This document shows positions 1 to 64,000 of a DNA stretch of 64,000 nt, one piece after another. The position numbers were made by a program, and so were the translations under genes. The stretch is from assembly GCF_002210285.1 (NCBI RefSeq), contig NZ_MWQE01000001.1:310001-374000 (forward strand), read 5' to 3'. This DNA comes from Fibrobacter sp. UWR2. Lineage in GTDB: Bacteria > Fibrobacterota > Fibrobacteria > Fibrobacterales > Fibrobacteraceae. The notes under the pieces are model-generated. The model was given only the letters and a program-made list of their open reading frames with translations, ran no database searches and was not told where the DNA came from. How positions within the stretch are numbered: the first letter of the stretch is position 1; every line of letters begins with the position of its first letter.

Positions 1-41
1 GGTGCGTCCTGCGTGGCCGGGTTTCTTTCCCGTTAAAAGAA

Positions 42-63
42 GCTCCCGCCAAAAAGCGGGAGC
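42..63 (-). terminator. Rho-independent terminator of the AlkD-like gene
   Basis: A perfect 8-bp GC-rich stem (42-49 with 56-63) closes a 6-nt loop. On the minus strand it is followed by a T-rich run. It lies about 30 nt past the stop codon of the leftward gene. Confidence 0.75.
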
Positions 64-94
64 CTAAAGGGAGTTCGGCGGATTAGCCGATCGC

Positions 95-757
95 CTAGAT
101 GAGGCGCAGAATTTCCTGCGTGGTCTGCTCGGCGAAACTGTTGTCCTGTACAAAGCGGCGCACTTCGGTCGGGTTGATGCGGGCGTATTCGGAGAGTGCT
201 CGCCCGATTCCGTTCCTAATATAATAGTCGTCTTCCTTGGCGCAGGTGAGGCAGAACTGGCGGAGTAATGGCCAGTCGGTACGGTCCTTGTACTGGATCT
301 GGAAGATAATGGCGCTACGGCGGACCCAGATGTTCGGGTCGCGTATCCAGGCGGATATCTTGCTGCGCAGTGCGGGGAGCCTAAGGGCGAGGTCGCCCAG
401 AATGCAGGCCGCGAGCGTGTCGACTGTGTCCCTCCAAGCGCGGGTCTTGATAAGCTTTTTCAAGAAGTTTAAGTGCTGGCCACCGAGAAGTTCCTTATGG
501 CGGAAGAGGTAGTCACATGCCGCATACTGTATTTCGCGGTAGGGCTGCGACCACATGTCCTCGACTCTCGCAACGAGTTCAGCGTCATCCTTGGGCGGGT
601 TCCTGTCGAATATCGGGTAGGTGACTTCGCGCCGCGGGACAAGCCTGATGCCGAGGAAATCGAATTGTTCCCTCGTCTTCTTGGACATCTCGTGTGCTTC
701 TTCTTCGTTAGCGATAGCACGTAGGGCAAGCAGTATTTCTTGAGTGAACCGTAACAT
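95..757 (-). CDS. DNA alkylation repair (AlkD-like) HEAT-repeat protein
   Basis: This 220-residue all-helical protein resembles the AlkD family of DNA glycosylases, which excise positively charged alkylated bases such as 3-methyladenine and 7-methylguanine in the cytoplasm. The sequence shows family-like segments: W-x-Q-P-x-R-E-x-Q near residue 70, W-R-D-T-V-D-T-L-A near residue 108 (the region holding the catalytic Asp and a DNA-contacting Trp), and D-P-N-I-W-V-R-R-S-A near residue 143. I start at the ATG at 757, giving MLRFTQ; the frame stays open upstream to 877 but the extra residues come from a poly-A/T tract and look non-coding. The gene stands alone, diverging from the basic protein at 905. 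A non-catalytic HEAT-repeat homologue is possible. Confidence 0.8.
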   Translation of the reverse strand: MLRFTQEILLALRAIANEEEAHEMSKKTREQFDFLGIRLVPRREVTYPIFDRNPPKDDAELVARVEDMWSQPYREIQYAACDYLFRHKELLGGQHLNFLKKLIKTRAWRDTVDTLAACILGDLALRLPALRSKISAWIRDPNIWVRRSAIIFQIQYKDRTDWPLLRQFCLTCAKEDDYYIRNGIGRALSEYARINPTEVRRFVQDNSFAEQTTQEILRLI

Positions 758-904
758 GACCCCACAAAAATAGTCCCAAAAGTTTTTTTTTTCTAGGTCT
801 TGACAAAACTTTTTTTTAAAATTTTTTATTTTTTTTGTGCTTTTTTGCAAAAAAATGACAAAAAATACTCTTGACAAATAAAATTTTTGATTTTTTAAGG
901 CTTT
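758..904. promoter_or_regulatory. Homopolymer-rich divergent intergenic region
   Basis: This 147-nt spacer between divergent genes is mostly runs of T and A. Two exact TTGACA boxes face rightward at 800-805 and 871-876, but neither has a clear -10 box at standard spacing, and the second lies too close to the ATG at 905 to leave much leader. It must hold promoters for both genes; I cannot fix the transcription starts. Confidence 0.4.
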
Positions 905-1573
905 ATGGCTACGGAAAACGGCTCTTTTTATAGTGGGGTAATCGAGGTTCCGCCTGAACTTCGTGGCCCTTCCAATGAAGAAATTTTGCAGATGTCGGAA
1001 CGTGAAGACACCGAAAGGCGCCGCCGGGCGGCTGCTAGGCCCTCCAAGCGCGAAAGGTTGCGCCGCAAGATGAATAAGGAACTTGCCGCCATGTCGAAAA
1101 TAGGTTCTGGCGTCACGCCGGCAAGCCTAGCCCAGCCCGCTCCTGTACAGCACGTGTCTGCCATGAACGGCGAACAGAAGGCGACGGAGGCTCCCCAGAA
1201 AAAGCAGCCGTCCTTTGCCCGCAAGAAACTCGAATCGCTCTATAGCGCCGCTTTCCGCCGTGAGCGCCATGTGGAAGAGACTCCCGCAGCGGCCCCGGTA
1301 AAGAAGGAGCCGAAGTTCACGCCGCCCTCCGTCCCGTCGTCGGGCCGCGTCCTTAGGGGCTCGTTCGGAGCCAAGATCTCCGACGAGGCCAAGGCCAAGG
1401 TTTATTCCGTCGCGGAACTGGAACGCATCCGTATGGAAGAACGCGCCAAGAAGATTCGCGCCGAACTCGCCCGCAAGAACAAGACCGTGGCGCCCGCTGT
1501 TGCAGAAGATGGCACTCCGGTAAAACGCCCGCGCGGCCGGCCCCGCAAGAATCCGCTGCCGGAACAGCTGTAA
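905..1573 (+). CDS. Basic low-complexity protein with C-terminal AT-hook-like motif
   Basis: This 222-residue protein is rich in Lys, Arg, Ala, Pro and Glu and has no recognisable enzymatic domain, signal peptide or membrane segment. Highly basic stretches occur near residues 36-60 (R-R-R-R-A-A-A-R-P and K-R-E-R-L-R-R-K), and a helical charged segment lies near 170-195. The C-terminus carries K-R-P-R-G-R-P-R-K-N-P, which matches the AT-hook consensus (R-G-R-P core) that binds the minor groove of AT-rich DNA. A DNA- or RNA-binding role is inferred only from this motif and charge. It is preceded by a very A/T-rich region and followed by a strong hairpin. I do not recognise a family. Confidence 0.6.
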   Translation: MATENGSFYSGVIEVPPELRGPSNEEILQMSEREDTERRRRAAARPSKRERLRRKMNKELAAMSKIGSGVTPASLAQPAPVQHVSAMNGEQKATEAPQKKQPSFARKKLESLYSAAFRRERHVEETPAAAPVKKEPKFTPPSVPSSGRVLRGSFGAKISDEAKAKVYSVAELERIRMEERAKKIRAELARKNKTVAPAVAEDGTPVKRPRGRPRKNPLPEQL

Positions 1574-1598
1574 ATAACCTGGAAAGAGAAATCAAAAA

Positions 1599-1624
1599 AG
1601 CCCGCCTTCTTGCGAAAGCGGGCT
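1599..1624. terminator. Bidirectional terminator between basic protein and tRNA-Cys
   Basis: A 7-bp stem (1599-1605 with 1618-1624) has a short T run on the plus side and six T residues on the minus side. It can end both the rightward basic-protein gene and the leftward tRNA-Cys transcript. Confidence 0.8.
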
Positions 1625-1630
1625 TTTAAG

Positions 1631-1703
1631 AGGCAACGATCAGACTCGAACTGATGAATAAGGCTTTTGCAGAGCCGCCCCTTACCAACTTGGGTACGTC
1701 GCC
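1631..1703 (-). tRNA. tRNA-Cys (anticodon GCA)
   Basis: The minus strand folds as a 73-nt cloverleaf: the acceptor GGCGACG pairs with CGTTGCC, the anticodon loop is CTGCAAA giving anticodon GCA, the T loop carries TTCGAGT, and the discriminator is U73, as expected for tRNA-Cys. The 3' CCA is not encoded. It has its own promoter and terminator. Confidence 0.93.
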
Positions 1704-1716
1704 GATTGTGAGCGCC

Positions 1717-1745
1717 AATATAGGTAATTTGAGCGTTTTTGCCAA
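1717..1745 (-). promoter_or_regulatory. Sigma-70-type promoter of tRNA-Cys
   Basis: On the minus strand TTGGCA (1740-1745) and TATATT (1717-1722) are separated by exactly 17 nt, and the -10 box ends 13 nt before the tRNA 5' end. Confidence 0.8.
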
Positions 1746-1770
1746 GGGTTAGGGGCAAAAAAACTAATTT

Positions 1771-2334
1771 TTGACCATGTTCAGTGCAGTAACGCGCATG
1801 TTTGACGAAATAAAGTTGAAAATCCTTGCCTTGCTCGGGTTTGTGTGGATCCGGAGCCTCCGCGTGCACATGAACACCCCCGAAGGGTTCAGCCCAGGCA
1901 TTATCGGGGCGTGGCACTGCGACTTGATGGCCAGTTTTGCCGCTTTCAGGAATAGAGGGGTGCATGCCCTGGTTTCGGAATCCCGTGATGGCGAAATACT
2001 TGCCCGTGCGATTGAACGCCTGGGCTTCGAGGTGACTCGTGGGTCAGATACGCATGGCGCGCTCAACGTGCGGCATTTGGTACAAACTCTTAGGCATGGC
2101 GGATTCGTGGGCATGGCGCTCGATGGCCCTCGCGGTCCGGCACTGCAGGTCAAGCCGGGTTCCCCGTGGCTTTCCGAAATTTCTGGCCGCCCGCTCTGGC
2201 TTGTCTGCCCGCGCTACGGAGCGCATTTCCGGCTCAAGACCTGGGATAATTTCATCGTTCCGCTGCCGCTGTCATCAATTGACATCCAAATTAAGTATTT
2301 TTGCAAAGAAGAAACAAAAACAGAAAAGGAGTAA
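1771..2334 (+). CDS. DUF374 lysophospholipid acyltransferase-like protein
   Basis: This 187-residue protein resembles the DUF374 family, related to lysophospholipid and lipid A acyltransferases that act at the inner membrane. Visible hallmarks are W-H-x-D-L-M near residue 50 (in place of the classical HxxxxD box), S-E-S-R-D-G-E near 72, R-G-S-D-T-H-G-A-L near 91 and A-L-D-G-P-R-G-P near 116, the last being the best family signature. An N-terminal hydrophobic segment (about residues 16-28) may anchor it. The start is TTG at 1771 or ATG two codons later at 1777. The next gene begins 5 nt downstream, so they are probably cotranscribed. The acyl substrate cannot be told from sequence. Confidence 0.8.
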   Translation: MTMFSAVTRMFDEIKLKILALLGFVWIRSLRVHMNTPEGFSPGIIGAWHCDLMASFAAFRNRGVHALVSESRDGEILARAIERLGFEVTRGSDTHGALNVRHLVQTLRHGGFVGMALDGPRGPALQVKPGSPWLSEISGRPLWLVCPRYGAHFRLKTWDNFIVPLPLSSIDIQIKYFCKEETKTEKE

Positions 2335-2339
2335 CCGTC

Positions 2340-2987
2340 GTGATTACATTGCCGCCAAAATTTGTCGCGTTTGACCTCGAAACGACTGGTCTTGTGAATA
2401 CGAAAGACGAAATCGTCGAAATCGGTGCCGTAAAGTTTACGATTGCCGTAGAAAAGGGCAAGGTTGTGCCCAAGCTCATCTCGGAATTCAACACGCTCGT
2501 GAATCCGAACATGATGATTCCCGAAGAGGCGTCGAAGGTGAACCACATTACCGACGACATGGTGAAGGACGCCCCCCCGGTGGGCGAATGCCTCAAGAAG
2601 TTTACCGCGTTCTGCGGGCAGGGCTCTATCCTGATTGCGCATAACGCCCCGTTCGATGTGGGGTTTTTGCGTGTGGCCTACTCCAAGAACCCGCAATATG
2701 TGCCTGGCAACCCTGCGATGGATAGCCTGGTCATCGCCCGCACGATCCTGCCGGAACTCGAAAACCACAAACTGGGCTACATGGCGAACCTGTTCATGAA
2801 GCGCGGGGAATTCACAATGAAGATCGACCCTGCCAAGATGCACCGAGCCGTCTACGACTGCGAAATGCTCATGGAAGTGTTCGTTGCCCTCATGCGCCGC
2901 CGTTTCAAGGAAAAGGACTGGGAAATGGCGAACATCATGGCGAGCTTGGCCAAGTACAAAGGCATCCCGCTGTTTATCAATAAGTAG
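2340..2987 (+). CDS. DnaQ-family 3'-5' exonuclease
   Basis: This 215-residue protein carries the three DEDDh exonuclease motifs of the DNA polymerase III epsilon/RNase T superfamily: F-D-L-E-T-T-G-L (Exo I, metal-binding Asp and Glu), A-H-N-A-P-F-D-V-G-F (Exo II) and H-R-A-V-Y-D-C-E (Exo III, His and Asp). It is expected to remove nucleotides from DNA or RNA 3' ends in the cytoplasm. I start at GTG 2340 because AGGAG at 2327-2331 sits 8 nt upstream; a TTG at 2301 would overlap the upstream gene. It lacks polymerase or PHP domains, so it could be the epsilon subunit or a stand-alone repair exonuclease. Confidence 0.85.
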   Translation: MITLPPKFVAFDLETTGLVNTKDEIVEIGAVKFTIAVEKGKVVPKLISEFNTLVNPNMMIPEEASKVNHITDDMVKDAPPVGECLKKFTAFCGQGSILIAHNAPFDVGFLRVAYSKNPQYVPGNPAMDSLVIARTILPELENHKLGYMANLFMKRGEFTMKIDPAKMHRAVYDCEMLMEVFVALMRRRFKEKDWEMANIMASLAKYKGIPLFINK

Positions 2988-3015
2988 TCACGGGTCTCTG
3001 GCCATTGGTCAAAAA

Positions 3016-3032
3016 AGGCGCCGGTGGCGCCT
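3016..3032 (+). terminator. Possible terminator after the exonuclease
   Basis: A 7-bp GC-rich stem (3016-3022 with 3026-3032) with a 3-nt loop follows the stop codon by about 30 nt. The following T run is short, so termination strength is uncertain. Confidence 0.5.
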
Positions 3033-3083
3033 GCTTTGGACTGATGACTGAAAATACCTACTAGAGGCAAGAATACACAAAAC

Positions 3084-3107
3084 ACCGCCAAGGGCAACCC
3101 TGGCGGT
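3084..3107 (-). terminator. Terminator of rpmB
   Basis: A stem of ACCGCCA with TGGCGGT, extended by GGG with CCC inside, is followed on the minus strand by a T-rich stretch. It lies 24 nt past the rpmB stop. Confidence 0.75.
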
Positions 3108-3130
3108 TAAATTTTGTTCCGAAACGGGAA

Positions 3131-3352
3131 TTAGATTCCGAGTTCCTGGGCGACGGCCTGGATGCCGAGCTTGCTGATGGTGCGCAGACCGGCAGCGCTC
3201 ACGCGGAGGGTAACCCAGCGATCTTCTTCGGGAATGTAGAAGCGCTTCTTCTGGAGGTTGGGAAGCTGCTTCATCAACTTCTTGCGGTTGGAGTGGGAAA
3301 CCATGTTACCCACGAGGCCGGCCTTACCGGTAACTTCACAAATGCGGCTCAT
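3131..3352 (-). CDS. rpmB: 50S ribosomal protein L28
   Basis: The 73-residue basic protein is full length for bacterial L28, a structural protein of the large ribosomal subunit. The N-terminal M-S-R-I-C-E-V-T-G-K and the following N-x-V-S-H-S-N-R-K segment are diagnostic. GGAG lies 7 nt before the ATG at 3352. It has its own strong promoter and a terminator, and stands apart from rpmG, with which it is often paired in other bacteria. Confidence 0.97.
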   Translation of the reverse strand: MSRICEVTGKAGLVGNMVSHSNRKKLMKQLPNLQKKRFYIPEEDRWVTLRVSAAGLRTISKLGIQAVAQELGI

Positions 3353-3382
3353 AATAAACTCCGTTGTTTTTTACGGACTGCA

Positions 3383-3411
3383 ATTTTAGATAAAAATTGG
3401 CGAATTGTCAA
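3383..3411 (-). promoter_or_regulatory. Sigma-70-type promoter of rpmB
   Basis: On the minus strand an exact TTGACA (3406-3411) and TAAAAT (3383-3388) are spaced by 17 nt and lie about 30 nt upstream of the rpmB start, as expected for a strong ribosomal-protein promoter. Confidence 0.85.
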
Positions 3412-3419
3412 GGCTAAAG

Positions 3420-4352
3420 TTAATCCTGGAGTTCTCTGGGCAGGTTAAACTTGATTGATTCCACCAATTTTATGAAATTTTCGATGTTTAGGGACGAAAA
3501 ATGCGATTTTAGCCACTGTACGACATCCTGAACCAGCACCTCGGGCGCGGAGGCCCCGCTCGAGATGCCTACGGATTCGATGCCGTCGAACCATGCTGGA
3601 TCGAGGTCCCCGACACCGGCGATGAGGTAACTCTTGATGCCCTGCTCCAGCCCGAGTTCCATGAGGCGAGACGAGTTGGAGGAGTTCTTGGCACCTACAA
3701 CCAGGAGCATGTCGACCTGCTTGCATAGTTCGAGCACGGCCGCCTGGCGGTTGCCCGTAGCATAGCAGAGGTCGCCTGCATCCGGCCCGATGATTCCCGG
3801 GAACCTGGCTTTGAGGGCCTCGATGATCTTGCGGGTCTCGGCTACGGAGAGGGTGGTCTGCGTGATGTAGGCGAGTTCCTTGCCTTCGGGAACCTGTACG
3901 GTCGCGACGTCGGCCTCGTTCTGGATGAGCGAGATGGCGCCTTCGGGGAGCTGGCCGAGCGTACCTTCCACTTCGGCGTGGCCCGCATGCCCGATGAGGA
4001 TGATGTGGCGGCCTGCGTTATAGTGGCGCTTCGCGCTGTAGTGGACCTTGAGCACCAGCGGGCAGCTTGCGTCGAGGACCTTCAGGTTGCGCTTTTCGGC
4101 ATCGGCGTAGATGTGTTCGGCGACCCCGTGGGCGGAGAATATGACGACAGAGCCTTCGGGAACCTCGTCGACCTCGTCCACGAATATGACGCCCTTTTCC
4201 CTGAGGGTGTCGACGACAAACTTGTTGTGCACGATTTCATGGCGCACATAGATGGGGGCGCCGAATTTTTCGAGAGCCTTCTCGACTACGTGGATGGCAC
4301 GGTCAACGCCGGCACAGAACCCGCGGGGGGTGGCAAGTACAATCTTTTTCAT
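3420..4352 (-). CDS. ispH: 4-hydroxy-3-methylbut-2-enyl diphosphate reductase
   Basis: IspH (LytB) catalyses the last step of the MEP isoprenoid pathway, reducing HMBPP to IPP and DMAPP with a [4Fe-4S] cluster. The 310-residue protein has the three cluster cysteines in family context: R-G-F-C-A-G (C13), D-A-S-C-P-L (C97) and D-L-C-Y-A-T-G-N-R-Q (C196), plus G-H-A-G-H-A-E-V-E-G with the active-site Glu near 127 and S-S-N-S-S-R substrate-binding residues. Its ATG overlaps the stop of waaA by 4 nt, so translation is probably coupled. It is the last gene of a four-gene leftward operon linking isoprenoid synthesis to envelope assembly. Confidence 0.97.
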   Translation of the reverse strand: MKKIVLATPRGFCAGVDRAIHVVEKALEKFGAPIYVRHEIVHNKFVVDTLREKGVIFVDEVDEVPEGSVVIFSAHGVAEHIYADAEKRNLKVLDASCPLVLKVHYSAKRHYNAGRHIILIGHAGHAEVEGTLGQLPEGAISLIQNEADVATVQVPEGKELAYITQTTLSVAETRKIIEALKARFPGIIGPDAGDLCYATGNRQAAVLELCKQVDMLLVVGAKNSSNSSRLMELGLEQGIKSYLIAGVGDLDPAWFDGIESVGISSGASAPEVLVQDVVQWLKSHFSSLNIENFIKLVESIKFNLPRELQD

Positions 4353-5548
4353 TTCGTAGTTCCGTCCTGGAATCCGGGCAGGCTTTTGAGGAATGCGATG
4401 AACTGTTGGTAGGAGTCCTGGATCTTGGTGCGCTCGTGGGCGAGGAACGTGCTCACGAGTTTCGAATCGGGAAGCATGCGCCTCGGGTAGTCGGCCGTGG
4501 TACGCAGCTGGATGATGACGCCTTCGCGTACGAGCGCGGCGGCATTTTCCTTTTGCCCCGCGGAGAACGGGCCGATACAGGTGGCGACTCCGGCCTGTAG
4601 AGGTTCCCAGAAGTTGTGGACTCCGAGGCCGCGTGCGAACGAGCCTCCAATCACGGCGGATTTCGAGATGGCGAAGATATCGCCTGTAAGCCCGAATTTG
4701 TTCACGATGGAAATGGCTCCCTTCTGCACGAGAGGCCAGTCGACGACCGTATATTCTTCTTCGATGAGGGCCCTGCGGAAAGTTTCTGCTTCTTCGAGCC
4801 TGCGCGGGACGAGTACTACCGATTCCTGCCGCTTGATGGAGGATTCTACCATGCGTTCGAGGCTAGTCCATTCGGACATGTGCATGGAGACGAATGCGAC
4901 GTCGACTGTCGGGTTTTCCGCAGGCTTGACGGGCTCGCCCTTGCGTGCCCATGGGAGGAGTTTCCAGTCCCCGCCGATGGCAGAGCTTGCAATGTTAAAC
5001 TTGGCGGCTACGTTCATGAAGCGCGAGAGATCGTCGCCCGTCTGCATGCTTGCGAAACCGATGGGAGAAAAATCGATGCCCGGCACCGAGGCGCGGTAGC
5101 GGCCCGATACGATGGCGACAGACGGCTTGAGGCAGAGACGGCGCATGGTGGAGAGGTAGCCCGGCCAGAGTTCGTTCTCTCCGAGGATGAGCGCCATGGG
5201 CTTGACAGTCTTGGCGAACGCGGCCATGGTGTGTTGCGTGTCGGCCGGTGCGATGCAGGTTTCGATGTTGGTCTCGGTGTTCTTGATGAACTCGACGACT
5301 TCCGCCTTCTGCGAGGTAATCAAGATTTTCGGGCAGTTCTCGATATCCTCCTGCAAAAACTTCGCGAGGTTCAGGAGCATCTTGCATTCGCCGAGGCTTG
5401 CCCCGTGCATCCACAGGAAGGGGCCTTCGGGCCAGGGGCCATTCAGGCGGTCGCCGATATGGAACCGTGTATTTACGGCAGGGACCTTAGCGACTGCCTT
5501 GGCGGCAGTGCCAATGGCGAATCGTGCAAAATCAATCGCGTTAAACAT
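4349..5548 (-). CDS. waaA: 3-deoxy-D-manno-octulosonic acid (Kdo) transferase
   Basis: WaaA (KdtA) transfers Kdo from CMP-Kdo to lipid IVA at the inner face of the inner membrane. The 399-residue GT-B fold enzyme shows L-W-M-H-G-A-S-L-G-E-C with the catalytic Glu at about residue 54, I-L-I-T-S-Q-K near 97, L-G-E-N-E-L-W-P-G near 139 and the nucleotide-sugar motif G-G-S-F-A-R-G-L-G-V-H-N-x-W-E-P near 317. The usual N-terminal membrane anchor is weak here. It sits between the methyltransferase-like gene (2-nt gap) and ispH (4-nt overlap). It shows the organism makes a Kdo-containing lipid A. Confidence 0.93.
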   Translation of the reverse strand: MFNAIDFARFAIGTAAKAVAKVPAVNTRFHIGDRLNGPWPEGPFLWMHGASLGECKMLLNLAKFLQEDIENCPKILITSQKAEVVEFIKNTETNIETCIAPADTQHTMAAFAKTVKPMALILGENELWPGYLSTMRRLCLKPSVAIVSGRYRASVPGIDFSPIGFASMQTGDDLSRFMNVAAKFNIASSAIGGDWKLLPWARKGEPVKPAENPTVDVAFVSMHMSEWTSLERMVESSIKRQESVVLVPRRLEEAETFRRALIEEEYTVVDWPLVQKGAISIVNKFGLTGDIFAISKSAVIGGSFARGLGVHNFWEPLQAGVATCIGPFSAGQKENAAALVREGVIIQLRTTADYPRRMLPDSKLVSTFLAHERTKIQDSYQQFIAFLKSLPGFQDGTTK

Positions 5549-5550
5549 GT

Positions 5551-6159
5551 TTATCTCAGGCCGTGTAGTTTAAGTAGAACGATAATCAAATTAAAAAATA
5601 CGAACCAGAACCACGTCGATGCATCGGCCTTGAAAGCCTGTAAAAAGGTACGCCTGGGTACAGAACCGCTTTTGGAGGTGAATATCGCCACTCTGCTGGG
5701 GACCATCGGCGTCCTTAACGCCCAGGTGCGCCAGGTGTCGCCGAACTTTTCTTCGAGGAATCGGTCTTCGGCGCGGGCGAGCACGAATTCAAAGAGCATG
5801 AGCGCGGGGGCGAAAAGGACAAACAGTTGGTTTGTGCCGAGGTGGAAGGATGCTGCCCCTAGGGCGATGAACAGGTTCGACGTGTAGAGCGGATGGCGGC
5901 ACTGCGCGTATGGCCCGTCGGTAACGAGTTCGTCGGCTGTATGTGTGCTGCCGCGGGTGTGCTGCCCGATGTACTGGCGCGCCCTTACCCGGAGGGCAAT
6001 TCCGCCGGCGTACAGGAAGAGTGCCGCGATGTACGGGACGAATTCGGATATGGTTTTGCCCTGCGGGAACGGTGCTGCGGGGCAGGCGATGAGCGCTATG
6101 GCGAACAGCGCGAGGATATAGCCCCGGAAGCGGTAGAGGATTGCGCTAGCCTTTCGCAT
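5551..6159 (-). CDS. Isoprenylcysteine carboxyl methyltransferase-like membrane protein
   Basis: This 202-residue protein has about four hydrophobic segments and a C-terminal block typical of the ICMT/PEMT-like membrane methyltransferase superfamily: V-T-D-G-P-Y-A-x-C-R-H-P-L-Y near residues 80-93, then E-x-x-L-A-R-A-E-D-R-F-L-E-E-K-F-G-D near 148. These residues form the SAM-binding and catalytic region in family members. Bacterial homologues methylate isoprenoid, phospholipid or unknown substrates. Its start overlaps the end of the ABC exporter gene by 14 nt and waaA follows after 2 nt, suggesting an envelope lipid as substrate; this is inference. Confidence 0.75.
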   Translation of the reverse strand: MRKASAILYRFRGYILALFAIALIACPAAPFPQGKTISEFVPYIAALFLYAGGIALRVRARQYIGQHTRGSTHTADELVTDGPYAQCRHPLYTSNLFIALGAASFHLGTNQLFVLFAPALMLFEFVLARAEDRFLEEKFGDTWRTWALRTPMVPSRVAIFTSKSGSVPRRTFLQAFKADASTWFWFVFFNLIIVLLKLHGLR

Positions 6160-7915
6160 GTTCCAGTTCCACTACGTTGAAACGGGCCTGGGCGGCCTCG
6201 CTGAAGGGGTCGTGGCTTGCCATGATGACCCACTTGCCGAGGGCACCTGCAGTATCGAGGAATGCGAGGAGGATCCTTTCGCGATCATCGAGCGCGATGG
6301 CCGCCATCGGTTCGTCGAGGAGGACCGTGGGGGAGTCGCTGGCGAGTGCCCACAGGAGGGCGATGCGGGAGCGTTCCCCGCCCGAAAGGCCCTGCTTTTC
6401 GAGCAGGCGGTCGGTACCGGCGGTGCGGGCGAATTCCGCGAGAAGTTGTGCTTTCGGGGTGCTCGCGGAGTTTGGGCTGTTTTCGGATGTCGAACTGCGC
6501 TCGGGTTTGGATGAGTTCGCGGGTGTTGAACTGCCCGCGGATTTCACGCTGTTAACTTGTTCTAGAAGCAGGCGGCGTGGCGGAAGTTCAAGGTCCTGCG
6601 GGATAAAGAACACGTTTTCGGACTGGTCGCTTCCTTCGGGCAGTGACTGCGCGGGCGTATCGCGGGTCGCGGCGTCCCACTCCTCGAGGCCTGCGAGTAG
6701 CCGCAAGAGGGTTGATTTCCCGATGCCGTTCCTGCCGCGCAGCAGAACGGGCTTCTCTCTGGACAAAGTAATCCCGAAATCGCGATAGACCGGCGTGTCG
6801 CTCCCCTCGTAGGTAAAGTTCCCATGGGCGATTTCAAGCCCGGCGGCATTTTGTGTACGAGATGCGCCGGCATCTTGGGCGGCGCCGTTTAAATCCTGAT
6901 TAGAACCGCGCGCATCTTGTTCATCTGCGCCATTTATTTCAGGCATGGAACGGCCCGCGGCTCGCATCGGCAACCCCTCGAATTCCACAAGCACCTTGCA
7001 GGCGCTCGCCGCGGCCCGGAACTGCGGCACCGCGCGGGCGCATTCCTTCACCGGCTTGTAGCAGAGCAGCAGCGCCGAGCAGAACAGCACAAGCCCCGTC
7101 CCGTCCATCCACCCGCGGGCGATAAGCATCGCACAGAATGCGAGAACCGCGACCATCGCCACCACCGAGAGCGTCTCCATCGCGATGGCGAGCGCGTTCT
7201 TGCGGATGCTCGCGTCTAGCCCCTTGCGGTTGAGCGTGCCAGCCTCCTCCGACACCTCCTGCGAAAGCTTCCCAATCTCGGTTCTACCGCTCCAGTTGCG
7301 GTAGAGCCTGCGGGCGGTATTCAGCGAAAGCCTAAAGTTCGACCGCGCGTACAGGAGTGATTCTTCCTGGGGCCCGAGCGCATGGAGCCTGCGCTGCATC
7401 CAGGCGACAAACGGCACCACCGCCGCAAACAGGAACAGCGTGAGCGGCCACGAGATGTACAGGAGCACCGGCAAGAAGATGGCAAGCTGCAGAAGCGCCT
7501 GCACCAGCTGGAAATACGCCCCGCCGTTATTCTGCAGCGAGAGCGTCGCCTCGTAGGCGGCCTCGACCTTCGAATCGCCCGAACCGTCATGGAAAAGCCT
7601 GGGTGAAAGTCCCCGCAGGGTCCCGAGGAACCATTCCGTCACGCGTTTGCCGGTATTGAACAGGAATGTCTCGGAATTGCGGACCTTCGCGAACATGAAC
7701 ACGAGCCGGAGCGCGGCCAGGAGCCCCATCAGGGCGGCCCATTCCCAGAGGCTGAACGGCGACTGCCCCGAAAGCAGCCCCATGAACGAGCGGATGCCCC
7801 ACAGCATGCCCGCATCGGCGATGCTGGCCATGAGAGCGAGCGGCAAAAACCGCAAAATCCCGCGAAACAGGGATTTTTTTAGCCTTTTTTCGATGTTCAC
7901 CCCCAAAAAATACAA
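6146..7915 (-). CDS. ABC exporter, fused permease and ATPase
   Basis: This about 589-residue half-transporter has an N-terminal membrane domain (hydrophobic segments near 22-45, 58-76, 138-172 and 243-285) and a C-terminal nucleotide-binding domain. Walker A is G-R-N-G-I-G-K-S-T (393-401), the Q-loop Q is at 440, the signature L-S-G-G-E at 510-514, Walker B V-L-L-D-E-P at 531-536 and the switch His at 568, so ATPase motifs are intact. Two low-complexity insertions stand out: an Asn/Asp/Ala-rich linker at 328-358 and a Ser/Pro/Asn-rich stretch at 455-488 inside the NBD. It heads the operon with the methyltransferase-like gene, waaA and ispH. The start is uncertain: TTG at 7915 or GTG at 7900. 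Substrate unknown. Confidence 0.85.
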   Translation of the reverse strand: MYFLGVNIEKRLKKSLFRGILRFLPLALMASIADAGMLWGIRSFMGLLSGQSPFSLWEWAALMGLLAALRLVFMFAKVRNSETFLFNTGKRVTEWFLGTLRGLSPRLFHDGSGDSKVEAAYEATLSLQNNGGAYFQLVQALLQLAIFLPVLLYISWPLTLFLFAAVVPFVAWMQRRLHALGPQEESLLYARSNFRLSLNTARRLYRNWSGRTEIGKLSQEVSEEAGTLNRKGLDASIRKNALAIAMETLSVVAMVAVLAFCAMLIARGWMDGTGLVLFCSALLLCYKPVKECARAVPQFRAAASACKVLVEFEGLPMRAAGRSMPEINGADEQDARGSNQDLNGAAQDAGASRTQNAAGLEIAHGNFTYEGSDTPVYRDFGITLSREKPVLLRGRNGIGKSTLLRLLAGLEEWDAATRDTPAQSLPEGSDQSENVFFIPQDLELPPRRLLLEQVNSVKSAGSSTPANSSKPERSSTSENSPNSASTPKAQLLAEFARTAGTDRLLEKQGLSGGERSRIALLWALASDSPTVLLDEPMAAIALDDRERILLAFLDTAGALGKWVIMASHDPFSEAAQARFNVVELEHAKG

Positions 7916-7934
7916 AAAAAGTCATTTGGCCCCC

Positions 7935-7962
7935 TTTACAAAAATCCACGAATAACTATATT
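7935..7962 (+). promoter_or_regulatory. Sigma-70-type promoter of tRNA-Glu
   Basis: TTTACA (7935-7940) and TATATT (7957-7962) are spaced by 16 nt and lie 16 nt before the tRNA 5' end. Confidence 0.75.
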
Positions 7963-7978
7963 TGGCCCTACATAAGAC

Positions 7979-8051
7979 GCCCCTATCGTCTAGTGGCCCA
8001 GGACTCGGGATTTTCATTCCCGCAACAGCGGTTCGAAACCGCTTGGGGGTA
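7979..8051 (+). tRNA. tRNA-Glu (anticodon TTC)
   Basis: The sequence folds as a cloverleaf with anticodon stem CGGGA/TCCCG around the loop TTTTCAT (anticodon TTC), T arm AGCGG-TTCGAAA-CCGCT and the family-typical TCGTCTAGTGG D-arm start. The acceptor pairs GCCCCTA with TGGGGGT, including a terminal G-U pair. CCA is not encoded. Confidence 0.92.
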
Positions 8052-8052
8052 C

Positions 8053-8090
8053 GAAAGAAACCAATCGAAAGATTGGTTTCTTTCTTTTTT
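8053..8090 (+). terminator. Strong terminator of tRNA-Glu
   Basis: A perfect 14-bp stem (8053-8066 with 8071-8084) with a GAAA tetraloop is followed by six T residues, directly after the tRNA. Confidence 0.92.
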
Positions 8091-8211
8091 GGTTGTGTTC
8101 AAGCGGTAGGTTGTGCCCATTTGACCTCATCTTTGCCCAATCAGTCACCCTTTTCGCGGAATAGGTTATATTTACAGGTAGCCGCAATCTTTGTAATTAA
8201 GATGTCTGCAT

Positions 8212-9147
8212 ATGATGATGCTCTCTAAAATTAGACTTACGAAACTAGGCAAATTCATCTTTGCTATCGGTTGCCTATTTCCTATTGGAATTGCGATTCT
8301 TGTTCCGTTGCTTCTTTTAGGTGGGATGAAGATTAGGGAAATAGATGAAAAATGGATTAATGAAGGTGTTTCGGATGTATTTGAAAAAAAGTCTTTTTCA
8401 TATGATAAAGTATTTGTATTTGCAAATGAAGTGACAATAAAGGATCATGCAAAGCAATACTCCATTATGGGTTCCTTTGGAAAACAATGGCAGGTAAGTC
8501 TGAATACAAACGATGGCGGTAAAACTTGGACGTTGACAGGTGCTGACACAGCAGTGTATTTTAATGAAAAAATAGATGAATGGAATTATTATGGCGATGC
8601 CGTTTTAGGTGGAAATTTTGGAAAAATATACGTGAGTAAACAAGATTCTTTTTCAAACGAAAAAACGATTATACTAGAAGAATTGAATGGTCCCAGTTCA
8701 AATTTGTCCGGCTATTGTAAAAGATGGGGAAAAATGTATGCCCAAAATAGCAACGACTGGGTTGTTTGTGGATATGATGATGCGCCATCGTCAATCCATG
8801 AAGTTCGTATTATACATAGATCAGAAGGTGTATTTAAACTCCATACATCTTTTCCAAATAAATGGCACTTTTTTCGTTTAGAATATATGAAACCGTCTGA
8901 TTTCTATGTTAATGGAAATTTAATGATTGGAATTTTTAGATTTCATATAGGAACAGGAACTTTACTTCACTATCTATATTATAGCGTTAATGGAGGAGAA
9001 ACATGGGAAAATGAAAAAATACCAGTTTTTTCACACGAACGGTTGTTGGTGACAAAAGATTCAATTGTTGTTCTCGGACTAAAAGAAATAAACGATAAAA
9101 ATAGGGTAAAAGCCACCATCCTCACGATGCCAATACCGAAAAACTAA
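8212..9147 (+). CDS. Low-GC membrane-anchored protein with BNR (Asp-box) motifs
   Basis: This 311-residue protein has an N-terminal membrane segment (about residues 14-38, I-F-A-I-G-C-L-F-P-I-G-I-A) and an extracytoplasmic remainder. Two Asp-box-like motifs are visible, N-T-N-D-G-G-K-T-W near residue 101 and S-V-N-G-G-E-T-W near 260, which in BNR/sialidase-like proteins mark beta-propeller blades. No catalytic sialidase residues are evident. The gene is much more A/T-rich than its neighbours and uses AT-ending codons, suggesting transfer. Three ATG codons in a row (8212, 8215, 8218) leave the exact start open. It follows the tRNA-Glu terminator. Function unknown. Confidence 0.7.
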   Translation: MMMLSKIRLTKLGKFIFAIGCLFPIGIAILVPLLLLGGMKIREIDEKWINEGVSDVFEKKSFSYDKVFVFANEVTIKDHAKQYSIMGSFGKQWQVSLNTNDGGKTWTLTGADTAVYFNEKIDEWNYYGDAVLGGNFGKIYVSKQDSFSNEKTIILEELNGPSSNLSGYCKRWGKMYAQNSNDWVVCGYDDAPSSIHEVRIIHRSEGVFKLHTSFPNKWHFFRLEYMKPSDFYVNGNLMIGIFRFHIGTGTLLHYLYYSVNGGETWENEKIPVFSHERLLVTKDSIVVLGLKEINDKNRVKATILTMPIPKN

Positions 9148-9250
9148 CGGATTGTCCGCAGCAGGTAAATTTTTACTCCATATTGCAACGCCATTCGCTT
9201 GTTTTTCGGCAAAGAAAAGAGTATATTTAAGATAGACAAGAGGTTCAATT

Positions 9251-9466
9251 ATGTCGGATACGGCTTTTGCAGAACTCGAATCCCAGGTGGAAGAACTCCC
9301 CCTGTTTCAGATCATTGTCCTTCGGCAAAAGTTGGACCGCATTCTGGAACGCAAAAAGTCTGCGACTAATGTGGCCGCTGGTCTTGCCCTGCTTGACGAA
9401 TTCGCTGGTTCAGTAGAACGCGAAATTGACTACAAGAAAGAACGCGAAGAAAGCAGGGATTTCTAA
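9251..9466 (+). CDS. Putative antitoxin of a PIN-domain toxin-antitoxin module
   Basis: This 71-residue protein is mostly helical and acidic-to-neutral, with a charged C-terminus rich in Glu, Arg and Lys. It ends immediately before the ATG of a PIN-domain gene (TAA at 9464-9466, ATG at 9467), the classical order of type II toxin-antitoxin operons. The size and context fit an antitoxin that would bind the toxin and autoregulate the operon. I do not recognise a specific DNA-binding fold, so the assignment rests mainly on context. Confidence 0.65.
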   Translation: MSDTAFAELESQVEELPLFQIIVLRQKLDRILERKKSATNVAAGLALLDEFAGSVEREIDYKKEREESRDF

Positions 9467-9880
9467 ATGAATCTGCTGATAGATTCAAATGTCATTCTTG
9501 ACATGGTTCAACATCGTGAACCGTTTTTTCGCGAGTCAAAAGAAATCATCGCAGAATGTATCAGGCAGAGCCATTTCGGTTTTGTGACGGCGCATTCCCT
9601 TTGCGACATCTACTACATCCTCCGCAAGGATATGTCTGCCGAGCAAAGGTTGAAACTGGTAAATATGTTCTGCCAGTTCTTTACAATTATTCCTGAAACG
9701 GCTTCGGATTTCGCGGCTGTCACAGAAAATCCGGATACCGAAGATTTGGAAGATGGTTTGCAACAACAGTGCGCCGCCCGTTTAAATCTCGATTACATCG
9801 TTACGCGAAATATTGACGATTTCGGGACATCCACCGTTCCTGCCATTGAACCCGGGCAATTCCTGTCTAAATTTTTCTAG
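9467..9880 (+). CDS. PIN-domain ribonuclease toxin (VapC-like)
   Basis: This 137-residue protein has the PIN-domain pattern: N-terminal L-L-I-D-S-N-V-I-L-D with D6, D47 in the helix L-C-D-I-Y-Y-I-L, the acidic cluster E92-D93-x-x-D96 and the C-terminal strand D-Y-I-V-T-R-N-I-D-D-F with D117/D118. These acidic residues bind the metal ions for RNA cleavage. PIN toxins of this type typically cut tRNA or rRNA when freed from their antitoxin. It directly abuts the upstream antitoxin-like gene and is followed 3 nt later by another small ORF. The R-N-x-x-D-F ending is typical of this toxin class. Confidence 0.85.
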   Translation: MNLLIDSNVILDMVQHREPFFRESKEIIAECIRQSHFGFVTAHSLCDIYYILRKDMSAEQRLKLVNMFCQFFTIIPETASDFAAVTENPDTEDLEDGLQQQCAARLNLDYIVTRNIDDFGTSTVPAIEPGQFLSKFF

Positions 9881-9883
9881 TAT

Positions 9884-10084
9884 ATGAACAAGATGGAAAA
9901 CTCTGCCAAATGGTCAAAAGAACGCTTTGATGCGGAACTCGAGAAAGGCTACAATGATATGCTGAACGGTCGTGTTACGCCTTGGAACGACGTGTATGCT
10001 AAACTCTCCAAAGCCATCTCCGAAATCAATAACGGAGCACCGGTCGTTGATGCAGAAAAATTCATCAAGGGTTTGATGATTTAA
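9884..10084 (+). CDS. Small antitoxin-like protein
   Basis: This 66-residue protein starts 3 nt after the PIN toxin stop. The segment E-L-E-K-G-Y-N-D-M-L-N-G-R-V-T-P-W-N-D-V-Y resembles the C-terminal helical and R-x-x-P-x-x-x-V pattern seen in some RelB/ParD-type antitoxins (helix, then a short Pro-containing linker). No toxin partner follows it. It may be a second component of the PIN module or a remnant of another antitoxin. Evidence is limited to this pattern and position. Confidence 0.5.
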   Translation: MNKMENSAKWSKERFDAELEKGYNDMLNGRVTPWNDVYAKLSKAISEINNGAPVVDAEKFIKGLMI

Positions 10085-10150
10085 ATCGATCCACTGGTCT
10101 AGATTATGCTTCATGTGATTGACGCGAAGTAGTCTTTCGTTTCCACAAAA

Positions 10151-10180
10151 AAAGAAGTCCCGCATTAGCGGAACTTCTTT
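10151..10180 (-). terminator. Terminator of the carboxyltransferase gene
   Basis: The stem pairs 10151-10158 with 10173-10180, then CCGC with GCGG around an ATTA loop with one mismatch. On the minus strand it is followed by a T run. It lies 18 nt past the stop codon. Confidence 0.85.
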
Positions 10181-10197
10181 TAATTTGTCTATAAGAC

Positions 10198-11772
10198 TTA
10201 CTTGAGCGTGCTGACCTGCACGTCCCAGCTCTGGTTGCCAAGGGCAATGCGGTAGGTGCTCGTTGCACCGGCCTTCATGTTCTTGGTGTCCACTGCCGGA
10301 GCGGCGTTCGGGTCCTTCTTCGGCACGCCAATGTGGCGGTTGCCCTTGAGGAACTCGATACCCTTGTTGCCAGCCTTCGTCTGGAGGCAGCCCGTGATGA
10401 AGATGGTCTCGTCGGTAACCGGCAGGCCATTTTCTTCGAGGAGCTTCTTGGCAGCCGGGATGCCCGGCGGAAGGATTTCTTCGGCGCACTGGATGCCCGG
10501 ATAGGCTTCCTTGAACGGCTTCATGTTGAACTGGTCGGCGGCAATCTTCACGAGCTCCGGATCCGGTTCGCACGGGGTCTTGCCCTGGTAGCCGAGGAGC
10601 ATCTTGCCGTAGCCTTCCGTCATCTTGAACCACGTACCGCGGCCTGCGGCCTGGTTCAGGGTGTTCATGTAGGCCTGCTGGAAGTAGAACTGGGAAACCG
10701 GCGTCACGGAAGAAGCAAAGCCACCGCGGCGGACGCATTCGCTCATGTTCTCGATAACCTTCGGGAACAGGTGGAAGGTCTTGGTTTCACGCATCATGAG
10801 GGTGTTGGCGGTAAGAGCGCCACCCGGCATGGGGCTGAAGATCACGTCGGTCGTAATCTGGCGGGCCTCGGGCGGGAAGTTGTAGTCCTTGAGGCATTCG
10901 ACGGCGACGTTGTTCGCTTCCATGAGTTCCGGAATGTGATCGTCGACGATGCTGTCTTCACCGAGGGCGAGCTTGTATTCCGTGCCCTTGAGGGCGTGGA
11001 ACATGGAGAACAGGTCGGGCTGAGCCGTACCGCCGGAGAGCGGCTTGCGGCCGAGGTCGACGCCATCGGCGCCACCTTCGATAGCGGCCTTGTACTGGGC
11101 CACACCGGTACCGCAGGTGTCATGGCTGTGGATGCGGAGTTCAACCTTGTCGCCGAGGAGCTTGCGGGCGCGCTTGAAGGTCTCGTACACCTTGGTCGGG
11201 TTCGTCGTACCGGAAGCGTCCTTGAAGCAGACGGAAGCGAACGGAACACCCGCGTCCAGGATGTTGCGGAGGATGCGTTCGTAGAATTCCGGGTTGTGGG
11301 CGGCGTTGAGGTCGCATCCCGGAGGCAGTTCCATCATGGTCACGACGACTTCGTGTTCCAGACCGGCGTCGGTGATGCACTTGCCGGAGTAGATCAGGTT
11401 GTTCACGTCGTTGAGGGCGTCAAAGTTACGGATGCGGGTCATGCCGTGCTTCTTGAACATGTCGGCATGGAGCTTGATCATGTCGCGCGGCTGCGGGGCG
11501 AGGGCCACCACGTTGATACCGCGGGCGAGGGTCTGCAGGCGGACGTTCGGGCCCACGACGCGACGGAATTCGTCCATCATGTCGAAGGCGTCTTCGCCGC
11601 AGTTCTGGTAAAGGGCCTGGAAACGGGCGCCACCACCAGCTTCAAAGTGGGTGATGCCGGCCTTGCAGGCAGCTTCGACGGCGGGCATAAAGTCCTTCGC
11701 GAAGACACGGGCACCGAAAATAGACTGGAAACCATCGCGGAACGAGGTGTCCTGGAACTTGATCTTTTTCAT
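10198..11772 (-). CDS. Carboxyltransferase subunit (oxaloacetate decarboxylase alpha / transcarboxylase 5S / PycB type), no biotin domain
   Basis: This 524-residue protein is an HMGL-like TIM-barrel carboxyltransferase that moves CO2 between carboxybiotin and pyruvate/oxaloacetate. The N-terminal D-T-S-F-R-D-G-F-Q-S matches the family metal/substrate motif; R-I-H-S-H-D-T-C-G-T-G near 215-225 holds the metal-binding histidines; and M-P-G-G-A near 315 belongs to the conserved carboxylase domain. The C-terminus ends with Y-R-I-A-L-G-N-Q-S-W-D-V-Q-V, the strand that normally precedes a Pro/Ala linker and biotin domain, but the gene stops there and no M-K-M biotin site is present. It must work with a separate biotin carrier. 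AGGAAAA precedes the ATG. In a succinate producer it probably links pyruvate, oxaloacetate or methylmalonyl-CoA. Confidence 0.85.
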   Translation of the reverse strand: MKKIKFQDTSFRDGFQSIFGARVFAKDFMPAVEAACKAGITHFEAGGGARFQALYQNCGEDAFDMMDEFRRVVGPNVRLQTLARGINVVALAPQPRDMIKLHADMFKKHGMTRIRNFDALNDVNNLIYSGKCITDAGLEHEVVVTMMELPPGCDLNAAHNPEFYERILRNILDAGVPFASVCFKDASGTTNPTKVYETFKRARKLLGDKVELRIHSHDTCGTGVAQYKAAIEGGADGVDLGRKPLSGGTAQPDLFSMFHALKGTEYKLALGEDSIVDDHIPELMEANNVAVECLKDYNFPPEARQITTDVIFSPMPGGALTANTLMMRETKTFHLFPKVIENMSECVRRGGFASSVTPVSQFYFQQAYMNTLNQAAGRGTWFKMTEGYGKMLLGYQGKTPCEPDPELVKIAADQFNMKPFKEAYPGIQCAEEILPPGIPAAKKLLEENGLPVTDETIFITGCLQTKAGNKGIEFLKGNRHIGVPKKDPNAAPAVDTKNMKAGATSTYRIALGNQSWDVQVSTLK

Positions 11773-11844
11773 AGTGTTTTCCTGTGGGATAAATCCCTTG
11801 TTTTACTGTACAATAAAATACGGGGGGAAAAATAGTAAAAAATA

Positions 11845-11995
11845 AGGGGGGAGGTCTCCCCCTCGGTTAAGCCCGTGGTCTTAACCTACCCCTTCGCCTA
11901 GGGGCAGGCCCCTAAAACCCCAAAAGGCGAGAGCCGTGCCAATCGCACTTGTGCGAATTGGCATAGCCGAGCCGCAGGGGTTTCTGTAAAACCCT
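11845..11995. other. Hairpin-rich intergenic element, possible structured RNA or dispersed repeat
   Basis: Within about 150 nt without a gene there are five separate inverted repeats: 11845-11863 (G-run with C-run), 11865-11871 with 11880-11886 (GGTTAAG/CTTAACC), 11899-11904 with 11909-11914, 11937-11948 with 11951-11963 (long stem with one bulge), and 11976-11983 with 11988-11995. It lies between the 3' end of the thioredoxin-like gene and the 5' side of the carboxyltransferase gene, both leftward. It is not rRNA or tRNA. A regulatory leader, an ncRNA or an intergenic repeat are all possible. Confidence 0.5.
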
Positions 11996-12023
11996 AGATC
12001 CTAGTCTATAACCTCTACACCTA

Positions 12024-12848
12024 TTAAATGAACATCATTGTATTCAGCTTGGCGCGGTATTTCCACGTGAGTTCGTGCTTGGGCCCGAGCACACCGAACA
12101 AGGTAAGCATCGCCTTCTTTGCGGCGCCGTCGTTCCATTCGGGCGCTTCTACGAACAAGTTAAGGAACGCCTGGAGTGCGCTTTCGAATTCTTCGGCACA
12201 GGCGAGCTTGCAGGCCTCGTGGTACACGATGGCCTCCTTGCCCTGTACGTCCTTCTTCGCGGCTTCGGCGTGGAAGTCGAGGAGTTCCAGCAGGGATTTC
12301 GCCTCGCGGTACTGGTCATCGCCCTCGTTGAACTTCTGGAGCACGGCTTTCGCCTTCTCGGTGTCGCCCATGCCGAGGCTCGCCTTCGCCCACAATAACT
12401 GCAGTTTCTTGTCGTCGGGAGTCTTCGCGAGGGCCTCGTCGAGCATCGGGAGCGCCTGGTCAAAGTTCTTCTGGGCAATCGCGTCTTCGAGTGCCATCTG
12501 GAACCGGGCCTCGTCCGAGATAAAGAACTTCTCGAGTCGCTTCTTCAGGTCGGCTTCGGGCAATACGCCCGCGATGACGTCTGCAATCTGGCCCTTGTCC
12601 ACCACGTGCACCTCCGGTACGGACTGCACGCGGAACGCCTGGATGAGCTGCATGTTTTCGCGGTCGTCGCAACTCACCACCCCGAGGGTGAAGTCCATGC
12701 TGGTGGAAAGCTGGCCCATCAACTGCGAGTAGGGGGCGCAGTCAGGGTATTCTGCGGAAGAGAAAAGCACCGCGACAGCGCGGGTCTCGGAGGCCTGGAT
12801 GACCTCGGTCTCAAAATTTTCAGCGGTAATCTGTACTACTTTAGCCAT
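12024..12848 (-). CDS. Thioredoxin-fold/TPR protein (CnoX/YbbN-like) without CxxC
   Basis: This 274-residue cytoplasmic protein has an N-terminal thioredoxin fold (about 1-110) and C-terminal TPR-like helices (about 112-265), the architecture of CnoX/YbbN chaperedoxins that hold unfolding clients for chaperonins. The active-site position reads S-S-A-E-Y-P-D-C-A-P-Y (residues 30-40): only one Cys (C37) remains instead of W-C-G-P-C, so dithiol redox activity is unlikely, as in some CnoX proteins. The cis-Pro region V-Q-S-V-P-E-V is intact near 76. It diverges from the Cys-rich gene at 12896 across a 47-nt spacer. Confidence 0.8.
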   Translation of the reverse strand: MAKVVQITAENFETEVIQASETRAVAVLFSSAEYPDCAPYSQLMGQLSTSMDFTLGVVSCDDRENMQLIQAFRVQSVPEVHVVDKGQIADVIAGVLPEADLKKRLEKFFISDEARFQMALEDAIAQKNFDQALPMLDEALAKTPDDKKLQLLWAKASLGMGDTEKAKAVLQKFNEGDDQYREAKSLLELLDFHAEAAKKDVQGKEAIVYHEACKLACAEEFESALQAFLNLFVEAPEWNDGAAKKAMLTLFGVLGPKHELTWKYRAKLNTMMFI

Positions 12849-12895
12849 GTGCCTAAATTTAGTTAATAGTTGTTGATATTGAAATAACTATATTC

Positions 12896-13408
12896 ATGAC
12901 CATGAGTATATGCCCTTTTTGCAAAACGGAAGTAGTTCAGAAGAAAATAGGCCATCTGGACCTGCGCATTTGCCCCAAGTGCTTTTCGACTTTTTTCCCG
13001 TGCGACCAGACGATGGCCTTGCGCGGTGATGTTCCGGATCGTTCGCGCGAACTGTGGTACAACGCCCTCAAGGCGAAAAATGCACCCGACCCCGATATGG
13101 CGTGTGCCTGCTGCATCGATCACGGAGAACCTTTGATTGACGGAAACATTCCCGATTACGGGATGCCCGGCAAGGTGACAACCTGTTGCAAGATGTTCCA
13201 CCTTCCGCCGTCGCAGATGCTTACTATCCTGAAACGTACGCTGGATTCGCCTTTCCAGAAGCCTGCGTCTTCTTCGACAAAGCATCATTTCTTTTTTATT
13301 CGTGCGATTGATGCAATCGTGAATAAGTGGTTTGGGGAAAAAATGCCGGAGGTGGACCCTCTGGACGAAATACAGTACAACCTCCACTTAAAGAAGATTT
13401 TCGAATAA
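12896..13408 (+). CDS. Cysteine-rich zinc-ribbon-like protein of unknown function
   Basis: This 170-residue protein begins with two CxxC knuckles, C6-P-F-C9 and C26-P-K-C29, spaced as in zinc ribbons, followed by further cysteines at C36, C70, C72, C73, C97 and C98. A metal-binding role is likely; an iron-sulfur or transcription-related function cannot be separated from sequence alone. There is no signal peptide; a weakly hydrophobic segment near 130-146 could touch the membrane. An alternative start two codons later (12902, MSICPF) is equally plausible. It is the first gene of a four-gene rightward operon; the next gene starts 1 nt after its stop. Confidence 0.65.
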   Translation: MTMSICPFCKTEVVQKKIGHLDLRICPKCFSTFFPCDQTMALRGDVPDRSRELWYNALKAKNAPDPDMACACCIDHGEPLIDGNIPDYGMPGKVTTCCKMFHLPPSQMLTILKRTLDSPFQKPASSSTKHHFFFIRAIDAIVNKWFGEKMPEVDPLDEIQYNLHLKKIFE

Positions 13409-13409
13409 C

Positions 13410-14138
13410 ATGAAAAAAACATATGCCGTGCTCGCGATTGTCGCTGCTGCGATTCTCGTCGCCTACGCACTACTTCCGGATAGGTCCTTTTCCGAAGAGG
13501 TATTCCCGCTTTCCGAAGGCGTGAGCCTTGATAAGTACGATGACCGCCTGGATGGCGGCTCTTCGGAAGCGTCCATGGAACTGCGCGATTCTTCGGTCGA
13601 TTTCTCGTGTACGCTCGGTACGGACACTTCGAAGTTTGCATGGTGCGGCCTGCTCTGGAACTTTGACCCGCAGGGCGAGAAGAATTACAGGAACTGGATG
13701 TTCGTGGATTCGCTCGTGTTTGATATCGACGTGAAGGGGACTGACGAAATCCTTGTGAAGGTCTGGACATTCGATCCGGATGTGACGGATATCGAGAAGG
13801 CTGCAACCTTCAAACTCCTCTTGAAGGAAATCCCCGTGAAGGCGGGGCGCCAGCGTATCGCTATCCCGATGGAACAACTCTATACGCCGGATTTCTGGTA
13901 CGAGACTGCGGGTGTCGACCCGAAGTTCAACAAGCGCCACCAGGAAACAGTCGCCCGCTTTGAGATTACTCCAGGCTGGAACCAGCCGCGCGGGAAGGCA
14001 TTCTCCGTGAAGGTGCTTTCGATTTCTGCGAGCGGAGTAAGCAACATCTATTTTGGCGCAGTGCTTTTTGCGTTCCTGATTCTCACCATCATCGCCGTGG
14101 GCCGTAGCCACAAGATTCATAATGACGAAGAAAAATAG
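13410..14138 (+). CDS. Bitopic membrane protein with extracytoplasmic beta domain (paralogue 1)
   Basis: This 242-residue protein has a membrane segment at each end (about 5-22 and 210-232) and a roughly 180-residue domain between them that must lie in the periplasm. That domain contains strands such as S-V-D-F-S-C-T-L-G and S-L-V-F-D-I-D-V-K-G-T-D-E-I-L-V-K-V-W-T-F, recalling carbohydrate-binding or sensor beta-sandwich folds, though I cannot assign a family. The downstream gene shares the architecture and several motifs (V/F-x-F-S/D, D-S-L-x-x-x-x), so the two are probably duplicates. The C-terminal cytoplasmic tail is short and carries no kinase domain. Function unknown. Confidence 0.65.
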   Translation: MKKTYAVLAIVAAAILVAYALLPDRSFSEEVFPLSEGVSLDKYDDRLDGGSSEASMELRDSSVDFSCTLGTDTSKFAWCGLLWNFDPQGEKNYRNWMFVDSLVFDIDVKGTDEILVKVWTFDPDVTDIEKAATFKLLLKEIPVKAGRQRIAIPMEQLYTPDFWYETAGVDPKFNKRHQETVARFEITPGWNQPRGKAFSVKVLSISASGVSNIYFGAVLFAFLILTIIAVGRSHKIHNDEEK

Positions 14139-14880
14139 AAGTAGGGCCATCGTTGCTGCGATTTTCTGTGCCCTTTTCCTGGTATGGGTCTTCGTGCTTT
14201 TTTCTTATAGGAATACTGCGCACGAGTTTTTCCCGGATTCGATTTTCGAGATATATGAAGTAACGGATGCATCCATGGGCGGGAACTCTACTGCGGTGTT
14301 GGATTTCTCGGATTCTACGCTTGGCGTTGAAATCAATGTGCGCTCGGGCGTTGCGTATCCGGCGGTAGGAGTCGGGTTCAATCTTAGGTCGGTCAATAAT
14401 CGCCCCGTAGATTATTTTGATTTTTCGAAATATGATTCTCTTGAGATTGTTCTCGCGACGAAGCGTATGAACTCGGTCTCGGTGCGCGTCATGACGGACG
14501 ACCCGGTGTATACGAGGGCTGGCTTCCGCGAAACGCTCCGTCCGGTTGTGTACAACGTGTCGGCAACGCGTTCGTTTGAATCGGTGAAGTTCCCGGTGAC
14601 TGGCTTTAGGACGGCTGTGTGGTGGATTGCCGCGATGGGCATGGAAAAGGACGATGGCCTTACGCATTTGCACAGGAGCGTGTTGCTCGAGATAACGAAC
14701 GGTGATGGCGTGATGCGGGGCATTCCCGACGAAATCAACGTGAAAAAAGTACGTGTCTGGGGAATCAATCGCGATTTAGAGAAGGCAATGTATGCTATTT
14801 TACTATTGATGGCAGTGACGTTTGTGCTGATTGAGACAGGCGTGCTCAAAAGACGCATGGACGGAAACTCCCGAAAATAG
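14122..14880 (+). CDS. Bitopic membrane protein with extracytoplasmic beta domain (paralogue 2)
   Basis: This 252-residue protein overlaps the end of its upstream paralogue by 17 nt. It has membrane segments at about 10-31 and 222-243 flanking a periplasmic domain with A-V-L-D-F-S-D-S-T-L-G-V-E-I and Y-D-S-L-E-I-V-L-A-T, matching the order of motifs in the first copy. The pair may form a heteromer. The gene downstream, an AI-2E family permease, starts 9 nt after its stop with a good Shine-Dalgarno sequence, supporting one transcription unit. No enzymatic motif is visible, and I assign no function. Confidence 0.65.
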   Translation: MTKKNRSRAIVAAIFCALFLVWVFVLFSYRNTAHEFFPDSIFEIYEVTDASMGGNSTAVLDFSDSTLGVEINVRSGVAYPAVGVGFNLRSVNNRPVDYFDFSKYDSLEIVLATKRMNSVSVRVMTDDPVYTRAGFRETLRPVVYNVSATRSFESVKFPVTGFRTAVWWIAAMGMEKDDGLTHLHRSVLLEITNGDGVMRGIPDEINVKKVRVWGINRDLEKAMYAILLLMAVTFVLIETGVLKRRMDGNSRK

Positions 14881-14889
14881 GAAGTAAAA

Positions 14890-16017
14890 ATGTCTAGATA
14901 CTGGAATCTTGACCGCGTCATGCGGTTTGTTTTAGGGAGTGTCGCTGTTGGCCTCTCTGTTTTCCTGGTGTATTATCTGCGTGGCGTGCTGTTCCCGTTC
15001 TTTGCGGCGTTCCTGCTTGCCTACATTGTAGACCCTATCGTAAACTGGCTGCAGAAGAAGGTGAAGCATCGTGTTATTGCCGTTATCATCGTACTTATTG
15101 CAGTTCTCCTTATCTTGTTCGGGTTTGGCAAGTTCTTCATCCCGCAAATCGTTCGCGAAGTCCAGACTCTAGGCGTATTGATTACACGCCTGTTCACGGA
15201 CTCGGAATGGTCGTCACGCCTAAACGAAATATTGCCCGCGAACTTACTCGATTCCATCCGTTCGATGATTTCATGGGACAAACTTGCATCGGCAATGCAA
15301 CGCTTGGATTTTTGGACCGAAGTGCAGAACATCGCGTCGAAGGTGTTGCCTGGTGCGTGGGGCGTACTTTCCTATACCGGCACGATTGTCATTTGGTTCT
15401 CTAGTGCTGCGATTATCTTCATGTACCTCGTGTTCATCATGCTCGACATGCACAAGTTGCGTGCTGGTGCGCTCAGCATGTTCCCGAAGCGCATGCGCAA
15501 GGATGCTAGTTTGTTCGCAAAAGAGACAGACAAGTTTATGGGCAACTACTTCCGTGCTCAGGCGCTGGTTGCCCTGATTGTCGGAATCCTTTATGCGGTG
15601 GCCTTCGGCGTGATGGGACTGCCTATGGGGGTCGCCTTTGGTCTTTTCTCTGGTGCGCTCAACATGATTCCGTACATGCAGCTCACTACGATCCCGCTCG
15701 CACTGCTACTGGCGGTCGTCTACGCCCTCAACACAGGGCTTCCGTTCTGGGAAGTCGCACTCATCATCGGCAGCATCTATCTGGTGGTGCAGGTCATCGA
15801 AGACTTTTTCCTGGTTCCGCATATCGTCGGGAAGTCTATGGACTTGCCTCCCGTAGGCATTCTCCTCTCGCTTTCCGTGTGGGGTAAGTTGTTGGGCTTC
15901 TTAGGTTTACTTGTTGCAATTCCCTTTACCTGCTTGTGTCTTGTGTATGTGAAGAAGTTCCACGAGAGGACTGACACGCGCGAAGAAGAAAAAGTCGAAC
16001 CACCACCCGAGGCTTGA
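14890..16017 (+). CDS. AI-2E family transporter (PerM/YdiK-like permease)
   Basis: This 375-residue inner-membrane protein has about eight hydrophobic segments in the pattern of the AI-2E transporter family (formerly UPF0118): two or three N-terminal helices, a long amphipathic loop (about 85-165), then F-M-G-N-Y-F-R-A-Q, the G-x-x-x-G-x-F-S-G-A-L-N-M-I-P-Y motif near 245-260 and the conserved V-x-Q-V-I-E-D-F-F-L-V-P-x-I-V-G-K near 302-318. Family members export autoinducer-2 or act as Na+/H+ antiporters or with unknown substrates, so substrate is not assigned. GGAAG precedes the ATG. It is the last gene of the 12896-16017 operon. Confidence 0.9.
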   Translation: MSRYWNLDRVMRFVLGSVAVGLSVFLVYYLRGVLFPFFAAFLLAYIVDPIVNWLQKKVKHRVIAVIIVLIAVLLILFGFGKFFIPQIVREVQTLGVLITRLFTDSEWSSRLNEILPANLLDSIRSMISWDKLASAMQRLDFWTEVQNIASKVLPGAWGVLSYTGTIVIWFSSAAIIFMYLVFIMLDMHKLRAGALSMFPKRMRKDASLFAKETDKFMGNYFRAQALVALIVGILYAVAFGVMGLPMGVAFGLFSGALNMIPYMQLTTIPLALLLAVVYALNTGLPFWEVALIIGSIYLVVQVIEDFFLVPHIVGKSMDLPPVGILLSLSVWGKLLGFLGLLVAIPFTCLCLVYVKKFHERTDTREEEKVEPPPEA

Positions 16018-16056
16018 TTTTATAGGGCTTGGAACGAATTTTTTTCAAAAAAAATA

Positions 16057-16084
16057 TTCCACATGCGAAAAAAAAAGGTATAAT
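16057..16084 (+). promoter_or_regulatory. Promoter of the HU gene
   Basis: An exact TATAAT lies at 16079-16084. The -35 position carries TTCCAC (16057-16062, 16-nt spacer), a poor match. Poly-A and poly-T tracts surround it, and AAGGAG at 16113-16118 gives a strong ribosome binding site for the ATG at 16126. Confidence 0.7.
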
Positions 16085-16125
16085 ATCACCATACAATTAA
16101 TCTCAACAACTCAAGGAGTTAAAAA

Positions 16126-16425
16126 ATGAACAAACAAGAACTCATCGACGCCATCCTCGCTAACAAGGAAGCTGGCATTGAATCCAAGGCTGCTGCTGCT
16201 CGCGCTGTTGACGCCGTTCTCGACGGTATCGCTGCTGGCATCAAGAAGGACGGCAACGTCCAGCTCATCGGCTTTGGCACCTTCACTGTCAAGACCCGCG
16301 CTGCCCGTACCGGCCGCAACCCGCAGACTGGCGCCACCATCAAGATCAAGGCCTCCAAGACCGTCGGCTTCAAGGCCGGTGCTGCTCTCAAGGCTGACGC
16401 TGCCAAGAGCAAGGCCAAGAAGTAA
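16126..16425 (+). CDS. hup: HU family DNA-binding protein
   Basis: HU is an abundant nucleoid protein that binds and bends DNA as a dimer. The 99-residue protein has the N-terminal M-N-K-Q-E-L-I-D-A-I dimerisation helices, G-N-V-Q-L-I-G-F-G-T-F near 45-55, and the DNA-binding arm R-x-A-R-T-G-R-N-P-Q-T-G near 59-70. The C-terminus extends as an Ala/Lys-rich tail (K-A-D-A-A-K-S-K-A-K-K), slightly longer than the 90-residue E. coli HU. Strongly biased codons, a consensus -10, a strong Shine-Dalgarno sequence and a clean terminator point to high monocistronic expression. Confidence 0.96.
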   Translation: MNKQELIDAILANKEAGIESKAAAARAVDAVLDGIAAGIKKDGNVQLIGFGTFTVKTRAARTGRNPQTGATIKIKASKTVGFKAGAALKADAAKSKAKK

Positions 16426-16449
16426 TTTCTACTTCGGCTGAATTTAGGG

Positions 16450-16479
16450 AACCGCTCCGCTTCGGAGCGGTTTTCTTTT
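16450..16479 (+). terminator. Terminator of the HU gene
   Basis: A perfect 10-bp stem (16450-16459 with 16463-16472) with a 3-nt loop is followed by a long T-rich run. Confidence 0.9.
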
Positions 16480-16503
16480 TTTGAATATTCGGGAATAAAA
16501 AAA

Positions 16504-16522
16504 GACCCTGCAACGCAGGGTC
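16504..16522 (-). terminator. Terminator of tRNA-Val
   Basis: An 8-bp stem GACCCTGC/GCAGGGTC is extended by flanking A and T runs on both sides. It lies directly past the 3' end of the leftward tRNA and could work in both directions. Confidence 0.85.
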
Positions 16523-16530
16523 TTTTTCAG

Positions 16531-16604
16531 TGGTCGATACAGAACTCGAATCTGTGACCTCCACCATGTCAAGGTGGCGCTCTAACCAACTGAGCTAATC
16601 GACC
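16531..16604 (-). tRNA. tRNA-Val (anticodon GAC)
   Basis: The minus strand folds as a 74-nt cloverleaf: acceptor GGTCGAT with ATCGACC, D arm with AGTTGGTTAGA, anticodon stem CCACC/GGTGG around TTGACAT (anticodon GAC), and T loop TTCGAGT. The discriminator is A73 and CCA is not encoded. Confidence 0.95.
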
Positions 16605-16618
16605 ATTAAGGTAGCCCA

Positions 16619-16647
16619 ATAGTAGAAACTTGGGCCCGATTTGTCAA
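16619..16647 (-). promoter_or_regulatory. Sigma-70-type promoter of tRNA-Val
   Basis: On the minus strand an exact TTGACA (16642-16647) and TACTAT (16619-16624) are spaced by 17 nt, with the -10 box 14 nt before the tRNA 5' end. Confidence 0.8.
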
Positions 16648-16671
16648 GGGGAAATGGCGTTTTTTTAGCCA

Positions 16672-17175
16672 CTAGCGATCTTCTGCAGGTATCCAGTAGC
16701 GCAATCTGCCCTTGATGTGTAGCCTGGGGAGATCTTCCTTGCAGAATCCGCTCCTGCAGTCCATGGCGTACAGGTCCAGGTCCGCAGTCCAGGTGGAATC
16801 GTCCTTCTGGTCGAAATGGACTATGCTGCTGTCTGCAAATATCGTCCCTTTCTCGGAATTTTCGACAACGAACCAGGAATATTGCCCTTGAACGGGAGCA
16901 TTGTCGCCCAGGGTGGGCTTGTTTACCATGAGCGAAATCTGGTCGCCCCGCGAGCTTTCCTTGGCGCGTGTCTGCAGGTATAGGTAGTGATGGCTATTGT
17001 GGATGAATGGAATTTCCACATCGTCGGCATGGAGTTCGATGGTGTGGCTTTCGCCGCCATTGATCTTGTACTTGATGTAGCCCCCGCCTTTGACTTCCCA
17101 GCTGTCGTTGATGCCGCTGCAGGCGATAAGCCCGAGCGACATTGCAACAAAGGCCGAGACTTTGCCCAGGTCCAT
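16672..17175 (-). CDS. Small lipoprotein of unknown function
   Basis: This 167-residue protein has a signal peptide ending in the lipobox L-I-A-C-S (C19), so it is expected to be a lipoprotein on the periplasmic or outer side. The mature part looks all-beta, with G-G-G-Y-I-K-Y-K-I near 30 and a later D-S-T-W-T-A-D-L-D-L-Y strand pair; cysteines near 139 and 144 could form a disulfide. It begins 5 nt after the stop of the DUF6941 gene and is the last gene of a three-gene leftward operon led by a giant lipoprotein. I do not recognise a family. Confidence 0.65.
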   Translation of the reverse strand: MDLGKVSAFVAMSLGLIACSGINDSWEVKGGGYIKYKINGGESHTIELHADDVEIPFIHNSHHYLYLQTRAKESSRGDQISLMVNKPTLGDNAPVQGQYSWFVVENSEKGTIFADSSIVHFDQKDDSTWTADLDLYAMDCRSGFCKEDLPRLHIKGRLRYWIPAEDR

Positions 17176-17180
17176 CGATA

Positions 17181-17630
17181 CTAGTTCCTCATTTCGCCGT
17201 TAGGGGAGGGTGTGCCGGCCTGCTTTGTGCGCGGGTCCTCGAGAATGTACAGCGGGAGTGTCGCGATTTCTTCGTCATCGATCATTAGGCGCACGATGTA
17301 CTTGTCGGGGCGGGCAATCTGCAGGCGCTGCATGTTCAGTACCAGGTTGATGGCCGCGGTGTCGAGCCCCGTGGCGACCGGTTCGAAGGGAATGTTGGAT
17401 TCCATCACCGGGACAATCGGGTGTCCGCAAACGTCTTCAATGGCAAGCGCGAGCTTGTGTGTGCCGGCCTCCGCTCTCAGGTAGCGGATGCGGAACGCCG
17501 CCGCGCACTGCGGAATGACAAATGGAAACTTTTGCGGAAAAACCCTGTCAAATGCTCCGAGAATATTGAGTCTGCCGCCTGCTCCGTTTGCAGTGGCGGC
17601 GTCACAGATAGATGCTATTTCGATGTTCAT
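17181..17630 (-). CDS. DUF6941 family protein
   Basis: This 149-residue protein starts M-N-I-E-I-A-S-I-C-D-A-A and continues with G-R-L-N-I-L-G-A-F-D, the conserved opening of the DUF6941 family of small cytoplasmic proteins with unknown function; the C-terminal half forms beta strands such as D-K-Y-I-V-R-L-M-I-D-D. I choose the ATG at 17630 because its A overlaps the TAA of the upstream giant lipoprotein gene (TAATG), suggesting translational coupling; an ATG at 17645 lies inside that gene. No signal peptide is present, so a cytosolic partner is encoded between two lipoproteins. Confidence 0.75.
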   Translation of the reverse strand: MNIEIASICDAATANGAGGRLNILGAFDRVFPQKFPFVIPQCAAAFRIRYLRAEAGTHKLALAIEDVCGHPIVPVMESNIPFEPVATGLDTAAINLVLNMQRLQIARPDKYIVRLMIDDEEIATLPLYILEDPRTKQAGTPSPNGEMRN

Positions 17631-20600
17631 TAATGTACCGTCCATGTATCGGCCACATACTTCATGATGATGGGGCCGAAGTTTTTACCGCTACCGCCGG
17701 CATTTTCCCACCCGAGCATGGAAATGTAGACCGTCCCGTTTGCGCTGATGGCAATGTTCGGGAGGGATCCACGCAGGTAGTAGCGCTTGCTGTTGTAGAA
17801 TACGCTCTTGAAGTAGGGCAACTCGTTTTCGCCCATGAGTTTCCAGGTGTTCCCGTCTAGCTTGAACACATGGCTCTGTGCGAGCGAGGGTTTGCCCTTG
17901 TCGTCGACGATGGCGTAGAGCTTGTTGTCGTATGCCTTGATGTGGATGTGGTAGGCGAGAAGGCCTTCGTGGATGGAAGCCCCATATACACCTGACGTAT
18001 TCCACGAGATGGAAGATGTGCCCACATCTCCCTTGTACACGTACGGGCCGTAGTGCTCGGTGTCGCGGTTCAGGAATCCCATGTAGACCGTGTTACCGTC
18101 TGCAGCGAGGTTGATGCCGTTCACGTTGCTTGCGAAGGCCTTGCCACCCTTCTTCTCGTCATATTCATTATTGTAAAGTGTGTAGTATGCATTATAGGAT
18201 GTCGTTGTATCGACGAGGACGAATGCCAGGGCCCCGTTCTGCAGGTAGGCTACTTTCTGTTCGCGAACTTTCCGGTCGACATATGTTGTGTCGCAGACTT
18301 GCTTACCGTGCGATGTGCGGCAGTTCCTTGTAACAACCCCCTGCGGGGCCGTCATATTGGTTGCAACCCATGCGGAGCCGTTCCAGCGGCTGAATGCCGA
18401 GAACTTTGTCGAAGTCTTGATGTAGCTCACTAGCGGGTAGCCGGAAGTGGGGTGGCAGTCTAGGGCGATATTTGAAGCTTCTTCGCTGATAGTGCCCATG
18501 TTTGCCCATGGTGATGTTCCGCCAGCGGACTTGTACATGTTGAGCTTGCCTGCGCTGGTGAGTACGGCGAGGTAGAGGTCGGAACCGCCTGCCTTGATCA
18601 GAAGCTGCGTGATGGAATCAGTTGTGGTAATTCCGCTCGTGCTGAGATCTTTCCATGAACTGTCCAGATACTTAGTTTTGACGGTGGTCGAGTTCTTGAG
18701 GTAGGTGATGACGGGCTTGTTTGCGAGGGTCTCGAGTACCGGGGGCGTCGTCATCTTGGTTGAATCGATCACGGTGTCGCTGGTGGCGATATTGCGCCAT
18801 GCCTTGCGGAAGTATACCTTGCGGCAGACTTCTTCGGCGCGGTGCCTGGAGTAGAATGCCTGCGTCGGGTGCGCGGCGGTACTGTCGCGGTAGTCGAGGC
18901 AGATGGTGACGGAGTTTTCTCTTGAACTGCGGATGAATGCCGAGTTGAATTCGGCAATGCTGGTGTCGAGCGATCCGTCGTGGTTGCCTTGATAGTAGTT
19001 TCCGTCGACGTTACTGAAGTTCCACCAGAAGTCCTGATTGTTCTGGTCGCCGATGGTTCCGAGCGTAGAGTGCTTGCCACCCCAGCTGGTGTCGTAGAAG
19101 TAGTAAGCCTCGCCGTTGTCGAAGGATTCGTCGCCACTCCACAGGTAAACGGTGTCGGCTGCGGTAATCACGCCTACAGGCGGCTGCTTGATGATGCGCA
19201 CGCTCGTGGTGTCGCGGAATACGGCCTTGGTACTGGATTCTTCGGCGCTGACGACGCAGTACATGTCTTTGCCGTCCATCGTGAACCCGCCTTCACGGAA
19301 GTCGTAGAAACTGGAACCGTTCGCGTAGTAGTCGTACCGGGGAACGTCTGATTCGAGCGATTTTTTCGTCTTCTGGTCGAAGCATTCCCAGGTGAACCAG
19401 CTGATTCCCTGCCATACGTTGTTGACGGTGGCGTTAAGTTCAAACGGATCCCCTGCAGAGACGTAGACTACGTCGTCCCTCACCTGGATGGAGGGAGTCT
19501 CGGTCGAGAATATGATATTCATTGTATCCATCGCGGTGTTGCCGTCATCGTCGGTGACGCGGGCCACGCAGTAGAAGGTGGCGGCTGCAGCTGGCGCTTT
19601 CCATACGGTGTCGAACTGCGAGACCGTCTTCCAGTTCCTGTCGATATCAGAAGGTGTCGCGCAGCTCCACTCGCGCTTGGTGATGTAGCCCGGGAAATCG
19701 GGATAGTCGTATGCGGTGGCGCCCAGCACGATGTTATAGCCTTCGCGGACAATCACGGATTCCGTATTGACTATTACGGTAGGCGGCGCCTGGATGATGT
19801 CGATGAAGGTCGTGTCGCGGGCGGTGTTGCCGTCATCGTCGGTGACGCGGATGATGCAGCGGTATCCGCTCTGTGCGGTAGCGGGCATGATGGCGGAATA
19901 GCTGGGCGAATTCGGGTTGGAATAGGTGAATCCGATATTCTGAGCGCCGGCGGCTCCGCAGCCCCATTCGTACAGAACGATTTCACCATAGTGGTCGCTT
20001 GCGATGGCGTCGAGTCTGATGGTATCCTTCGGAGTGACTGTGTAGTTTCCAAGGACCTGTACGGTCGGCGGATCTTGCAATACGGTAAATGTCGCCGTGT
20101 CGGCAGCGGTATTGTTGTCATCGTCAGTGACGCGGATGGCGCAGTACCAGGTGCAGGCTTCGGGGGGCATCGTGATGGTCGGAGTCGTTGCGTTGGCGAA
20201 ACTGGTCCAGTTGTTCTTCAGGTTGCTCTTGATGCTGTCGCAGGCGAGTTCGTATCCGACTAGCTGCCCCAGCGTGTCGATCGCTATGTAGCCAAGCTGT
20301 ACCTGATCCTTGATGGTAAGTGTCTGACTTGCGATGTTGAGGGATATGTAGGGAAGGTCCTGCAATACCTTGAAGGTTATGGTATCGTTAGCGGTTTCAT
20401 AGTCGTCGTCGGTCGCCCTCACGATACACTTGTAGTTTTCGGTGGCGGTGCCCGGCATGATTACGGTGATGGGCTCGTTAGAAATGGTCTTCTGCGGTGT
20501 ATCGAAGATCTTGTTGTTGTCGAAGGAGACCATGGAACCGTTCGTGCAACCCCAGTCAATCCTCTTGATGGTGCCGAATACATCGCTTGCGCTCACCTGC

Positions 20601-23011
20601 AAGGTCACGGAAGAATTGATCTTGTGGCGGTTGTCCAGGGATTCGGAGGTTACCGAGACCGTGGGCGGGTCGCTGGTTACGTTCACGACGAGCGTATCCT
20701 TGCGCTTTTCGGTTGCGGTGTTGGCGATGGTCACGATGAATTTCTTGGTGCCGGCATCGCCCCAGAAAATTTCGCCATTCAGATTGTTGCCGGTCGGGCA
20801 CGGGTAGCCGCCGTTGCAATCCCAGCTGAGCGTGAAGGTCTTGTCGGTCGGGTCGCTGTTGTTGCCGTCGGCGAAGATACTGTAGGTGATGGTGTCGTTG
20901 ATGGAAATGGTGGTGTCATTTGCCGGCGATTCGAAGTAGACGACAGGGCCATCGTCGAAGAATCCGAAACGCACCTTGTTTGTTACGATGTTGTCCTTGG
21001 TCTTGGCGATCATTTCGTAGAACGTGCCCGTCTTGGTGACATCAGGCAGCCTGCTCTTGTCGATTGTGAGTGTCGCCGTGCTGTCGTCCGGGTTCACTTC
21101 GGAGATGAAGCTTTGGGCGCCTTCGATGTTTGTCTCCCAGGTTAGGGTGTCTGGCATCGGGATGGCGTTCTCGACCTTCGCGGTGAAGGTAATCGACTGC
21201 GTGGAATTGACCATCTTCGATGTCTTGCCGTCTATGGTGAGCGTTATCTTCGATGCGTGCACGAAGAATTCCTGCTTTGCGGTGTCGGAGACGAGGCCCG
21301 CGCTGTCCCTGACGACCAACTTGAACACGTGGTCGCCATCGAGAAGCCCGGTATGGTTCCTGCTCCAGCTGTTTGTCGTGAAGTAGGAGGCTTCGACTTC
21401 GTCGCCGTCTAGCCATGCCGTTGCGCTTGCGACCTGGGAGCCGAAATCGTATAGCTTGAAGTTGAACTGGAAGTCGCGCTTGCTAAGTGTGTCGATCTTG
21501 TTGAACGTGATGATGGGCTTCGCCGTGTCCTTGAGGGTCATGGTGTCGAGGAACAGGGTGTCGTCGGGGAACATCTGCTGTTTTTTGAGCGTGGCGGAAG
21601 CGAACCTGTAGTTCGATGTATCCGTCGCCGTGATGCTGTACAGGCCCGGCTTGAGGTTGATCTCGTACTTGCCCTTCTCGTTCGTGTTCGTATAGAACCT
21701 GTTGCCTAGGGTGTCTTCGACGGTAATGCGGATGGTGTTGTGCCTGCTGCTCCATCCCTGGTACTTTGCGTATCCCCAGAAGTTTCCGTCGATATCTTCG
21801 AGACTCTGCGTGCCGCCGGTACCCAGGTAGAATTTCCACGGCCTTTCCTTGTTGCCGTCCTTGATATGCTTTGCGTAGACGGTGTCGTAGCCGTCGGTTA
21901 CCCACACATCCCAGTAGAGGATGCCCGCCATGCCGATGTTATTCTTTATGACGGAGTCCGGGGTAATCTCGATAATCTCAAAACTCTTCTCGATGATGTT
22001 CGATGCGATGAGGCTTTCTTCGGGATCGGTGAAGATAGGCGGGTTACGCCCGTCGGGGCTTTTCGCCATGCGGATGTAGTAACGTAGAGACCCCGGATTG
22101 TCCTTGTCTTCGGCACGGTAGTACAGTGCCTGGCGCTTTTTGCTATTGAGCGAGGCATTGTCGACCGGCTGCAGCATCTCGATGGTCGGAAGCTGGTTGA
22201 AGTGCAAGTATACGGTGTCTATCGCCTCGTTTCCATCGTCGTCGACCACGCTGACATGGATGGTCTGGTTGCCGAGGGAATCGACATAGTCTTCCTTGTA
22301 GGGAATAGTGATGGATAGGCTGTCGGTATCTTCGACGGGCTTCGTTTCCCAGACTTTTGCGGTATCCTTCCCGCTTGCGTCGAGGTCCACCTTCACGCTC
22401 TTGATTGTACCGCAGGAGTCCATGGCCCATATGGTGAATGTCGCCGGTTTCTTGTGCTTGGCCCTTACCGTATCCCTCGGGACGGACAGAGCGGGCGGAG
22501 TGTCGATGACGCGGATGTATAGCGGGCGGCGGTGGACGCCTGCCGTGTCGATTGCGTTATTGCCGTCGACTGCGCGGAATATCGGGAAGTAGACGCCTTC
22601 CTTCTCGTATGCCCAGCTCTGTGTAGTCTTGTTCTGGCTGGTGATGACGGTGTCCGTGGAAACCTTCTTGTCCTTTTTCTTTGCCTTTAGGGTATTCTCG
22701 TCGGTCTTTTCGAAAATCCATTCAAAGCGGTAGATCTTTTCGGCATAGAGGGGTAGGAATCCCATGAAGTAGATGGAGTCACCTACGGTTACGGTAATCG
22801 TGTCGGAAATAGTGTCGGCCGGGAGGTCGGCATGCGAAATCGAGTCGGCAAAGGATTCGGGATTCTCGAAGGGGTGCGTGAACGCAAAGACGATGGAGTG
22901 GTTGTCCCGGAGTCTGGGGTTCTCCACGATGGAAGATTCCCTGGAGCAGGCAAATAACGCAATAAGGCACGCCACTGCAGATATAATCAGGCACGAGGTT
23001 CTCATTCGCAT
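17630..23011 (-). CDS. Giant multi-domain lipoprotein with Ig-like repeats and C-terminal propeller-like region
   Basis: This 1793-residue protein has a signal peptide with lipobox L-F-A-C-S (C22), so it should be anchored in the outer membrane and surface or periplasm exposed. Residues about 130-400 look Ig-like. Near 415-475 a carboxypeptidase-regulatory-like domain shows G-N-x-W-G-Y and E-K-G-K-Y-E-I-N-L-K-P-G. From about 780 to 1280 there are five tandem units of 93-107 residues, each opening with P-P-T-V and containing a W-G-C or W-S-C strand and the ending C-x-x-R-V-T-D-D-D-G-N-T-A; paired cysteines recur per unit. From about 1400 the sequence resembles beta-propeller blades (W-x-x-x-G or similar). 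It leads an operon with the DUF6941 and small lipoprotein genes. An adhesin or polysaccharide-contact role is inference. Confidence 0.75.
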   Translation of the reverse strand: MRMRTSCLIISAVACLIALFACSRESSIVENPRLRDNHSIVFAFTHPFENPESFADSISHADLPADTISDTITVTVGDSIYFMGFLPLYAEKIYRFEWIFEKTDENTLKAKKKDKKVSTDTVITSQNKTTQSWAYEKEGVYFPIFRAVDGNNAIDTAGVHRRPLYIRVIDTPPALSVPRDTVRAKHKKPATFTIWAMDSCGTIKSVKVDLDASGKDTAKVWETKPVEDTDSLSITIPYKEDYVDSLGNQTIHVSVVDDDGNEAIDTVYLHFNQLPTIEMLQPVDNASLNSKKRQALYYRAEDKDNPGSLRYYIRMAKSPDGRNPPIFTDPEESLIASNIIEKSFEIIEITPDSVIKNNIGMAGILYWDVWVTDGYDTVYAKHIKDGNKERPWKFYLGTGGTQSLEDIDGNFWGYAKYQGWSSRHNTIRITVEDTLGNRFYTNTNEKGKYEINLKPGLYSITATDTSNYRFASATLKKQQMFPDDTLFLDTMTLKDTAKPIITFNKIDTLSKRDFQFNFKLYDFGSQVASATAWLDGDEVEASYFTTNSWSRNHTGLLDGDHVFKLVVRDSAGLVSDTAKQEFFVHASKITLTIDGKTSKMVNSTQSITFTAKVENAIPMPDTLTWETNIEGAQSFISEVNPDDSTATLTIDKSRLPDVTKTGTFYEMIAKTKDNIVTNKVRFGFFDDGPVVYFESPANDTTISINDTITYSIFADGNNSDPTDKTFTLSWDCNGGYPCPTGNNLNGEIFWGDAGTKKFIVTIANTATEKRKDTLVVNVTSDPPTVSVTSESLDNRHKINSSVTLQVSASDVFGTIKRIDWGCTNGSMVSFDNNKIFDTPQKTISNEPITVIMPGTATENYKCIVRATDDDYETANDTITFKVLQDLPYISLNIASQTLTIKDQVQLGYIAIDTLGQLVGYELACDSIKSNLKNNWTSFANATTPTITMPPEACTWYCAIRVTDDDNNTAADTATFTVLQDPPTVQVLGNYTVTPKDTIRLDAIASDHYGEIVLYEWGCGAAGAQNIGFTYSNPNSPSYSAIMPATAQSGYRCIIRVTDDDGNTARDTTFIDIIQAPPTVIVNTESVIVREGYNIVLGATAYDYPDFPGYITKREWSCATPSDIDRNWKTVSQFDTVWKAPAAAATFYCVARVTDDDGNTAMDTMNIIFSTETPSIQVRDDVVYVSAGDPFELNATVNNVWQGISWFTWECFDQKTKKSLESDVPRYDYYANGSSFYDFREGGFTMDGKDMYCVVSAEESSTKAVFRDTTSVRIIKQPPVGVITAADTVYLWSGDESFDNGEAYYFYDTSWGGKHSTLGTIGDQNNQDFWWNFSNVDGNYYQGNHDGSLDTSIAEFNSAFIRSSRENSVTICLDYRDSTAAHPTQAFYSRHRAEEVCRKVYFRKAWRNIATSDTVIDSTKMTTPPVLETLANKPVITYLKNSTTVKTKYLDSSWKDLSTSGITTTDSITQLLIKAGGSDLYLAVLTSAGKLNMYKSAGGTSPWANMGTISEEASNIALDCHPTSGYPLVSYIKTSTKFSAFSRWNGSAWVATNMTAPQGVVTRNCRTSHGKQVCDTTYVDRKVREQKVAYLQNGALAFVLVDTTTSYNAYYTLYNNEYDEKKGGKAFASNVNGINLAADGNTVYMGFLNRDTEHYGPYVYKGDVGTSSISWNTSGVYGASIHEGLLAYHIHIKAYDNKLYAIVDDKGKPSLAQSHVFKLDGNTWKLMGENELPYFKSVFYNSKRYYLRGSLPNIAISANGTVYISMLGWENAGGSGKNFGPIIMKYVADTWTVH

Positions 23012-23160
23012 AAAGAATCCTTTTTAAACACAAAACAACGGGGCGCCTTTCGGGAGCGTCCTATGAAATTAAATTTATCTTTTTAATTGGGAAAAGCAAA
23101 ATATTATATTGCTCTTTATATATTCCTTTATGTAGTATAGACCGATTTCGAGGCATTTTT

Positions 23161-24012
23161 ATGGAAGAAATTCCCCTGTGGTACTGGCTTATCGTGTTTT
23201 TTGGGTTCGGCGCGTGCGTCGGGAGTTTCTACAACGTGATCGTGTACCGCATGCCCCGCGGGATTTCTCTCATAAACCCGCCCAGCCACTGCCCGCTGTG
23301 CAAGAAGCATATCCCTATCCGGTACAACCTGCCTATCGTGGGTTGGCTGTGGCTCCGCGGGAAGAGCGCCTGCTGCAAGCAACCCATTAGCATAATCTAC
23401 CCGATAGGGGAGGCTCTGTGCGGGCTCCTGGGTGTGCTCGCGCTGTTTTCTGCCGTGGCGGTGAACGCGGGCTCGGTTTCGGCGGGGCTGCTTAGCGCGC
23501 CGGTGATGGAACCTGCCGTATGGGCATCCGCGTTCGCCATGTTCTGGCTTTTGCTCGGGGCGTATCCGGTATGCGCTGTCGACTGTAAGTACAAGCTGAT
23601 TCCCGACTCCATCTCGGTGGGCGGGATTGTCGCGGGGCTTCTGATTTCGATTATTCCCGGCGGTGTCACTCCGTTCCAGAGCCTGCTCGGGGCGGTGGTC
23701 GCTGGTGGCGGCCTCTACCTGGTGGGCTGGACCGCGACAAAGCTCCTGAAGAAAGATGCCATGGGGTTCGGCGACGTGAAACTCCTCGCGGGTTACGGAG
23801 CGCTGATGGGAGTGACGGGTGCCGTCGAGACGCTGATTGTTGCTGCCTTGCTGGGGATTCTCGTGATGGTCCCCTACGGCAAGTTGCGCAAGAGTGATGA
23901 CGGCTCGGGGCAGATTCCCTTCGGGCCGTTCCTTGCGGTGGCAGCCCCGTTCATGTACCTGTGGGGCGAGCAACTGTTTGATTTGTACGTAAAATTTGTA
24001 TTCGGGGAATAA
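23161..24012 (+). CDS. pilD: Prepilin peptidase / type IV leader peptidase
   Basis: This inner-membrane aspartic protease cleaves, and in full-length members N-methylates, type IV prepilins and pseudopilins. The 283-residue protein is full length: the N-terminal domain has G-S-F-x-N-V-x-x-Y-R-x-P, the zinc-binding pairs C44-x-x-C47 and C71-C72, and the second half has the catalytic aspartates in V-D-C-K-Y-K-L-I-P-D (D141/D149) and G-F-G-D-V-K-L (D205) between about seven hydrophobic segments. It stands alone, divergent from the giant lipoprotein gene, with a terminator after it. Pilus genes are not in this window. Confidence 0.95.
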   Translation: MEEIPLWYWLIVFFGFGACVGSFYNVIVYRMPRGISLINPPSHCPLCKKHIPIRYNLPIVGWLWLRGKSACCKQPISIIYPIGEALCGLLGVLALFSAVAVNAGSVSAGLLSAPVMEPAVWASAFAMFWLLLGAYPVCAVDCKYKLIPDSISVGGIVAGLLISIIPGGVTPFQSLLGAVVAGGGLYLVGWTATKLLKKDAMGFGDVKLLAGYGALMGVTGAVETLIVAALLGILVMVPYGKLRKSDDGSGQIPFGPFLAVAAPFMYLWGEQLFDLYVKFVFGE

Positions 24013-24036
24013 CGCGCGTCTTAAACTGCGCGCGTT
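24011..24036 (+). terminator. Terminator of the prepilin peptidase gene
   Basis: A perfect 8-bp stem AACGCGCG/CGCGCGTT (24011-24018 with 24029-24036) overlaps the stop codon and ends in a short T run. Confidence 0.75.
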
Positions 24037-24060
24037 TTGCATGTATTAAACTGCGTTGGC

Positions 24061-26169
24061 TTACTTCACGCGGATTGTTTTTTGCATGTTGCGTGAGCCG
24101 TCACGCACCTGCATGATGTAGATTCCGCGGGGCAGGCCTGCCGTGCTGATAGCCTCTCCGGTACTTTCACGCAACAGTTTCCCGGTCGTGCTGAAGAGGC
24201 GCACGTGCGTCGAGCCCGTATAATCCAGGCGGGGTTCCGCGAGCTGGCCGATTGCCGTCGTCGTGTCGGAGGTATCGGGCTTGGTCACGTTCACTGCGGT
24301 GAGTTCCAGCTGGTCGAGGTTCGGACCATCGTTCCCGCCGACGGTCGCAAACGTGATGGTGCTAGCGCCCAGCGGAAGCGTGATGGAGACATCCTTCGTC
24401 ACGTAGGTGGTCCAGTTGGCGGTCGTCGCGAATTCGACTTCCTGCGCGGCGCCGGCTTCGCCCTTGATGGAAAGGCTGCGGGCCGCATTGCTCCCGTTTG
24501 CGTAGGTCAGAGTGAGCTTGTATTCGCCGGCAGCGTCGGCATAGACCGGCACCTTTACGGACGATGTGCCTGTACCGAAGTTCACGTAGCCCGCACCCGC
24601 GAAGCCTGCGTTGGTGCTCTCGCTGATGGCGTTTTCGATAACGCCTTCTTCGGCCTGGAACTTGTTGGAGCCGTCTCCGACGAAGCTTGCTGCAAGCTCG
24701 ATGTCGCCTGTTGCCTTGATGGTCGCTGGAGATTTGTCCGCGTTGATGCCTGCGGCACTTGCTCCGCTCCAGCCTGCGAATTTCCAGCCGCTGAGTGGCT
24801 TTGCGGTAAACACGGCGTCCTTGCCTTCCATGACCTTGTTGCCGCTGAACGATGTCTCGATGGTACCGCCGATAGGTGTGTTGAGCGTTACCTTGTAATA
24901 GGTGGCCGTGGCATCCAGGGTCGTTACTTCGTTGGAACTGCTCCCGAGACCGCCCATGCTATTTGCGGCACGCACTGTAATCTTGGAGCCGGTCGCAACG
25001 CCTTCGAGCGAGAAACTCGGTGTAATCACGTTCGCCTTGTACTTGCCGTTCACGAATATCACCCAGCAGCGGGCGTTGTTGTCGTCGGCCCAGGTAATTT
25101 CGGCGCCTTCCTGCGCGATTTTCGGAGCGTTCACCTGTGCGGTCAACTTGGTCGGGTCCCAGTTGTCACTGCCCTTGAGTACGTTCTGGAGCGTGTACTT
25201 TGCGGCATCGCTTGCGTTCCATACCGTCTTGAGCGTAGTCGCGGTAGAACCATCCTTGCCGCCGTCAAAGTACGTTTTGCGCTGGCTCGTGTTCACCGCG
25301 TTACCGTTGCCGTCCTTGCTGTTGTATTCGCCAAAGACAACCGGTGCGGAATTCATGTCGGGGCCCCAGCCTTCGCCCTTGGGCTGAGCCACCATCTTGG
25401 TGTTCAAGAAGACTGTCTTCGCGTGGCCCCAGGAACGCCCTAGGTAGAACGTGCCGTTGAAACTGCTGTTGCTCACCGTGATGGTCGCATTGTTGAAGAC
25501 GTAGCCCCAGTCTCCCGGATTCTGCGATGCGGTAATGTAGCCGCCGTTGCGCGTCATCACGAGCTTGGTGCCTTCAAAAAACACGTCGCCGCCACCGCAG
25601 ATGAAGTCTACCGTGCCGTTGATTTCGCCGCCTTCCCAGTAGGTGCGGCCCTTCTTGGTGTAGTAAGTGTCTTGCCCGCTCAGCAGGCGCACGTTCTTGT
25701 AGATATACTTGTCACCTTCGTTCTGCTGCAGGGCCACTTGGCGCGCCGCATTGGATGTACTGTAGGTGCTCTTGTTCTTGAGCGTAATATCCTGCATGTA
25801 CATCTCGTTGTTTTTCGGGAAGTATATTGTCGCCGTGAGGCCGATGCCTTCGGTGTCGGTCGTGTTTGCGATAATCGACTTTTCAAGACTCTGCCCGATA
25901 ATTGAGAGGTACGATGCGCTCACGGTCGATTTGCCGTGGCTGTCACCCGTAAGCTTGGTGATGTCGTATTCACCGTCGGGCACGAAGATGACGAAGCGGT
26001 TGCTTGCCGATGCTCCCGAGCTGCCGGCCTTCGAAATAGCGGCCTTGAAGTCGCCGTCGACTCCGAGCACGAAGTCGATTTTCTTCTTGTCGACTGCGGA
26101 TGCGCTTGCCGCAAGTGCAAGCGTCGCCAAAAGAAATTTGTAGGTCCAGTTATTTAGCATAATCGTCAT
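24061..26169 (-). CDS. Secreted pectinesterase (CE8) with CBM and T9SS-like tail
   Basis: This 702-residue enzyme should remove methyl esters from homogalacturonan outside the cell. After a signal peptide (about 1-25, ending A-S-A-V) comes a CE8 beta-helix with the catalytic signatures S-G-Q-D-T-Y (D167), G-T-V-D-F-I-C-G (D188) and Y-L-G-R-S-W (R245). A fibronectin-like stretch is followed by an InlB-type repeat (G-W-K-F-A-G-W-S-G near 465), a CBM6/35-like beta-sandwich starting F-Q-A-E-E-G near 505-630, and a C-terminal Type IX-like tail with L-P-R-G-I-Y-I-M-Q-V ending R-V-K. An alternative start is the ATG at 26160. It lies 10 nt after the PL10 pectate lyase gene, so they are probably one transcript for pectin breakdown. 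Confidence 0.9.
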   Translation of the reverse strand: MTIMLNNWTYKFLLATLALAASASAVDKKKIDFVLGVDGDFKAAISKAGSSGASASNRFVIFVPDGEYDITKLTGDSHGKSTVSASYLSIIGQSLEKSIIANTTDTEGIGLTATIYFPKNNEMYMQDITLKNKSTYSTSNAARQVALQQNEGDKYIYKNVRLLSGQDTYYTKKGRTYWEGGEINGTVDFICGGGDVFFEGTKLVMTRNGGYITASQNPGDWGYVFNNATITVSNSSFNGTFYLGRSWGHAKTVFLNTKMVAQPKGEGWGPDMNSAPVVFGEYNSKDGNGNAVNTSQRKTYFDGGKDGSTATTLKTVWNASDAAKYTLQNVLKGSDNWDPTKLTAQVNAPKIAQEGAEITWADDNNARCWVIFVNGKYKANVITPSFSLEGVATGSKITVRAANSMGGLGSSSNEVTTLDATATYYKVTLNTPIGGTIETSFSGNKVMEGKDAVFTAKPLSGWKFAGWSGASAAGINADKSPATIKATGDIELAASFVGDGSNKFQAEEGVIENAISESTNAGFAGAGYVNFGTGTSSVKVPVYADAAGEYKLTLTYANGSNAARSLSIKGEAGAAQEVEFATTANWTTYVTKDVSITLPLGASTITFATVGGNDGPNLDQLELTAVNVTKPDTSDTTTAIGQLAEPRLDYTGSTHVRLFSTTGKLLRESTGEAISTAGLPRGIYIMQVRDGSRNMQKTIRVK

Positions 26170-26179
26170 CCATGGCGTC

Positions 26180-27916
26180 TTATCTAGTTGTTTTCCCGTT
26201 CACGCGGAAAGTCCTGCCGTTCCGTATCAGGTACACTCCCGCACGGTTTGCGCGGGTGCCAAAGTCCACAAAGTAGCGGTCGCTTACCGATACCGGGGTG
26301 TTGCGCACGCCGCGTGTGCCGATGGCGGTCGTGGTGTCACTCGCGTCCACCTTGCCCGCGTGCAGGGTGGTATCCATCCAGCCGATGTAATCGATGTTCG
26401 CCATGCCGTCACTCGAGAGGCTTTCGAACTTGAGTTCGTTGTAGCCCTTTTCGAGTTCAATCTCGACGGACTGCGATTTCCAAGTGGTCCAGCCGCCGGT
26501 CGATTCCATGCTGCCGTCTGCGATGGGTGTCTTGTCGCCGATCGTAACGCTGTACCCGCGTGCAGAACTGCCACCATTCGCGAAACTGATGTAGAGTGTG
26601 TACTTGCCATCCTTCTCGGCGGTCACGCCGTAGGTCACGTAGCTGCCCTTTTCGTTATCCACGTTCGCGTAGCCTTCGCCCACGAATCCGAGGTTGCTCG
26701 CTTCCTTCACTCCCTTGATTTCGGTAAAGTCTACGCCGTCGATAAATACCTTGCAGGTATCGCTCCCGCACATGGCCGCCGGCGGGGGAGGCTCCACGTA
26801 GGTTCCCTGCATCTTTTCGAGTGCGGTCAGGTATGCCGCTTCGGTGGAGAGTAGAGCCGTACCGTAGTCGCCTGCCCACTGGTAGCCTGTGCGGCGTTCC
26901 TCGCTAATCTTGGTGAAGTCCTGCGTCTTGGTGCTTGCGCCGTCGCGGTCGCAGAAGAAATAGTTGTCGTTGTTCACCTCGTAGAAGCGGTACCACAGCA
27001 CGTTTCCGTCGCGCTGCTCGAAAGTCCCCGCCTTCTTGTTGAAGTACAGCCCGACGACGCGGGTCTTCTTGTACCAGGTAATTGCGCCCTTGACCGCCTT
27101 CTGGATGGCTTCGGTCTGTTCGGGCCAGTTCATCAGGAACCATACCGCACCTGCAGATTCGCTGCCCGACTTGGATTCCAGTTCGTAGGCGCGTGCGGGG
27201 CGAGGCGCGTAGTTTGCGGTATCGTGCTGGGCACACCATACCGTCAGGTTTCCGTTGTTCACAATCTGCGCTTTGAGCAGGTAGTCGACAGCCTTGTCGA
27301 GGGCGGACTTCATCTTGTTCCGTGTCGCATCGTCGATGATGTCGCTATCGAAGGGCGATGTCCTGTTCGCGATATCCATCATCGTGACCATCGCACGCAC
27401 CATCGCGTTGTCGTTGAGCGTTACGTGGTCGCTGTAGTTGCCGCGCTTGGGCCAAACCTGCGGGAGGCCGCCCGTGGAACGCTGCATGGTGAGGATAAAG
27501 TTCAAAGCCTTGTTGAAACTCGACTTGAACGTGCTCTTGTAATTGCTGTTTGTCGTTTCCTTGTAGCGTACCGCCAGCAGGCGCATTTCCTGGATGGTCG
27601 CGTTGTTGTCGATGGTGCCGAGGTCGCCGCCGTCCTTGGAACGCCATTCCGACTTTTGCCCGCCGGTGTATGCGCTCTTGTACTTGTCGGCCATCGCCTT
27701 GTAAAAACCGCCGTTGCTGATCTGCCACGTGGTCATGTTGTAGGTGTACTGGTCGATATCCATGCCGCTCGCCGCGTCGGTGAGTTCCGAGTAGCCGCGG
27801 TAGCTGTTGATTTTCGATACTGCGGTAGAAGGCGGTGTATAGTCCGCTGCAAATGTGGCTGCCGTTCCTGAAATCAGAACGGCTGCTACAGAAATTCCAA
27901 ACCAATCTTTTCCCAT
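26180..27916 (-). CDS. Secreted pectate lyase family 10 (PL10) with CBM35-like domain
   Basis: This 578-residue enzyme should cleave de-esterified polygalacturonate by beta-elimination. After a signal peptide (about 1-24) the PL10 toroid domain shows M-D-I-D-Q-Y-T-Y-N, the conserved G-G-L-P-Q-V-W-P, Y-S-D-H-V-T-L-N-D-N-A-M and T-V-W-C-A-Q-H-D with the following R-A-Y-E-L-E-S block, all in family order up to about residue 370. A linker with P-P-P-P-A precedes a CBM35-like module (about 395-510). The C-terminal end contains G-V-Y-L-I-R-N-G-R but then differs from the consensus tail of neighbouring enzymes and ends in R. Pairing with the downstream pectinesterase suits stepwise pectin degradation. 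Confidence 0.88.
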   Translation of the reverse strand: MGKDWFGISVAAVLISGTAATFAADYTPPSTAVSKINSYRGYSELTDAASGMDIDQYTYNMTTWQISNGGFYKAMADKYKSAYTGGQKSEWRSKDGGDLGTIDNNATIQEMRLLAVRYKETTNSNYKSTFKSSFNKALNFILTMQRSTGGLPQVWPKRGNYSDHVTLNDNAMVRAMVTMMDIANRTSPFDSDIIDDATRNKMKSALDKAVDYLLKAQIVNNGNLTVWCAQHDTANYAPRPARAYELESKSGSESAGAVWFLMNWPEQTEAIQKAVKGAITWYKKTRVVGLYFNKKAGTFEQRDGNVLWYRFYEVNNDNYFFCDRDGASTKTQDFTKISEERRTGYQWAGDYGTALLSTEAAYLTALEKMQGTYVEPPPPAAMCGSDTCKVFIDGVDFTEIKGVKEASNLGFVGEGYANVDNEKGSYVTYGVTAEKDGKYTLYISFANGGSSARGYSVTIGDKTPIADGSMESTGGWTTWKSQSVEIELEKGYNELKFESLSSDGMANIDYIGWMDTTLHAGKVDASDTTTAIGTRGVRNTPVSVSDRYFVDFGTRANRAGVYLIRNGRTFRVNGKTTR

Positions 27917-27980
27917 AACATCCTCATTGGCAAGACAACGGTGCCATACACCGTTAATCTAACATAATATATATCGAAAA

Positions 27981-27998
27981 AACCGGCCTAGGCCGGTT
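27981..27998. terminator. Bidirectional palindromic terminator downstream of glmS
   Basis: A perfect 8-bp stem AACCGGCC/GGCCGGTT with a 2-nt loop, flanked by A and T runs. In the leftward direction it ends glmS (stop at 28048) before the pectin operon. Confidence 0.85.
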
Positions 27999-28011
27999 TT
28001 TTTATTTACAA

Positions 28012-28027
28012 GTTGTCCATGGACAAC
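28012..28027. repeat. 16-bp perfect palindrome
   Basis: GTTGTCCATGGACAAC is a perfect palindrome between the glmS stop and its terminator. It may be a second small hairpin or a protein site; only one copy was noticed. Confidence 0.4.
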
Positions 28028-28047
28028 GGCCTGCTATTTGGCCAAGA

Positions 28048-29877
28048 TTACTCGACGGTCACGCTTTTCGCGAGGTTGCGCGGCTGGTCCACGTCGTTGC
28101 CGCGGAGCACGGCGATGTGGTAGGCGAGTAGCTGGAGTGGCACGCAGGTCACGATTGGCATGAGCATGGGGATGGTCTTGGGCACCTTGATCAGGTGGTC
28201 GGCAAACTCGTCGAGCGGCTGGCAGTCTTCCGTGGTGACCGCGATGACACGGCCGCCGCGTGCCTTGATTTCGCGGACGTTGCTGATGACCTTGTCGAAC
28301 AGCGCATCCTTCGGGGCGATGACGACTACGGGCATGTTCTCGTCGATAAGGGCGATTGGCCCGTGCTTCATTTCGGCGGCGGGGTAACCTTCGGCATGGA
28401 TGTAGCTGATTTCCTTGAGCTTCAATGCGCCTTCCATGGCGACGGGATAGTTGTAGTGGCGGCCCAGGTACAGGAAGTTGTTCGCCTTCACGTACTGGTG
28501 CGCGATGCCCGCAATCTGGTCCGAAAGCTTGAGCGTCTGTTCCACCAGGCCGGGGAGTTCCTGCATTGCCTTGACGATGTCGGCGCCCGACTCAAAGCTG
28601 AGCCTGCGCTGCCGGCCGAGCAAGAGAGCAATCATGGCGAGGACGGTCACCTGGCTTGTGAACGCCTTGGTACTTGCGACACCGATTTCGGGACCGGCGT
28701 GCAGGTACACGCCGCCGTCGCTTGTGCGGGCGATGGTGGAGCCCACGCCGTTACATATGGCAAGCGCGGTGGCGCCCTTCTGCTGAGCTTCCTTGAGGGC
28801 AGCAAGCGTATCGGCGGTTTCGCCGGACTGGCTGATGGCGAGCACGAGCGTGCCCGGCTTGATGATGGGGTTCCTGTAGCGGAATTCGGAGGCGTATTCG
28901 ACTTCGACGGGGACGCCGGCGAGGTCCTCGATCATGTACTCGCCGACCATGCCCGCGTAGTAGCTCGTGCCGCAAGCGGTAATGATGATGCGGTTGATGT
29001 TCCTGAGTTCCCTGATGTTCGTGTCGAGGCCCGCGAGCTTGGCGTTCCCTTCGGCGCTGAGCAGGCGGCCACGCATGGTGTTACGCAGCACTTCGGGCTG
29101 TTCGAAGATTTCCTTGAGCATGAAGTGGGCGAACCCGCCCTTCGCGACGGCGTCTGCATCGAACTCCACGTCTTTGACTTCTCGTTGCACTTCGTGGCTG
29201 TTCATGTTGACGATGGAATAGTCGCCGTTCTTTATCTGCACTACGTCGTTGTCATCCAGGTACACGACCTTCTGCGTGTGGTTGATGATGGCGGAAACGT
29301 CGCTTGCAAGGAAGAATTCCGAGCCATTCCCGATGCCGAGGATAAGCGGGCTGCCGCGGCGTGCCCCGATAAGCGTATCGGGCTCGTCCATGCAGACGAC
29401 TGCAAGGCCGAAAGTGCCCTCGACCAGGGCGAGGGCCTTTAACACCGCGGCCTTCAGGTCGCCCTTGTAGTAGCGGGCGATAAGGTGTGCCACCACTTCG
29501 GTATCGGTTTCGGACTTGAACTGGATGCCTTCGGAAACGAGCTTTGCCTTCAGGGTTGCGTAGTTCTCGATAATGCCGTTATGGACGATGGAAATTTTTC
29601 CGTCGAAACTCGTGTGCGGGTGTGCATTTGCGATGGTCGGTGCGCCGTGGGTTGCCCAGCGGGTGTGCGCGATTCCGGTATGGCCGTGGATAACCTTCGT
29701 CTTCAGGCAGTCCTCGAGGGCCGAAATCTTCCCTGATGCACGGACGACGCTTATGCCGTCTTTCTCAATGACGGCGATTCCCGAGCTGTCGTAGCCTCTG
29801 TATTCCAGTTTCTTGAGGCCTCCGACCAGGATGGGCAAAGCTTCGTTTTGACCGATGTAACCGACTATACCGCACAT
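28048..29877 (-). CDS. glmS: Glutamine-fructose-6-phosphate aminotransferase
   Basis: GlmS makes glucosamine-6-phosphate from fructose-6-phosphate and glutamine, the entry to UDP-GlcNAc for peptidoglycan and lipopolysaccharide. The 609-residue protein is full length: N-terminal glutaminase beginning M-C-G-I-V-G-Y-I-G with the nucleophile Cys2, H-T-R-W-A-T-H-G-A-P near 70-80, then two SIS isomerase domains with I-T-A-C-G-T-S-Y-Y-A-G, A-I-S-Q-S-G-E-T-A-D-T and the C-terminal P-R-N-L-A-K-S-V-T-V-E. No glmS ribozyme was recognised in the about 140-nt leader. It is monocistronic with its own terminator. Confidence 0.97.
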   Translation of the reverse strand: MCGIVGYIGQNEALPILVGGLKKLEYRGYDSSGIAVIEKDGISVVRASGKISALEDCLKTKVIHGHTGIAHTRWATHGAPTIANAHPHTSFDGKISIVHNGIIENYATLKAKLVSEGIQFKSETDTEVVAHLIARYYKGDLKAAVLKALALVEGTFGLAVVCMDEPDTLIGARRGSPLILGIGNGSEFFLASDVSAIINHTQKVVYLDDNDVVQIKNGDYSIVNMNSHEVQREVKDVEFDADAVAKGGFAHFMLKEIFEQPEVLRNTMRGRLLSAEGNAKLAGLDTNIRELRNINRIIITACGTSYYAGMVGEYMIEDLAGVPVEVEYASEFRYRNPIIKPGTLVLAISQSGETADTLAALKEAQQKGATALAICNGVGSTIARTSDGGVYLHAGPEIGVASTKAFTSQVTVLAMIALLLGRQRRLSFESGADIVKAMQELPGLVEQTLKLSDQIAGIAHQYVKANNFLYLGRHYNYPVAMEGALKLKEISYIHAEGYPAAEMKHGPIALIDENMPVVVIAPKDALFDKVISNVREIKARGGRVIAVTTEDCQPLDEFADHLIKVPKTIPMLMPIVTCVPLQLLAYHIAVLRGNDVDQPRNLAKSVTVE

Positions 29878-30050
29878 AAGTTTTTCCTTGAAATAAACTC
29901 AAAAAACGTTTCCGGGGGCTTTAACCGCGGAAAACGGGGATTTTTGCATAATATATCAAAAGAAATCGTAAAAAATATTTAGAGTGTGAGAAATATCACG
30001 TTTGATTTGCTATTTTACATATGTCTTCAAAACTCAAAAAGAGGAACTAT

Positions 30051-30854
30051 ATGAAAACTAAACTGATTGTTGCTGCCGGCGCCCTCGCTATGCTGATGAC
30101 CGGCTGTGATCAATTGTGCCCCGGTGCGGCCTCCTCGAAGGCTTCCCTCGTTACGGAGAAGGATTCGAACAGCTACGCTTTCGGTGCCCACTTTGCAAAC
30201 CAGGTTTACCAGCAGCTGATTGCTCGTGATTCCCTTGAACTGGATGTCGACATTTTTGTCCAAGCCTTTAGGGATCGTTTCAGCCAGGATTCCAGCAAGG
30301 TTCTCATGAACGATTCTATGGTGTTCGCTACCCTGATGAACATCCAGCAGAAGAAGCAGGCCGAACTCCAGAAGAAGGACAGTATTGCTAACGAAGAACG
30401 CAAGGCTGCTAACACCGCCTTCTTCGAACAGAACAAGACCGCCGAAGGCGTCGTGACGACTGCAAGCGGACTTCAGTACAAGGTCATTACCGAAGGTACC
30501 GGTGCCACTCCGGGTGATTCTGATATCGTGAAGGTCCACTACACGGGTACGCTTCTCGATGGCAAGGAATTCGATAGCAGCGTCAAGCGTGGCGAACCGC
30601 TCGAATTCCCGATCAACGCCGTGATTCCGGGTTGGACCGAGATGCTCAAGCTCATGAAGGTTGGCGAAAAGGTTACCGCATGGATCCCGAGCGACCTCGC
30701 TTACGGTCCGTTTGGCCGTCCTCCTCAGATTCCTGGCAACAGCATGCTGATTTTCGAAATGGAACTCATCGATACGCATGCTGCCGAAGCCCCGAAGGCT
30801 GAAGAACCGAAGAAGCCCGCTAAGGCAAAGGCTGCAAAGCCGGCTGCCAACTAG
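30051..30854 (+). CDS. FKBP-type peptidyl-prolyl isomerase lipoprotein
   Basis: This 267-residue protein catalyses cis-trans isomerisation of proline bonds and helps periplasmic folding. It starts at the ATG at 30051, preceded by AGAGGA and yielding a signal peptide with lipobox L-M-T-G-C (C19); an in-frame ATG at 30021 lacks these. Residues about 30-140 form the helical FKBP dimerisation domain with Y-A-F-G-A-H-F, and 145-245 the catalytic domain with V-H-Y-T-G-T-L-L-D-G-K-E-F-D-S-S, V-I-P-G-W-T-E and I-P-S-D-L-A-Y-G. The C-terminus is an Ala/Lys/Pro-rich tail. It resembles Mip/FkpA proteins and is followed by a terminator. Confidence 0.93.
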   Translation: MKTKLIVAAGALAMLMTGCDQLCPGAASSKASLVTEKDSNSYAFGAHFANQVYQQLIARDSLELDVDIFVQAFRDRFSQDSSKVLMNDSMVFATLMNIQQKKQAELQKKDSIANEERKAANTAFFEQNKTAEGVVTTASGLQYKVITEGTGATPGDSDIVKVHYTGTLLDGKEFDSSVKRGEPLEFPINAVIPGWTEMLKLMKVGEKVTAWIPSDLAYGPFGRPPQIPGNSMLIFEMELIDTHAAEAPKAEEPKKPAKAKAAKPAAN

Positions 30855-30882
30855 TTCTGGCAAATAGTCTATAAAGCAAAAG

Positions 30883-30910
30883 TCCCCGCCATCGAGGCGG
30901 GGATTTTTTG
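30883..30910 (+). terminator. Terminator of the FKBP gene
   Basis: A perfect 8-bp stem TCCCCGCC/GGCGGGGA with a 5-nt loop is followed by a run of six T residues. Confidence 0.92.
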
Positions 30911-30929
30911 TTGTATCAGACTTGTCGCC

Positions 30930-32369
30930 TTATTTGAACGGGAAAGGCTTCTGCTGTTTTTCGCGGATGACCTTGTAGGCTCCGCCACGTTCGGGACGGT
31001 CCGCCTTGCCGGCCAATCCGCGCGATTTCAGGAGAGTGAAATGGCCCGTATCGACACTGCCGTATTCCTTTGTACGTACGGCAGTCCGTTCCTTTGCGAG
31101 CTTTACGGCAATCTCCATTGCCTTGTCGGGGTCGCCTTCGATATAGTCGGGCTCGATTCCGTACCTGTGGTAAATCTTCTTGTTCTTGTCAAGCATCCTC
31201 ATGCTGGTGATGCCTGCAATGCCGTTAGCATATGTTCCGAGATAACTCTGTCCAATTCCCTTGCCGTATGTGGTGAGGCCCACTACCGGGGACTTCGTGT
31301 TGGAGATGGCGCCGACAAGCATGAGTTCTGCGCAGCTCGCGCTTCCCGTGTCGGCGAGGAACACGAAGTAGCGGCCCTTTGCAATGCCGTCTTCTGATGC
31401 GGTCCACGTGAGGGTGTCGACAATGGGGTCTTCGGTCAGGGTGTCAATGCTGTGCGAGATCATGAATGCCATCGTGTCGTTCTTGTCGATCAGTTCGGCA
31501 GTCGCGTTCATGCACTGGTCTACGCTTCCGCCCGGGTTTCCACGCAGGTCGATGATTGTCGCCTTTGCGTCCTTGGTCTCTTCGAGGGCGTTGACGAATT
31601 CACCGTAGGTTCCGGTATTCAGGTAGGTCGTGTCGGTAAATTCCGTGATGGTGATGACCGGGATGGAATCTTCCATGTCGACGAATACGGTCGGGGTTAG
31701 GAATTCCTGGAACTTTACGACATAGGTGCGGTTCTCTTCGCCTCTCTTGACGACAATGCTTGTCGTCTCGCCGCTTTCGCCCGATGCGAGTTTCTGGAAC
31801 ATGTTGGCGTTAGTCGGAGTTACGCCGTCAATAGTTACGAGCGTGTCGTCTTTCAAGATGCCAGACTTGGCTGCCGGAGCGCCGGGGTACACGTGCTTGA
31901 AGACGAGCTTTGTCTGGGTTTCATCGCAATCGTCGCCAGTTTCGCAGCTGGGTACGGTGACTTCCTTGATGTCCACGCCGATACCGACGTTCTCTTCGGA
32001 ATAGAGCAGCATGTTTATAATCTGCTCGGCATACCTCGGGCTGAAGTACCTCGTGTAGTTGTCGCTCAGGGAGTAGAACATGTATTCGACATCGGGGAAT
32101 TCGAAATAATCGGTCGGGAATCCGTTCTTGGTTCCTTGCTTGTAGTAGTCCTCGAATTCACCCAGTTCCGTGTCGGCGTTCACGTAGAATACCGAAAGCA
32201 GCCATCCGGTGTAATAGAGTTCCTTTGCGTCTTCAGGGAGGTTCTCGAAATCCTCTTCGCCGATTTCTGTGGTTTTGAACGGATTATCGCTTGATTTCGT
32301 GGTGCAGGCCTGCATGCCGAGCAATGTGAGGCAAGAAAGCCCTAAAATAGCCTTGTGGAAAAAATTCAT
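30930..32369 (-). CDS. S41 family C-terminal processing protease, lipoprotein (copy 1)
   Basis: This 479-residue lipoprotein (lipobox G-M-Q-A-C, C22) belongs to the tail-specific/Ctp-type serine proteases of the envelope. After a helical N-terminal region comes a PDZ domain (about 125-225, with G-I-G-V-D and P-A-A-K-S-G-I-L-K-D-D) and the protease core with I-I-D-L-R-G-N-P-G-G near 272-281, the nucleophile in G-S-A-S-C-A-E (S345) and the general base in T-T-Y-G-K-G-I-G-Q (K370). Both catalytic residues are intact. It follows a close paralogue 18 nt upstream, so the two are one operon. The cysteine next to the catalytic Ser is shared by both. Confidence 0.9.
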   Translation of the reverse strand: MNFFHKAILGLSCLTLLGMQACTTKSSDNPFKTTEIGEEDFENLPEDAKELYYTGWLLSVFYVNADTELGEFEDYYKQGTKNGFPTDYFEFPDVEYMFYSLSDNYTRYFSPRYAEQIINMLLYSEENVGIGVDIKEVTVPSCETGDDCDETQTKLVFKHVYPGAPAAKSGILKDDTLVTIDGVTPTNANMFQKLASGESGETTSIVVKRGEENRTYVVKFQEFLTPTVFVDMEDSIPVITITEFTDTTYLNTGTYGEFVNALEETKDAKATIIDLRGNPGGSVDQCMNATAELIDKNDTMAFMISHSIDTLTEDPIVDTLTWTASEDGIAKGRYFVFLADTGSASCAELMLVGAISNTKSPVVGLTTYGKGIGQSYLGTYANGIAGITSMRMLDKNKKIYHRYGIEPDYIEGDPDKAMEIAVKLAKERTAVRTKEYGSVDTGHFTLLKSRGLAGKADRPERGGAYKVIREKQQKPFPFK

Positions 32370-32387
32370 TGCTAAGATCTCCTTTTC

Positions 32388-33713
32388 TTATCTAAATAGA
32401 AAATTTTCGTCGTATGCGCCACCTTCGACGTCTTCGACCTGCCGGATATTCCTCAATATCGAGTGCTCCTCGACGGTCTTTTGCCCCTGAAGCTTCTTGA
32501 GGCCCTTGCCGAAATGCTTTTCTGCTGCTTTGATGGCGCATTGAATATTCGCACCCTCCGTACAGGGGTAGTCGGGCACAAGTCCTTTCCCGTGATACGA
32601 ATTCCCCTTTGGGGTGTAGAATTCGAGCGTCGTGATGGTTGCCAGCCCTCCGTCGACGGTGTTCCAGGACGATTGCCCGATTCCCTTGCCGAATGTGGTC
32701 GTCCCGGCAAGCGGAATGTCGGTCAACTCGCGAACTGCCGCGATAAATATCTCGGCGCACGAGGCACTTCTCTCGTTGGCAAGCATGATGAACTTGCCGC
32801 TCTCTCCGGGGTCGCCCGCCTTGGCCTCCCTGCTGGACTCAAATTTGGTGCGCTTGCCGTCGGCCGAAAATACATACCAGCCTCTTGACGACAGTGTTCC
32901 CTTCTTCACGAACAGGTCCGCCATCCTGATGCACTGGTCCACATGTCCGCCGGGATTGTTCCTGAGGTCGAGAATGCGGATGGACTTGTCGTGCGCAGTG
33001 GAATCCAGGTGGGCGGCGAGTTCCCCGTAGGTGCCGTTTTCTCGGTCGAGCGTGTTCAGTTTGAATTCACGGATGTTGATGACTTCGTAGTCGCCGATGG
33101 TATCTACGAGAACCGTGGGCGCGTAGATGGTCTCTCGCGTCATCTCGTATGTGTGCGTGGAATCGCCGAAAGCGATGACCAGGGTGATATCTGCGTTCTC
33201 GTTGAATACCGAGGTGTACGTGATATCCGCATCTTCTCCGGTGAGTGGAATGCCGTTTATCGAAATAACCCGGCCACCCTTTGGGACTCCGGCGCGATCG
33301 GCGGGGCTTTGGGGAAATACATGCCGCACGGAGAGCGGGAATTCTTCATCGGGATTGAACCAGAATTCGAGTCCGATGTCGCCGGTAATGACGCTTGTGT
33401 TCCGGGACTCGATGACTTCTTCGCTCTTTGCGGGTTCCGTATAGCGGGTGTACTTGTCCGAGAGCGCGTTGTAGAGAACCTGTATGGAATCGCCCTCTTC
33501 GGGGAGTTTCTTTAGTTCGTCTCCGTACAGATATGTCTTCTGCAGAAGCCAGTAGTTGTAGGCGTATTCGTCGGGCGCGGGAGTGCTTTCCACCGGCTCG
33601 AGAAAATCACTGCATGCGGCGAGCAACGCTACTAGCGGGAGGAAAAAAATGTGGAATGTGGAATGTGGGATGTGGAGTGAGCTTCGTGTAATGATTGATT
33701 TTTCATTTGTCAT
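32388..33713 (-). CDS. S41 family C-terminal processing protease, lipoprotein (copy 2)
   Basis: This 441-residue protein parallels its downstream neighbour: lipobox L-L-A-A-C-S near residue 34 from the chosen start, a PDZ region with I-G-L-E-F and P-A-D-R-A-G-V-P-K-G-G, L-D-L-R-N-N-P-G-G-H-V-D-Q, nucleophile S in R-S-A-S-C-A-E and base K in T-T-F-G-K-G-I-G-Q-S. I start at the ATG at 33713 (MTNEKS); the frame stays open to 33743. The long n-region of the signal peptide is encoded by a run of CCACATT-type 7-mer repeats and reads H-I-P-H-S-T-F-H-I-F, which is unusual. Substrates are unknown; envelope protein turnover is the family role. Confidence 0.85.
   Translation of the reverse strand: MTNEKSIITRSSLHIPHSTFHIFFLPLVALLAACSDFLEPVESTPAPDEYAYNYWLLQKTYLYGDELKKLPEEGDSIQVLYNALSDKYTRYTEPAKSEEVIESRNTSVITGDIGLEFWFNPDEEFPLSVRHVFPQSPADRAGVPKGGRVISINGIPLTGEDADITYTSVFNENADITLVIAFGDSTHTYEMTRETIYAPTVLVDTIGDYEVINIREFKLNTLDRENGTYGELAAHLDSTAHDKSIRILDLRNNPGGHVDQCIRMADLFVKKGTLSSRGWYVFSADGKRTKFESSREAKAGDPGESGKFIMLANERSASCAEIFIAAVRELTDIPLAGTTTFGKGIGQSSWNTVDGGLATITTLEFYTPKGNSYHGKGLVPDYPCTEGANIQCAIKAAEKHFGKGLKKLQGQKTVEEHSILRNIRQVEDVEGGAYDENFLFR
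33648..33675. repeat. Four tandem copies of a 7-mer (AATGTGG)
   Basis: Three exact copies of AATGTGG and a fourth with one change (GATGTGG) run head to tail inside the signal-peptide coding part of the second S41 gene. Degenerate copies (AATGTGAGG, AATGTGGGG on the opposite strand) occur just upstream near 33715-33745. Confidence 0.8.
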
Positions 33714-33764
33714 TTCACACCTCACATTCTTCGTTCCCCACATTCAGCACTGCGCCAAGGGCGC

Positions 33765-34517
33765 TTACTGGTCTACCTTTATGCCCTTCTTGTCGAGCAA
33801 GATACGGGGGATGCCGCCTTCCATCGGGTTTTCGACGACGGAGATGGTTTCGAGGCTATCGCACTGGGCGAGCGACTCGGGGAGTGTCGAAAGCTGGTTG
33901 GCGTCGAGTACGAGTTCGCGGAGCTTCTTCAGGTTGCCAAGTTCGGAGGGAACGGCACCGAGGCTGTTGCCGGACACCATGAGGATTTCGAGATTCGAAA
34001 GTTCTCCGAGCGTTCCGGGGATAGATGTCAAGTCGTTGTTGTCGAGGTAGAGCTTCACGAGGCTTTCCATCTTGCCGATGCTTGCGGGAATTTCGGAAAG
34101 CATGTTATCGTGCAGGGAAAGCTTTACAACTTTTTTCCAGTTTCCAATTTCTTGCGGCAGGTCGAGCATCTGGTTCTTGGCGATGTTCACCGTGCGGAGG
34201 TTTACAAGGTTGCCGACCGAGGCGGGCAGTTCCGAAAGGCTGTTGTAGCCCAGGTACAGGTGCTCGAGTTTCTTGAGGTCGCCGATAGTCTCGGGGAGTT
34301 CCATCAGGTCGTTTTCGCTGATGGAAAGGCTCTTCAGGTTCTTGAGCTTGCCGATTTCGTCCGGAATCTCGACGAGTTTGTTGCGGTCGAGGTTCAGTTC
34401 TTCGAGTGTCTCGATTTCAAAAAGTTCGGGCGGAAGGAGCCTGAGTTCCTTCTGGGAAAGGTCGAGCGAGGTGGCCTTTTCGGACTTGGCTTTTGCAATA
34501 ATATCGAGCAGATTCAT
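33765..34517 (-). CDS. Leucine-rich repeat protein
   Basis: This 250-residue protein consists almost wholly of about nine 23-residue leucine-rich repeats of the bacterial type (L-x-x-L-P-x-x-I-G-x-L-x-x-L-x-x-L-x-L-x-x-N-x), from about residue 20 to 240. There is no signal peptide, membrane segment or attached enzyme domain, so a cytoplasmic protein-interaction scaffold is likely. Asn ladders and regular P-x-x-I-G segments indicate a single continuous solenoid. It lies directly upstream of the S41 pair on the same strand, separated by about 50 nt of repeat-like sequence. Partner unknown. Confidence 0.88.
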   Translation of the reverse strand: MNLLDIIAKAKSEKATSLDLSQKELRLLPPELFEIETLEELNLDRNKLVEIPDEIGKLKNLKSLSISENDLMELPETIGDLKKLEHLYLGYNSLSELPASVGNLVNLRTVNIAKNQMLDLPQEIGNWKKVVKLSLHDNMLSEIPASIGKMESLVKLYLDNNDLTSIPGTLGELSNLEILMVSGNSLGAVPSELGNLKKLRELVLDANQLSTLPESLAQCDSLETISVVENPMEGGIPRILLDKKGIKVDQ

Positions 34518-34783
34518 AAAACTCTCCTAGACAATAGACTTACACTGTAAATCATAGTATTTTTCCCCGATTTTGCGGCAACGGACGTAAAAAAATACGA
34601 AAAAAACAAAAATCTATACATGTGAGCACTGCTTTTTGCCCTTTATATTGGTGTTTTTACAAAAGATTTGTTATTTTTTTACTCAAATTGGTGTTTTGAA
34701 ACTATTTTTAATGTGCGAAATACCATGCTACATTCATATATGTATATATATGCTTTGTCGCAAGTATAATAATTGAGGAAAAA
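34518..34783 (+). promoter_or_regulatory. AT-rich control region of the AIPR-like gene with 11-bp direct repeats
   Basis: This 266-nt spacer holds two exact copies of ATTGGTGTTTT at 34647-34657 and 34687-34697, exactly 40 bp apart (close to four helical turns). A TATAAT lies at 34765-34770, very near the ATG at 34784, and GAGGAA provides a ribosome binding site. The repeats may be operator half-sites; the promoter position is not clear. Confidence 0.5.
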
Positions 34784-36676
34784 ATGGAACTAACAAAATC
34801 GCAGGAACGCCGCTTGGCATTTGTCGCTAGCCTCTTGAGTCTCAACGCTAATGATCCTAACGACCGAATAAAGGCACTCCGGCATCTGAATCTAGACGAA
34901 AACGCCTGTTTCCACGGATTCCAGTATTCTCAGGGCTTCATGGAATTCTTTATCTTCCTGGATGAGGATACTCCGCTTGAAAAGGTTGTCGCACACCTGA
35001 ATTCCGACCTGAAACAGTTGCAGATTGCGGTGTTCCGCACAAGCGACCCCACAAACCCGTTTTTCCTGTCGCTCCGCGAAGAAGCAGACCCGTGGGACGT
35101 GAAAAAGATTTCTGACGGCGACGAAGATGAAGATGAAGACGCTCCGGCAAGCCGCCCGTACATGGAAACACTCCAGATTACCGTGCTCCGCACCAAGGCG
35201 AGCCGTGACCTGACTGACTCCGAACTGGAACGCACCCTCAAGGATATGCGCCGCAAGCTCGGCATCTGGAAGAACGAAGTGAAGGCGAAACTCGAGATTA
35301 TCGCCGAACACGACGACCTTACCCGTGACCTCCGCAGCGCCGATGACAAACTCGAAATTGTCATGGAATCCGAACCGCTCCACCTCACTAGCGATCATGG
35401 CGAACTCTTCCTCGGTTTCTGCCCGATCCGCACGATTTTCGACTACCACGTTGCCCTCGGTAAGCGCCTCAAGACGAAGCACAACATGGCTATCGTCAGT
35501 TCCAACATCCGTACTTACCTCGGTAACCTTACCCACACGAACGCGGCCCTCATCGATGCCTTCCAGACCATGGAACGTAACGACGACGAAAACGTGAACG
35601 TGGACGATTTCCCGTTCCTGCACAACGGTATGACCCTCACGGGCGATGACCTGCGCGCCAAGGAACGCGACGGCAAGAAGGTGCTCGTCATCGAACGCCC
35701 GAAGATCATCAACGGTGCCCAGTCCCTCTTCACTTACGAAACCTATGCGAAGAAGAGCAAGAAGCCCGTGAACCCGATGGTTCTCGTGAAGGTCGTTGTG
35801 CCGTACCCCGGTGCCGACAACTTCCTGAACCAGGTGACCATGGCCAACAACCGCCAGAACCCGGTGTTCAGCTACCACCTGCGTGCAGCTGACGACCTGC
35901 AGTTCTTCATCTGGCAGCGTTACCAGGAAGAAGGCTTTACCTACGTTTACAAGGATGGCGTGCGCCTCAAAGCACGTACCCGTAAGCTCGAAGTGCGCAT
36001 GCGCCCCGAACTTGCCAAGACCCTCTTTATGATGGACGGCAAACTCAGCGAATGCCGCAGCAGCGACTGCATCTTCGACAAGGAAACCCTGTACCAGCGT
36101 TGCTTCGGCGCGTTCGTGCGTGTTTCCCCGGACAAGGAAAAGGACTTTGTACGCAAGACCATCGCCTTCACGAAGGCTTGGCAGCTCCTTAGCCGCCTCC
36201 CGATCAAGATCCGCAAGGTGACTCCGGGCAAGGGCGTGTCTATCGAAGCTAACGACGATAACCCGCTGACCAAGATTACCTGGAATGGCCGTCTTGAAGA
36301 CAAGTTCATCTTCCGTAGCGCCGTGAAGGACCTCGTTGTGGCTCTCGCGCTCAAGCACTGGCTTGTGTACGGTGACCCGATCCAGGACTTCGAATGGCTC
36401 GTGGAAAACGAACTGAACTTCAACGAATCCATCCTCAAGTACGCTTCCAAGATCTATACGGAAGACCTGAAGGGAATCCTTATCAACGAATTCAAGGACA
36501 ACACGGCGTACTACGACACCATCACCACTATCGACAAGGATAGCGGCGAATCGGTGGAACGTCGCCTGTGGAAGGGCTTCGCCAACACGGCGACCTACGA
36601 AAAGATGATGGATCTCCTGGTGAAGAAGAACCCCGCATGGGCGAAGGTCCGCGGTGGCATCGAGATGTTCATCTAG
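34784..36676 (+). CDS. AIPR family (abortive infection phage resistance-like) protein
   Basis: This 630-residue protein resembles the AIPR family, named for proteins linked to abortive phage resistance, whose biochemical role is not established. The core lies at about 237-320: V-S-S-N-I-R-T-Y-L-G-N, then F-P-F-L-H-N-G-M-T-L-T (the family F-x-x-x-N-N-G-I-T pattern with His in place of the first Asn) and P-K-I-I-N-G-A-Q-S (family P-x-I-V-N-G-C-Q-T). The N-terminal 200 residues hold an acidic spacer (D-G-D-E-D-E-D-E-D-A near 111-120). No nuclease or ATPase motif is seen. Codon use matches highly expressed host genes, unlike recently acquired defence genes. It stands alone with its own control region and terminator. 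Confidence 0.7.
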   Translation: MELTKSQERRLAFVASLLSLNANDPNDRIKALRHLNLDENACFHGFQYSQGFMEFFIFLDEDTPLEKVVAHLNSDLKQLQIAVFRTSDPTNPFFLSLREEADPWDVKKISDGDEDEDEDAPASRPYMETLQITVLRTKASRDLTDSELERTLKDMRRKLGIWKNEVKAKLEIIAEHDDLTRDLRSADDKLEIVMESEPLHLTSDHGELFLGFCPIRTIFDYHVALGKRLKTKHNMAIVSSNIRTYLGNLTHTNAALIDAFQTMERNDDENVNVDDFPFLHNGMTLTGDDLRAKERDGKKVLVIERPKIINGAQSLFTYETYAKKSKKPVNPMVLVKVVVPYPGADNFLNQVTMANNRQNPVFSYHLRAADDLQFFIWQRYQEEGFTYVYKDGVRLKARTRKLEVRMRPELAKTLFMMDGKLSECRSSDCIFDKETLYQRCFGAFVRVSPDKEKDFVRKTIAFTKAWQLLSRLPIKIRKVTPGKGVSIEANDDNPLTKITWNGRLEDKFIFRSAVKDLVVALALKHWLVYGDPIQDFEWLVENELNFNESILKYASKIYTEDLKGILINEFKDNTAYYDTITTIDKDSGESVERRLWKGFANTATYEKMMDLLVKKNPAWAKVRGGIEMFI

Positions 36677-36698
36677 TCGCTCTTCTAAAGTATCGAAA

Positions 36699-36733
36699 AC
36701 GCCTGCGGTTCTTGGACTGCAGGTGTTTTTTTT
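36699..36733 (+). terminator. Terminator of the AIPR-like gene
   Basis: An 8-bp stem (36699-36706 with 36719-36726, one G-T pair) is followed by eight T residues, 20 nt past the stop. Confidence 0.85.
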
Positions 36734-36811
36734 GTAAAAAATTTGCTAATTTACCGCAAAAATCAACTTTCCGATGAATTTGGCATCGCCGAATTCTGTA
36801 TTTTGTGACTG

Positions 36812-39800
36812 TTGCTATTTAGAAGGTTCTTACATAGAACCCCGTCGGGTTTTTTTGCCCTTTGCCTAACGGCATTCGGCATCGCGTGGTCTCAGGGAGA
36901 TGCTCCCGTGAGCGTCTCCGCAGATGCGGAATCTGCGGACTCGACTGCGGCTGACCCTGCGGAAACGGAATGGCAGCCTACGCTGAACTACTTCCCGCTG
37001 CCCTCGTCGGCGACTCCGTTGAATAGCCTTCTGCCGTTTGGCGGTGTGGGTGCATCTCCCCGCCTGATGAAAGAAACGAAGGGGCAGGTGTTCACGCACG
37101 ACATCAACATGGCGACGCGTGAACTCGACGTGAGCGAGAAACGCGTGAACTCGGTGTCGAGGGATACGACGACGCTCTGGTCGGCACACTATCCGGAACT
37201 GACAGACTACGTGGCGGACATGTACGACGTGGGCCGCAAGAACCTGTGGCTCAATAGCCTTATCGGGCAGCGCGATGAAGGCTACGAGGCGCCCGAGACG
37301 GGCTCCATGTTCGACATCACGATTCCGGTGAACATGCCTGCATGGATGAAGACCTTCGGTTTCGACAAGCCGAAACTGATGCTGCAGGGAACGATGAACG
37401 TACGCCTCAAGGGGTACGGGGAACTGGATGATGCCGAGGGTAGCACCAAGACTAGTCTCTGGCCGTCGCCTTCGCTCGAGTACGAACCGAGCTTTATGGT
37501 GAAGGGAAAGATTGGCCCGTATATCACGGTAGAGGTCAACAACGTGGAAAGTGGCCTTGGTGTGCAGAACCAGGTGCGCGTGGTATACGAGGAATCGTTC
37601 AAGGGAGAATTCGAGGACTACATACTGCAGCGTGTCGAGGCGGGTACGACTTCGCTTTCGCTTACCGGTACGGAACTTACGGGTTACTCTGAAAACCACC
37701 AGGGCCTGTTCGGTATCAAGGCTGACTGGAAGTTGGGTGACTGGAGGCTTACGACGATTGCCTCGCAGGATGGTGGAAGCCAGGAAGAATACACCATCAA
37801 CGCCTCGGAGACCACTACGGAATTCCAGGTGCTCGACAAGCAGTTCATATCTTACCGCTACTACTTCTTGAACCATGAGGCGAGGAATGCCTACATCAAT
37901 GCTGCGATTGCGGGCCGCACCACCTCTAGTTACCCGGCGACGAACCTCAAGCTCTACAAGAGAAGTGCGCTGAACAACTCGAAGGATGTCCTCGACAACA
38001 TTAAGGTCGTGTACACGACTCCGAGCGGCAAGACCATCGAGAAGAAGGTCGAACGCATGGTGGAAATCCCCAGTGGCGAATATACCTACGACCAGAAGAC
38101 GGGTATCTTGAAGGTGAACGGCGTAACACGTACGACACTCTTGGCAGCAAGCTGGAGCGACGACGGAACGGGCCGTACCGGAACGACGATTAACGATGGC
38201 GCCAAGATTGTGTTGATTCAGTGGGATGCGGAACTTGCGGAACTGACCGATATCAGCAAGCTCATGCTCCGTAACGTCTATTCCATCGGCATCACCGATG
38301 CGAGTGCCTCGAGCTTTGTGCTGCGCATGAAGAACAAGTCCGGAGTGGCGGGGTCGTTCCTCAAGACGATTGGTGTCGCGGACACTTCAACGGGTAGTCC
38401 GCTGGTGAGCGACGCTACGATTTTCAAGAAGGATGCGAACGGCAACTACACGGGCGAAATGTGGCTCCCGTGTAAACCGCTTTCGGAGTATTCGGGCGCG
38501 AATGCGACAGAGCGTGCGCGCACGAACTGCTTGGAACCGTTGCGCCTGCTCGATACGACAAACGCTGTCTCGCAGCTCTATACGCTTCCGGTTTACAACC
38601 TGAACCGCTACACGAGCCAGTTCTATTTTGAATCGGTTGGCAAGCGCCGTAATTCTACGATTAGCGTGCGTGACCCGAACTCGAGCTATTCCGTGAGCGG
38701 TAGCGCCTGTATGGATATTTCGCCGGGTACGGAAAAGCTTACTGCGGGTTCTACCGTACTTACCCGCGGCACCGACTACGAGGTGAACTACGAACTCGGC
38801 CAGATTGAACTCTTGAGCGAGCGCGCCCTTGACCCGAATAAGGAAATCAAGGTCACCTTTGAATGTGAACCGCTTTTCGAGATCGACAACAAGCTCTTGC
38901 TGGGCGCGCGAGCGGAATTGCCGCTGGAACGTTACGGGTTCGGTACGGGTTCCGTATTCGGCATTACCGCCCTCTACAAGAGCCAGAGCACTACGGCCAA
39001 GACCCCGACTCTCGGTAACGAACCCTTCTCCAGTTTCTTGTGGGGCATGAACCTGCGCCTGCAAGATACAGTCCAGGCTCTTACCGACCTCGTGAACATG
39101 ATTCCGGGTATCAATACCGAAGCCAAGTCCAGCTGGCGCTTCGAAGCGGAATTTGCCGGCAGCCGCCACAATGCGAATACCAGTGACGATGCCGAGGCGC
39201 TTGTCGAAGATTTCGAGGCGACGTCGAACGGCCTTACGTACCCGCTGTCGAGACTTTCGTGGTACCATGCGTCTCCTCCGGGCGGCGTGGCGAGCAACCC
39301 TTCGACATATATCGAGAACCAGGACTATCGTCACAAGGGCGAGTTTATCTGGCACAGCAATAATACCGAACTCTACAAGTACATCTACCCGAACGTCGGT
39401 AACTCCGACGTGGATAACCAGCACCTGACCGTACTCAAGATGACGCTCCGCGCCAACGACAACTTGGCGGGAAATTCCTGGGGTGGCGTGATGAGGCCTA
39501 ATAGCGCCTACTATCAGGACATGAGCCAGATGAAGTATATCGAGGTGGTGGCCCGCGGTAACGTGGGATCGATCTTCCTCGACTTGGGGCAGGTGAGCGA
39601 AGACCTTTCCATTAATGGCGAAGAACCTAACGGCTACTACAACGGTGAAAACGAACTAGGCTCGACGACTGCGCTCCACGACAATGGTCTTGACGGAAAA
39701 TCGGGTGACGAGGAATCCCGAACCGTATGGGACTGCCGTATTTCGGGCTGCGAGAAAACGGTGTGGAACTCGACCAACTCGGGCGCCGTAACCGATATTG

Positions 39801-42800
39801 CATTGGATAACTTCGACGAGGACCTGGACGACGACAGCGACCCGCCGGTCACCATCAACGGTACGGAAAACAACTCCGGTGAACGTACGTACGATACCGA
39901 GGATATCAACAAGAATGGCTCGCTCGATACCGACATCAACTTCGTACGCTACCGCATCGACCTTTCGGATACGGACAGGACGAATTTCGAAGAACTCCGG
40001 AATGGATGGCGCAAGTGGCGTATCCCGCTGAACCAGTACGACACGATTGTATCTTCGGCGGGTAGCGACTACAAGTCCATCTTGGCCCAGTCCCTGTATA
40101 CCCGCTTGTGGATTGGCAAACTGAATCCGGGTGTTGCGGAAGCAAAGGTGCAGATTGTGAGCCTTGCCGTGCTGGGTAACGCCTGGGAAGAAACGACGGT
40201 CGCCGACCTGTACAAGACTAGCTCGACGGAACATTCCCAGATTGTGAGCGTGAACGGGAACGAGACCACGATATCGGAGAACGTGTCTTCGTCGGATACG
40301 ACGTATGTGAGGGTTTCGACCATCAATAGCCGCGAAGATGCGAATACGTATTTCAAGTCACCGAACACCAAGACGGAACGCGATTCCGAGACGAACGCCC
40401 CGCTGAAGGAGACTGCTCTTAAACTAGATTACCAGAATATGCGGCCGGGCCAGGAAGTAGGTGTGACGCGCATATTCGAGACCGACAAGAAGGACCTCTC
40501 CTCGTACAAGTCATTGAAGATGGAAATCCACTACACGACGCCCGCGAAGACTGTCCCGATCAGGTTCGCCCTGCAGTTCGGTTCCGGTTCTCTAGACGGT
40601 TCCAGCGATTACTACGAATGGAGTTTCCGCCCGGTAAAATACGACGGTTCTTCGTGTGAACGCGAACAGGACTGCCACGAAGAAAACTGGCTTGCGAACG
40701 CATTCGCCATGAATGTCTCGGACTTCTCCGACCTGAAGCAGGGAAGGCGCCCGCCGTTTGTGGAGCCCGTGGTGAAGGAACTCGGAGGCGACCGCGAGGA
40801 AAGACTCCGCCTGGTAGGTAACCCGACCGTTACGAACATTGACTGGATGCGCTTCGTGATTATTGCGGACTCGAGTGCATCTGCCGATGACCTCGAGGGT
40901 ACCTTCTGGATTGATGACTTGCGCCTTTCGGACATGGATACGGAATGGGGCTACGCGGCCCGTACCTCGGCTCAGGTGAACTTCGCGGACTTCCTCTCTG
41001 TTTCCGGTGCCGTGCGTTACCAGGACGGAAACTTCGCAACGCTCAAGACAACGGGCGGGTCTCCGAAACCGAAACTTTCGCAGGCGGCATCCCAGCTCGA
41101 TGTATCGGGCGATGTGTCGATTAGCCTGAACAAGTTCCTCAACGATAGCCTCGGATTCCATATTCCGCTCAATCTCGGTTACAGGAGTTCTACGAAGCGC
41201 CCCTACATGAAACCTTCGGATGACCTGACCCTTGACCGCAGTGGATTTGGCGAACTCACGAAGGACATGTTCCAGAATGAACTTGCCGTGACATCGGGTA
41301 AGGAAGAACAGAAACTTCGTGACGGTGCACAGTCCAAGGGTTACGAATCGTACACGCGTGAAAAGAACTTCAGCATAAGCTATAGCAAGAATTACAAGGC
41401 GTCGGATTCCAAGGTGGGCGAGGCGCTCTCGCAGATCTTCCTGGAACGCCCGGCGGCAAGTTACTCCTTTAGGCAGTCGGAAGGCCGTGCGACAACTACG
41501 GCGGACTCTACGTATTCCTACCATACGATGCTTGAATACAAGTTGGGAACCTTTAGCCTGTTCAAGTTGAAGCCCTTCGAGAAACTGGCGAAGTCCGAGA
41601 ATTCGTTCCTGAAGGCCCTTGCGAAGACGGAACTTGAACCGTGGCCGCAGACCTTTGACTTGACCCTGTTCGACTTCAACTACGTGCGTTATGTGAACCA
41701 GGTGCGCGACCCCGATTTCGTGGAACCGCAGGTCGACAAGGTCGTGACCTATACCGCAGATTTGACCCACAAGCTGAATATGCGCTGGAACATCCTTTCG
41801 TTCCTCTCTACGAGTTACTCCTTGAATATCAAGCGTGACATGTATGGCGGCGGCGATAGGGAAGGGTTCGTGAAGGAAAACTTCTTCTCGCCCGATGAAG
41901 GCGGCCTGTTCGCGAGCGGTTACGTGTTTGACTTCGACCATACCGACAGGAAGGTCTATGTGTCGCACGACAGCCTGGTCATCATACCGACCGATACGGT
42001 GGCGCGCACGAATGCTGCCGGCGTGAAGCAGACGATAGACATGTCGAACCCGGATTCCTATGAGATTCGTTACGATACGACGGTGTTCTACAAGGTCGAT
42101 AGTGTGGGGCATCGCGAGTATGGCAAATCTTACGGTATCCTCCGTAACGAACGTTCTAGGCAGCAACAGTTCAAGGTGAGTTTCAACCCGCGCCTTATAC
42201 CCTTCTTGCCGTTCAATGCAAACTTCACCTCGGATTTCAACCAGCAGAAGACGATTCCCGATGCCTTTGATTTCATGGACCAGAATAACCTCGAAAAGAA
42301 CTACTGGACCATTTCGCAGACGAACCGTTTTGAATTCAGCCCGACGCTCAAGATTATCGACTTCCTGAAACTCTTCGGTGACGAGTCCAAGGTGGTGAAA
42401 CTCTTCGAGAAGATCAAGTGGCGCGAAGTCCGCTTCAACTGGAACGCAAGTACCAATACCATCGGTGAAAACTTCACTCTTGCCCAGCTCTACGAACAGC
42501 AGGGCGTGTCTCCGCTGCAATATTACCTGTACGGCCTCGGCCTTGGGAATGGCTACCGCAATCGTGGCCTCTGGAATATCGTCTCGGGCGACATGGGGCT
42601 CACTTCCCGCGGTGACTTCGAAAGGTTTGGCCAGTACCGCAACAGGGATGTCGATACGCTTGTGTACCAGGGTAATTTCCGCCATGCCGTGTCGCGCAGT
42701 TTCCAGATTGGTACGGGCATTACGCTCCCGATATGGGATATCGGCCTTACGGGTGATCTGCAGTGGAAGGAAGACTTCTCGCAGTCCCGTGAATACCCGC

Positions 42801-43663
42801 TATACACAGATACGACTACGGTGTGGCCCAAGATTGGAGTCGGTGTCTCTGTCCCCAACTTTGCACAGCGCATATCGTTCCTGAACAGTTTCAGGAGCGT
42901 GAGTACGACCCACAGGTTCGATTTTACGAAGACGACTACAGTGAAGCCTTTCCAGAGTGCCGAAGATTCCTGGGGCTACCAGATTAACTTCAACCCGCTC
43001 GTCCGTATCACGTTCCTCACGCAGAAGAACCTGAAGATTGAAAATAGTGTGCGCCTGAAGATCGAGACGACCGATCGCCGCCCGAAGGAAGAAGTCATTG
43101 GGCTCCCCTGCTGGCCGGATTCCCTAGGCAACATGACCGATACCACGGATTACTTCTGGGAAACTCCGTGGATCCATACGGCGCTGTTTAACGATTTCGC
43201 CATCAATGTCGGCGACGACTTTACGATATCTTACCCGCTCAAGCTCAAGCGCGGGTTCCAGCTGTGGAAATGGTACTTCAAGCTCGAAAACAACGTGGAC
43301 CTCAAGCTTACCGCGGGCTACGACTACAACAAGACCATCCGCAAGGAATACAAGCCTGTCAACGGGCAGGATTATAACATGTGGAACAAGGAGAGCGGTA
43401 CCGATGGCGTGTATAAGCAGTGGAAATTCGATTCCCAGGACTATACGGCCTACAATCCTGAATTGAAGTTGACGGACCGTACCGTTCCTTCTCGCACGCA
43501 TGAATGGTTCATCCGTCCGAGTGCTGGCTACCAGTTCAACAAGATGGCCTCGATGAGCGCCTACATCGAATACCGCCAGATTCACGAGAAACTGGATGAC
43601 GAAACTCCGCACCTCCGCCAGATCCTGCAGTTCGAACTGGCCCTGATGCTGAAGTTTAACTAA
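36812..43663 (+). CDS. sprA: SprA/Sov-type Type IX secretion outer-membrane translocon
   Basis: SprA (Sov) forms the giant outer-membrane beta-barrel through which Type IX cargo leaves the periplasm. This 2283-residue protein matches its usual size. After a signal peptide (about 8-28, ending A-W-S-Q-G) the N-terminal region shows F-D-I-T-I-P-V-N-M-P-A-W, L-x-L-Q-G-x-M-N-V-R-L-K-G and K-G-K-I-G-P-Y-I-T-V-E-V, a block typical of SprA. Amphipathic strands rich in aromatic residues extend to the C-terminus, which ends L-A-L-M-L-K-F-N as for a barrel closing strand. The only usable start is a TTG at 36812. It is monocistronic. Several likely T9SS cargoes (pectinases, mannanases) lie in the same window. 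Confidence 0.88.
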   Translation: MLFRRFLHRTPSGFFALCLTAFGIAWSQGDAPVSVSADAESADSTAADPAETEWQPTLNYFPLPSSATPLNSLLPFGGVGASPRLMKETKGQVFTHDINMATRELDVSEKRVNSVSRDTTTLWSAHYPELTDYVADMYDVGRKNLWLNSLIGQRDEGYEAPETGSMFDITIPVNMPAWMKTFGFDKPKLMLQGTMNVRLKGYGELDDAEGSTKTSLWPSPSLEYEPSFMVKGKIGPYITVEVNNVESGLGVQNQVRVVYEESFKGEFEDYILQRVEAGTTSLSLTGTELTGYSENHQGLFGIKADWKLGDWRLTTIASQDGGSQEEYTINASETTTEFQVLDKQFISYRYYFLNHEARNAYINAAIAGRTTSSYPATNLKLYKRSALNNSKDVLDNIKVVYTTPSGKTIEKKVERMVEIPSGEYTYDQKTGILKVNGVTRTTLLAASWSDDGTGRTGTTINDGAKIVLIQWDAELAELTDISKLMLRNVYSIGITDASASSFVLRMKNKSGVAGSFLKTIGVADTSTGSPLVSDATIFKKDANGNYTGEMWLPCKPLSEYSGANATERARTNCLEPLRLLDTTNAVSQLYTLPVYNLNRYTSQFYFESVGKRRNSTISVRDPNSSYSVSGSACMDISPGTEKLTAGSTVLTRGTDYEVNYELGQIELLSERALDPNKEIKVTFECEPLFEIDNKLLLGARAELPLERYGFGTGSVFGITALYKSQSTTAKTPTLGNEPFSSFLWGMNLRLQDTVQALTDLVNMIPGINTEAKSSWRFEAEFAGSRHNANTSDDAEALVEDFEATSNGLTYPLSRLSWYHASPPGGVASNPSTYIENQDYRHKGEFIWHSNNTELYKYIYPNVGNSDVDNQHLTVLKMTLRANDNLAGNSWGGVMRPNSAYYQDMSQMKYIEVVARGNVGSIFLDLGQVSEDLSINGEEPNGYYNGENELGSTTALHDNGLDGKSGDEESRTVWDCRISGCEKTVWNSTNSGAVTDIALDNFDEDLDDDSDPPVTINGTENNSGERTYDTEDINKNGSLDTDINFVRYRIDLSDTDRTNFEELRNGWRKWRIPLNQYDTIVSSAGSDYKSILAQSLYTRLWIGKLNPGVAEAKVQIVSLAVLGNAWEETTVADLYKTSSTEHSQIVSVNGNETTISENVSSSDTTYVRVSTINSREDANTYFKSPNTKTERDSETNAPLKETALKLDYQNMRPGQEVGVTRIFETDKKDLSSYKSLKMEIHYTTPAKTVPIRFALQFGSGSLDGSSDYYEWSFRPVKYDGSSCEREQDCHEENWLANAFAMNVSDFSDLKQGRRPPFVEPVVKELGGDREERLRLVGNPTVTNIDWMRFVIIADSSASADDLEGTFWIDDLRLSDMDTEWGYAARTSAQVNFADFLSVSGAVRYQDGNFATLKTTGGSPKPKLSQAASQLDVSGDVSISLNKFLNDSLGFHIPLNLGYRSSTKRPYMKPSDDLTLDRSGFGELTKDMFQNELAVTSGKEEQKLRDGAQSKGYESYTREKNFSISYSKNYKASDSKVGEALSQIFLERPAASYSFRQSEGRATTTADSTYSYHTMLEYKLGTFSLFKLKPFEKLAKSENSFLKALAKTELEPWPQTFDLTLFDFNYVRYVNQVRDPDFVEPQVDKVVTYTADLTHKLNMRWNILSFLSTSYSLNIKRDMYGGGDREGFVKENFFSPDEGGLFASGYVFDFDHTDRKVYVSHDSLVIIPTDTVARTNAAGVKQTIDMSNPDSYEIRYDTTVFYKVDSVGHREYGKSYGILRNERSRQQQFKVSFNPRLIPFLPFNANFTSDFNQQKTIPDAFDFMDQNNLEKNYWTISQTNRFEFSPTLKIIDFLKLFGDESKVVKLFEKIKWREVRFNWNASTNTIGENFTLAQLYEQQGVSPLQYYLYGLGLGNGYRNRGLWNIVSGDMGLTSRGDFERFGQYRNRDVDTLVYQGNFRHAVSRSFQIGTGITLPIWDIGLTGDLQWKEDFSQSREYPLYTDTTTVWPKIGVGVSVPNFAQRISFLNSFRSVSTTHRFDFTKTTTVKPFQSAEDSWGYQINFNPLVRITFLTQKNLKIENSVRLKIETTDRRPKEEVIGLPCWPDSLGNMTDTTDYFWETPWIHTALFNDFAINVGDDFTISYPLKLKRGFQLWKWYFKLENNVDLKLTAGYDYNKTIRKEYKPVNGQDYNMWNKESGTDGVYKQWKFDSQDYTAYNPELKLTDRTVPSRTHEWFIRPSAGYQFNKMASMSAYIEYRQIHEKLDDETPHLRQILQFELALMLKFN

Positions 43664-43670
43664 TAACTAA

Positions 43671-44435
43671 TTACTTCACGATTCCGACTTCGGAGAGCTT
43701 TACGAAGCCCTTGATTTTTTCGCCGAGACGGATTTCGGCGTAATTGCCCTGTTCGGAAATGACTTCGAACGTGGTGCCTTCGGAAAGCGTATTGAGCGTC
43801 TGCGACTTGTCGCTCGGGGCGCTCGTCACGTCGGCATCGGCTGCGGTGACGACGCCGCAGATTTCCTTTTCAAGTACGAAAATCTTGTAGGCGGCGCTGG
43901 AGCCGATGACGCAGAAGATCGCGGTGAGCGCGAAGATGGCTCCCGTGCAGATGTTCTTTGCGCGTTCGCCGATGAGAACCTTGCTGGCGATGCCGATGAG
44001 GGCGATGAGCCAGAAGATGGCGAGCAGCGTGATGAGCTGTGCCTTCAGGGAAAGCGCGTGATGCAGCTTGAAGAGGCCCGAAAGGATGGGGTTCTCTTCT
44101 TCGTCTTCGTCCACCTTGTCGCGGGTCATGGCCTGCGCGAACTTCAGGTTGTGCTGGATATCGTCGTCACCCGGGCGAAGCCTCAGGGCCGAGCGGTAAT
44201 AGAAGATGGCGAAACCAATCTTGCCGCTCCTGAAGTAGGCGTTCCCCAGGTTGTAGAGCAGGTCGGCATCGGGGGTGCCGTTATCGGCACAGGTGCGCCA
44301 TTCGTCGATGGCGCGCTCGAAGTCGCCCCCGTTATAGGCTTTGGTGCCTGCGTCAATACCCGCGCAGTCGGGGGCGGCTGCGGCCGATGCCGCAGAAATG
44401 CAAAGTGCCACAAAGAAATATTTCAAGAAATTCAT
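43671..44435 (-). CDS. batE: BatE-like TPR and SH3 membrane protein
   Basis: This 254-residue protein has a signal peptide (about 1-21), TPR helices (30-105, with L-Y-N-L-G-N-A-Y-F-R-S-G-K and Y-Y-R-S-A-L-R-L-R-P-G-D-D-D), two membrane segments (about 130-155 and 163-185) and a C-terminal bacterial SH3 domain (195-254). This is the BatE layout of the Bacteroides aerotolerance (Bat) operon, whose exact function is unsettled. I start at the ATG at 44435, which overlaps the stop of batD by 4 nt (ATGA); the open frame continues upstream but out of phase with batD and is not coding. BatA, BatB and MoxR are absent beside it. Confidence 0.85.
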   Translation of the reverse strand: MNFLKYFFVALCISAASAAAAPDCAGIDAGTKAYNGGDFERAIDEWRTCADNGTPDADLLYNLGNAYFRSGKIGFAIFYYRSALRLRPGDDDIQHNLKFAQAMTRDKVDEDEEENPILSGLFKLHHALSLKAQLITLLAIFWLIALIGIASKVLIGERAKNICTGAIFALTAIFCVIGSSAAYKIFVLEKEICGVVTAADADVTSAPSDKSQTLNTLSEGTTFEVISEQGNYAEIRLGEKIKGFVKLSEVGIVK

Positions 44436-46240
44436 AGGTCGAGATCCTCGCAAAGTTTTTCCACGTCGGCAAGCATCTGTTTCTGCTCGCTTTCGTTCGG
44501 GTTCACGGGTGCGAACCGCGCGAAGGCACATTTTTCGAGCCAGCTGTCGATGGCGCCAATCAGCTCTGCCTTCACGCCGAGTTCTTCGAGTTTCGATTTC
44601 ATCTGCGGGCGGGTCATGCCCTTGAATTCCAGGTTGGTACGGTCGCTCAGGTAGCCGATGAGGCCGTTTTCGAGGGCCGCGTAGAGTGCCTTGGCGTCGC
44701 CCTTTGCGAGTGCCTCGCGTGCGCTTGCAAAGCGGACCTTGAGCATCTTGTTTGCCTTGCCCTTGCGTACCAGGGCGGAATCGCTGTTGTGCTTGCGGCG
44801 CTTGCGGATGGCCCATACCACGATGAAGTAGAAGGGGAGGGCCGCGAGCATCAGGGCCCAGTACACGATGCTCTTATAGGGGGCGGTGTTGCCCGTGCCC
44901 TTTACCTGGTGGATGAAGCGGATATCGGAACCGAGGGATTCGATTTCCTGCTTCTGTACGGCGGCGGGGCCTGTGGCGGCTACGGGGTTCTGGAATATCG
45001 CCTCGGGAGCGGCTTCGCCCTTCTCCACGACGATGTTCCACGGGCCGGCTGTTGCGGACTCGTATTTCTTCTTGGCAGGGTTAAACCACGAGTAGGAAAT
45101 CGCGGGGATGGTGAATTCGCCCTTCTTTTTGGGGTAGAGGAACACCTTGATGCTCTTGCTGGTAATGACCTTGCTGCCCACGATCTTCTTGCTGATGTTG
45201 TTTTCGGGCGGCACGGAGCGGAAGTCGCTGAAGTCGGGGAACTTGGGGTCAGTGAGTGTGCCCGGCGTTCCGTCGCCCTTGATTTCGACGGAGAGCGTGA
45301 GCGCCTCGCCCACCTTCAGGTTGGTGCGGTCAAAGTCCGCGGTGAAGCTGTAACTGCCTACCATGCCGCTGAAGTCTGCGGGCCTGCCTTCTTCGGGCAG
45401 GGGCTTCACGGTGATGTTTATCGTGGGGGACTGTGCCTCGGCTTCGACGGATTCCTGCCGGATGCTCTGCGAATGGAACGACATGCCGCCCATCTGCTTA
45501 TTCTCTTCGACAATCTTCGGTTCGCCGCGCTTGGTGTACTTGAACTTGAACGGTGGAATTTGCAGGTTGCCGCTCTTGGTGGGGCTGAGCCATGCGAACT
45601 TTGCGTTCGCCTGCATTTCGCGGCGGCTGCCTTCCACGGGTTCGAATTTCAGGTTCGAGAGGTCGCTACGGTGGACGATGAAGTCGTTGCCCGTGTTCAT
45701 GTCGGTCGCCTGCAGGTTGCCTTCGAAGTGCTCGTAGGTATGGAGGCCGAGCGTCACGTAGAACTGTTCGCCTTCGTAGATGGCCTTTTTGCTTGCGGTA
45801 AGCGACACGGCAAGTGCGTCGTCGGTATAGGCGCGCTGGATGGTTACGGGAATATCGCCCGAGATGGGGTGCCGTTGCCCGTCAAATTCAATCATGATCT
45901 TGCCGGCGTTAAAACGCCCGGTCTTCTTGGGAGCCCTTAGCTTGAAGGTATAGACGCGTGCCTTGTAGCCACCGCGGCTACCGCCCCCGAAAAAGGAATT
46001 GAACATGTCTTCCATGCTGGGGCGAATCACCTGGTCGGAACTATCCAGGCCCAGGAACGTAAATCCGTTCTGGGTATCGATGGAAAACCCGCTCCTGTTT
46101 TCGGGCAAATCACTTAACGGGTATATAAGCTGTAATCCAAAAGTCTTGCCCGCTTCGATCCTGTCCTTGTCAAGTTGCAGGGACGGCCGCGCGGACGCTC
46201 CGAGAGCGAGGGCAAGGCATAAGAGTAGAATTCGTTTCAT
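44432..46240 (-). CDS. batD: BatD family membrane protein
   Basis: This 602-residue protein has a signal peptide (1-17, ending A-S-A), a large periplasmic part made of repeated beta-sandwich domains with the BatD start L-D-K-D-R-I-E-A-G-K-T-F, a Gly-rich loop F-F-G-G-G-S-R-G-G, and R-A-P-K-K-T-G-R-F near 105, one membrane segment near 460-482, and a cytoplasmic helical tail. Family members (BatD/oxygen tolerance) are thought to work with von Willebrand BatA/B proteins, and here batE follows directly with a 4-nt overlap. There is no MoxR ATPase or BatA/B in the window. Confidence 0.88.
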   Translation of the reverse strand: MKRILLLCLALALGASARPSLQLDKDRIEAGKTFGLQLIYPLSDLPENRSGFSIDTQNGFTFLGLDSSDQVIRPSMEDMFNSFFGGGSRGGYKARVYTFKLRAPKKTGRFNAGKIMIEFDGQRHPISGDIPVTIQRAYTDDALAVSLTASKKAIYEGEQFYVTLGLHTYEHFEGNLQATDMNTGNDFIVHRSDLSNLKFEPVEGSRREMQANAKFAWLSPTKSGNLQIPPFKFKYTKRGEPKIVEENKQMGGMSFHSQSIRQESVEAEAQSPTINITVKPLPEEGRPADFSGMVGSYSFTADFDRTNLKVGEALTLSVEIKGDGTPGTLTDPKFPDFSDFRSVPPENNISKKIVGSKVITSKSIKVFLYPKKKGEFTIPAISYSWFNPAKKKYESATAGPWNIVVEKGEAAPEAIFQNPVAATGPAAVQKQEIESLGSDIRFIHQVKGTGNTAPYKSIVYWALMLAALPFYFIVVWAIRKRRKHNSDSALVRKGKANKMLKVRFASAREALAKGDAKALYAALENGLIGYLSDRTNLEFKGMTRPQMKSKLEELGVKAELIGAIDSWLEKCAFARFAPVNPNESEQKQMLADVEKLCEDLDL

Positions 46241-46361
46241 ACCGCCAAAAATACCAAATTTTGCACGGCTAGACCAAGCGAATCCGGGCGGGTTTGGCCC
46301 ATCTTGCTGTGAAACCCAGGGAAAAGAAAGGATAAACTTTAAATATATATAATTTTTACCC

Positions 46362-46390
46362 TTGCAGCGTTAGTAAAAAATTGTTAATAT
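46362..46390 (+). promoter_or_regulatory. Candidate promoter of the small ORF at 46450
   Basis: TTGCAG (46362-46367) and TAATAT (46385-46390) are spaced by 17 nt, pointing rightward, about 60 nt before a small ORF with a ribosome binding site. Confidence 0.55.
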
Positions 46391-46449
46391 TGGCTCGCCG
46401 TTTCGAAAATGGCGATAAAAAAGAAAAAATCAAGGATAAAAGGATAGAC

Positions 46450-46512
46450 ATGTACTGCATTCTCGCCGCCCTGCTGGTCAAGAGCTTCAAGAAATACGCT
46501 AAGCGCGCCTAA
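46450..46512 (+). CDS. Candidate 20-residue small protein
   Basis: In the 394-nt gap between batD and mqnC, an ATG at 46450 opens a 20-codon frame reading M-Y-C-I-L-A-A-L-L-V-K-S-F-K-K-Y-A-K-R-A. AAGGAT and AAAGGAT precede it, the closer one 8-9 nt before the ATG, and a good promoter lies upstream. The peptide has a hydrophobic half and a strongly basic half, fitting a membrane-associated amphipathic small protein. Codons such as CTG, GTC, AAG and GCC match host preference. It is too short for homology by eye; a regulatory leader peptide is an alternative. The rest of the gap holds the promoter, T-rich sequence and the mqnC terminator. Confidence 0.5.
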   Translation: MYCILAALLVKSFKKYAKRA

Positions 46513-46609
46513 TTTTTAGACGACAACGTTTTTTTTACTCTCTCTCTAGTGATTTCCGGTTTCGCTGAACAGGCGGACCGGTGTTTTATTTTAAAAGATT
46601 TGTAAAACA

Positions 46610-46628
46610 GCCGGTGGTATCCACCGGC
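46610..46628 (-). terminator. Terminator of the mqnC transcription unit
   Basis: A perfect 8-bp stem GCCGGTGG/CCACCGGC with a TAT loop lies 7 nt past the mqnC stop; on the minus strand it is followed by a TGTTTTAC stretch. Confidence 0.75.
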
Positions 46629-46634
46629 AAAGCC

Positions 46635-47669
46635 CTAGTCAAAGTTTAGGCTGCGGCGGTATGGGGTGAAGCCGGCGTTCCTGATAAACTCTTCTGCAGC
46701 CTCTATGGTGGTAAGGCCGTAGTTCTGGAGCACGTTCTCCTCGATGACGATGCTGTTGATGTCGTCGGCGCCGGCATGGAGCCCGAGTTCCCCGAGGGAA
46801 AGCCCCATCCCGAGCAACGAGACTTCGATATGCGGGATGTTGTCGAGGAATATGCGGCTGAGCGCGAGCAACTTGAGGTATTCGTCGCCGCGCACGTGCC
46901 TGATGGGGAACTTGTCTGTCTGAGGCTGGAATGTCCATACCACAAAACTCTTGAAACCCTGTGCGATATCCTGTGTTTCGCGAACGTAGTTCAGGTGCTC
47001 GATGATTTCTTCGGGTGTCTCGACGCTCCCGAATACGATATTTGCACTGCCGGGAAGTCCTTTTTTGTGGCAGGCAGCGAGCGTGTCGCACCACTGCCTT
47101 GCGGTAAGTTTCCTGGGGCTCAGCATTTGGCGCATGCGGTCGCTGAGAATCTCGGCGCCTGCTCCCGGAACAGAACTGAGGCCCGCTTCTTTCAGCGTGT
47201 CCAACAGTTCGTCTAGTGAAATGCTGTTGAATTCTGCAATGTGCACGAGTTCTACCGGCGAAAAGCCGCGTACCTTCACGCCCATCTCGCGGGTGAGCAT
47301 CTTGAGCACGTCGGTGTAGTAGCTGAGCGGAATATCGCGGTTCACTCCGCCCTGCAAAAAGATCTGGTCGGCGCCTTTCGCCTTCGCCTCGATTGTCTTC
47401 TGGCGGATTTCGTCCAAACTAAGCAAGTAGGCTTCGGGACTGTGCGCAGGCCTGCAGAAACTGCAGAAACTGCAGGTCACCTCGCACACGTTCGTGTAGT
47501 TCACGATGCGGAACGCGGTATAGCCCACGCGGTTTCCGGGGTTCATGCGCCTGCGCACAGCGTCGCCCGCTTCCACTACATCGGTCCATGGGGCGTTTTT
47601 CAGGATCTCGAGCGCTTCCGCCGGAGTGAGCCGGGTGCCGTTGACGGCTTTTTGCAATAACAAGTTCAT
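46635..47669 (-). CDS. mqnC: Cyclic dehypoxanthinyl futalosine synthase, radical SAM
   Basis: MqnC cyclises dehypoxanthinyl futalosine in the futalosine pathway to menaquinone. The 344-residue radical-SAM enzyme has the cluster motif C62-x3-C66-x2-C69 after N-Y-T-N-V-C, Q-G-G-V-N near 101, the S-S-V-P-G-A-G-A-E-I-L-S-D-R block near 167, and the C-terminal G-A-D-D-I-N-S-I-V-I-E-E-N-V end typical of MqnC. The close relative MqnE (aminofutalosine synthase) is the main alternative, but the spacing and C-terminus favour MqnC. It ends a leftward gene run from the mannanase/GH57 region; other mqn genes are not in the window. Confidence 0.87.
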   Translation of the reverse strand: MNLLLQKAVNGTRLTPAEALEILKNAPWTDVVEAGDAVRRRMNPGNRVGYTAFRIVNYTNVCEVTCSFCSFCRPAHSPEAYLLSLDEIRQKTIEAKAKGADQIFLQGGVNRDIPLSYYTDVLKMLTREMGVKVRGFSPVELVHIAEFNSISLDELLDTLKEAGLSSVPGAGAEILSDRMRQMLSPRKLTARQWCDTLAACHKKGLPGSANIVFGSVETPEEIIEHLNYVRETQDIAQGFKSFVVWTFQPQTDKFPIRHVRGDEYLKLLALSRIFLDNIPHIEVSLLGMGLSLGELGLHAGADDINSIVIEENVLQNYGLTTIEAAEEFIRNAGFTPYRRSLNFD

Positions 47670-47696
47670 CGTGCGCTCACCGACAATGCCTAGCCG

Positions 47697-48185
47697 CTAC
47701 TTTTCCGCGTCATTGCTGTCGAGTACCGGGATGTTCTTTTCTTCCTGGCACAGGTTCTCTTCGCGGATCTTGAAGGTGAAGTCGACCAGGTTGTTCTCGA
47801 ACATCTTCTGGTAGGGCTTGCGGGCCTGCACGTTCTGCAAGGCACAGGTACAGTAGTTGATGCGCTGCACGAGCTTCGTTTCGTTGGAAGGCATGCCCTT
47901 CGCGAAGACGCATTCGTGCATGATGGCGTATTCCATCGGGCGGTCGTAACGGCCCTTGCACTTGTTCTTGAGGTCGGGTTGGGCGGCCACCTTCTCGATG
48001 ATCCCCTGCGAAGGCACGTCGTTTATCACCTTGCTCACGATAAAGCCCGCGATAAAGAACAGGAGGCATACGACGGCATTGATCAGGAATCGCTTGCCGC
48101 GGCTTATCTTGTTGTAGCTGCGCTCTACTGCCTCGAAAGCCTGCGTGGCGTGTAGTCGGACGTCATCAAAATCGTTCTTAGCCAT
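47697..48185 (-). CDS. Single-pass membrane protein of unknown function
   Basis: This 162-residue protein has a cytoplasmic N-terminal stretch of about 30 residues, one membrane segment (about 33-53, L-I-N-A-V-V-C-L-L-F-F-I-A-G-F) and a C-terminal domain with cysteines at about C75, C91, C110/C112 and C148 that may form disulfides in the periplasm. The start overlaps the stop of hpt by 8 nt and mqnC follows after 27 nt, so it belongs to the same unit. I do not recognise a family. Confidence 0.65.
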   Translation of the reverse strand: MAKNDFDDVRLHATQAFEAVERSYNKISRGKRFLINAVVCLLFFIAGFIVSKVINDVPSQGIIEKVAAQPDLKNKCKGRYDRPMEYAIMHECVFAKGMPSNETKLVQRINYCTCALQNVQARKPYQKMFENNLVDFTFKIREENLCQEEKNIPVLDSNDAEK

Positions 48186-48705
48186 CGGATTCCTCCATTG
48201 TCCAGATTTCGGGGTATGTACGGTAGTCTCCCGCGTAGTCTAGACCGTAGCCTACGACAAACTTGTTCTCGATTTCAAAGCCTACAAAGTCGGCGGTTAT
48301 ATCCGCAGTGCGGCGTGCCGGCTTGTCGAGCAGTACGCATGTCCTGATTTCCTCTGCGCCCATACCCGAGAGGGCCTTCTTGATTCCGAACATCGTATTT
48401 CCGGTATCGAGGATATCATCGATTACGAGTACCTTCTTGCCGCGGATGTCGATGTTCTCGAGTCCCGTGATTTTCAGGTTTCCGCTTGATTCGGTGCCGT
48501 TGCCGTAACTGGATGCGCGTATGAAGGCGAGTTGCAGTTTCGGGCTTGCGATACGCTTGCTGATGTCGGCGCTGAACAGGAAACCGCCCGAAAGCACGGT
48601 GATTACGATGTCGCAGCCGAATGCGGCGATGTCCTTCGCGAGCGATTCTAGACGCTCGTTTATCGCCTGCGCCGTAATCAGCGGCTTGTCGGATTTCCTA
48701 TACAT
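48178..48705 (-). CDS. hpt: Hypoxanthine phosphoribosyltransferase
   Basis: This purine-salvage enzyme joins hypoxanthine or guanine to PRPP to give IMP or GMP in the cytosol. The 175-residue protein is of family length and has the PRPP loop V-L-V-I-D-D-I-L-D-T-G-N-T-M (92-105), the N-terminal V-L-S-G-G-F-L-F segment and the C-terminal F-V-G-Y-G-L-D-Y-A-G-D-Y-R. It overlaps GH57 by 8 nt at its start and the membrane-protein gene by 8 nt at its end. Confidence 0.95.
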   Translation of the reverse strand: MYRKSDKPLITAQAINERLESLAKDIAAFGCDIVITVLSGGFLFSADISKRIASPKLQLAFIRASSYGNGTESSGNLKITGLENIDIRGKKVLVIDDILDTGNTMFGIKKALSGMGAEEIRTCVLLDKPARRTADITADFVGFEIENKFVVGYGLDYAGDYRTYPEIWTMEESDG

Positions 48706-51121
48706 CGTCCACCTCGAAGTTGAGCCAGCCGAACATCGGCTTGAGCGCGGCGAGCGGGCCCGTGGGGGCTAGCTGGTACTGCTTGTAGATATTGAAGACC
48801 TTGTTCTCGAGGCTCGTCTTGTCGATGTAGAGGTTGAGCCAGTCGGCGACAGTGATGAGGTCGGTGATGTACTTGACCGTCGATTCGTCAATCTTGGCGT
48901 AGACATCGTCGATGAGCGTGTTCAGCCTGCGGAAGAACATGCGGCCCGTACCTCCGAAACTGGGCTTCGTGTCGAGGGCGTTCGCCTCGTCGATGAGTCC
49001 CTTGATTTCGTTGACCAGGCTAGGATCCGGACCTTCGAGCAGCTTGAGCGCCTCGTGGTGAATGCGGGCGTTCAGTTCGAGCGAGAGTATCTTGCGCATG
49101 GTGTCGGGAAGCGTATGGTCCGGGTCGGCGAGACTGTCGATAGAGATGCCGTGGTTCAGCGCGAAGCTGGAGTACGACTCGGTGAGCTTGGCGAGATGTT
49201 TCTGCGTGCAGAGTTTGTTGATGCACTGTAGCGAGTCGCTCATGAGGTCGCGCATGCGGACAACATAGGCGGTGGGGAACATGTGGCGTAGTTCCTGCGT
49301 ACTCATGTTCGGATTCTCGACGAACTTGAGGCCGTTCTGCTCGATGGTGCCCATGGCGACCACGATATTGATGCGGCCGAGCGCATCGGTGATGACTAGG
49401 TTCGTCGTCTCGCGGCTTTCGGCGATAAGCTTGTCTTCGTAGGTGACGCGCACGAGGGTCTGACGGCGACGGCTTGAAATCTTCTCCGCCTTCATGCGGG
49501 AATCCTTGTCGCTGTAGTTGTCATCGAGTTCTAGGTGGAATATGGCGGCTCGTTCGGCCATCTCCTTGAGGATGACGGGAACCGCGTCTTCGGCGTAACG
49601 CGTGAACACTTCGGCTCCGTTCCACTTATGTTCGTTACTCGTGGCGCGGGCGAGAATGCTGAGTACCTCGCTCTTGATGTTGTGCCCGAAGGGGAGGAAC
49701 GGTTCCAGGAGCTCCATGGCACGCAGGGCGTAGCGCATGTTCTGCACGGGTTCCAGACCTTCGATGTCGTTGAAGAACCAACCGCAACTTGTGAAGCTGA
49801 ACAGGCAGAACTTCTGGATTTCAAGGAGCCTGATAGCCCTGGCGCATTCTTCGGGATTGTCTGGATGCAGGAGGACCTTCTGCAGGAAGGCTTCGGTGCG
49901 GGCTTTCTGCTCGGGGGCGACAAGCGTCTCGACATAGGCGTCGCGCACATCCCACGGGTTCATTGTGGAAATTTTTTCGAGTTCGCGGGCAAAGACGTGG
50001 TCGGCGAGCTTTTTCAGGTGGTTAAACGCGTCACGCAGGGGGCCGCGCCATTTCTGGTTCCAGTCGGGTCCGCCGCCGGTCGAACAACCGCAGTCGCGGT
50101 ACCAGCGGCCCACACCGTGGGCGCAGCTCCATGCACAGCCTTCGCCGTGGAAGTTCTTGAGCAGAACCTCGTGCTGCGGCGGGAACTTCTCGAGGAACCA
50201 GCCGTAGTTTACGGGGACCATCTTGTGTTCGGGAGCGTAGCGGTTGTAGAGCCAGGCAGCGCACATGTCGCCGAAGGGTTCGTGGTGGCCGTAACTTTCG
50301 CCGTCGGTTCCGATGCTTACGAGTTGAGGCTCTTCGCGGTTGGCATCCCAGGCGTCGGCGATGCGCCTGCCGAACGTGCCGGCGTCGCGCAGGAGGTGCT
50401 CAAAACCTACGGCAGAAGAAAGCCACGGGTTGTAGAAGAATACGTCGAGGTAGCCGTCGCAGAGAAGGTTGCCGTCCTTGTCGCGCGGGTACACGCGGTA
50501 GGGGCGTGTCGTATCGATGCTGGTGTTGGAACAGTCTTTCCATTCCTCTTCACCGAGCTTGCGGAAACTTTCGGCCTGCGTGGGCGAGAGGATGGTGAAC
50601 TTGATGCCGGCCTTGATGAGTTCGACAACCGTCTCGAGATTGATGGCGGTCTCGGCGAGCCACATCGCCTCGGGCATGCGACCGAAATGGAACTTGAAAT
50701 CTTCGATACCCCAGCGGATTTGTGTGCGCTTGTCCTGCTCGCTTGCGAGCGGCATGATGATGTGGTTATAGACTTGCGCAATCGCGTTGCCGTGCCCGAG
50801 CCTCTCGAAGCTTTTCTTGTCGGCTTCCTGAATGCGCTTGTATGTATCCGGCGTGTTCGTGCGGATCCAGCCCATGAGCGTGGGGCCCATGTTGAAACTC
50901 ATATACTCGTAGTTGTTGACGATATCTACGATATGGCCGTGCGGGCTTAAAATACGGCTAGCGGAATTGGGACTGTAGCACTGGCTCGCTATTCGGTCGT
51001 TCCAGTCGTGATTGGGCCTCGCACTGGGCTGGTTCTCGATGACGCCAGTCCAGGGGTTTTCGCGGGGGGGCTGGTAAAAATGACCGTGAATCGTAAAGTA
51101 GAGGGGGTACTTCTTGTCCAT
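48698..51121 (-). CDS. Glycoside hydrolase family 57 protein with DUF3536 domain
   Basis: This 807-residue enzyme has no signal peptide, so it is probably cytosolic. The GH57 barrel shows I-H-G-H-F-Y-Q-P-P-R-E-N-P near the start, P-E-A-M-W-L-A-E (E157) and I-G-T-D-G-E-S-Y-G-H-H (D273, E275), which match conserved GH57 regions. The DUF3536 C-terminal half follows, as in a subset of GH57 proteins usually annotated as alpha-amylase or glucanotransferase-like. Glycogen or maltodextrin metabolism is the likely role, inferred from the family. It starts 20 nt after the GH26 gene upstream and overlaps hpt by 8 nt. Confidence 0.88.
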   Translation of the reverse strand: MDKKYPLYFTIHGHFYQPPRENPWTGVIENQPSARPNHDWNDRIASQCYSPNSASRILSPHGHIVDIVNNYEYMSFNMGPTLMGWIRTNTPDTYKRIQEADKKSFERLGHGNAIAQVYNHIIMPLASEQDKRTQIRWGIEDFKFHFGRMPEAMWLAETAINLETVVELIKAGIKFTILSPTQAESFRKLGEEEWKDCSNTSIDTTRPYRVYPRDKDGNLLCDGYLDVFFYNPWLSSAVGFEHLLRDAGTFGRRIADAWDANREEPQLVSIGTDGESYGHHEPFGDMCAAWLYNRYAPEHKMVPVNYGWFLEKFPPQHEVLLKNFHGEGCAWSCAHGVGRWYRDCGCSTGGGPDWNQKWRGPLRDAFNHLKKLADHVFARELEKISTMNPWDVRDAYVETLVAPEQKARTEAFLQKVLLHPDNPEECARAIRLLEIQKFCLFSFTSCGWFFNDIEGLEPVQNMRYALRAMELLEPFLPFGHNIKSEVLSILARATSNEHKWNGAEVFTRYAEDAVPVILKEMAERAAIFHLELDDNYSDKDSRMKAEKISSRRRQTLVRVTYEDKLIAESRETTNLVITDALGRINIVVAMGTIEQNGLKFVENPNMSTQELRHMFPTAYVVRMRDLMSDSLQCINKLCTQKHLAKLTESYSSFALNHGISIDSLADPDHTLPDTMRKILSLELNARIHHEALKLLEGPDPSLVNEIKGLIDEANALDTKPSFGGTGRMFFRRLNTLIDDVYAKIDESTVKYITDLITVADWLNLYIDKTSLENKVFNIYKQYQLAPTGPLAALKPMFGWLNFEVDDV

Positions 51122-51141
51122 GCCCTCAAAGATAGAAAACT

Positions 51142-53040
51142 TTACTTCACGAGGATTTTCTGGGCGTAGTTTGTGCTACCTATCTTGGCGCGAACGACGT
51201 AGTTTCCGCTTGCGATTCCCTGCAGGTCGAATAGTGTGGAGCCTGCGGGCACGTTGCCCCGGACAAGCGTTGCGACCTTGTGACCGAGCATGTCGAACAG
51301 CGCGATGTTTGCCGTCGTATTGTCGCTCACGTTTATCTCGAGCATATTGTCGTTCAAGTGAATGTTTAGTTTATTCGAAACGTTCGCGGATTTCGCGACA
51401 GGAATTGCAGTCGGGGCGACAATGGCACCCTCGCTGCTAGTGTCGGCGACGACGTTGTCCCAGCCGGGCATGTTGTCGAGTGCGATAATGCGTTCGTCAT
51501 CGAGGTTCCTCTTCCACATGTCGGTAGGAGTCTTTTCGAGGAAGTTTCCGCTCCACGTCTGGCTCCAGGTCATCCAGTAACTCCAATAGGCCTTGTCTTC
51601 GGCGATGCTGTCGATATCCGGGATAGCGCCGTTTTCGCTCAGGGCGATGAGCTTCTTGGTGCCGACGTCGCTCACTATCTTATTGAAGTAGTTCGCGGCG
51701 GAATTGTGGTTGTTAAGCGGGTCGTAGATATCGACCGCGACAATGTCCACGTATTCGTCACCCGGGTACCATTCCGCATTGAGAGCGCTGTAGTCGTAAC
51801 CGAATTTCGGGTCGGTATTGATGTTCCATACCCAGATGAGGTTCGTGAGTTTATTTGTATTCACCATGCGGTCGAACACAAGGCGGTAAAGCTGCACGTA
51901 GCACTCGGGGCTACCCACGCCCCACCAGAACCAGCCACCGCTGGCCTCGTGTAGGGGGCGCCACACGACGGCGATTCCCTTTTCCTCGAGTTCCTTGAAG
52001 TAGCCCGAAACGATATCCACGTCGGCAACGATGTCCTTGTAGACCTGCGAAGTCACGTCGATTTCCTTGCAGGTGGAATCCTTGAAGGCCTTCGTGTAGT
52101 TGAAACAGGTGTTGTTGTCGGCCGTCTTCGTGACGCCTTCGGTGCAGCCCGCGTTCCTGAAACCTTCTTGCTGCGTGTAGAAAATCGTATCTTCCCCGAC
52201 TTTCCAGTGCCAGGTGAAGGTCGGAATGCCGCCCATTTCCCACAGTTGCTCGGTCATAACCAGGTTGTTCTCGGTGTAGCCCCGGAACCAGCCTTCTTCG
52301 TGATGCCCGCCCGCGGCAAAGAGCATGTCGAACCCGCCCACGGCAGGGTAGTGCCCGCTGCGCTTGTAGAACTCGGCAATGTCGGTCTGGCCCTTCCACG
52401 AAACTTCCTCGTCGCTGAACTTGCAGGAATCTGCCGGAGTGCATTCGCCCGCCTTCAAAAGTTTCATGTTGCCGTAATCGTAGTTGAAGTTCTGGTCGCT
52501 GATCATCATGCCGCTCACCGTCTTCTTCATGAAGTTGTCGCGGAGGAATGTCTTGATCTTCATGGCGCTTTCGCTTGCGTTAGGCGTTACGGGCAATGCG
52601 CTGATATTGAAAACGGGATCGGGATGGCGTTCTACGGTAATGTAGTCGACACCGATGGCGCCGTTCCCTACGGTAATTGTGTTCTCGCCGACGCGCATTT
52701 TGGCAGATGCCGCCACCACGTAGCTGGAATCGCAGTTGCGCGGGGTCGTGAGCATCGAGCCCGCCTCGACGCCGTTCACGAGAATCTTGGAGGTGGTCCA
52801 GTCGTACTGCTTGATGAGCACCTTGGTCGTGATGTCGTACATCGCGGTTTCTTCGACCTTGACAGTGAAGGTGAACTCGGTGCCGGAGGATTTCGACACG
52901 AACTTCGCTCCGGTAGAATCTGCCGAGATATCGCCGGCATTTACGCCCGGCTGCGCTTCGGCTTCGTAGACTGTGGGGGCGGCAAAAGCGGATACCGCCA
53001 CGGAGAATGCGGCTATCGCCGCGATAGACTTGAATTCCAT
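51142..53040 (-). CDS. Secreted GH26 beta-mannanase with N-terminal CBM (GH26-A)
   Basis: This 632-residue enzyme should cut beta-1,4-mannan. The start is the ATG at 53040, with GGAG 8 nt upstream. A signal peptide (about 1-21) leads into a CBM6/35-like module starting Y-E-A-E-A (24-137). The GH26 barrel follows with W-R-P-L-H-E-A-S-G-G-W-F-W-W-G (acid/base E365) and A-L-S-E-N-G-A-I-P (nucleophile E469). The C-terminus ends with a tail of the T9SS type (I-A-S-G-N-Y-V-V-R-A-K and final I-L-V-K). It is the most downstream of four clustered mannan-type hydrolases. Confidence 0.92.
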   Translation of the reverse strand: MEFKSIAAIAAFSVAVSAFAAPTVYEAEAQPGVNAGDISADSTGAKFVSKSSGTEFTFTVKVEETAMYDITTKVLIKQYDWTTSKILVNGVEAGSMLTTPRNCDSSYVVAASAKMRVGENTITVGNGAIGVDYITVERHPDPVFNISALPVTPNASESAMKIKTFLRDNFMKKTVSGMMISDQNFNYDYGNMKLLKAGECTPADSCKFSDEEVSWKGQTDIAEFYKRSGHYPAVGGFDMLFAAGGHHEEGWFRGYTENNLVMTEQLWEMGGIPTFTWHWKVGEDTIFYTQQEGFRNAGCTEGVTKTADNNTCFNYTKAFKDSTCKEIDVTSQVYKDIVADVDIVSGYFKELEEKGIAVVWRPLHEASGGWFWWGVGSPECYVQLYRLVFDRMVNTNKLTNLIWVWNINTDPKFGYDYSALNAEWYPGDEYVDIVAVDIYDPLNNHNSAANYFNKIVSDVGTKKLIALSENGAIPDIDSIAEDKAYWSYWMTWSQTWSGNFLEKTPTDMWKRNLDDERIIALDNMPGWDNVVADTSSEGAIVAPTAIPVAKSANVSNKLNIHLNDNMLEINVSDNTTANIALFDMLGHKVATLVRGNVPAGSTLFDLQGIASGNYVVRAKIGSTNYAQKILVK

Positions 53041-53146
53041 AAACACTCCATACATCTTTGGTCTAAATATATCCTAAAAAAAGCCCGATTGAACGATTAC
53101 AAGAAAAAAGAAAGAAAACCTGTTGCGTGACGCACAATATCAAAAA

Positions 53147-53172
53147 CCCCCGCAGGTGTTATCCCGCAGGGG
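53147..53172 (-). terminator. Terminator of the GH5 gene
   Basis: An imperfect 10-bp stem (53147-53156 with 53163-53172, two mismatches) is followed on the minus strand by five T residues, about 20 nt past the stop codon. Confidence 0.65.
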
Positions 53173-53190
53173 CGAAGAGTCAGAAATCCT

Positions 53191-55062
53191 TTATTTTACA
53201 AGCGCGGGTTGTGTCGCGGTGAAGCCTGTGCCCTTCACGCGCACGATATACATTCCCTTGGGCATTTCAGAAAGGCTGAAGGCGTAGCTGCCCTGAGCGA
53301 GCTTGCCGTGGAAGAGGGTCGCGATGCGCCTGCCGTTCATGTTGAACACGTCGACACTCACGTTGCCGGCCTTTGCGGTGGTAAGTGAAATCGTGGTGTT
53401 CTGGATGCCGAATGCCGTGCGTACCTGGGCGACGTGGGGAATTGCCACAGAGCCATCGAACACGATCTTGATTTCGGGAATCATCTCTTCGGTGTTCTCG
53501 AAACCGCGGCTGAAGGCATCGTACTTGTCGCTGTTGAAGTCCCAGAGAACCTGGTCGCCCGCCTTGAAGTTGTCGTACAGGATGGTGCCTGTATAGCCTG
53601 CGGCGTAGTTTGCGACAACGACGCTCAAGGTCTGGTTGCGGTCGGCAAAACTGGAGATGTCGAAGGAGCAGGTTACCGTTTCGCCCGCAGGCACGACGCA
53701 TGCGCCGGCATCGTCGTTCACCGGAGTCCAGGTCCATGCACTAGTCAGCTTGAAAATCAGGTGCAACTGGGCGTTGCTTTCGCCCTTGTTCGTTGCTTCG
53801 AACGTGAACGTATTTGCGTTGCTCAGGTCCCATGTCTTCTGGTATTCGATCTGCGCGTTATCGCCGCCGTAGGTCACCGACATCTTGCCGTCGCCGCCTT
53901 CCTGGCTAATCGTTACGTCCTTGATTTTGATGGAGGCTTCTTCTGTAGCGGCAAGTGCCGTCATGGCATTGAGTGCGGGGTCGATGGTGTAGGTGTAGCC
54001 GCCGAACTGCGATTCGGTCTTGTCGCCGATGTACTGCCAGGCGAGTGCGCCTGCGTAGCCACCATCAAAGGCCTTGCGGTAGCATTCCTCGGTCGAAATC
54101 TGGGTCTTCGCGGCCATGCTCGAAGTGTAGGTATCGCCCTTCCAGCCACTTGCCGGGAATTCACCGATAATCATCGGCTTGTTATCGTAGTTGTATTTTG
54201 CAGCCATCTGGGCAGCCGTATTCACGAAGGGCGAAACGTCGTCGTTTTGGTAATACGGGTAGTAGTGCGTCTGGAAAAAGTCGAGCGTTCCATTGGCTTC
54301 GCCGCCGGCGGCGATGAGTTCGGAATCGTTCCACCAGCTCTGATACTGGATATTCACGCTACCCGTAGAAACGAGCAGCTCCGGATTCGTCGTATGGATG
54401 GCGGCAGCAATCTTGTTCGTGAACTTCTGCAGCACGGATTTTTCAAGTTTCTGGGTGGTCCAGCCCACGCTTGTCATGCCTTCGGGCTCGTTGAACACTT
54501 CCCAGGTCATGAGCGCGTTGTGGTTGCCGATGGCCTTCACGACCGGAACGAGTACATTATCGATGAAGGCCTTGGTGCCTTCGTCCTCGAACAGTTTTTC
54601 GTTCGCCGTGATATCGAGTTTCTCGTTGTAGAGTCCCCATTGGTTCGGTTCCATCAGGTTATGGCTAAAGAGGCACATCGAGACCATCACGCCGTATTCC
54701 TCGGCGATGTCCAGCGCCTTCTTCATGTTGGCGATTGTATTTTCCTTGGGGCCGGTCACCAGGTGTGTGCTCTGGTCGATAGTCGGGCTCTGGCTCATGT
54801 TGTTGAAGAGCCACCAGCGGATGGCGTTGCCGCCCGCAGCACGCGTGCCTTCTACGGCCTTGCGCCAGGCGTTCTCGTTCAGCGGGGAGTCACCTACGTC
54901 GGAATTGTAGTCGCTCCACGCGAGGTTCGTGCCCGAGAAGAAAATCTTCTTGCCGTTATAGAGCAAGTCGGTTCCGCTTACGGTAAGTCCCGGAGCGGCA
55001 AATGCAGAAACAGCCCCACCGAGCAGGGTGGCGCCAAGCAAGATCCTGAAAGTTTTTTTCAT
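53191..55062 (-). CDS. Secreted GH5 glycoside hydrolase (mannanase/endoglucanase type)
   Basis: This 623-residue enzyme starts at the ATG at 55062 (AGGA 8-9 nt upstream) with a signal peptide ending A-F-A-A (about 1-23). The GH5 barrel shows A-I-R-W-W-L-F near 80, W-E-V-F-N-E-P-E-G with acid/base E192, H-Y-Y-P-Y-Y near 266 and I-I-G-E-F-P-A with nucleophile E301. A beta-sandwich module (about 375-520) resembles CBM11-like domains. The tail contains the Y-I-V-R-V-K-G-T-G element and is nearly identical to that of the GH26-C gene. Its place among GH26 genes favours beta-mannanase activity, but endoglucanase cannot be excluded. Confidence 0.9.
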   Translation of the reverse strand: MKKTFRILLGATLLGGAVSAFAAPGLTVSGTDLLYNGKKIFFSGTNLAWSDYNSDVGDSPLNENAWRKAVEGTRAAGGNAIRWWLFNNMSQSPTIDQSTHLVTGPKENTIANMKKALDIAEEYGVMVSMCLFSHNLMEPNQWGLYNEKLDITANEKLFEDEGTKAFIDNVLVPVVKAIGNHNALMTWEVFNEPEGMTSVGWTTQKLEKSVLQKFTNKIAAAIHTTNPELLVSTGSVNIQYQSWWNDSELIAAGGEANGTLDFFQTHYYPYYQNDDVSPFVNTAAQMAAKYNYDNKPMIIGEFPASGWKGDTYTSSMAAKTQISTEECYRKAFDGGYAGALAWQYIGDKTESQFGGYTYTIDPALNAMTALAATEEASIKIKDVTISQEGGDGKMSVTYGGDNAQIEYQKTWDLSNANTFTFEATNKGESNAQLHLIFKLTSAWTWTPVNDDAGACVVPAGETVTCSFDISSFADRNQTLSVVVANYAAGYTGTILYDNFKAGDQVLWDFNSDKYDAFSRGFENTEEMIPEIKIVFDGSVAIPHVAQVRTAFGIQNTTISLTTAKAGNVSVDVFNMNGRRIATLFHGKLAQGSYAFSLSEMPKGMYIVRVKGTGFTATQPALVK

Positions 55063-55100
55063 GTAAACATCCTCATTTCTTTCCCCGAAAAATAAATAAA

Positions 55101-55129
55101 AAAAGCGAAAAAAGGACTTTTCCGCTTTT
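55101..55129 (-). terminator. Terminator downstream of GH26-B
   Basis: A 7-bp stem AAAAGCG/CGCTTTT around an A/T-rich loop continues into a T run on the minus strand, about 70 nt past the GH26-B stop and 40 nt before the GH5 start. Confidence 0.65.
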
Positions 55130-55131
55130 GG

Positions 55132-55165
55132 GGTGTTGACAAAAATCACGGATTATGTCAACACC
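55132..55165. other. 9-bp inverted repeat with 16-nt loop
   Basis: GGTGTTGAC at 55132-55140 is exactly repeated in inverse at 55157-55165. It lies between GH26-B and GH5 and may be an additional hairpin or a regulator site. Confidence 0.5.
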
Positions 55166-55199
55166 TTGTCAGGTGTTTGTTCTGGCGCACAAGTGGGGC

Positions 55200-56951
55200 T
55201 TATTTTAGCATGATTTTGTGGTTTTGTGTCAAGCCGTTTGCCTGGATGCGCACTAGGTACGGTCCGCGGGCGAGGCGTGAAAGCGCTATCGTGCCGTTCT
55301 GGCTCATCTTTTGGGCGATTACGCGGTTTCCTTGCAAATCGTAAATCGAGACCTGTGCCGTAGAGGCGTTCAGGTTCACTTGCAAATCGCGACCGACAAG
55401 CCGAATTGCTGGGGCTGCTTTCCTGACGGTTGCGACGACGGTTGTCTGCATTTCGTACTTGTCCCAGCCCGGCATGTCTTCGAGAGTCAGCGTGTATTCG
55501 TTGTTCATTACGGTTTTCCAACTTTCCTTGGTGTTGTCGTTCGCCCAGCTTTCCATGGCGTAGTCGCCATACCACGGCATAAACCAGCTCCAGTTTGCTC
55601 CATCGGCCTTCATCTCGTCAGGGTAAGGCACGGAACCATTCTCGGACAAGGTGACAATCTTCTTGGCTCCGTACATGTCCTTGACTTTCTCGAACGAGCT
55701 GATGAGTGAGGCGTGATTTGATTCGCGCGGGTAGTAATAGTAGTCGCGGCCTACAACGTCTACGTATTCGTCGCCCGGATACCAGTCAAGAGCATCGCTT
55801 GCTTCGTCGGTGGTCCACACCCAAATCAAGTTGTGCAAGCCTTTCTGGTTCACAAAAATATCGAACATGAGTTTGTACAGGGCGACGCACGGCTTGGCGC
55901 CATCGGTGCCCCACCAGAACCATTTTCCGCTAGCTTCGTGGAGCGGGCGCCAAAGAACAGCGACTCCTTCTTTTTGCAAAGTCAAAAGCGAATCGGCAAT
56001 CATTTCCATGTCACGGACTATGGCCTTGTACGCATCGCTGTCTGTTTTCCATTTGCCGGTGTCTTCGTCGTAGGCCTTTGTGATGCTGAATTCGGTATAG
56101 GGGTCGTTTCCGCTAGATTGCGTGTAGAACGCTTCGACTTCGTGCATCGGGTCTTTCCAATGCCAGTTGAATTGCGGAATGCCGCCAGCCTTCCAGACGG
56201 TCTTTGCCATTTCGAGTGAGGCGTGTGTGTAACCCTGATACCATTGCTGGTCGGAATTCTTGCCCGATGCGTGCAAGAAGTCAAAGCCCACGAGAACCAC
56301 GTTCTTGCCGCTTGCTTCGTAGATGTAGCTGAGTTCGGTTTGCGTTTCGTAGTTTTGCGGAGTGTACTGGCCGTTATTTTCGAACGGTCGTTCCGTCATG
56401 ACGCCACTAATCACGTGCTTGCCGAAATTGTTGTACAGGAAATTGTAGAGTTTCTGTGCGCTTTCGGTCGGTTCAGGCGTGACAGGAGTCGGAGAGATGT
56501 TCCAGGGGGTCGCCTCGAATTCGGTAATCTCGATGTAGTCGATCTGGACCCATCCCCAGGACTTCTCGATGCCGATGGTGTTCGTGCCCTTGGAAAGCTT
56601 GATTTTGCCGGCTCCCTTGATGACCGTGAATTCGTCGGTGAGGCCGAAGCTGACCTGGCCTGCGGAATTCCCGTTTAGGGTCAGGTTCTGTATCTTGCTG
56701 GTACGGTCGGAGGGTAGCTTGTAGTTGATGAACAGCGTGTAGTAGCCGTCTTTTGGCATGTCGACGGTGAACAGGAGGTTTCCCGAGCCCATGTCGACGT
56801 ACTTGCCGCCCGATGCCTTCGCGTCGGTGAGCGTCTCGATTTCGTGGTCGTCGGCGGGGATGGCGTCTTCCGCCTCGTAGCGGAGGGCCTCGGCCATCGA
56901 ATAGCCTGTGAATGTAATTGCGGATGCGGTCAGCAGTTTGAATATATTCAT
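55200..56951 (-). CDS. Secreted GH26 beta-mannanase with N-terminal CBM35-like module (GH26-B)
   Basis: This 583-residue enzyme has a short signal peptide (1-21), a CBM35/CBM6-like domain (Y-E-A-E-D-A near 25 to about 143) and a GH26 barrel with W-R-P-L-H-E-A-S-G-K-W-F-W-W-G (acid/base E339) and T-L-S-E-N-G-S-V-P (nucleophile E437). The tail ends L-A-R-G-P-Y-L-V-R-I and I-M-L-K. It resembles GH26-A in domain order, but the two are diverged. Mannan or glucomannan is the expected substrate. It is separated from GH26-C by a terminator. Confidence 0.92.
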   Translation of the reverse strand: MNIFKLLTASAITFTGYSMAEALRYEAEDAIPADDHEIETLTDAKASGGKYVDMGSGNLLFTVDMPKDGYYTLFINYKLPSDRTSKIQNLTLNGNSAGQVSFGLTDEFTVIKGAGKIKLSKGTNTIGIEKSWGWVQIDYIEITEFEATPWNISPTPVTPEPTESAQKLYNFLYNNFGKHVISGVMTERPFENNGQYTPQNYETQTELSYIYEASGKNVVLVGFDFLHASGKNSDQQWYQGYTHASLEMAKTVWKAGGIPQFNWHWKDPMHEVEAFYTQSSGNDPYTEFSITKAYDEDTGKWKTDSDAYKAIVRDMEMIADSLLTLQKEGVAVLWRPLHEASGKWFWWGTDGAKPCVALYKLMFDIFVNQKGLHNLIWVWTTDEASDALDWYPGDEYVDVVGRDYYYYPRESNHASLISSFEKVKDMYGAKKIVTLSENGSVPYPDEMKADGANWSWFMPWYGDYAMESWANDNTKESWKTVMNNEYTLTLEDMPGWDKYEMQTTVVATVRKAAPAIRLVGRDLQVNLNASTAQVSIYDLQGNRVIAQKMSQNGTIALSRLARGPYLVRIQANGLTQNHKIMLK

Positions 56952-57014
56952 AGGGAATCTCCAGTACCTAAGATAATTTAATCAACAACTGGTTATCTTT
57001 TCTTTGACAAAAAA

Positions 57015-57041
57015 GCCCCGCGGAAAACCCGCAGGGCCTTT
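57015..57041 (-). terminator. Terminator of GH26-C
   Basis: A 9-bp stem (57015-57023 with 57029-57037, one mismatch) is followed on the minus strand by T residues, 20 nt past the stop. Confidence 0.8.
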
Positions 57042-57055
57042 ACCATAGGAGTATT

Positions 57056-58990
57056 TTACTTTACGAGCACGGGCTGCGTGGCTGTGATTCCTGTGCCCTT
57101 CACGCGCACGATGTAGCGGCCCTTGGGCATGTTCTCGAGGCTGAAGCTGTAGTTGCCGGCGGCGAGATTACCCCTGTAGAGGGTTGCGACGCGTTTGCCG
57201 TTCATGCCGAACACGTCGACCGCTACGATGCCGGACTTTGCCGCAGCGAACGAGATGACGTTTCCGGAGACGCTGAGCTTGGATGCCGTGGTTGCAACCT
57301 TCGGCTCGATGGCGCTAGACCCGGGGGGCAGAACGTTCACTTCGACGAGCGAGCCCTGTTCCACCTTGATCTTCTGTGCGGTGTTGAAGTCGTTGATGAG
57401 CGTTGTGCCGTCAACCATAATGTCGTCGTAGTAGACGGTTCCGTTGAAGCCTGCGGCAAATACTTCGAGGTATACCTTCGAGATGTTGCCCATGAAGTTC
57501 GTGTAATCATCGCCTTCTAGCACAACCTGGTCCTTGGCTGTGGTGGAGAGGTCGATTTCACAAGTAGTGGAGTCGCCCGCGTTGATCCAGCAACCGTCGG
57601 GCTGTGCCCATGCCCAGTCCGGAGCACCGGTGAGGAAGGCTACCGTGAACCAGATGCCAGACATGGAATTGGTGTTGTAGACCTTCATTGTGAGCTTCTT
57701 GGCGGTGGAGAGGTCGGGGATGTTCTTGTCGAGAACGACAACATTGCCCTTGGCGGTGTCTTCGCCGCTGGCAGAGAACTTCACCTGGAGCCATCCGTTC
57801 GTGGCGAGGTCGCCTGGGAACACTTCTTCGATCTTGCGTGCGGTATCGAGCTTGCCGAGTTCATAGCCGACTTCGCAGGCGGCGACCGGAGTCGTAGAAA
57901 TGGTGTACTTGTCCCAACCCGGCATGCTTTCGAGGCTGATAGTGCAGGGGCTTTCCATATTTGCCTTCCACACGGATTCCACGGTCTGGTCCAGGAACTT
58001 GCCGCTCCAGCTCTGGTACCAGGGCATCCACCAGGACCAGGTGGTCTTTGCAGCAGTCATGGCGGAAATATCGGGAATGGAACCGTTTTCGGAAACGGCG
58101 AACATCTTGTCGCTACCGAAGTTGGTGGTCAGTTCGGCGTAGGCCTTGGTGTACTTGGATGTGTAATCCCATGCTTCATAAATGTCGAGGCTTATCACGT
58201 CGTACTTGGTGGCACCCGGATTCCAGTCGGTATCCTTGGTGTATTCGGGGTTCCATACCCACACGAGGTTCTTTACGCCCTTCACGCTCACCATCTCGTC
58301 GTAAATGAGGTTGTAGAGCGCCTGGAATGCGGCGCCGCCCTTGGTGCCCCACCAGAACCATGCTCCGCTCGCTTCGTGTAGCGGGCGGAATATGGCGGCG
58401 ACACCCGCTTCTTGCAGGCCGAGGAACATGTCGGCGATTTCGTCGATGTCGCTCAGTATCTGCTTGTAGGTTTCGCTTTCCTTGTTCCAGGTGCAGTTGG
58501 CCGTGCATGCAGGGTCCGCGAAACCCTGGGTGAAGTCGAAGTCGGTAAATTCGCTGGCATTGCCCGACTTGGTGTAGAACGCATCAATCTGGTCGCTCGG
58601 GTCTTTCCAGTGCCAGGTGAATGCGGGGATACCGCCTTGGCTCCACAGGTCCTTTGCTGCATCAAGGGCCTTCTGCGTGTAGCTCTTGTACCAGGAATCG
58701 CTGGCCTTCACGCCGGTAGCGAACAGGAAGTCGAACCCCACGAGGGCAGGGTACTTTCCGGTGCGGATGTTGAAGGTATCCACATCCACGAGTCCCTTGA
58801 CGGTTGCGTCATTCACGTCGCCCGTCATGACACCCGAAACGGTACGAACGCCGTAGTTGGTGGCGAGGAAGTTATAGAGTTTCTGGGCCCCTTCGGTAGC
58901 ACCTTCGGTGACAGGGGTGTAACTGATGGCGGCACTTGCCGAAATGGCGGTGGCAAGGCCAAGGGAAACGAGAATCTTTTGGATGTCCAT
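57056..58990 (-). CDS. Secreted GH26 beta-mannanase with C-terminal CBM11-like module (GH26-C)
   Basis: This 644-residue enzyme starts at the ATG at 58990, preceded by AAGGA; a GTG two codons earlier is less well placed. After a signal peptide (about 1-20) the GH26 barrel comes first, without an N-terminal CBM: F-R-P-L-H-E-A-S-G-A-W-F-W-W-G (acid/base E206) and A-V-S-E-N-G-S-I-P (nucleophile E301). A beta-sandwich with D-K-N-I-P-D-L and W-F-T-V-A-F follows (about 385-545), similar in position to the GH5 module. The tail shares the motif Y-I-V-R-V-K-G-T-G and its context with GH5. It is the first gene of the mannanase cluster. Confidence 0.92.
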   Translation of the reverse strand: MDIQKILVSLGLATAISASAAISYTPVTEGATEGAQKLYNFLATNYGVRTVSGVMTGDVNDATVKGLVDVDTFNIRTGKYPALVGFDFLFATGVKASDSWYKSYTQKALDAAKDLWSQGGIPAFTWHWKDPSDQIDAFYTKSGNASEFTDFDFTQGFADPACTANCTWNKESETYKQILSDIDEIADMFLGLQEAGVAAIFRPLHEASGAWFWWGTKGGAAFQALYNLIYDEMVSVKGVKNLVWVWNPEYTKDTDWNPGATKYDVISLDIYEAWDYTSKYTKAYAELTTNFGSDKMFAVSENGSIPDISAMTAAKTTWSWWMPWYQSWSGKFLDQTVESVWKANMESPCTISLESMPGWDKYTISTTPVAACEVGYELGKLDTARKIEEVFPGDLATNGWLQVKFSASGEDTAKGNVVVLDKNIPDLSTAKKLTMKVYNTNSMSGIWFTVAFLTGAPDWAWAQPDGCWINAGDSTTCEIDLSTTAKDQVVLEGDDYTNFMGNISKVYLEVFAAGFNGTVYYDDIMVDGTTLINDFNTAQKIKVEQGSLVEVNVLPPGSSAIEPKVATTASKLSVSGNVISFAAAKSGIVAVDVFGMNGKRVATLYRGNLAAGNYSFSLENMPKGRYIVRVKGTGITATQPVLVK

Positions 58991-59095
58991 ACACACGTCC
59001 TTTTTTGTTTTTCATGAAAATAGGTTTATGGGGTGCGAAATGCACTATTTATTTGAATAGGGCCGAAGAAGATGTTGGGCAAATCTCAACATCAA

Positions 59096-59126
59096 AAATG
59101 CCGTTTTTGGCGTAAAAACGGCATTT
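59096..59126 (-). terminator. Terminator of the aldose epimerase gene
   Basis: A perfect 13-bp stem (59096-59108 with 59114-59126) with a 5-nt loop lies about 50 nt past the stop. A second hairpin, GATGTTG/CAACATC (59071-59077 with 59087-59093), follows it. The remaining gap to 58990 shows nothing else. Confidence 0.8.
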
Positions 59127-59174
59127 CTAGTGATTTGCAAGTAAATTGTAAGTGGCTTACGGTGCGCCGGGTGG

Positions 59175-60158
59175 CTATTCGAATTTCGCGCCGAAGGTAA
59201 ACGTGCGCTTTTCGCCCGGCGGGATCACGATGAGTCCGCGGTGGTGGTTCAGCGCGTCGGGCTCCGATGTCATGGGCTCGATGGCGATGCTTTCGCGGGT
59301 CGGGGGCGTGTAGATTTGGATGGCTTTGTATTGCCCCAGGTGCGCGTCTTGCCAGAGGGTGAGCTTGCCGTTCTTGCCCTCGAGAGTGACAATCCCGAAC
59401 CCATTCTCGCCGGGGTTGCTGTTGTCCACGAGGCAGAAGCAGTCGTTGATGAATGTTTCCCCAATTTTCTTGCCGCCGGTAAAGCGGTTGTCTGCATGGA
59501 AGTTTCCGGTGGGGAGGTCAGCACTGTCGAGTTCCGCGAGCAGACAGTCGGGGAGCGCCATCGTGAGGTTGTCAATCTTTTCACCGAGCATGTAGTAGGG
59601 GTGCCAGCCTTCGGAATAGGGCATGTCCGTGTTGCCGGTGTTCTCGACGGTCGATGTGACCTCGTACGATTCACCTGTGAATGTTATTTTGTTTGTAGCG
59701 TGGAACGGGAAGGGAAATCCGGCGAAGGCGCCCGGCCAGTCGCAGGTAAAGGTTGCGGAGCACTTCTCGCTGTCGGTCTCGAAGCTCTCGAATTTCCATT
59801 CCTGGTTCTGTAGGAACCCGTGCAGGGCGTGCGGTGCCCAACTGACGTTGTTGATGAGCTGGTAGGTCTTTCCGCGCCAGGTGAACTTCGCGTAGGCGGT
59901 GCGCCCGGGGAAGGGGCAGAGCCTACAGCCCGCGTTCGTGTCGGGTCCCATCTTGAAGATGTCGTCGCCCTCGCGGTAACCGTAGAGAAGGTCGAGTTTG
60001 CCTTCGGCGGATGCGCCGTTGCTTGCTACGGGGATGCGCCAGGCATTGAGGCCGCCGCCGTAGCCCGAAAGGACTTCGAATTCGGCGCCGTCATCGCGCT
60101 GGAGGACAAAACATTGGACAGTGCCCAGGGGGCGAGAAATCAGTTTGAAGTTGCTCAT
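59175..60158 (-). CDS. Aldose 1-epimerase (galactose mutarotase) family protein
   Basis: This 327-residue cytosolic protein interconverts alpha and beta anomers of free or phosphorylated hexoses. Family features are the beta-sandwich fold with A-G-C-R-L-C-P-F-P-G-R near 95, H-A-L-H-G-F-L-Q-N near 125 (first active-site His), S-E-G-W-H-P-Y-Y near 203 (second His) and the C-terminal I-A-I-E-P-M-T-S-E-P-D-A-L with the catalytic Glu. I start at the ATG at 60158 (MSNFKL); upstream the frame is open but antisense to mnmE. It diverges from mnmE over 43 nt. It may serve hexose-6-phosphate or galactose use after mannan breakdown. Confidence 0.88.
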   Translation of the reverse strand: MSNFKLISRPLGTVQCFVLQRDDGAEFEVLSGYGGGLNAWRIPVASNGASAEGKLDLLYGYREGDDIFKMGPDTNAGCRLCPFPGRTAYAKFTWRGKTYQLINNVSWAPHALHGFLQNQEWKFESFETDSEKCSATFTCDWPGAFAGFPFPFHATNKITFTGESYEVTSTVENTGNTDMPYSEGWHPYYMLGEKIDNLTMALPDCLLAELDSADLPTGNFHADNRFTGGKKIGETFINDCFCLVDNSNPGENGFGIVTLEGKNGKLTLWQDAHLGQYKAIQIYTPPTRESIAIEPMTSEPDALNHHRGLIVIPPGEKRTFTFGAKFE

Positions 60159-60201
60159 ATGGGGTAAGATAGCAAAACAACTAATAACTATCTTTTTACA
60201 T

Positions 60202-61548
60202 ATGGATTCCCAGACGATAGTTGCCCCGATGACTCCGGCCGGCGTGAGTGCCGTTGCTGCGCTCCGTGTGAGCGGAACTCGGGTTCGCGACGTGGTGGCT
60301 GCCCTTTTCGGGGAACGTGCCGCAAAAAGTCTGGAGCCGCGTCGGGCATCCCTCGGGACTGCGCGGGATCCGAAAAACGGCAAACTCATTGACAGTCTGT
60401 TGTTCCTGTTCTTCGAAGGCCCGAACTCCTATACGGGCGAGGACGTGCTGGAACTCTACCCGCACGGAAACCCACTTATCGTGCGCGAACTTTTGCAGGC
60501 GATTCGCGGGCTCGACGGCGTGCGTCTTGCCGAACCTGGGGAATTCACGCGTCGCGCCTTCCTGAACGGCAAGATGGACCTGGCTCAGGCGGAATCGGTT
60601 GCCGACGTAATCCACAGCGCGAACCGTGCAGAACTCGAGAATGCACACCGCCTTCTTGGGGGAGCACTTTCGAAAAGGGTCTCGACACTTGCCGAACAGG
60701 TGAAGGACATTTCCGCGCGCCTGGAACTTGATGTGGATTTCGCTGAGGAAGAGGCTGACCCGGACTTCGCGGGCTGGCAGGAAAAGTTTGAAAACGTCCG
60801 TGAATCCATACGGAAAATTCTTGAAAGTTTCCACAACAAGGCATCGCTCGGTAGGCTACCGCTTGCGGTTCTCTACGGTGCCCCGAATGCGGGCAAGTCG
60901 AGCCTGGTGAACGCGCTCCTGGGCGAGGACCGCATCCTCGTGAGTGACATTCCCGGCACGACGCGCGATTTCGTGGAAGTTCGCCTTTTCTTGCCGGGTG
61001 GAGAAATCCGGCTTGTCGATACCGCGGGCATCGCGGACAAGGCGACCGACGCGCTCGATGCGCTCAGCATGCAAAAGAGCAGGGAAGTTCTCGAAGAAGC
61101 CGACATGAAGATTCTCGTGGTGGATGGTGCGCATGATTCTGAATGCGACCCGCGCGCCTTCGAGCCCGATTTTATCGTTTATTCCAAGAGTGATTTGTCG
61201 GATGGCGGCTCTGGGGCCGCCATGACGTTGGCGGAGAACGCTCTCAGAATTTCCTCCAAGACAGGCGAGGGGCTCGACGCCCTCCGCATGGCGATAAACG
61301 GCCGCCTTTTCAAGGAAAACAGCAATTCCGAAGACTTCTGGATAACGAGCGAGCGTGAAAAAACATGCCTCGAGGAAGCCCTTGCCGGAGTCGACCGCGC
61401 TCTCGACCTGCTCAGGAATAATCCTGCTGTGGAACTGCTGGCATTCGAGATGCAGGTGGTGCGTCGCGCACTCCAGAGCATAACGGGCGAAATCTCGTCC
61501 GAAGACATTCTTCAATCTATTTTCGCGGGGTTCTGCATTGGCAAGTAG
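60202..61548 (+). CDS. mnmE: tRNA modification GTPase MnmE
   Basis: MnmE with MnmG adds the (carboxymethyl)aminomethyl group at U34 of certain tRNAs. The 448-residue protein starts M-D-S-Q-T-I-V-A-P-M-T-P. The N-terminal folate-binding domain has N-S-Y-T-G-E-D near 72, the helical domain A-E-P-G-E-F-T-R-R-A-F-L-N-G-K-M-D-L-A-Q-A-E near 110, and the G domain G-A-P-N-A-G-K-S-S-L-V-N (P-loop near 230), D-I-P-G-T-T-R-D and D-T-A-G-I. The C-terminus F-C-I-G-K carries the catalytic Cys motif C-(I/L/V)-G-K. The start at 60202 follows the divergent epimerase gene. Confidence 0.97.
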   Translation: MDSQTIVAPMTPAGVSAVAALRVSGTRVRDVVAALFGERAAKSLEPRRASLGTARDPKNGKLIDSLLFLFFEGPNSYTGEDVLELYPHGNPLIVRELLQAIRGLDGVRLAEPGEFTRRAFLNGKMDLAQAESVADVIHSANRAELENAHRLLGGALSKRVSTLAEQVKDISARLELDVDFAEEEADPDFAGWQEKFENVRESIRKILESFHNKASLGRLPLAVLYGAPNAGKSSLVNALLGEDRILVSDIPGTTRDFVEVRLFLPGGEIRLVDTAGIADKATDALDALSMQKSREVLEEADMKILVVDGAHDSECDPRAFEPDFIVYSKSDLSDGGSGAAMTLAENALRISSKTGEGLDALRMAINGRLFKENSNSEDFWITSEREKTCLEEALAGVDRALDLLRNNPAVELLAFEMQVVRRALQSITGEISSEDILQSIFAGFCIGK

Positions 61549-62401
61549 CACTCTCAGCATTATCGGTGTCCTGCTGGGCGTTTTCGCCTTCGGCACCTAC
61601 ATGGTCCCTCTCAAGAAGTATCCTCACTATTCCTCGTGGGCGTTCCTTGCCGTGATGGCCGTAGGCGCCTTGTTCTGCTCGGCGATTATCGCATGCGTCA
61701 CGGGCCAGTTCAACTTGCATCCGGTCGGTGTCCTTTGCGGGCTCCTCTGGGTTTTCGGCGGTGCGCTTTGCTTCTGGGCGGTGCAGGCCGAGGCCGACCT
61801 CGCGGGCACGGGGCTGCGTTCCATGAGCGTGAGCATCTTGCTCTCGTTCATCACGGGCGTCACTCTTTTTGCCGAACATTCGCTTTTCTATTTCTCGATT
61901 CCCGCCATCGTGTGCATGCTTGTGGGCATCTGGATTCCGGCGGGGCATATAAAGCATATCTGGAAGAACTGGCGCTCGCTCCTTTCGGGTGCCGTATTCG
62001 GTACGTACCTGATTCCTTACAAGTTAAGCGGAATGGGCGACATGGAATTCCTGTTCCCGTTCTCGTTCGGTATCTGTGTGGGGAGTGTCGTCCTCTTCAT
62101 TATCCTTTCGCTGGCGCGCAGCAAGCGTTTTGAAATGCCTGCGGTTCCGACGATTTTCGCCTTTGCTGCCGGCATGCTCTGGATGCTCGGTACCCTCGCC
62201 ATATTCTGGGCCATTGCCGATGACGGCATGTTCGGCTATGCGGTGGGCTATCCGTTGCTGCAACTCAATCTGGTCGTGAACCAGATGTGGGGCGTGTTCG
62301 CCTTCGGGGAATACGCGACGTACAAGGAACGCGTCAAGCTTGCCGCTTCGACGGTCATTATCCTTGCGGGCGCAGCCCTGCTTACACTTTCAAAGATGTA
62401 A
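61538..62401 (+). CDS. Glucose/ribose porter-type (GRP family) sugar permease
   Basis: This 287-residue protein has about ten hydrophobic segments, the layout of DMT-superfamily sugar uptake permeases such as RhaT and GRP porters (TMEM144-like). Near the N-terminus G-V-L-L-G-V-F-A-F-G-T-Y-M-V-P-L-K and near the end V-N-Q-M-W-G-V-F-A-F-G-E-Y fit that group. It starts with TTG at 61538, overlapping the end of mnmE by 11 nt. Substrate is not determined; a sugar released by secreted hydrolases is plausible but unproven. Confidence 0.8.
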   Translation: MASSTLSIIGVLLGVFAFGTYMVPLKKYPHYSSWAFLAVMAVGALFCSAIIACVTGQFNLHPVGVLCGLLWVFGGALCFWAVQAEADLAGTGLRSMSVSILLSFITGVTLFAEHSLFYFSIPAIVCMLVGIWIPAGHIKHIWKNWRSLLSGAVFGTYLIPYKLSGMGDMEFLFPFSFGICVGSVVLFIILSLARSKRFEMPAVPTIFAFAAGMLWMLGTLAIFWAIADDGMFGYAVGYPLLQLNLVVNQMWGVFAFGEYATYKERVKLAASTVIILAGAALLTLSKM

Positions 62402-63293
62402 TTTCCGCTTCGAATTTCTCGGCGGTCTTCGCGTCTTCGTTGTAGAGCGCGTTTATCTTCTTGCAGCTGAGTTCGAGTACCTTGCGGGCGAGTTCGTTAT
62501 CGCCTTTTTCGCGCAGCATGCGTAACGACGCGTCGATGCGCTTTATATCCACTTGCTCGGGGTAGCTTTTCATGAAGGCATAGAGCTGCTTTACCTGCTG
62601 GTCGTATTCGTCGTCGCTTTCGCAGGCGAGCAGGAAGGGGATTACCTTCACGTTCAGCAGGTTGTTGAGGTCGCCCGCGAACGTGTTGAGCGAAGCCCCT
62701 TCGGGGAAGAGTTCCACCGTGTCGTTCATGATGTCGTCGTTGTCGAGGAATCCGCCGTTCTCGAATTGCGAGAGCATGTCGTTCAGAAGCTCCATCTCGT
62801 GCTTTTTTGTCTGTTCGCGGTAGCGCGCCTGGTAGTAGATGGGGAGCGTCGTAAGGCAGAAATGCGCCTGGTTCGCGCCGATGAACTCGCCGACGTAGTA
62901 GATGTCGGCATCTTCCTTGAGAATTTCCTCTTCTTGCGTGAAGTTCCCGATACGTGCAGGAATCGGGATGACTTCCATGTTCGAAAGTTCATGCAGGCGG
63001 TCGCGCATGGTTTCTACGTCGAGGTTCTCCGGGAGTTCCACTCCGTTCTCTTCCATGGTCTCGAGCAGTTCGTTCAGACGCTCGTCCATGACACGGTTCC
63101 TCTTCTGGCGAGAAGGCACGGTCGGGTTGAACTTGCGGAAATCGCCTTCGAGCGTCAGGAGTCCGTTCTTGATCATATCTCCGAACGGGGAGTCGCTTTC
63201 TTCGTTGTCGGGCGTAGGCAAAATTCTTGCGTAGGCAATCATCCTGCCGCAAAGTTTTTCGTCGTTTCCTTTTTTCTGTTCAATTCCGAGCAT
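62382..63293 (-). CDS. Conserved-looking cytoplasmic protein of unknown function
   Basis: This 303-residue acidic protein has no signal peptide or membrane segment. It is mostly helical, with F-T-Q-E-E-E-I-L-K-E-D-A-D near 117-129, an aromatic block Y-Y-V-G-E-F-I-G-A-N-Q-A-H-F near 131-145 and a helical C-terminal region (L-Y-A-F-M-K-S-Y-P-E-Q-V-D-I). I start at the ATG at 63293 (MLGIEQ); the longer open frame upstream is antisense to the neighbouring gene. It converges on the permease gene and overlaps its end by 20 nt. I do not recognise a family. Confidence 0.65.
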   Translation of the reverse strand: MLGIEQKKGNDEKLCGRMIAYARILPTPDNEESDSPFGDMIKNGLLTLEGDFRKFNPTVPSRQKRNRVMDERLNELLETMEENGVELPENLDVETMRDRLHELSNMEVIPIPARIGNFTQEEEILKEDADIYYVGEFIGANQAHFCLTTLPIYYQARYREQTKKHEMELLNDMLSQFENGGFLDNDDIMNDTVELFPEGASLNTFAGDLNNLLNVKVIPFLLACESDDEYDQQVKQLYAFMKSYPEQVDIKRIDASLRMLREKGDNELARKVLELSCKKINALYNEDAKTAEKFEAEITSLKV

Positions 63294-63326
63294 GCGTATA
63301 ATATAGCAATTTCTATCTTTGCACTT

Positions 63327-64000
63327 ATGGAACCCGCGACATGGCAAAAGATTCTCGACCTGTGCAACAGGCTCTCGCATGTGACCTACGAGAACCTCAC
63401 GAAAATCATACGCCTTGAATCTACGGGCAGCGCTACTGCGGCACGCAACCTCGACGATAGCGACCAGAACGATGTCGATACATGGATGGGTGGCGGCACG
63501 TGCTTCAGCATGACGTGGCACCTCTACCAGAGCCTGCGCGACATGGAACTTGAACCTCGGCTTGTGATGGGCCACAAGCGCAAGGAACGAAACATCCACT
63601 GCGCGCTGATATTGCCCGATCAGGATTCCCTCTCGTCCAAAGAGTTCCTCTTCGATCCTGGCTACCTCATCTTCGATCCACTGCCTATCCCGCTTCCGCA
63701 GCCATTCGGTTCCGGCGAAGCACTTTTCCCGCTCGTGCCGAACAGCGTGCGCCTCGTACGGCCCGACATGGATTCCATGGAACTCTGGACCGGCGGCGCC
63801 ATCCGCGGGGATGGTTCGCTTTCTTCACCCATGAAGTTGCGGTTCGAGTACCCGGTGGCAGGAGTAGGCGTAGAGGAATTCAAGCAGCACTGGAGTGAAA
63901 GTTTCTACCGCGAGATGATGACCTACCCGGTGCTGAACCGCCTCGACCGCGAGCGCGGCGTGCAGTACTATTACCAGAAGGGCAACCTTGTGACCCGTGA
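63327..64000 (+). CDS. Arylamine N-acetyltransferase-like protein, 3' end beyond the window
   Basis: An ATG at 63327 opens a frame that runs uninterrupted through the window edge (224 codons seen). It resembles arylamine N-acetyltransferases, which move acetyl from acetyl-CoA to arylamines through a Cys-His-Asp triad: T-Y-E-N-L near 20-24 (compare the family P-F-E-N-L), G-G-G-T-C-F with C59, N-I-H-C-A-L with H91 and F-L-F-D-P-G-Y with D110, all in the right order. Family members are about 250-290 residues, so only part is missing. It diverges from the unknown protein at 63293 over 33 nt. Some homologues act in polyketide or amide formation instead. Confidence 0.75.
   Translation, partial: MEPATWQKILDLCNRLSHVTYENLTKIIRLESTGSATAARNLDDSDQNDVDTWMGGGTCFSMTWHLYQSLRDMELEPRLVMGHKRKERNIHCALILPDQDSLSSKEFLFDPGYLIFDPLPIPLPQPFGSGEALFPLVPNSVRLVRPDMDSMELWTGGAIRGDGSLSSPMKLRFEYPVAGVGVEEFKQHWSESFYREMMTYPVLNRLDRERGVQYYYQKGNLVTR

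Follow-up and report, generated by a model that had tools for sequence, protein, structure and literature searches.

The AIPR gene and its domains

AIPR proteins are known as products of accessory, mobile defence genes, and their mechanism is unclear. The window analysed here, a stretch of 64,000 nucleotides at G000:C1:310001-374000 in the genome of Fibrobacter sp. UWR2, holds a gene of this family that the initial annotation described as solitary and written in the codons of its host, which raises the question whether it belongs to defence at all. Here we show that its product is an AIPR family member by sequence, and that its anatomy, context and evolution set it apart from the defence forms that have been described. 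We consider the chances even that this is a domesticated AIPR with a host function and a DndB-like mechanism; for its host-core, non-mobile status alone, we regard the case as a strong one.

In the span first given to the gene (34518-36676), position 34518 is the start of the intergenic region beside a divergent leucine-rich-repeat (LRR) gene. The coding sequence starts with an ATG, occupies 34784-36676 on the forward strand, and encodes 630 amino acids with full-length orthologues across the Fibrobacteraceae; we refer to it as the core AIPR gene. Pfam AIPR (PF10592) matches residues 240-391 with 59.7 bits against a cut-off of 25 (E 5e-16), although only profile positions 3-150 of 308 are spanned, which is less than the whole domain. 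The two motifs by which the protein had originally been recognized as an AIPR are present as HNGMTLT (residues 280-286) and PKIINGAQS (residues 306-314), and the best fold match of its model in a viral library is likewise an AIPR protein (E 2e-9), so that this identification stands.

Three parts can be distinguished, all encoded on the forward strand. The N-terminal domain (residues 1-109, 34784-35110), delimited by model secondary structure and by alignment of core proteins (A2), has no profile match; a DUF695 match at residues 32-93 scored under its cut-off and was set aside. It is followed by an acidic linker of low confidence (about residues 110-127, 35111-35164; pLDDT <50) that is variable among orthologues. 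The AIPR core domain (residues 205-393, 35396-35962) was defined by an alignment of AIPRs (A7) and by hhalign, which gave 98.8% against short AIPRs over residues 206-389, and 84% against the core of the long form. Ten positions are invariant in all 76 aligned AIPRs, and the core protein keeps every one of them: N241, R243, F276, N281, G282, N310, G311, Q313, N356 and Q358.

Distribution and inheritance

In our survey of 168 genomes of the phylum, 80 of which are Fibrobacter, the core-type AIPR was found in nearly all of the latter, and in 29 further Fibrobacteraceae genomes spread over eight genera. Full-length orthologues are 88-98% identical within Fibrobacter, and 53-83% in the eight other sampled Fibrobacteraceae genera. 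Such near-universal presence throughout Fibrobacter is what would be expected of a housekeeping gene. The three Fibrobacter genomes that gave no Pfam match are assembly breaks or genomes too incomplete to judge: in G146 the gene is present at a contig end, in G137 the contig breaks 3.3 kb past the syntenic FKBP gene, and G023 is 80% complete and misses the LRR and SprA neighbours as well. In G138, the gene is interrupted by contig ends. The orthologue of the metagenome-assembled G141 (L409 / L104, G141:C8, CADCGB010000008.1) changes frame between residues 330 and 334, which is probably an assembly error, and possibly a real pseudogene.

Two genera of the family, g16 and g21, were searched and the core AIPR was not found; in the GlmS tree they branch off together before the rest of the family (support 90/93). 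Because they lack the gene and branch first, its gain after their split and its retention since then fit best. Furthermore, every genus is monophyletic in both the AIPR and the GlmS trees, and as such the core AIPR gene is vertically inherited. A viral scan with the core family returned no relatives. We also observed that the genome of the window carries a second glucosamine-6-phosphate synthase (G000:C6:155582-157411), 76% identical to the copy at 28048-29877 of the window; in each of the 27 other genomes that matched this enzyme, a single copy was seen.

Evolutionary rate and codon use

Within Fibrobacter, identity of the core AIPR is mostly 88-95%, versus 86-93% for GlmS, and to the nearer genera it is 79-83%, versus 75-78%. 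To Fibrimonas this order is reversed, with 53-54% for the core AIPR against 70-71% for GlmS, and a very long stem branch, showing that the rate changed strongly along the stem that separates Fibrimonas from the remaining genera. It is due to this divergence that a single function across the whole family is not certain. The dN/dS of 0.04-0.10 indicates strong purifying selection, and when this genome is compared with sampled stretches of G159, the core AIPR ranks 10th among the 95 reciprocal best hits (81% versus a median of 54%).

The host-like codon use reported initially is well borne out. With a codon adaptation index (CAI) of 0.719, computed against ribosomal-operon genes, the gene ranks 33rd among the 596 ORFs that an 864-kb sample of the genome contains (top 6%), alongside enolase, RecA and RpoB, whereas the genome median is 0.52, and the twelve accessory AIPRs that we scored in Fibrobacteraceae genomes reach only 0.27-0.41. 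The protein is thus probably well expressed, as had been proposed, judging from its codons only.

Could such a gene nevertheless be a constitutive, family-wide innate defence, in which a stand-alone AIPR would always sense phage DNA or activity, and would have been fixed for being cheap and useful? We hold this to be possible, if somewhat unlikely. Defence genes are accessory and show fast turnover, whereas the core AIPR gene is near-universal, slow-evolving and vertical. Its high codon adaptation also sets it apart from accessory AIPRs within the Fibrobacteraceae, it lacks the nuclease signature described below, and a comparison with 72,556 plasmids and 50,697 phage records gave no match at E 1e-3. 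On the other side, PADLOC labels the protein AbiU, PHROGs matches it to an Abi family, RM and Mza loci commonly contain AIPRs (PMC2292703, PMC9523054), and the nearest relatives to come out of our searches are encoded at the head of type I-E CRISPR-cas operons. The initial annotation had left housekeeping and constitutive defence side by side; near-universality, vertical descent, purifying selection and codon adaptation support the former, as far as sequence can tell.

These nearest outside proteins, L127 and L128, join the core clade with support of 99/94, a placement that carries a long-branch warning, and their genes stand first in type I-E cas operons. At L190 (G056:C30, 2830-12225) and L191 (G080:C189, 3511-12052), AIPR genes head type I-E cas operons with cas3, cas8e and cas7. 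These two AIPRs are 72% identical to each other and stem from two families of Fibrobacterota, and their nuclease signature is degenerate (Y-G-V/I-N, with no QxK). An AIPR of this type may be an accessory of type I-E CRISPR. No CRISPR array was found within 20 kb of the cas-linked AIPRs, and a viral scan with the CRISPR-linked pair gave no relatives. A tie of the core gene itself to type I-E CRISPR was ruled out, as type I-E Cse1 occurs in only 4 of 111 genomes of the family.

The N-terminal region and the nuclease signature

In short AIPRs, which we took from viral contigs and other genomes, the N-terminus bears a D-G-I-D...Q-S-K signature, in which D66, D70, Q85 and K87 are invariant over 11 aligned proteins (A5), and a published AIPR protein has a PoNe (PD-(D/E)XK) domain at its N-terminus (PMC9708380). 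Long AIPRs carry AIPR_N (PF22879). The D...QxK signature of the PoNe type is missing from all 18 aligned core proteins, Pfam finds no AIPR_N in the core protein, and a profile comparison of its first 205 residues with the nuclease domain of short AIPRs and with AIPR_N showed no similarity.

So what exactly does this N-terminus contain? The model predicts a helix (25-33), two strands (44-49 and 52-59) and a further helix (65-84), a helix-hairpin-helix order that may recall the hairpin of short AIPRs, and the invariant H44 and D60-E61 of the predicted hairpin (44-59) stand where short AIPRs have D...QxK. Together with D75 and K77, these residues are invariant over 18 core proteins, down to 53% identity. 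Since H44 and D60-E61 could form an altered active site, the protein may still have nuclease activity. An active enzyme with such an altered catalytic site (H44, D60-E61, D75, K77), for instance a nuclease or a nucleotide hydrolase acting on a cellular substrate, would account for both the invariance and the resemblance of residues 25-84 to the D...QxK hairpin. However, the N-terminal 205 residues resemble neither of the AIPR nuclease-type domains by profile, and D75 and K77 are predicted to sit on a helix rather than a strand, so that we consider this enzyme improbable.

The same region also differs in its codons, with a CAI of 0.47 in the first 100 (34784-35083) versus 0.78 in the rest of the gene (35084-36673). 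This lower start was seen in all 14 sampled Fibrobacter orthologues, and in most other genes the step is smaller (mean difference -0.08, sd 0.09).

Fold and proposed mechanism

The AlphaFold2 model of the core protein was built from 76 sequences and reached a pLDDT of 72.9 and a pTM of 0.50, while a model from 18 sequences (pLDDT 53) was set aside. Searches of the PDB by sequence and by fold (the latter at E 1e-3) gave no significant match. Beyond the AIPR protein, the viral library yielded, among others, weak fold matches to a DndB-like protein of DNA-sulfur modification (probability 0.98) and to N-terminal domains of GmrSD (0.80-0.85). GmrS and the DGQHR domain of DndB have been linked to the ParB/sulfiredoxin fold, including the nucleotide site of that fold (PMC4619093), the N-terminus of DndB has been assigned to the AbiU1/AIPR family (PMC3506569), and DndB is a DNA-binding transcriptional regulator, of its own operon (PMC4507180).

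From these fold matches and these three studies we propose a DndB-like mechanism, the biochemical steps of which we infer. The AIPR core would work as in DndB and GmrS, with a ParB/sulfiredoxin-like pocket formed from the N-G-x-Q and N-x-Q motifs, and this pocket would bind nucleotide and couple it to the binding of DNA or nucleoprotein. Without a canonical nuclease domain, the core protein would then serve constitutively as a regulator or scaffold associated with DNA, and not as a suicidal effector. The pocket, suggested by the weak fold matches and the published analysis of DndB and GmrS (PMC4619093), remains putative because the model matches no solved structure. On this analysis, the core protein is probably a DndB-like DNA/NTP-binding protein without a canonical nuclease signature.

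Genomic neighbourhood

The gene had been said to sit alone, and this describes its surroundings well: upstream lies the divergent LRR gene (33765-34517, reverse strand; Pfam LRR and synteny), downstream a terminator and then the gene of an SprA-like protein (36812-43663, forward strand; Pfam SprA_N 6e-21), which is syntenic in part of the genera, and no defence gene is nearby. Across the genera compared, neither a defence nor a mobile context was found in the neighbourhoods, nor did we find a gene of known function that accompanies the core AIPR throughout the family. The LRR gene is its most constant neighbour, adjoining it in most of Fibrobacter and the near genera, and SprA adjoins in some; elsewhere, the neighbours are GH3 and a polyprenyl synthase in Fibrimonas, and SurE in MS499-38. 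That the core AIPR is a partner of the LRR or SprA (type IX secretion) genes, as this adjacency might suggest, is highly improbable, given that neither accompanies it in Fibrimonas or MS499-38, that outside the genus the LRR protein retains about 54-65% identity versus 79-83% for the AIPR, and that divergent, separate transcription and the terminator set the genes apart.

Elsewhere in the window, an ORF at 8212-9147 has the lowest codon adaptation (CAI 0.29, GC3 0.27), and is possibly a recent arrival.

Upstream region, translation start and terminator

In the upstream region we identified a conserved 16-bp element, TTTGAAACTATTTTTA (34695-34710, forward strand), which is a probable promoter element of the core AIPR gene as far as its sequence conservation indicates. 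It occurs with at most 2 mismatches in all 77 Fibrobacter upstream regions (61 exact, versus 0 of 77 in shuffled controls), 37-100 bp ahead of the start codon of the orthologues, while every other sampled upstream region shows at least 3 mismatches. In the other genera of the family, where upstream regions have diverged, the element was not found.

The paired 11-bp repeats to which the initial annotation drew attention do exist: ATTGGTGTTTT occurs exactly twice in the 64 kb, at 34647-34657 and 34687-34697 on the forward strand, 40 bp apart, with the 3' end of the second copy overlapping the TTTGAAACTATTTTTA element. Their conservation in orthologous upstream regions had been named beforehand as a test, and here the proposal fails, since among 103 such regions the exact pair is present in this genome only. 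A further region contains one exact copy, and 95 show none, even when one mismatch is allowed. Moreover, when these 266 bp were shuffled under a dinucleotide model, 4.2% of the shuffles contained an exact direct repeat of at least 11 bp, as did 5% of 97 sampled intergenic stretches of the genome; in such an AT-rich stretch the pair is only mildly unusual, and near chance. As an operator, the ATTGGTGTTTT pair was thus ruled out, and the conserved element is the 16-bp TTTGAAACTATTTTTA.

A Shine-Dalgarno-like ribosome-binding region, TTGAGGAAAAA (34773-34783, forward strand), is kept in nearly all Fibrobacter orthologues. Behind the gene, the strong terminator noted earlier could be confirmed as an intrinsic terminator at 36695-36732 on the forward strand, with a 16-bp stem at 36695-36730 (-22.7 kcal/mol, z -6.2) and a T run.

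A defence family probably in the service of the host

Taken together, these features speak for a function that is neither suicidal nor mobile: the gene lacks the nuclease signature, is inherited vertically, evolves slowly, and lies in neutral neighbourhoods. Since the gene is fixed, slow-evolving and probably abundant, and lacks the nuclease signature, it was probably recruited to an everyday function of the cell. The ancestor of most Fibrobacteraceae would have acquired an AIPR gene once, fixed it, and turned it into a host function. A more specific version seems to us unlikely, namely that the AIPR domesticated in the Fibrobacteraceae was CRISPR-linked and non-canonical, and that it became an abundant and perhaps essential protein, NTP-dependent and associated with DNA, whose function is chromosomal (global regulation, or organisation of the nucleoid or chromosome). 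A gene in a passage of PMC8406330 could be the core AIPR gene, as far as that passage goes.

If true, domestication would make this a clear case of a defence protein family giving rise to a housekeeping gene, and the 'abortive infection' annotation of such genes can mislead. A family-core AIPR that keeps the AIPR core without the nuclease signature amounts to the two protein halves being separated in nature, and provides a route to learning what the AIPR core itself does.

Comparison with known systems

The cas-operon AIPRs (L127, L128) are the sister group of the core protein, align with it by profile over 256 columns, and carry no canonical nuclease signature either. However, they share only about 25% identity with it, are encoded with cas3, cas8e and cas7, and are sporadic. 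The short AbiU-type AIPRs, with their PoNe/PD-(D/E)XK N-terminus, have the core motifs N-x-R, F...N-G, N-G-x-Q and N-x-Q in common with it, as well as the Pfam and PADLOC AbiU matches, whereas the core protein lacks D-G-I-D...Q-S-K, and is family-core, vertical and codon-adapted rather than mobile. The Mza (MORC-Z1-AIPR) systems also occur in Fibrobacter: L188 (4961-14310, genome G127) is an Mza-type operon of Z1/MzaC, DUF4420, AIPR/MzaE, a cytosine methylase and an HATPase, and L189 (G126) is similar to it in gene sizes and order. Their MzaE, a long form with AIPR_N (PF22879), shares the AIPR core, but the core protein has no AIPR_N match, and no Z1, DUF4420, methylase or MORC-type neighbours. 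Finally, the likeness to DndB (DGQHR) and GmrS (DUF262) lies in the viral-library fold matches and in the N-G-x-Q motif, analogous to D-G-Q-x-R, while the core protein differs from them in having no DndB match in Pfam or NCBIfam, no dnd neighbours, and no GmrS partner domain.
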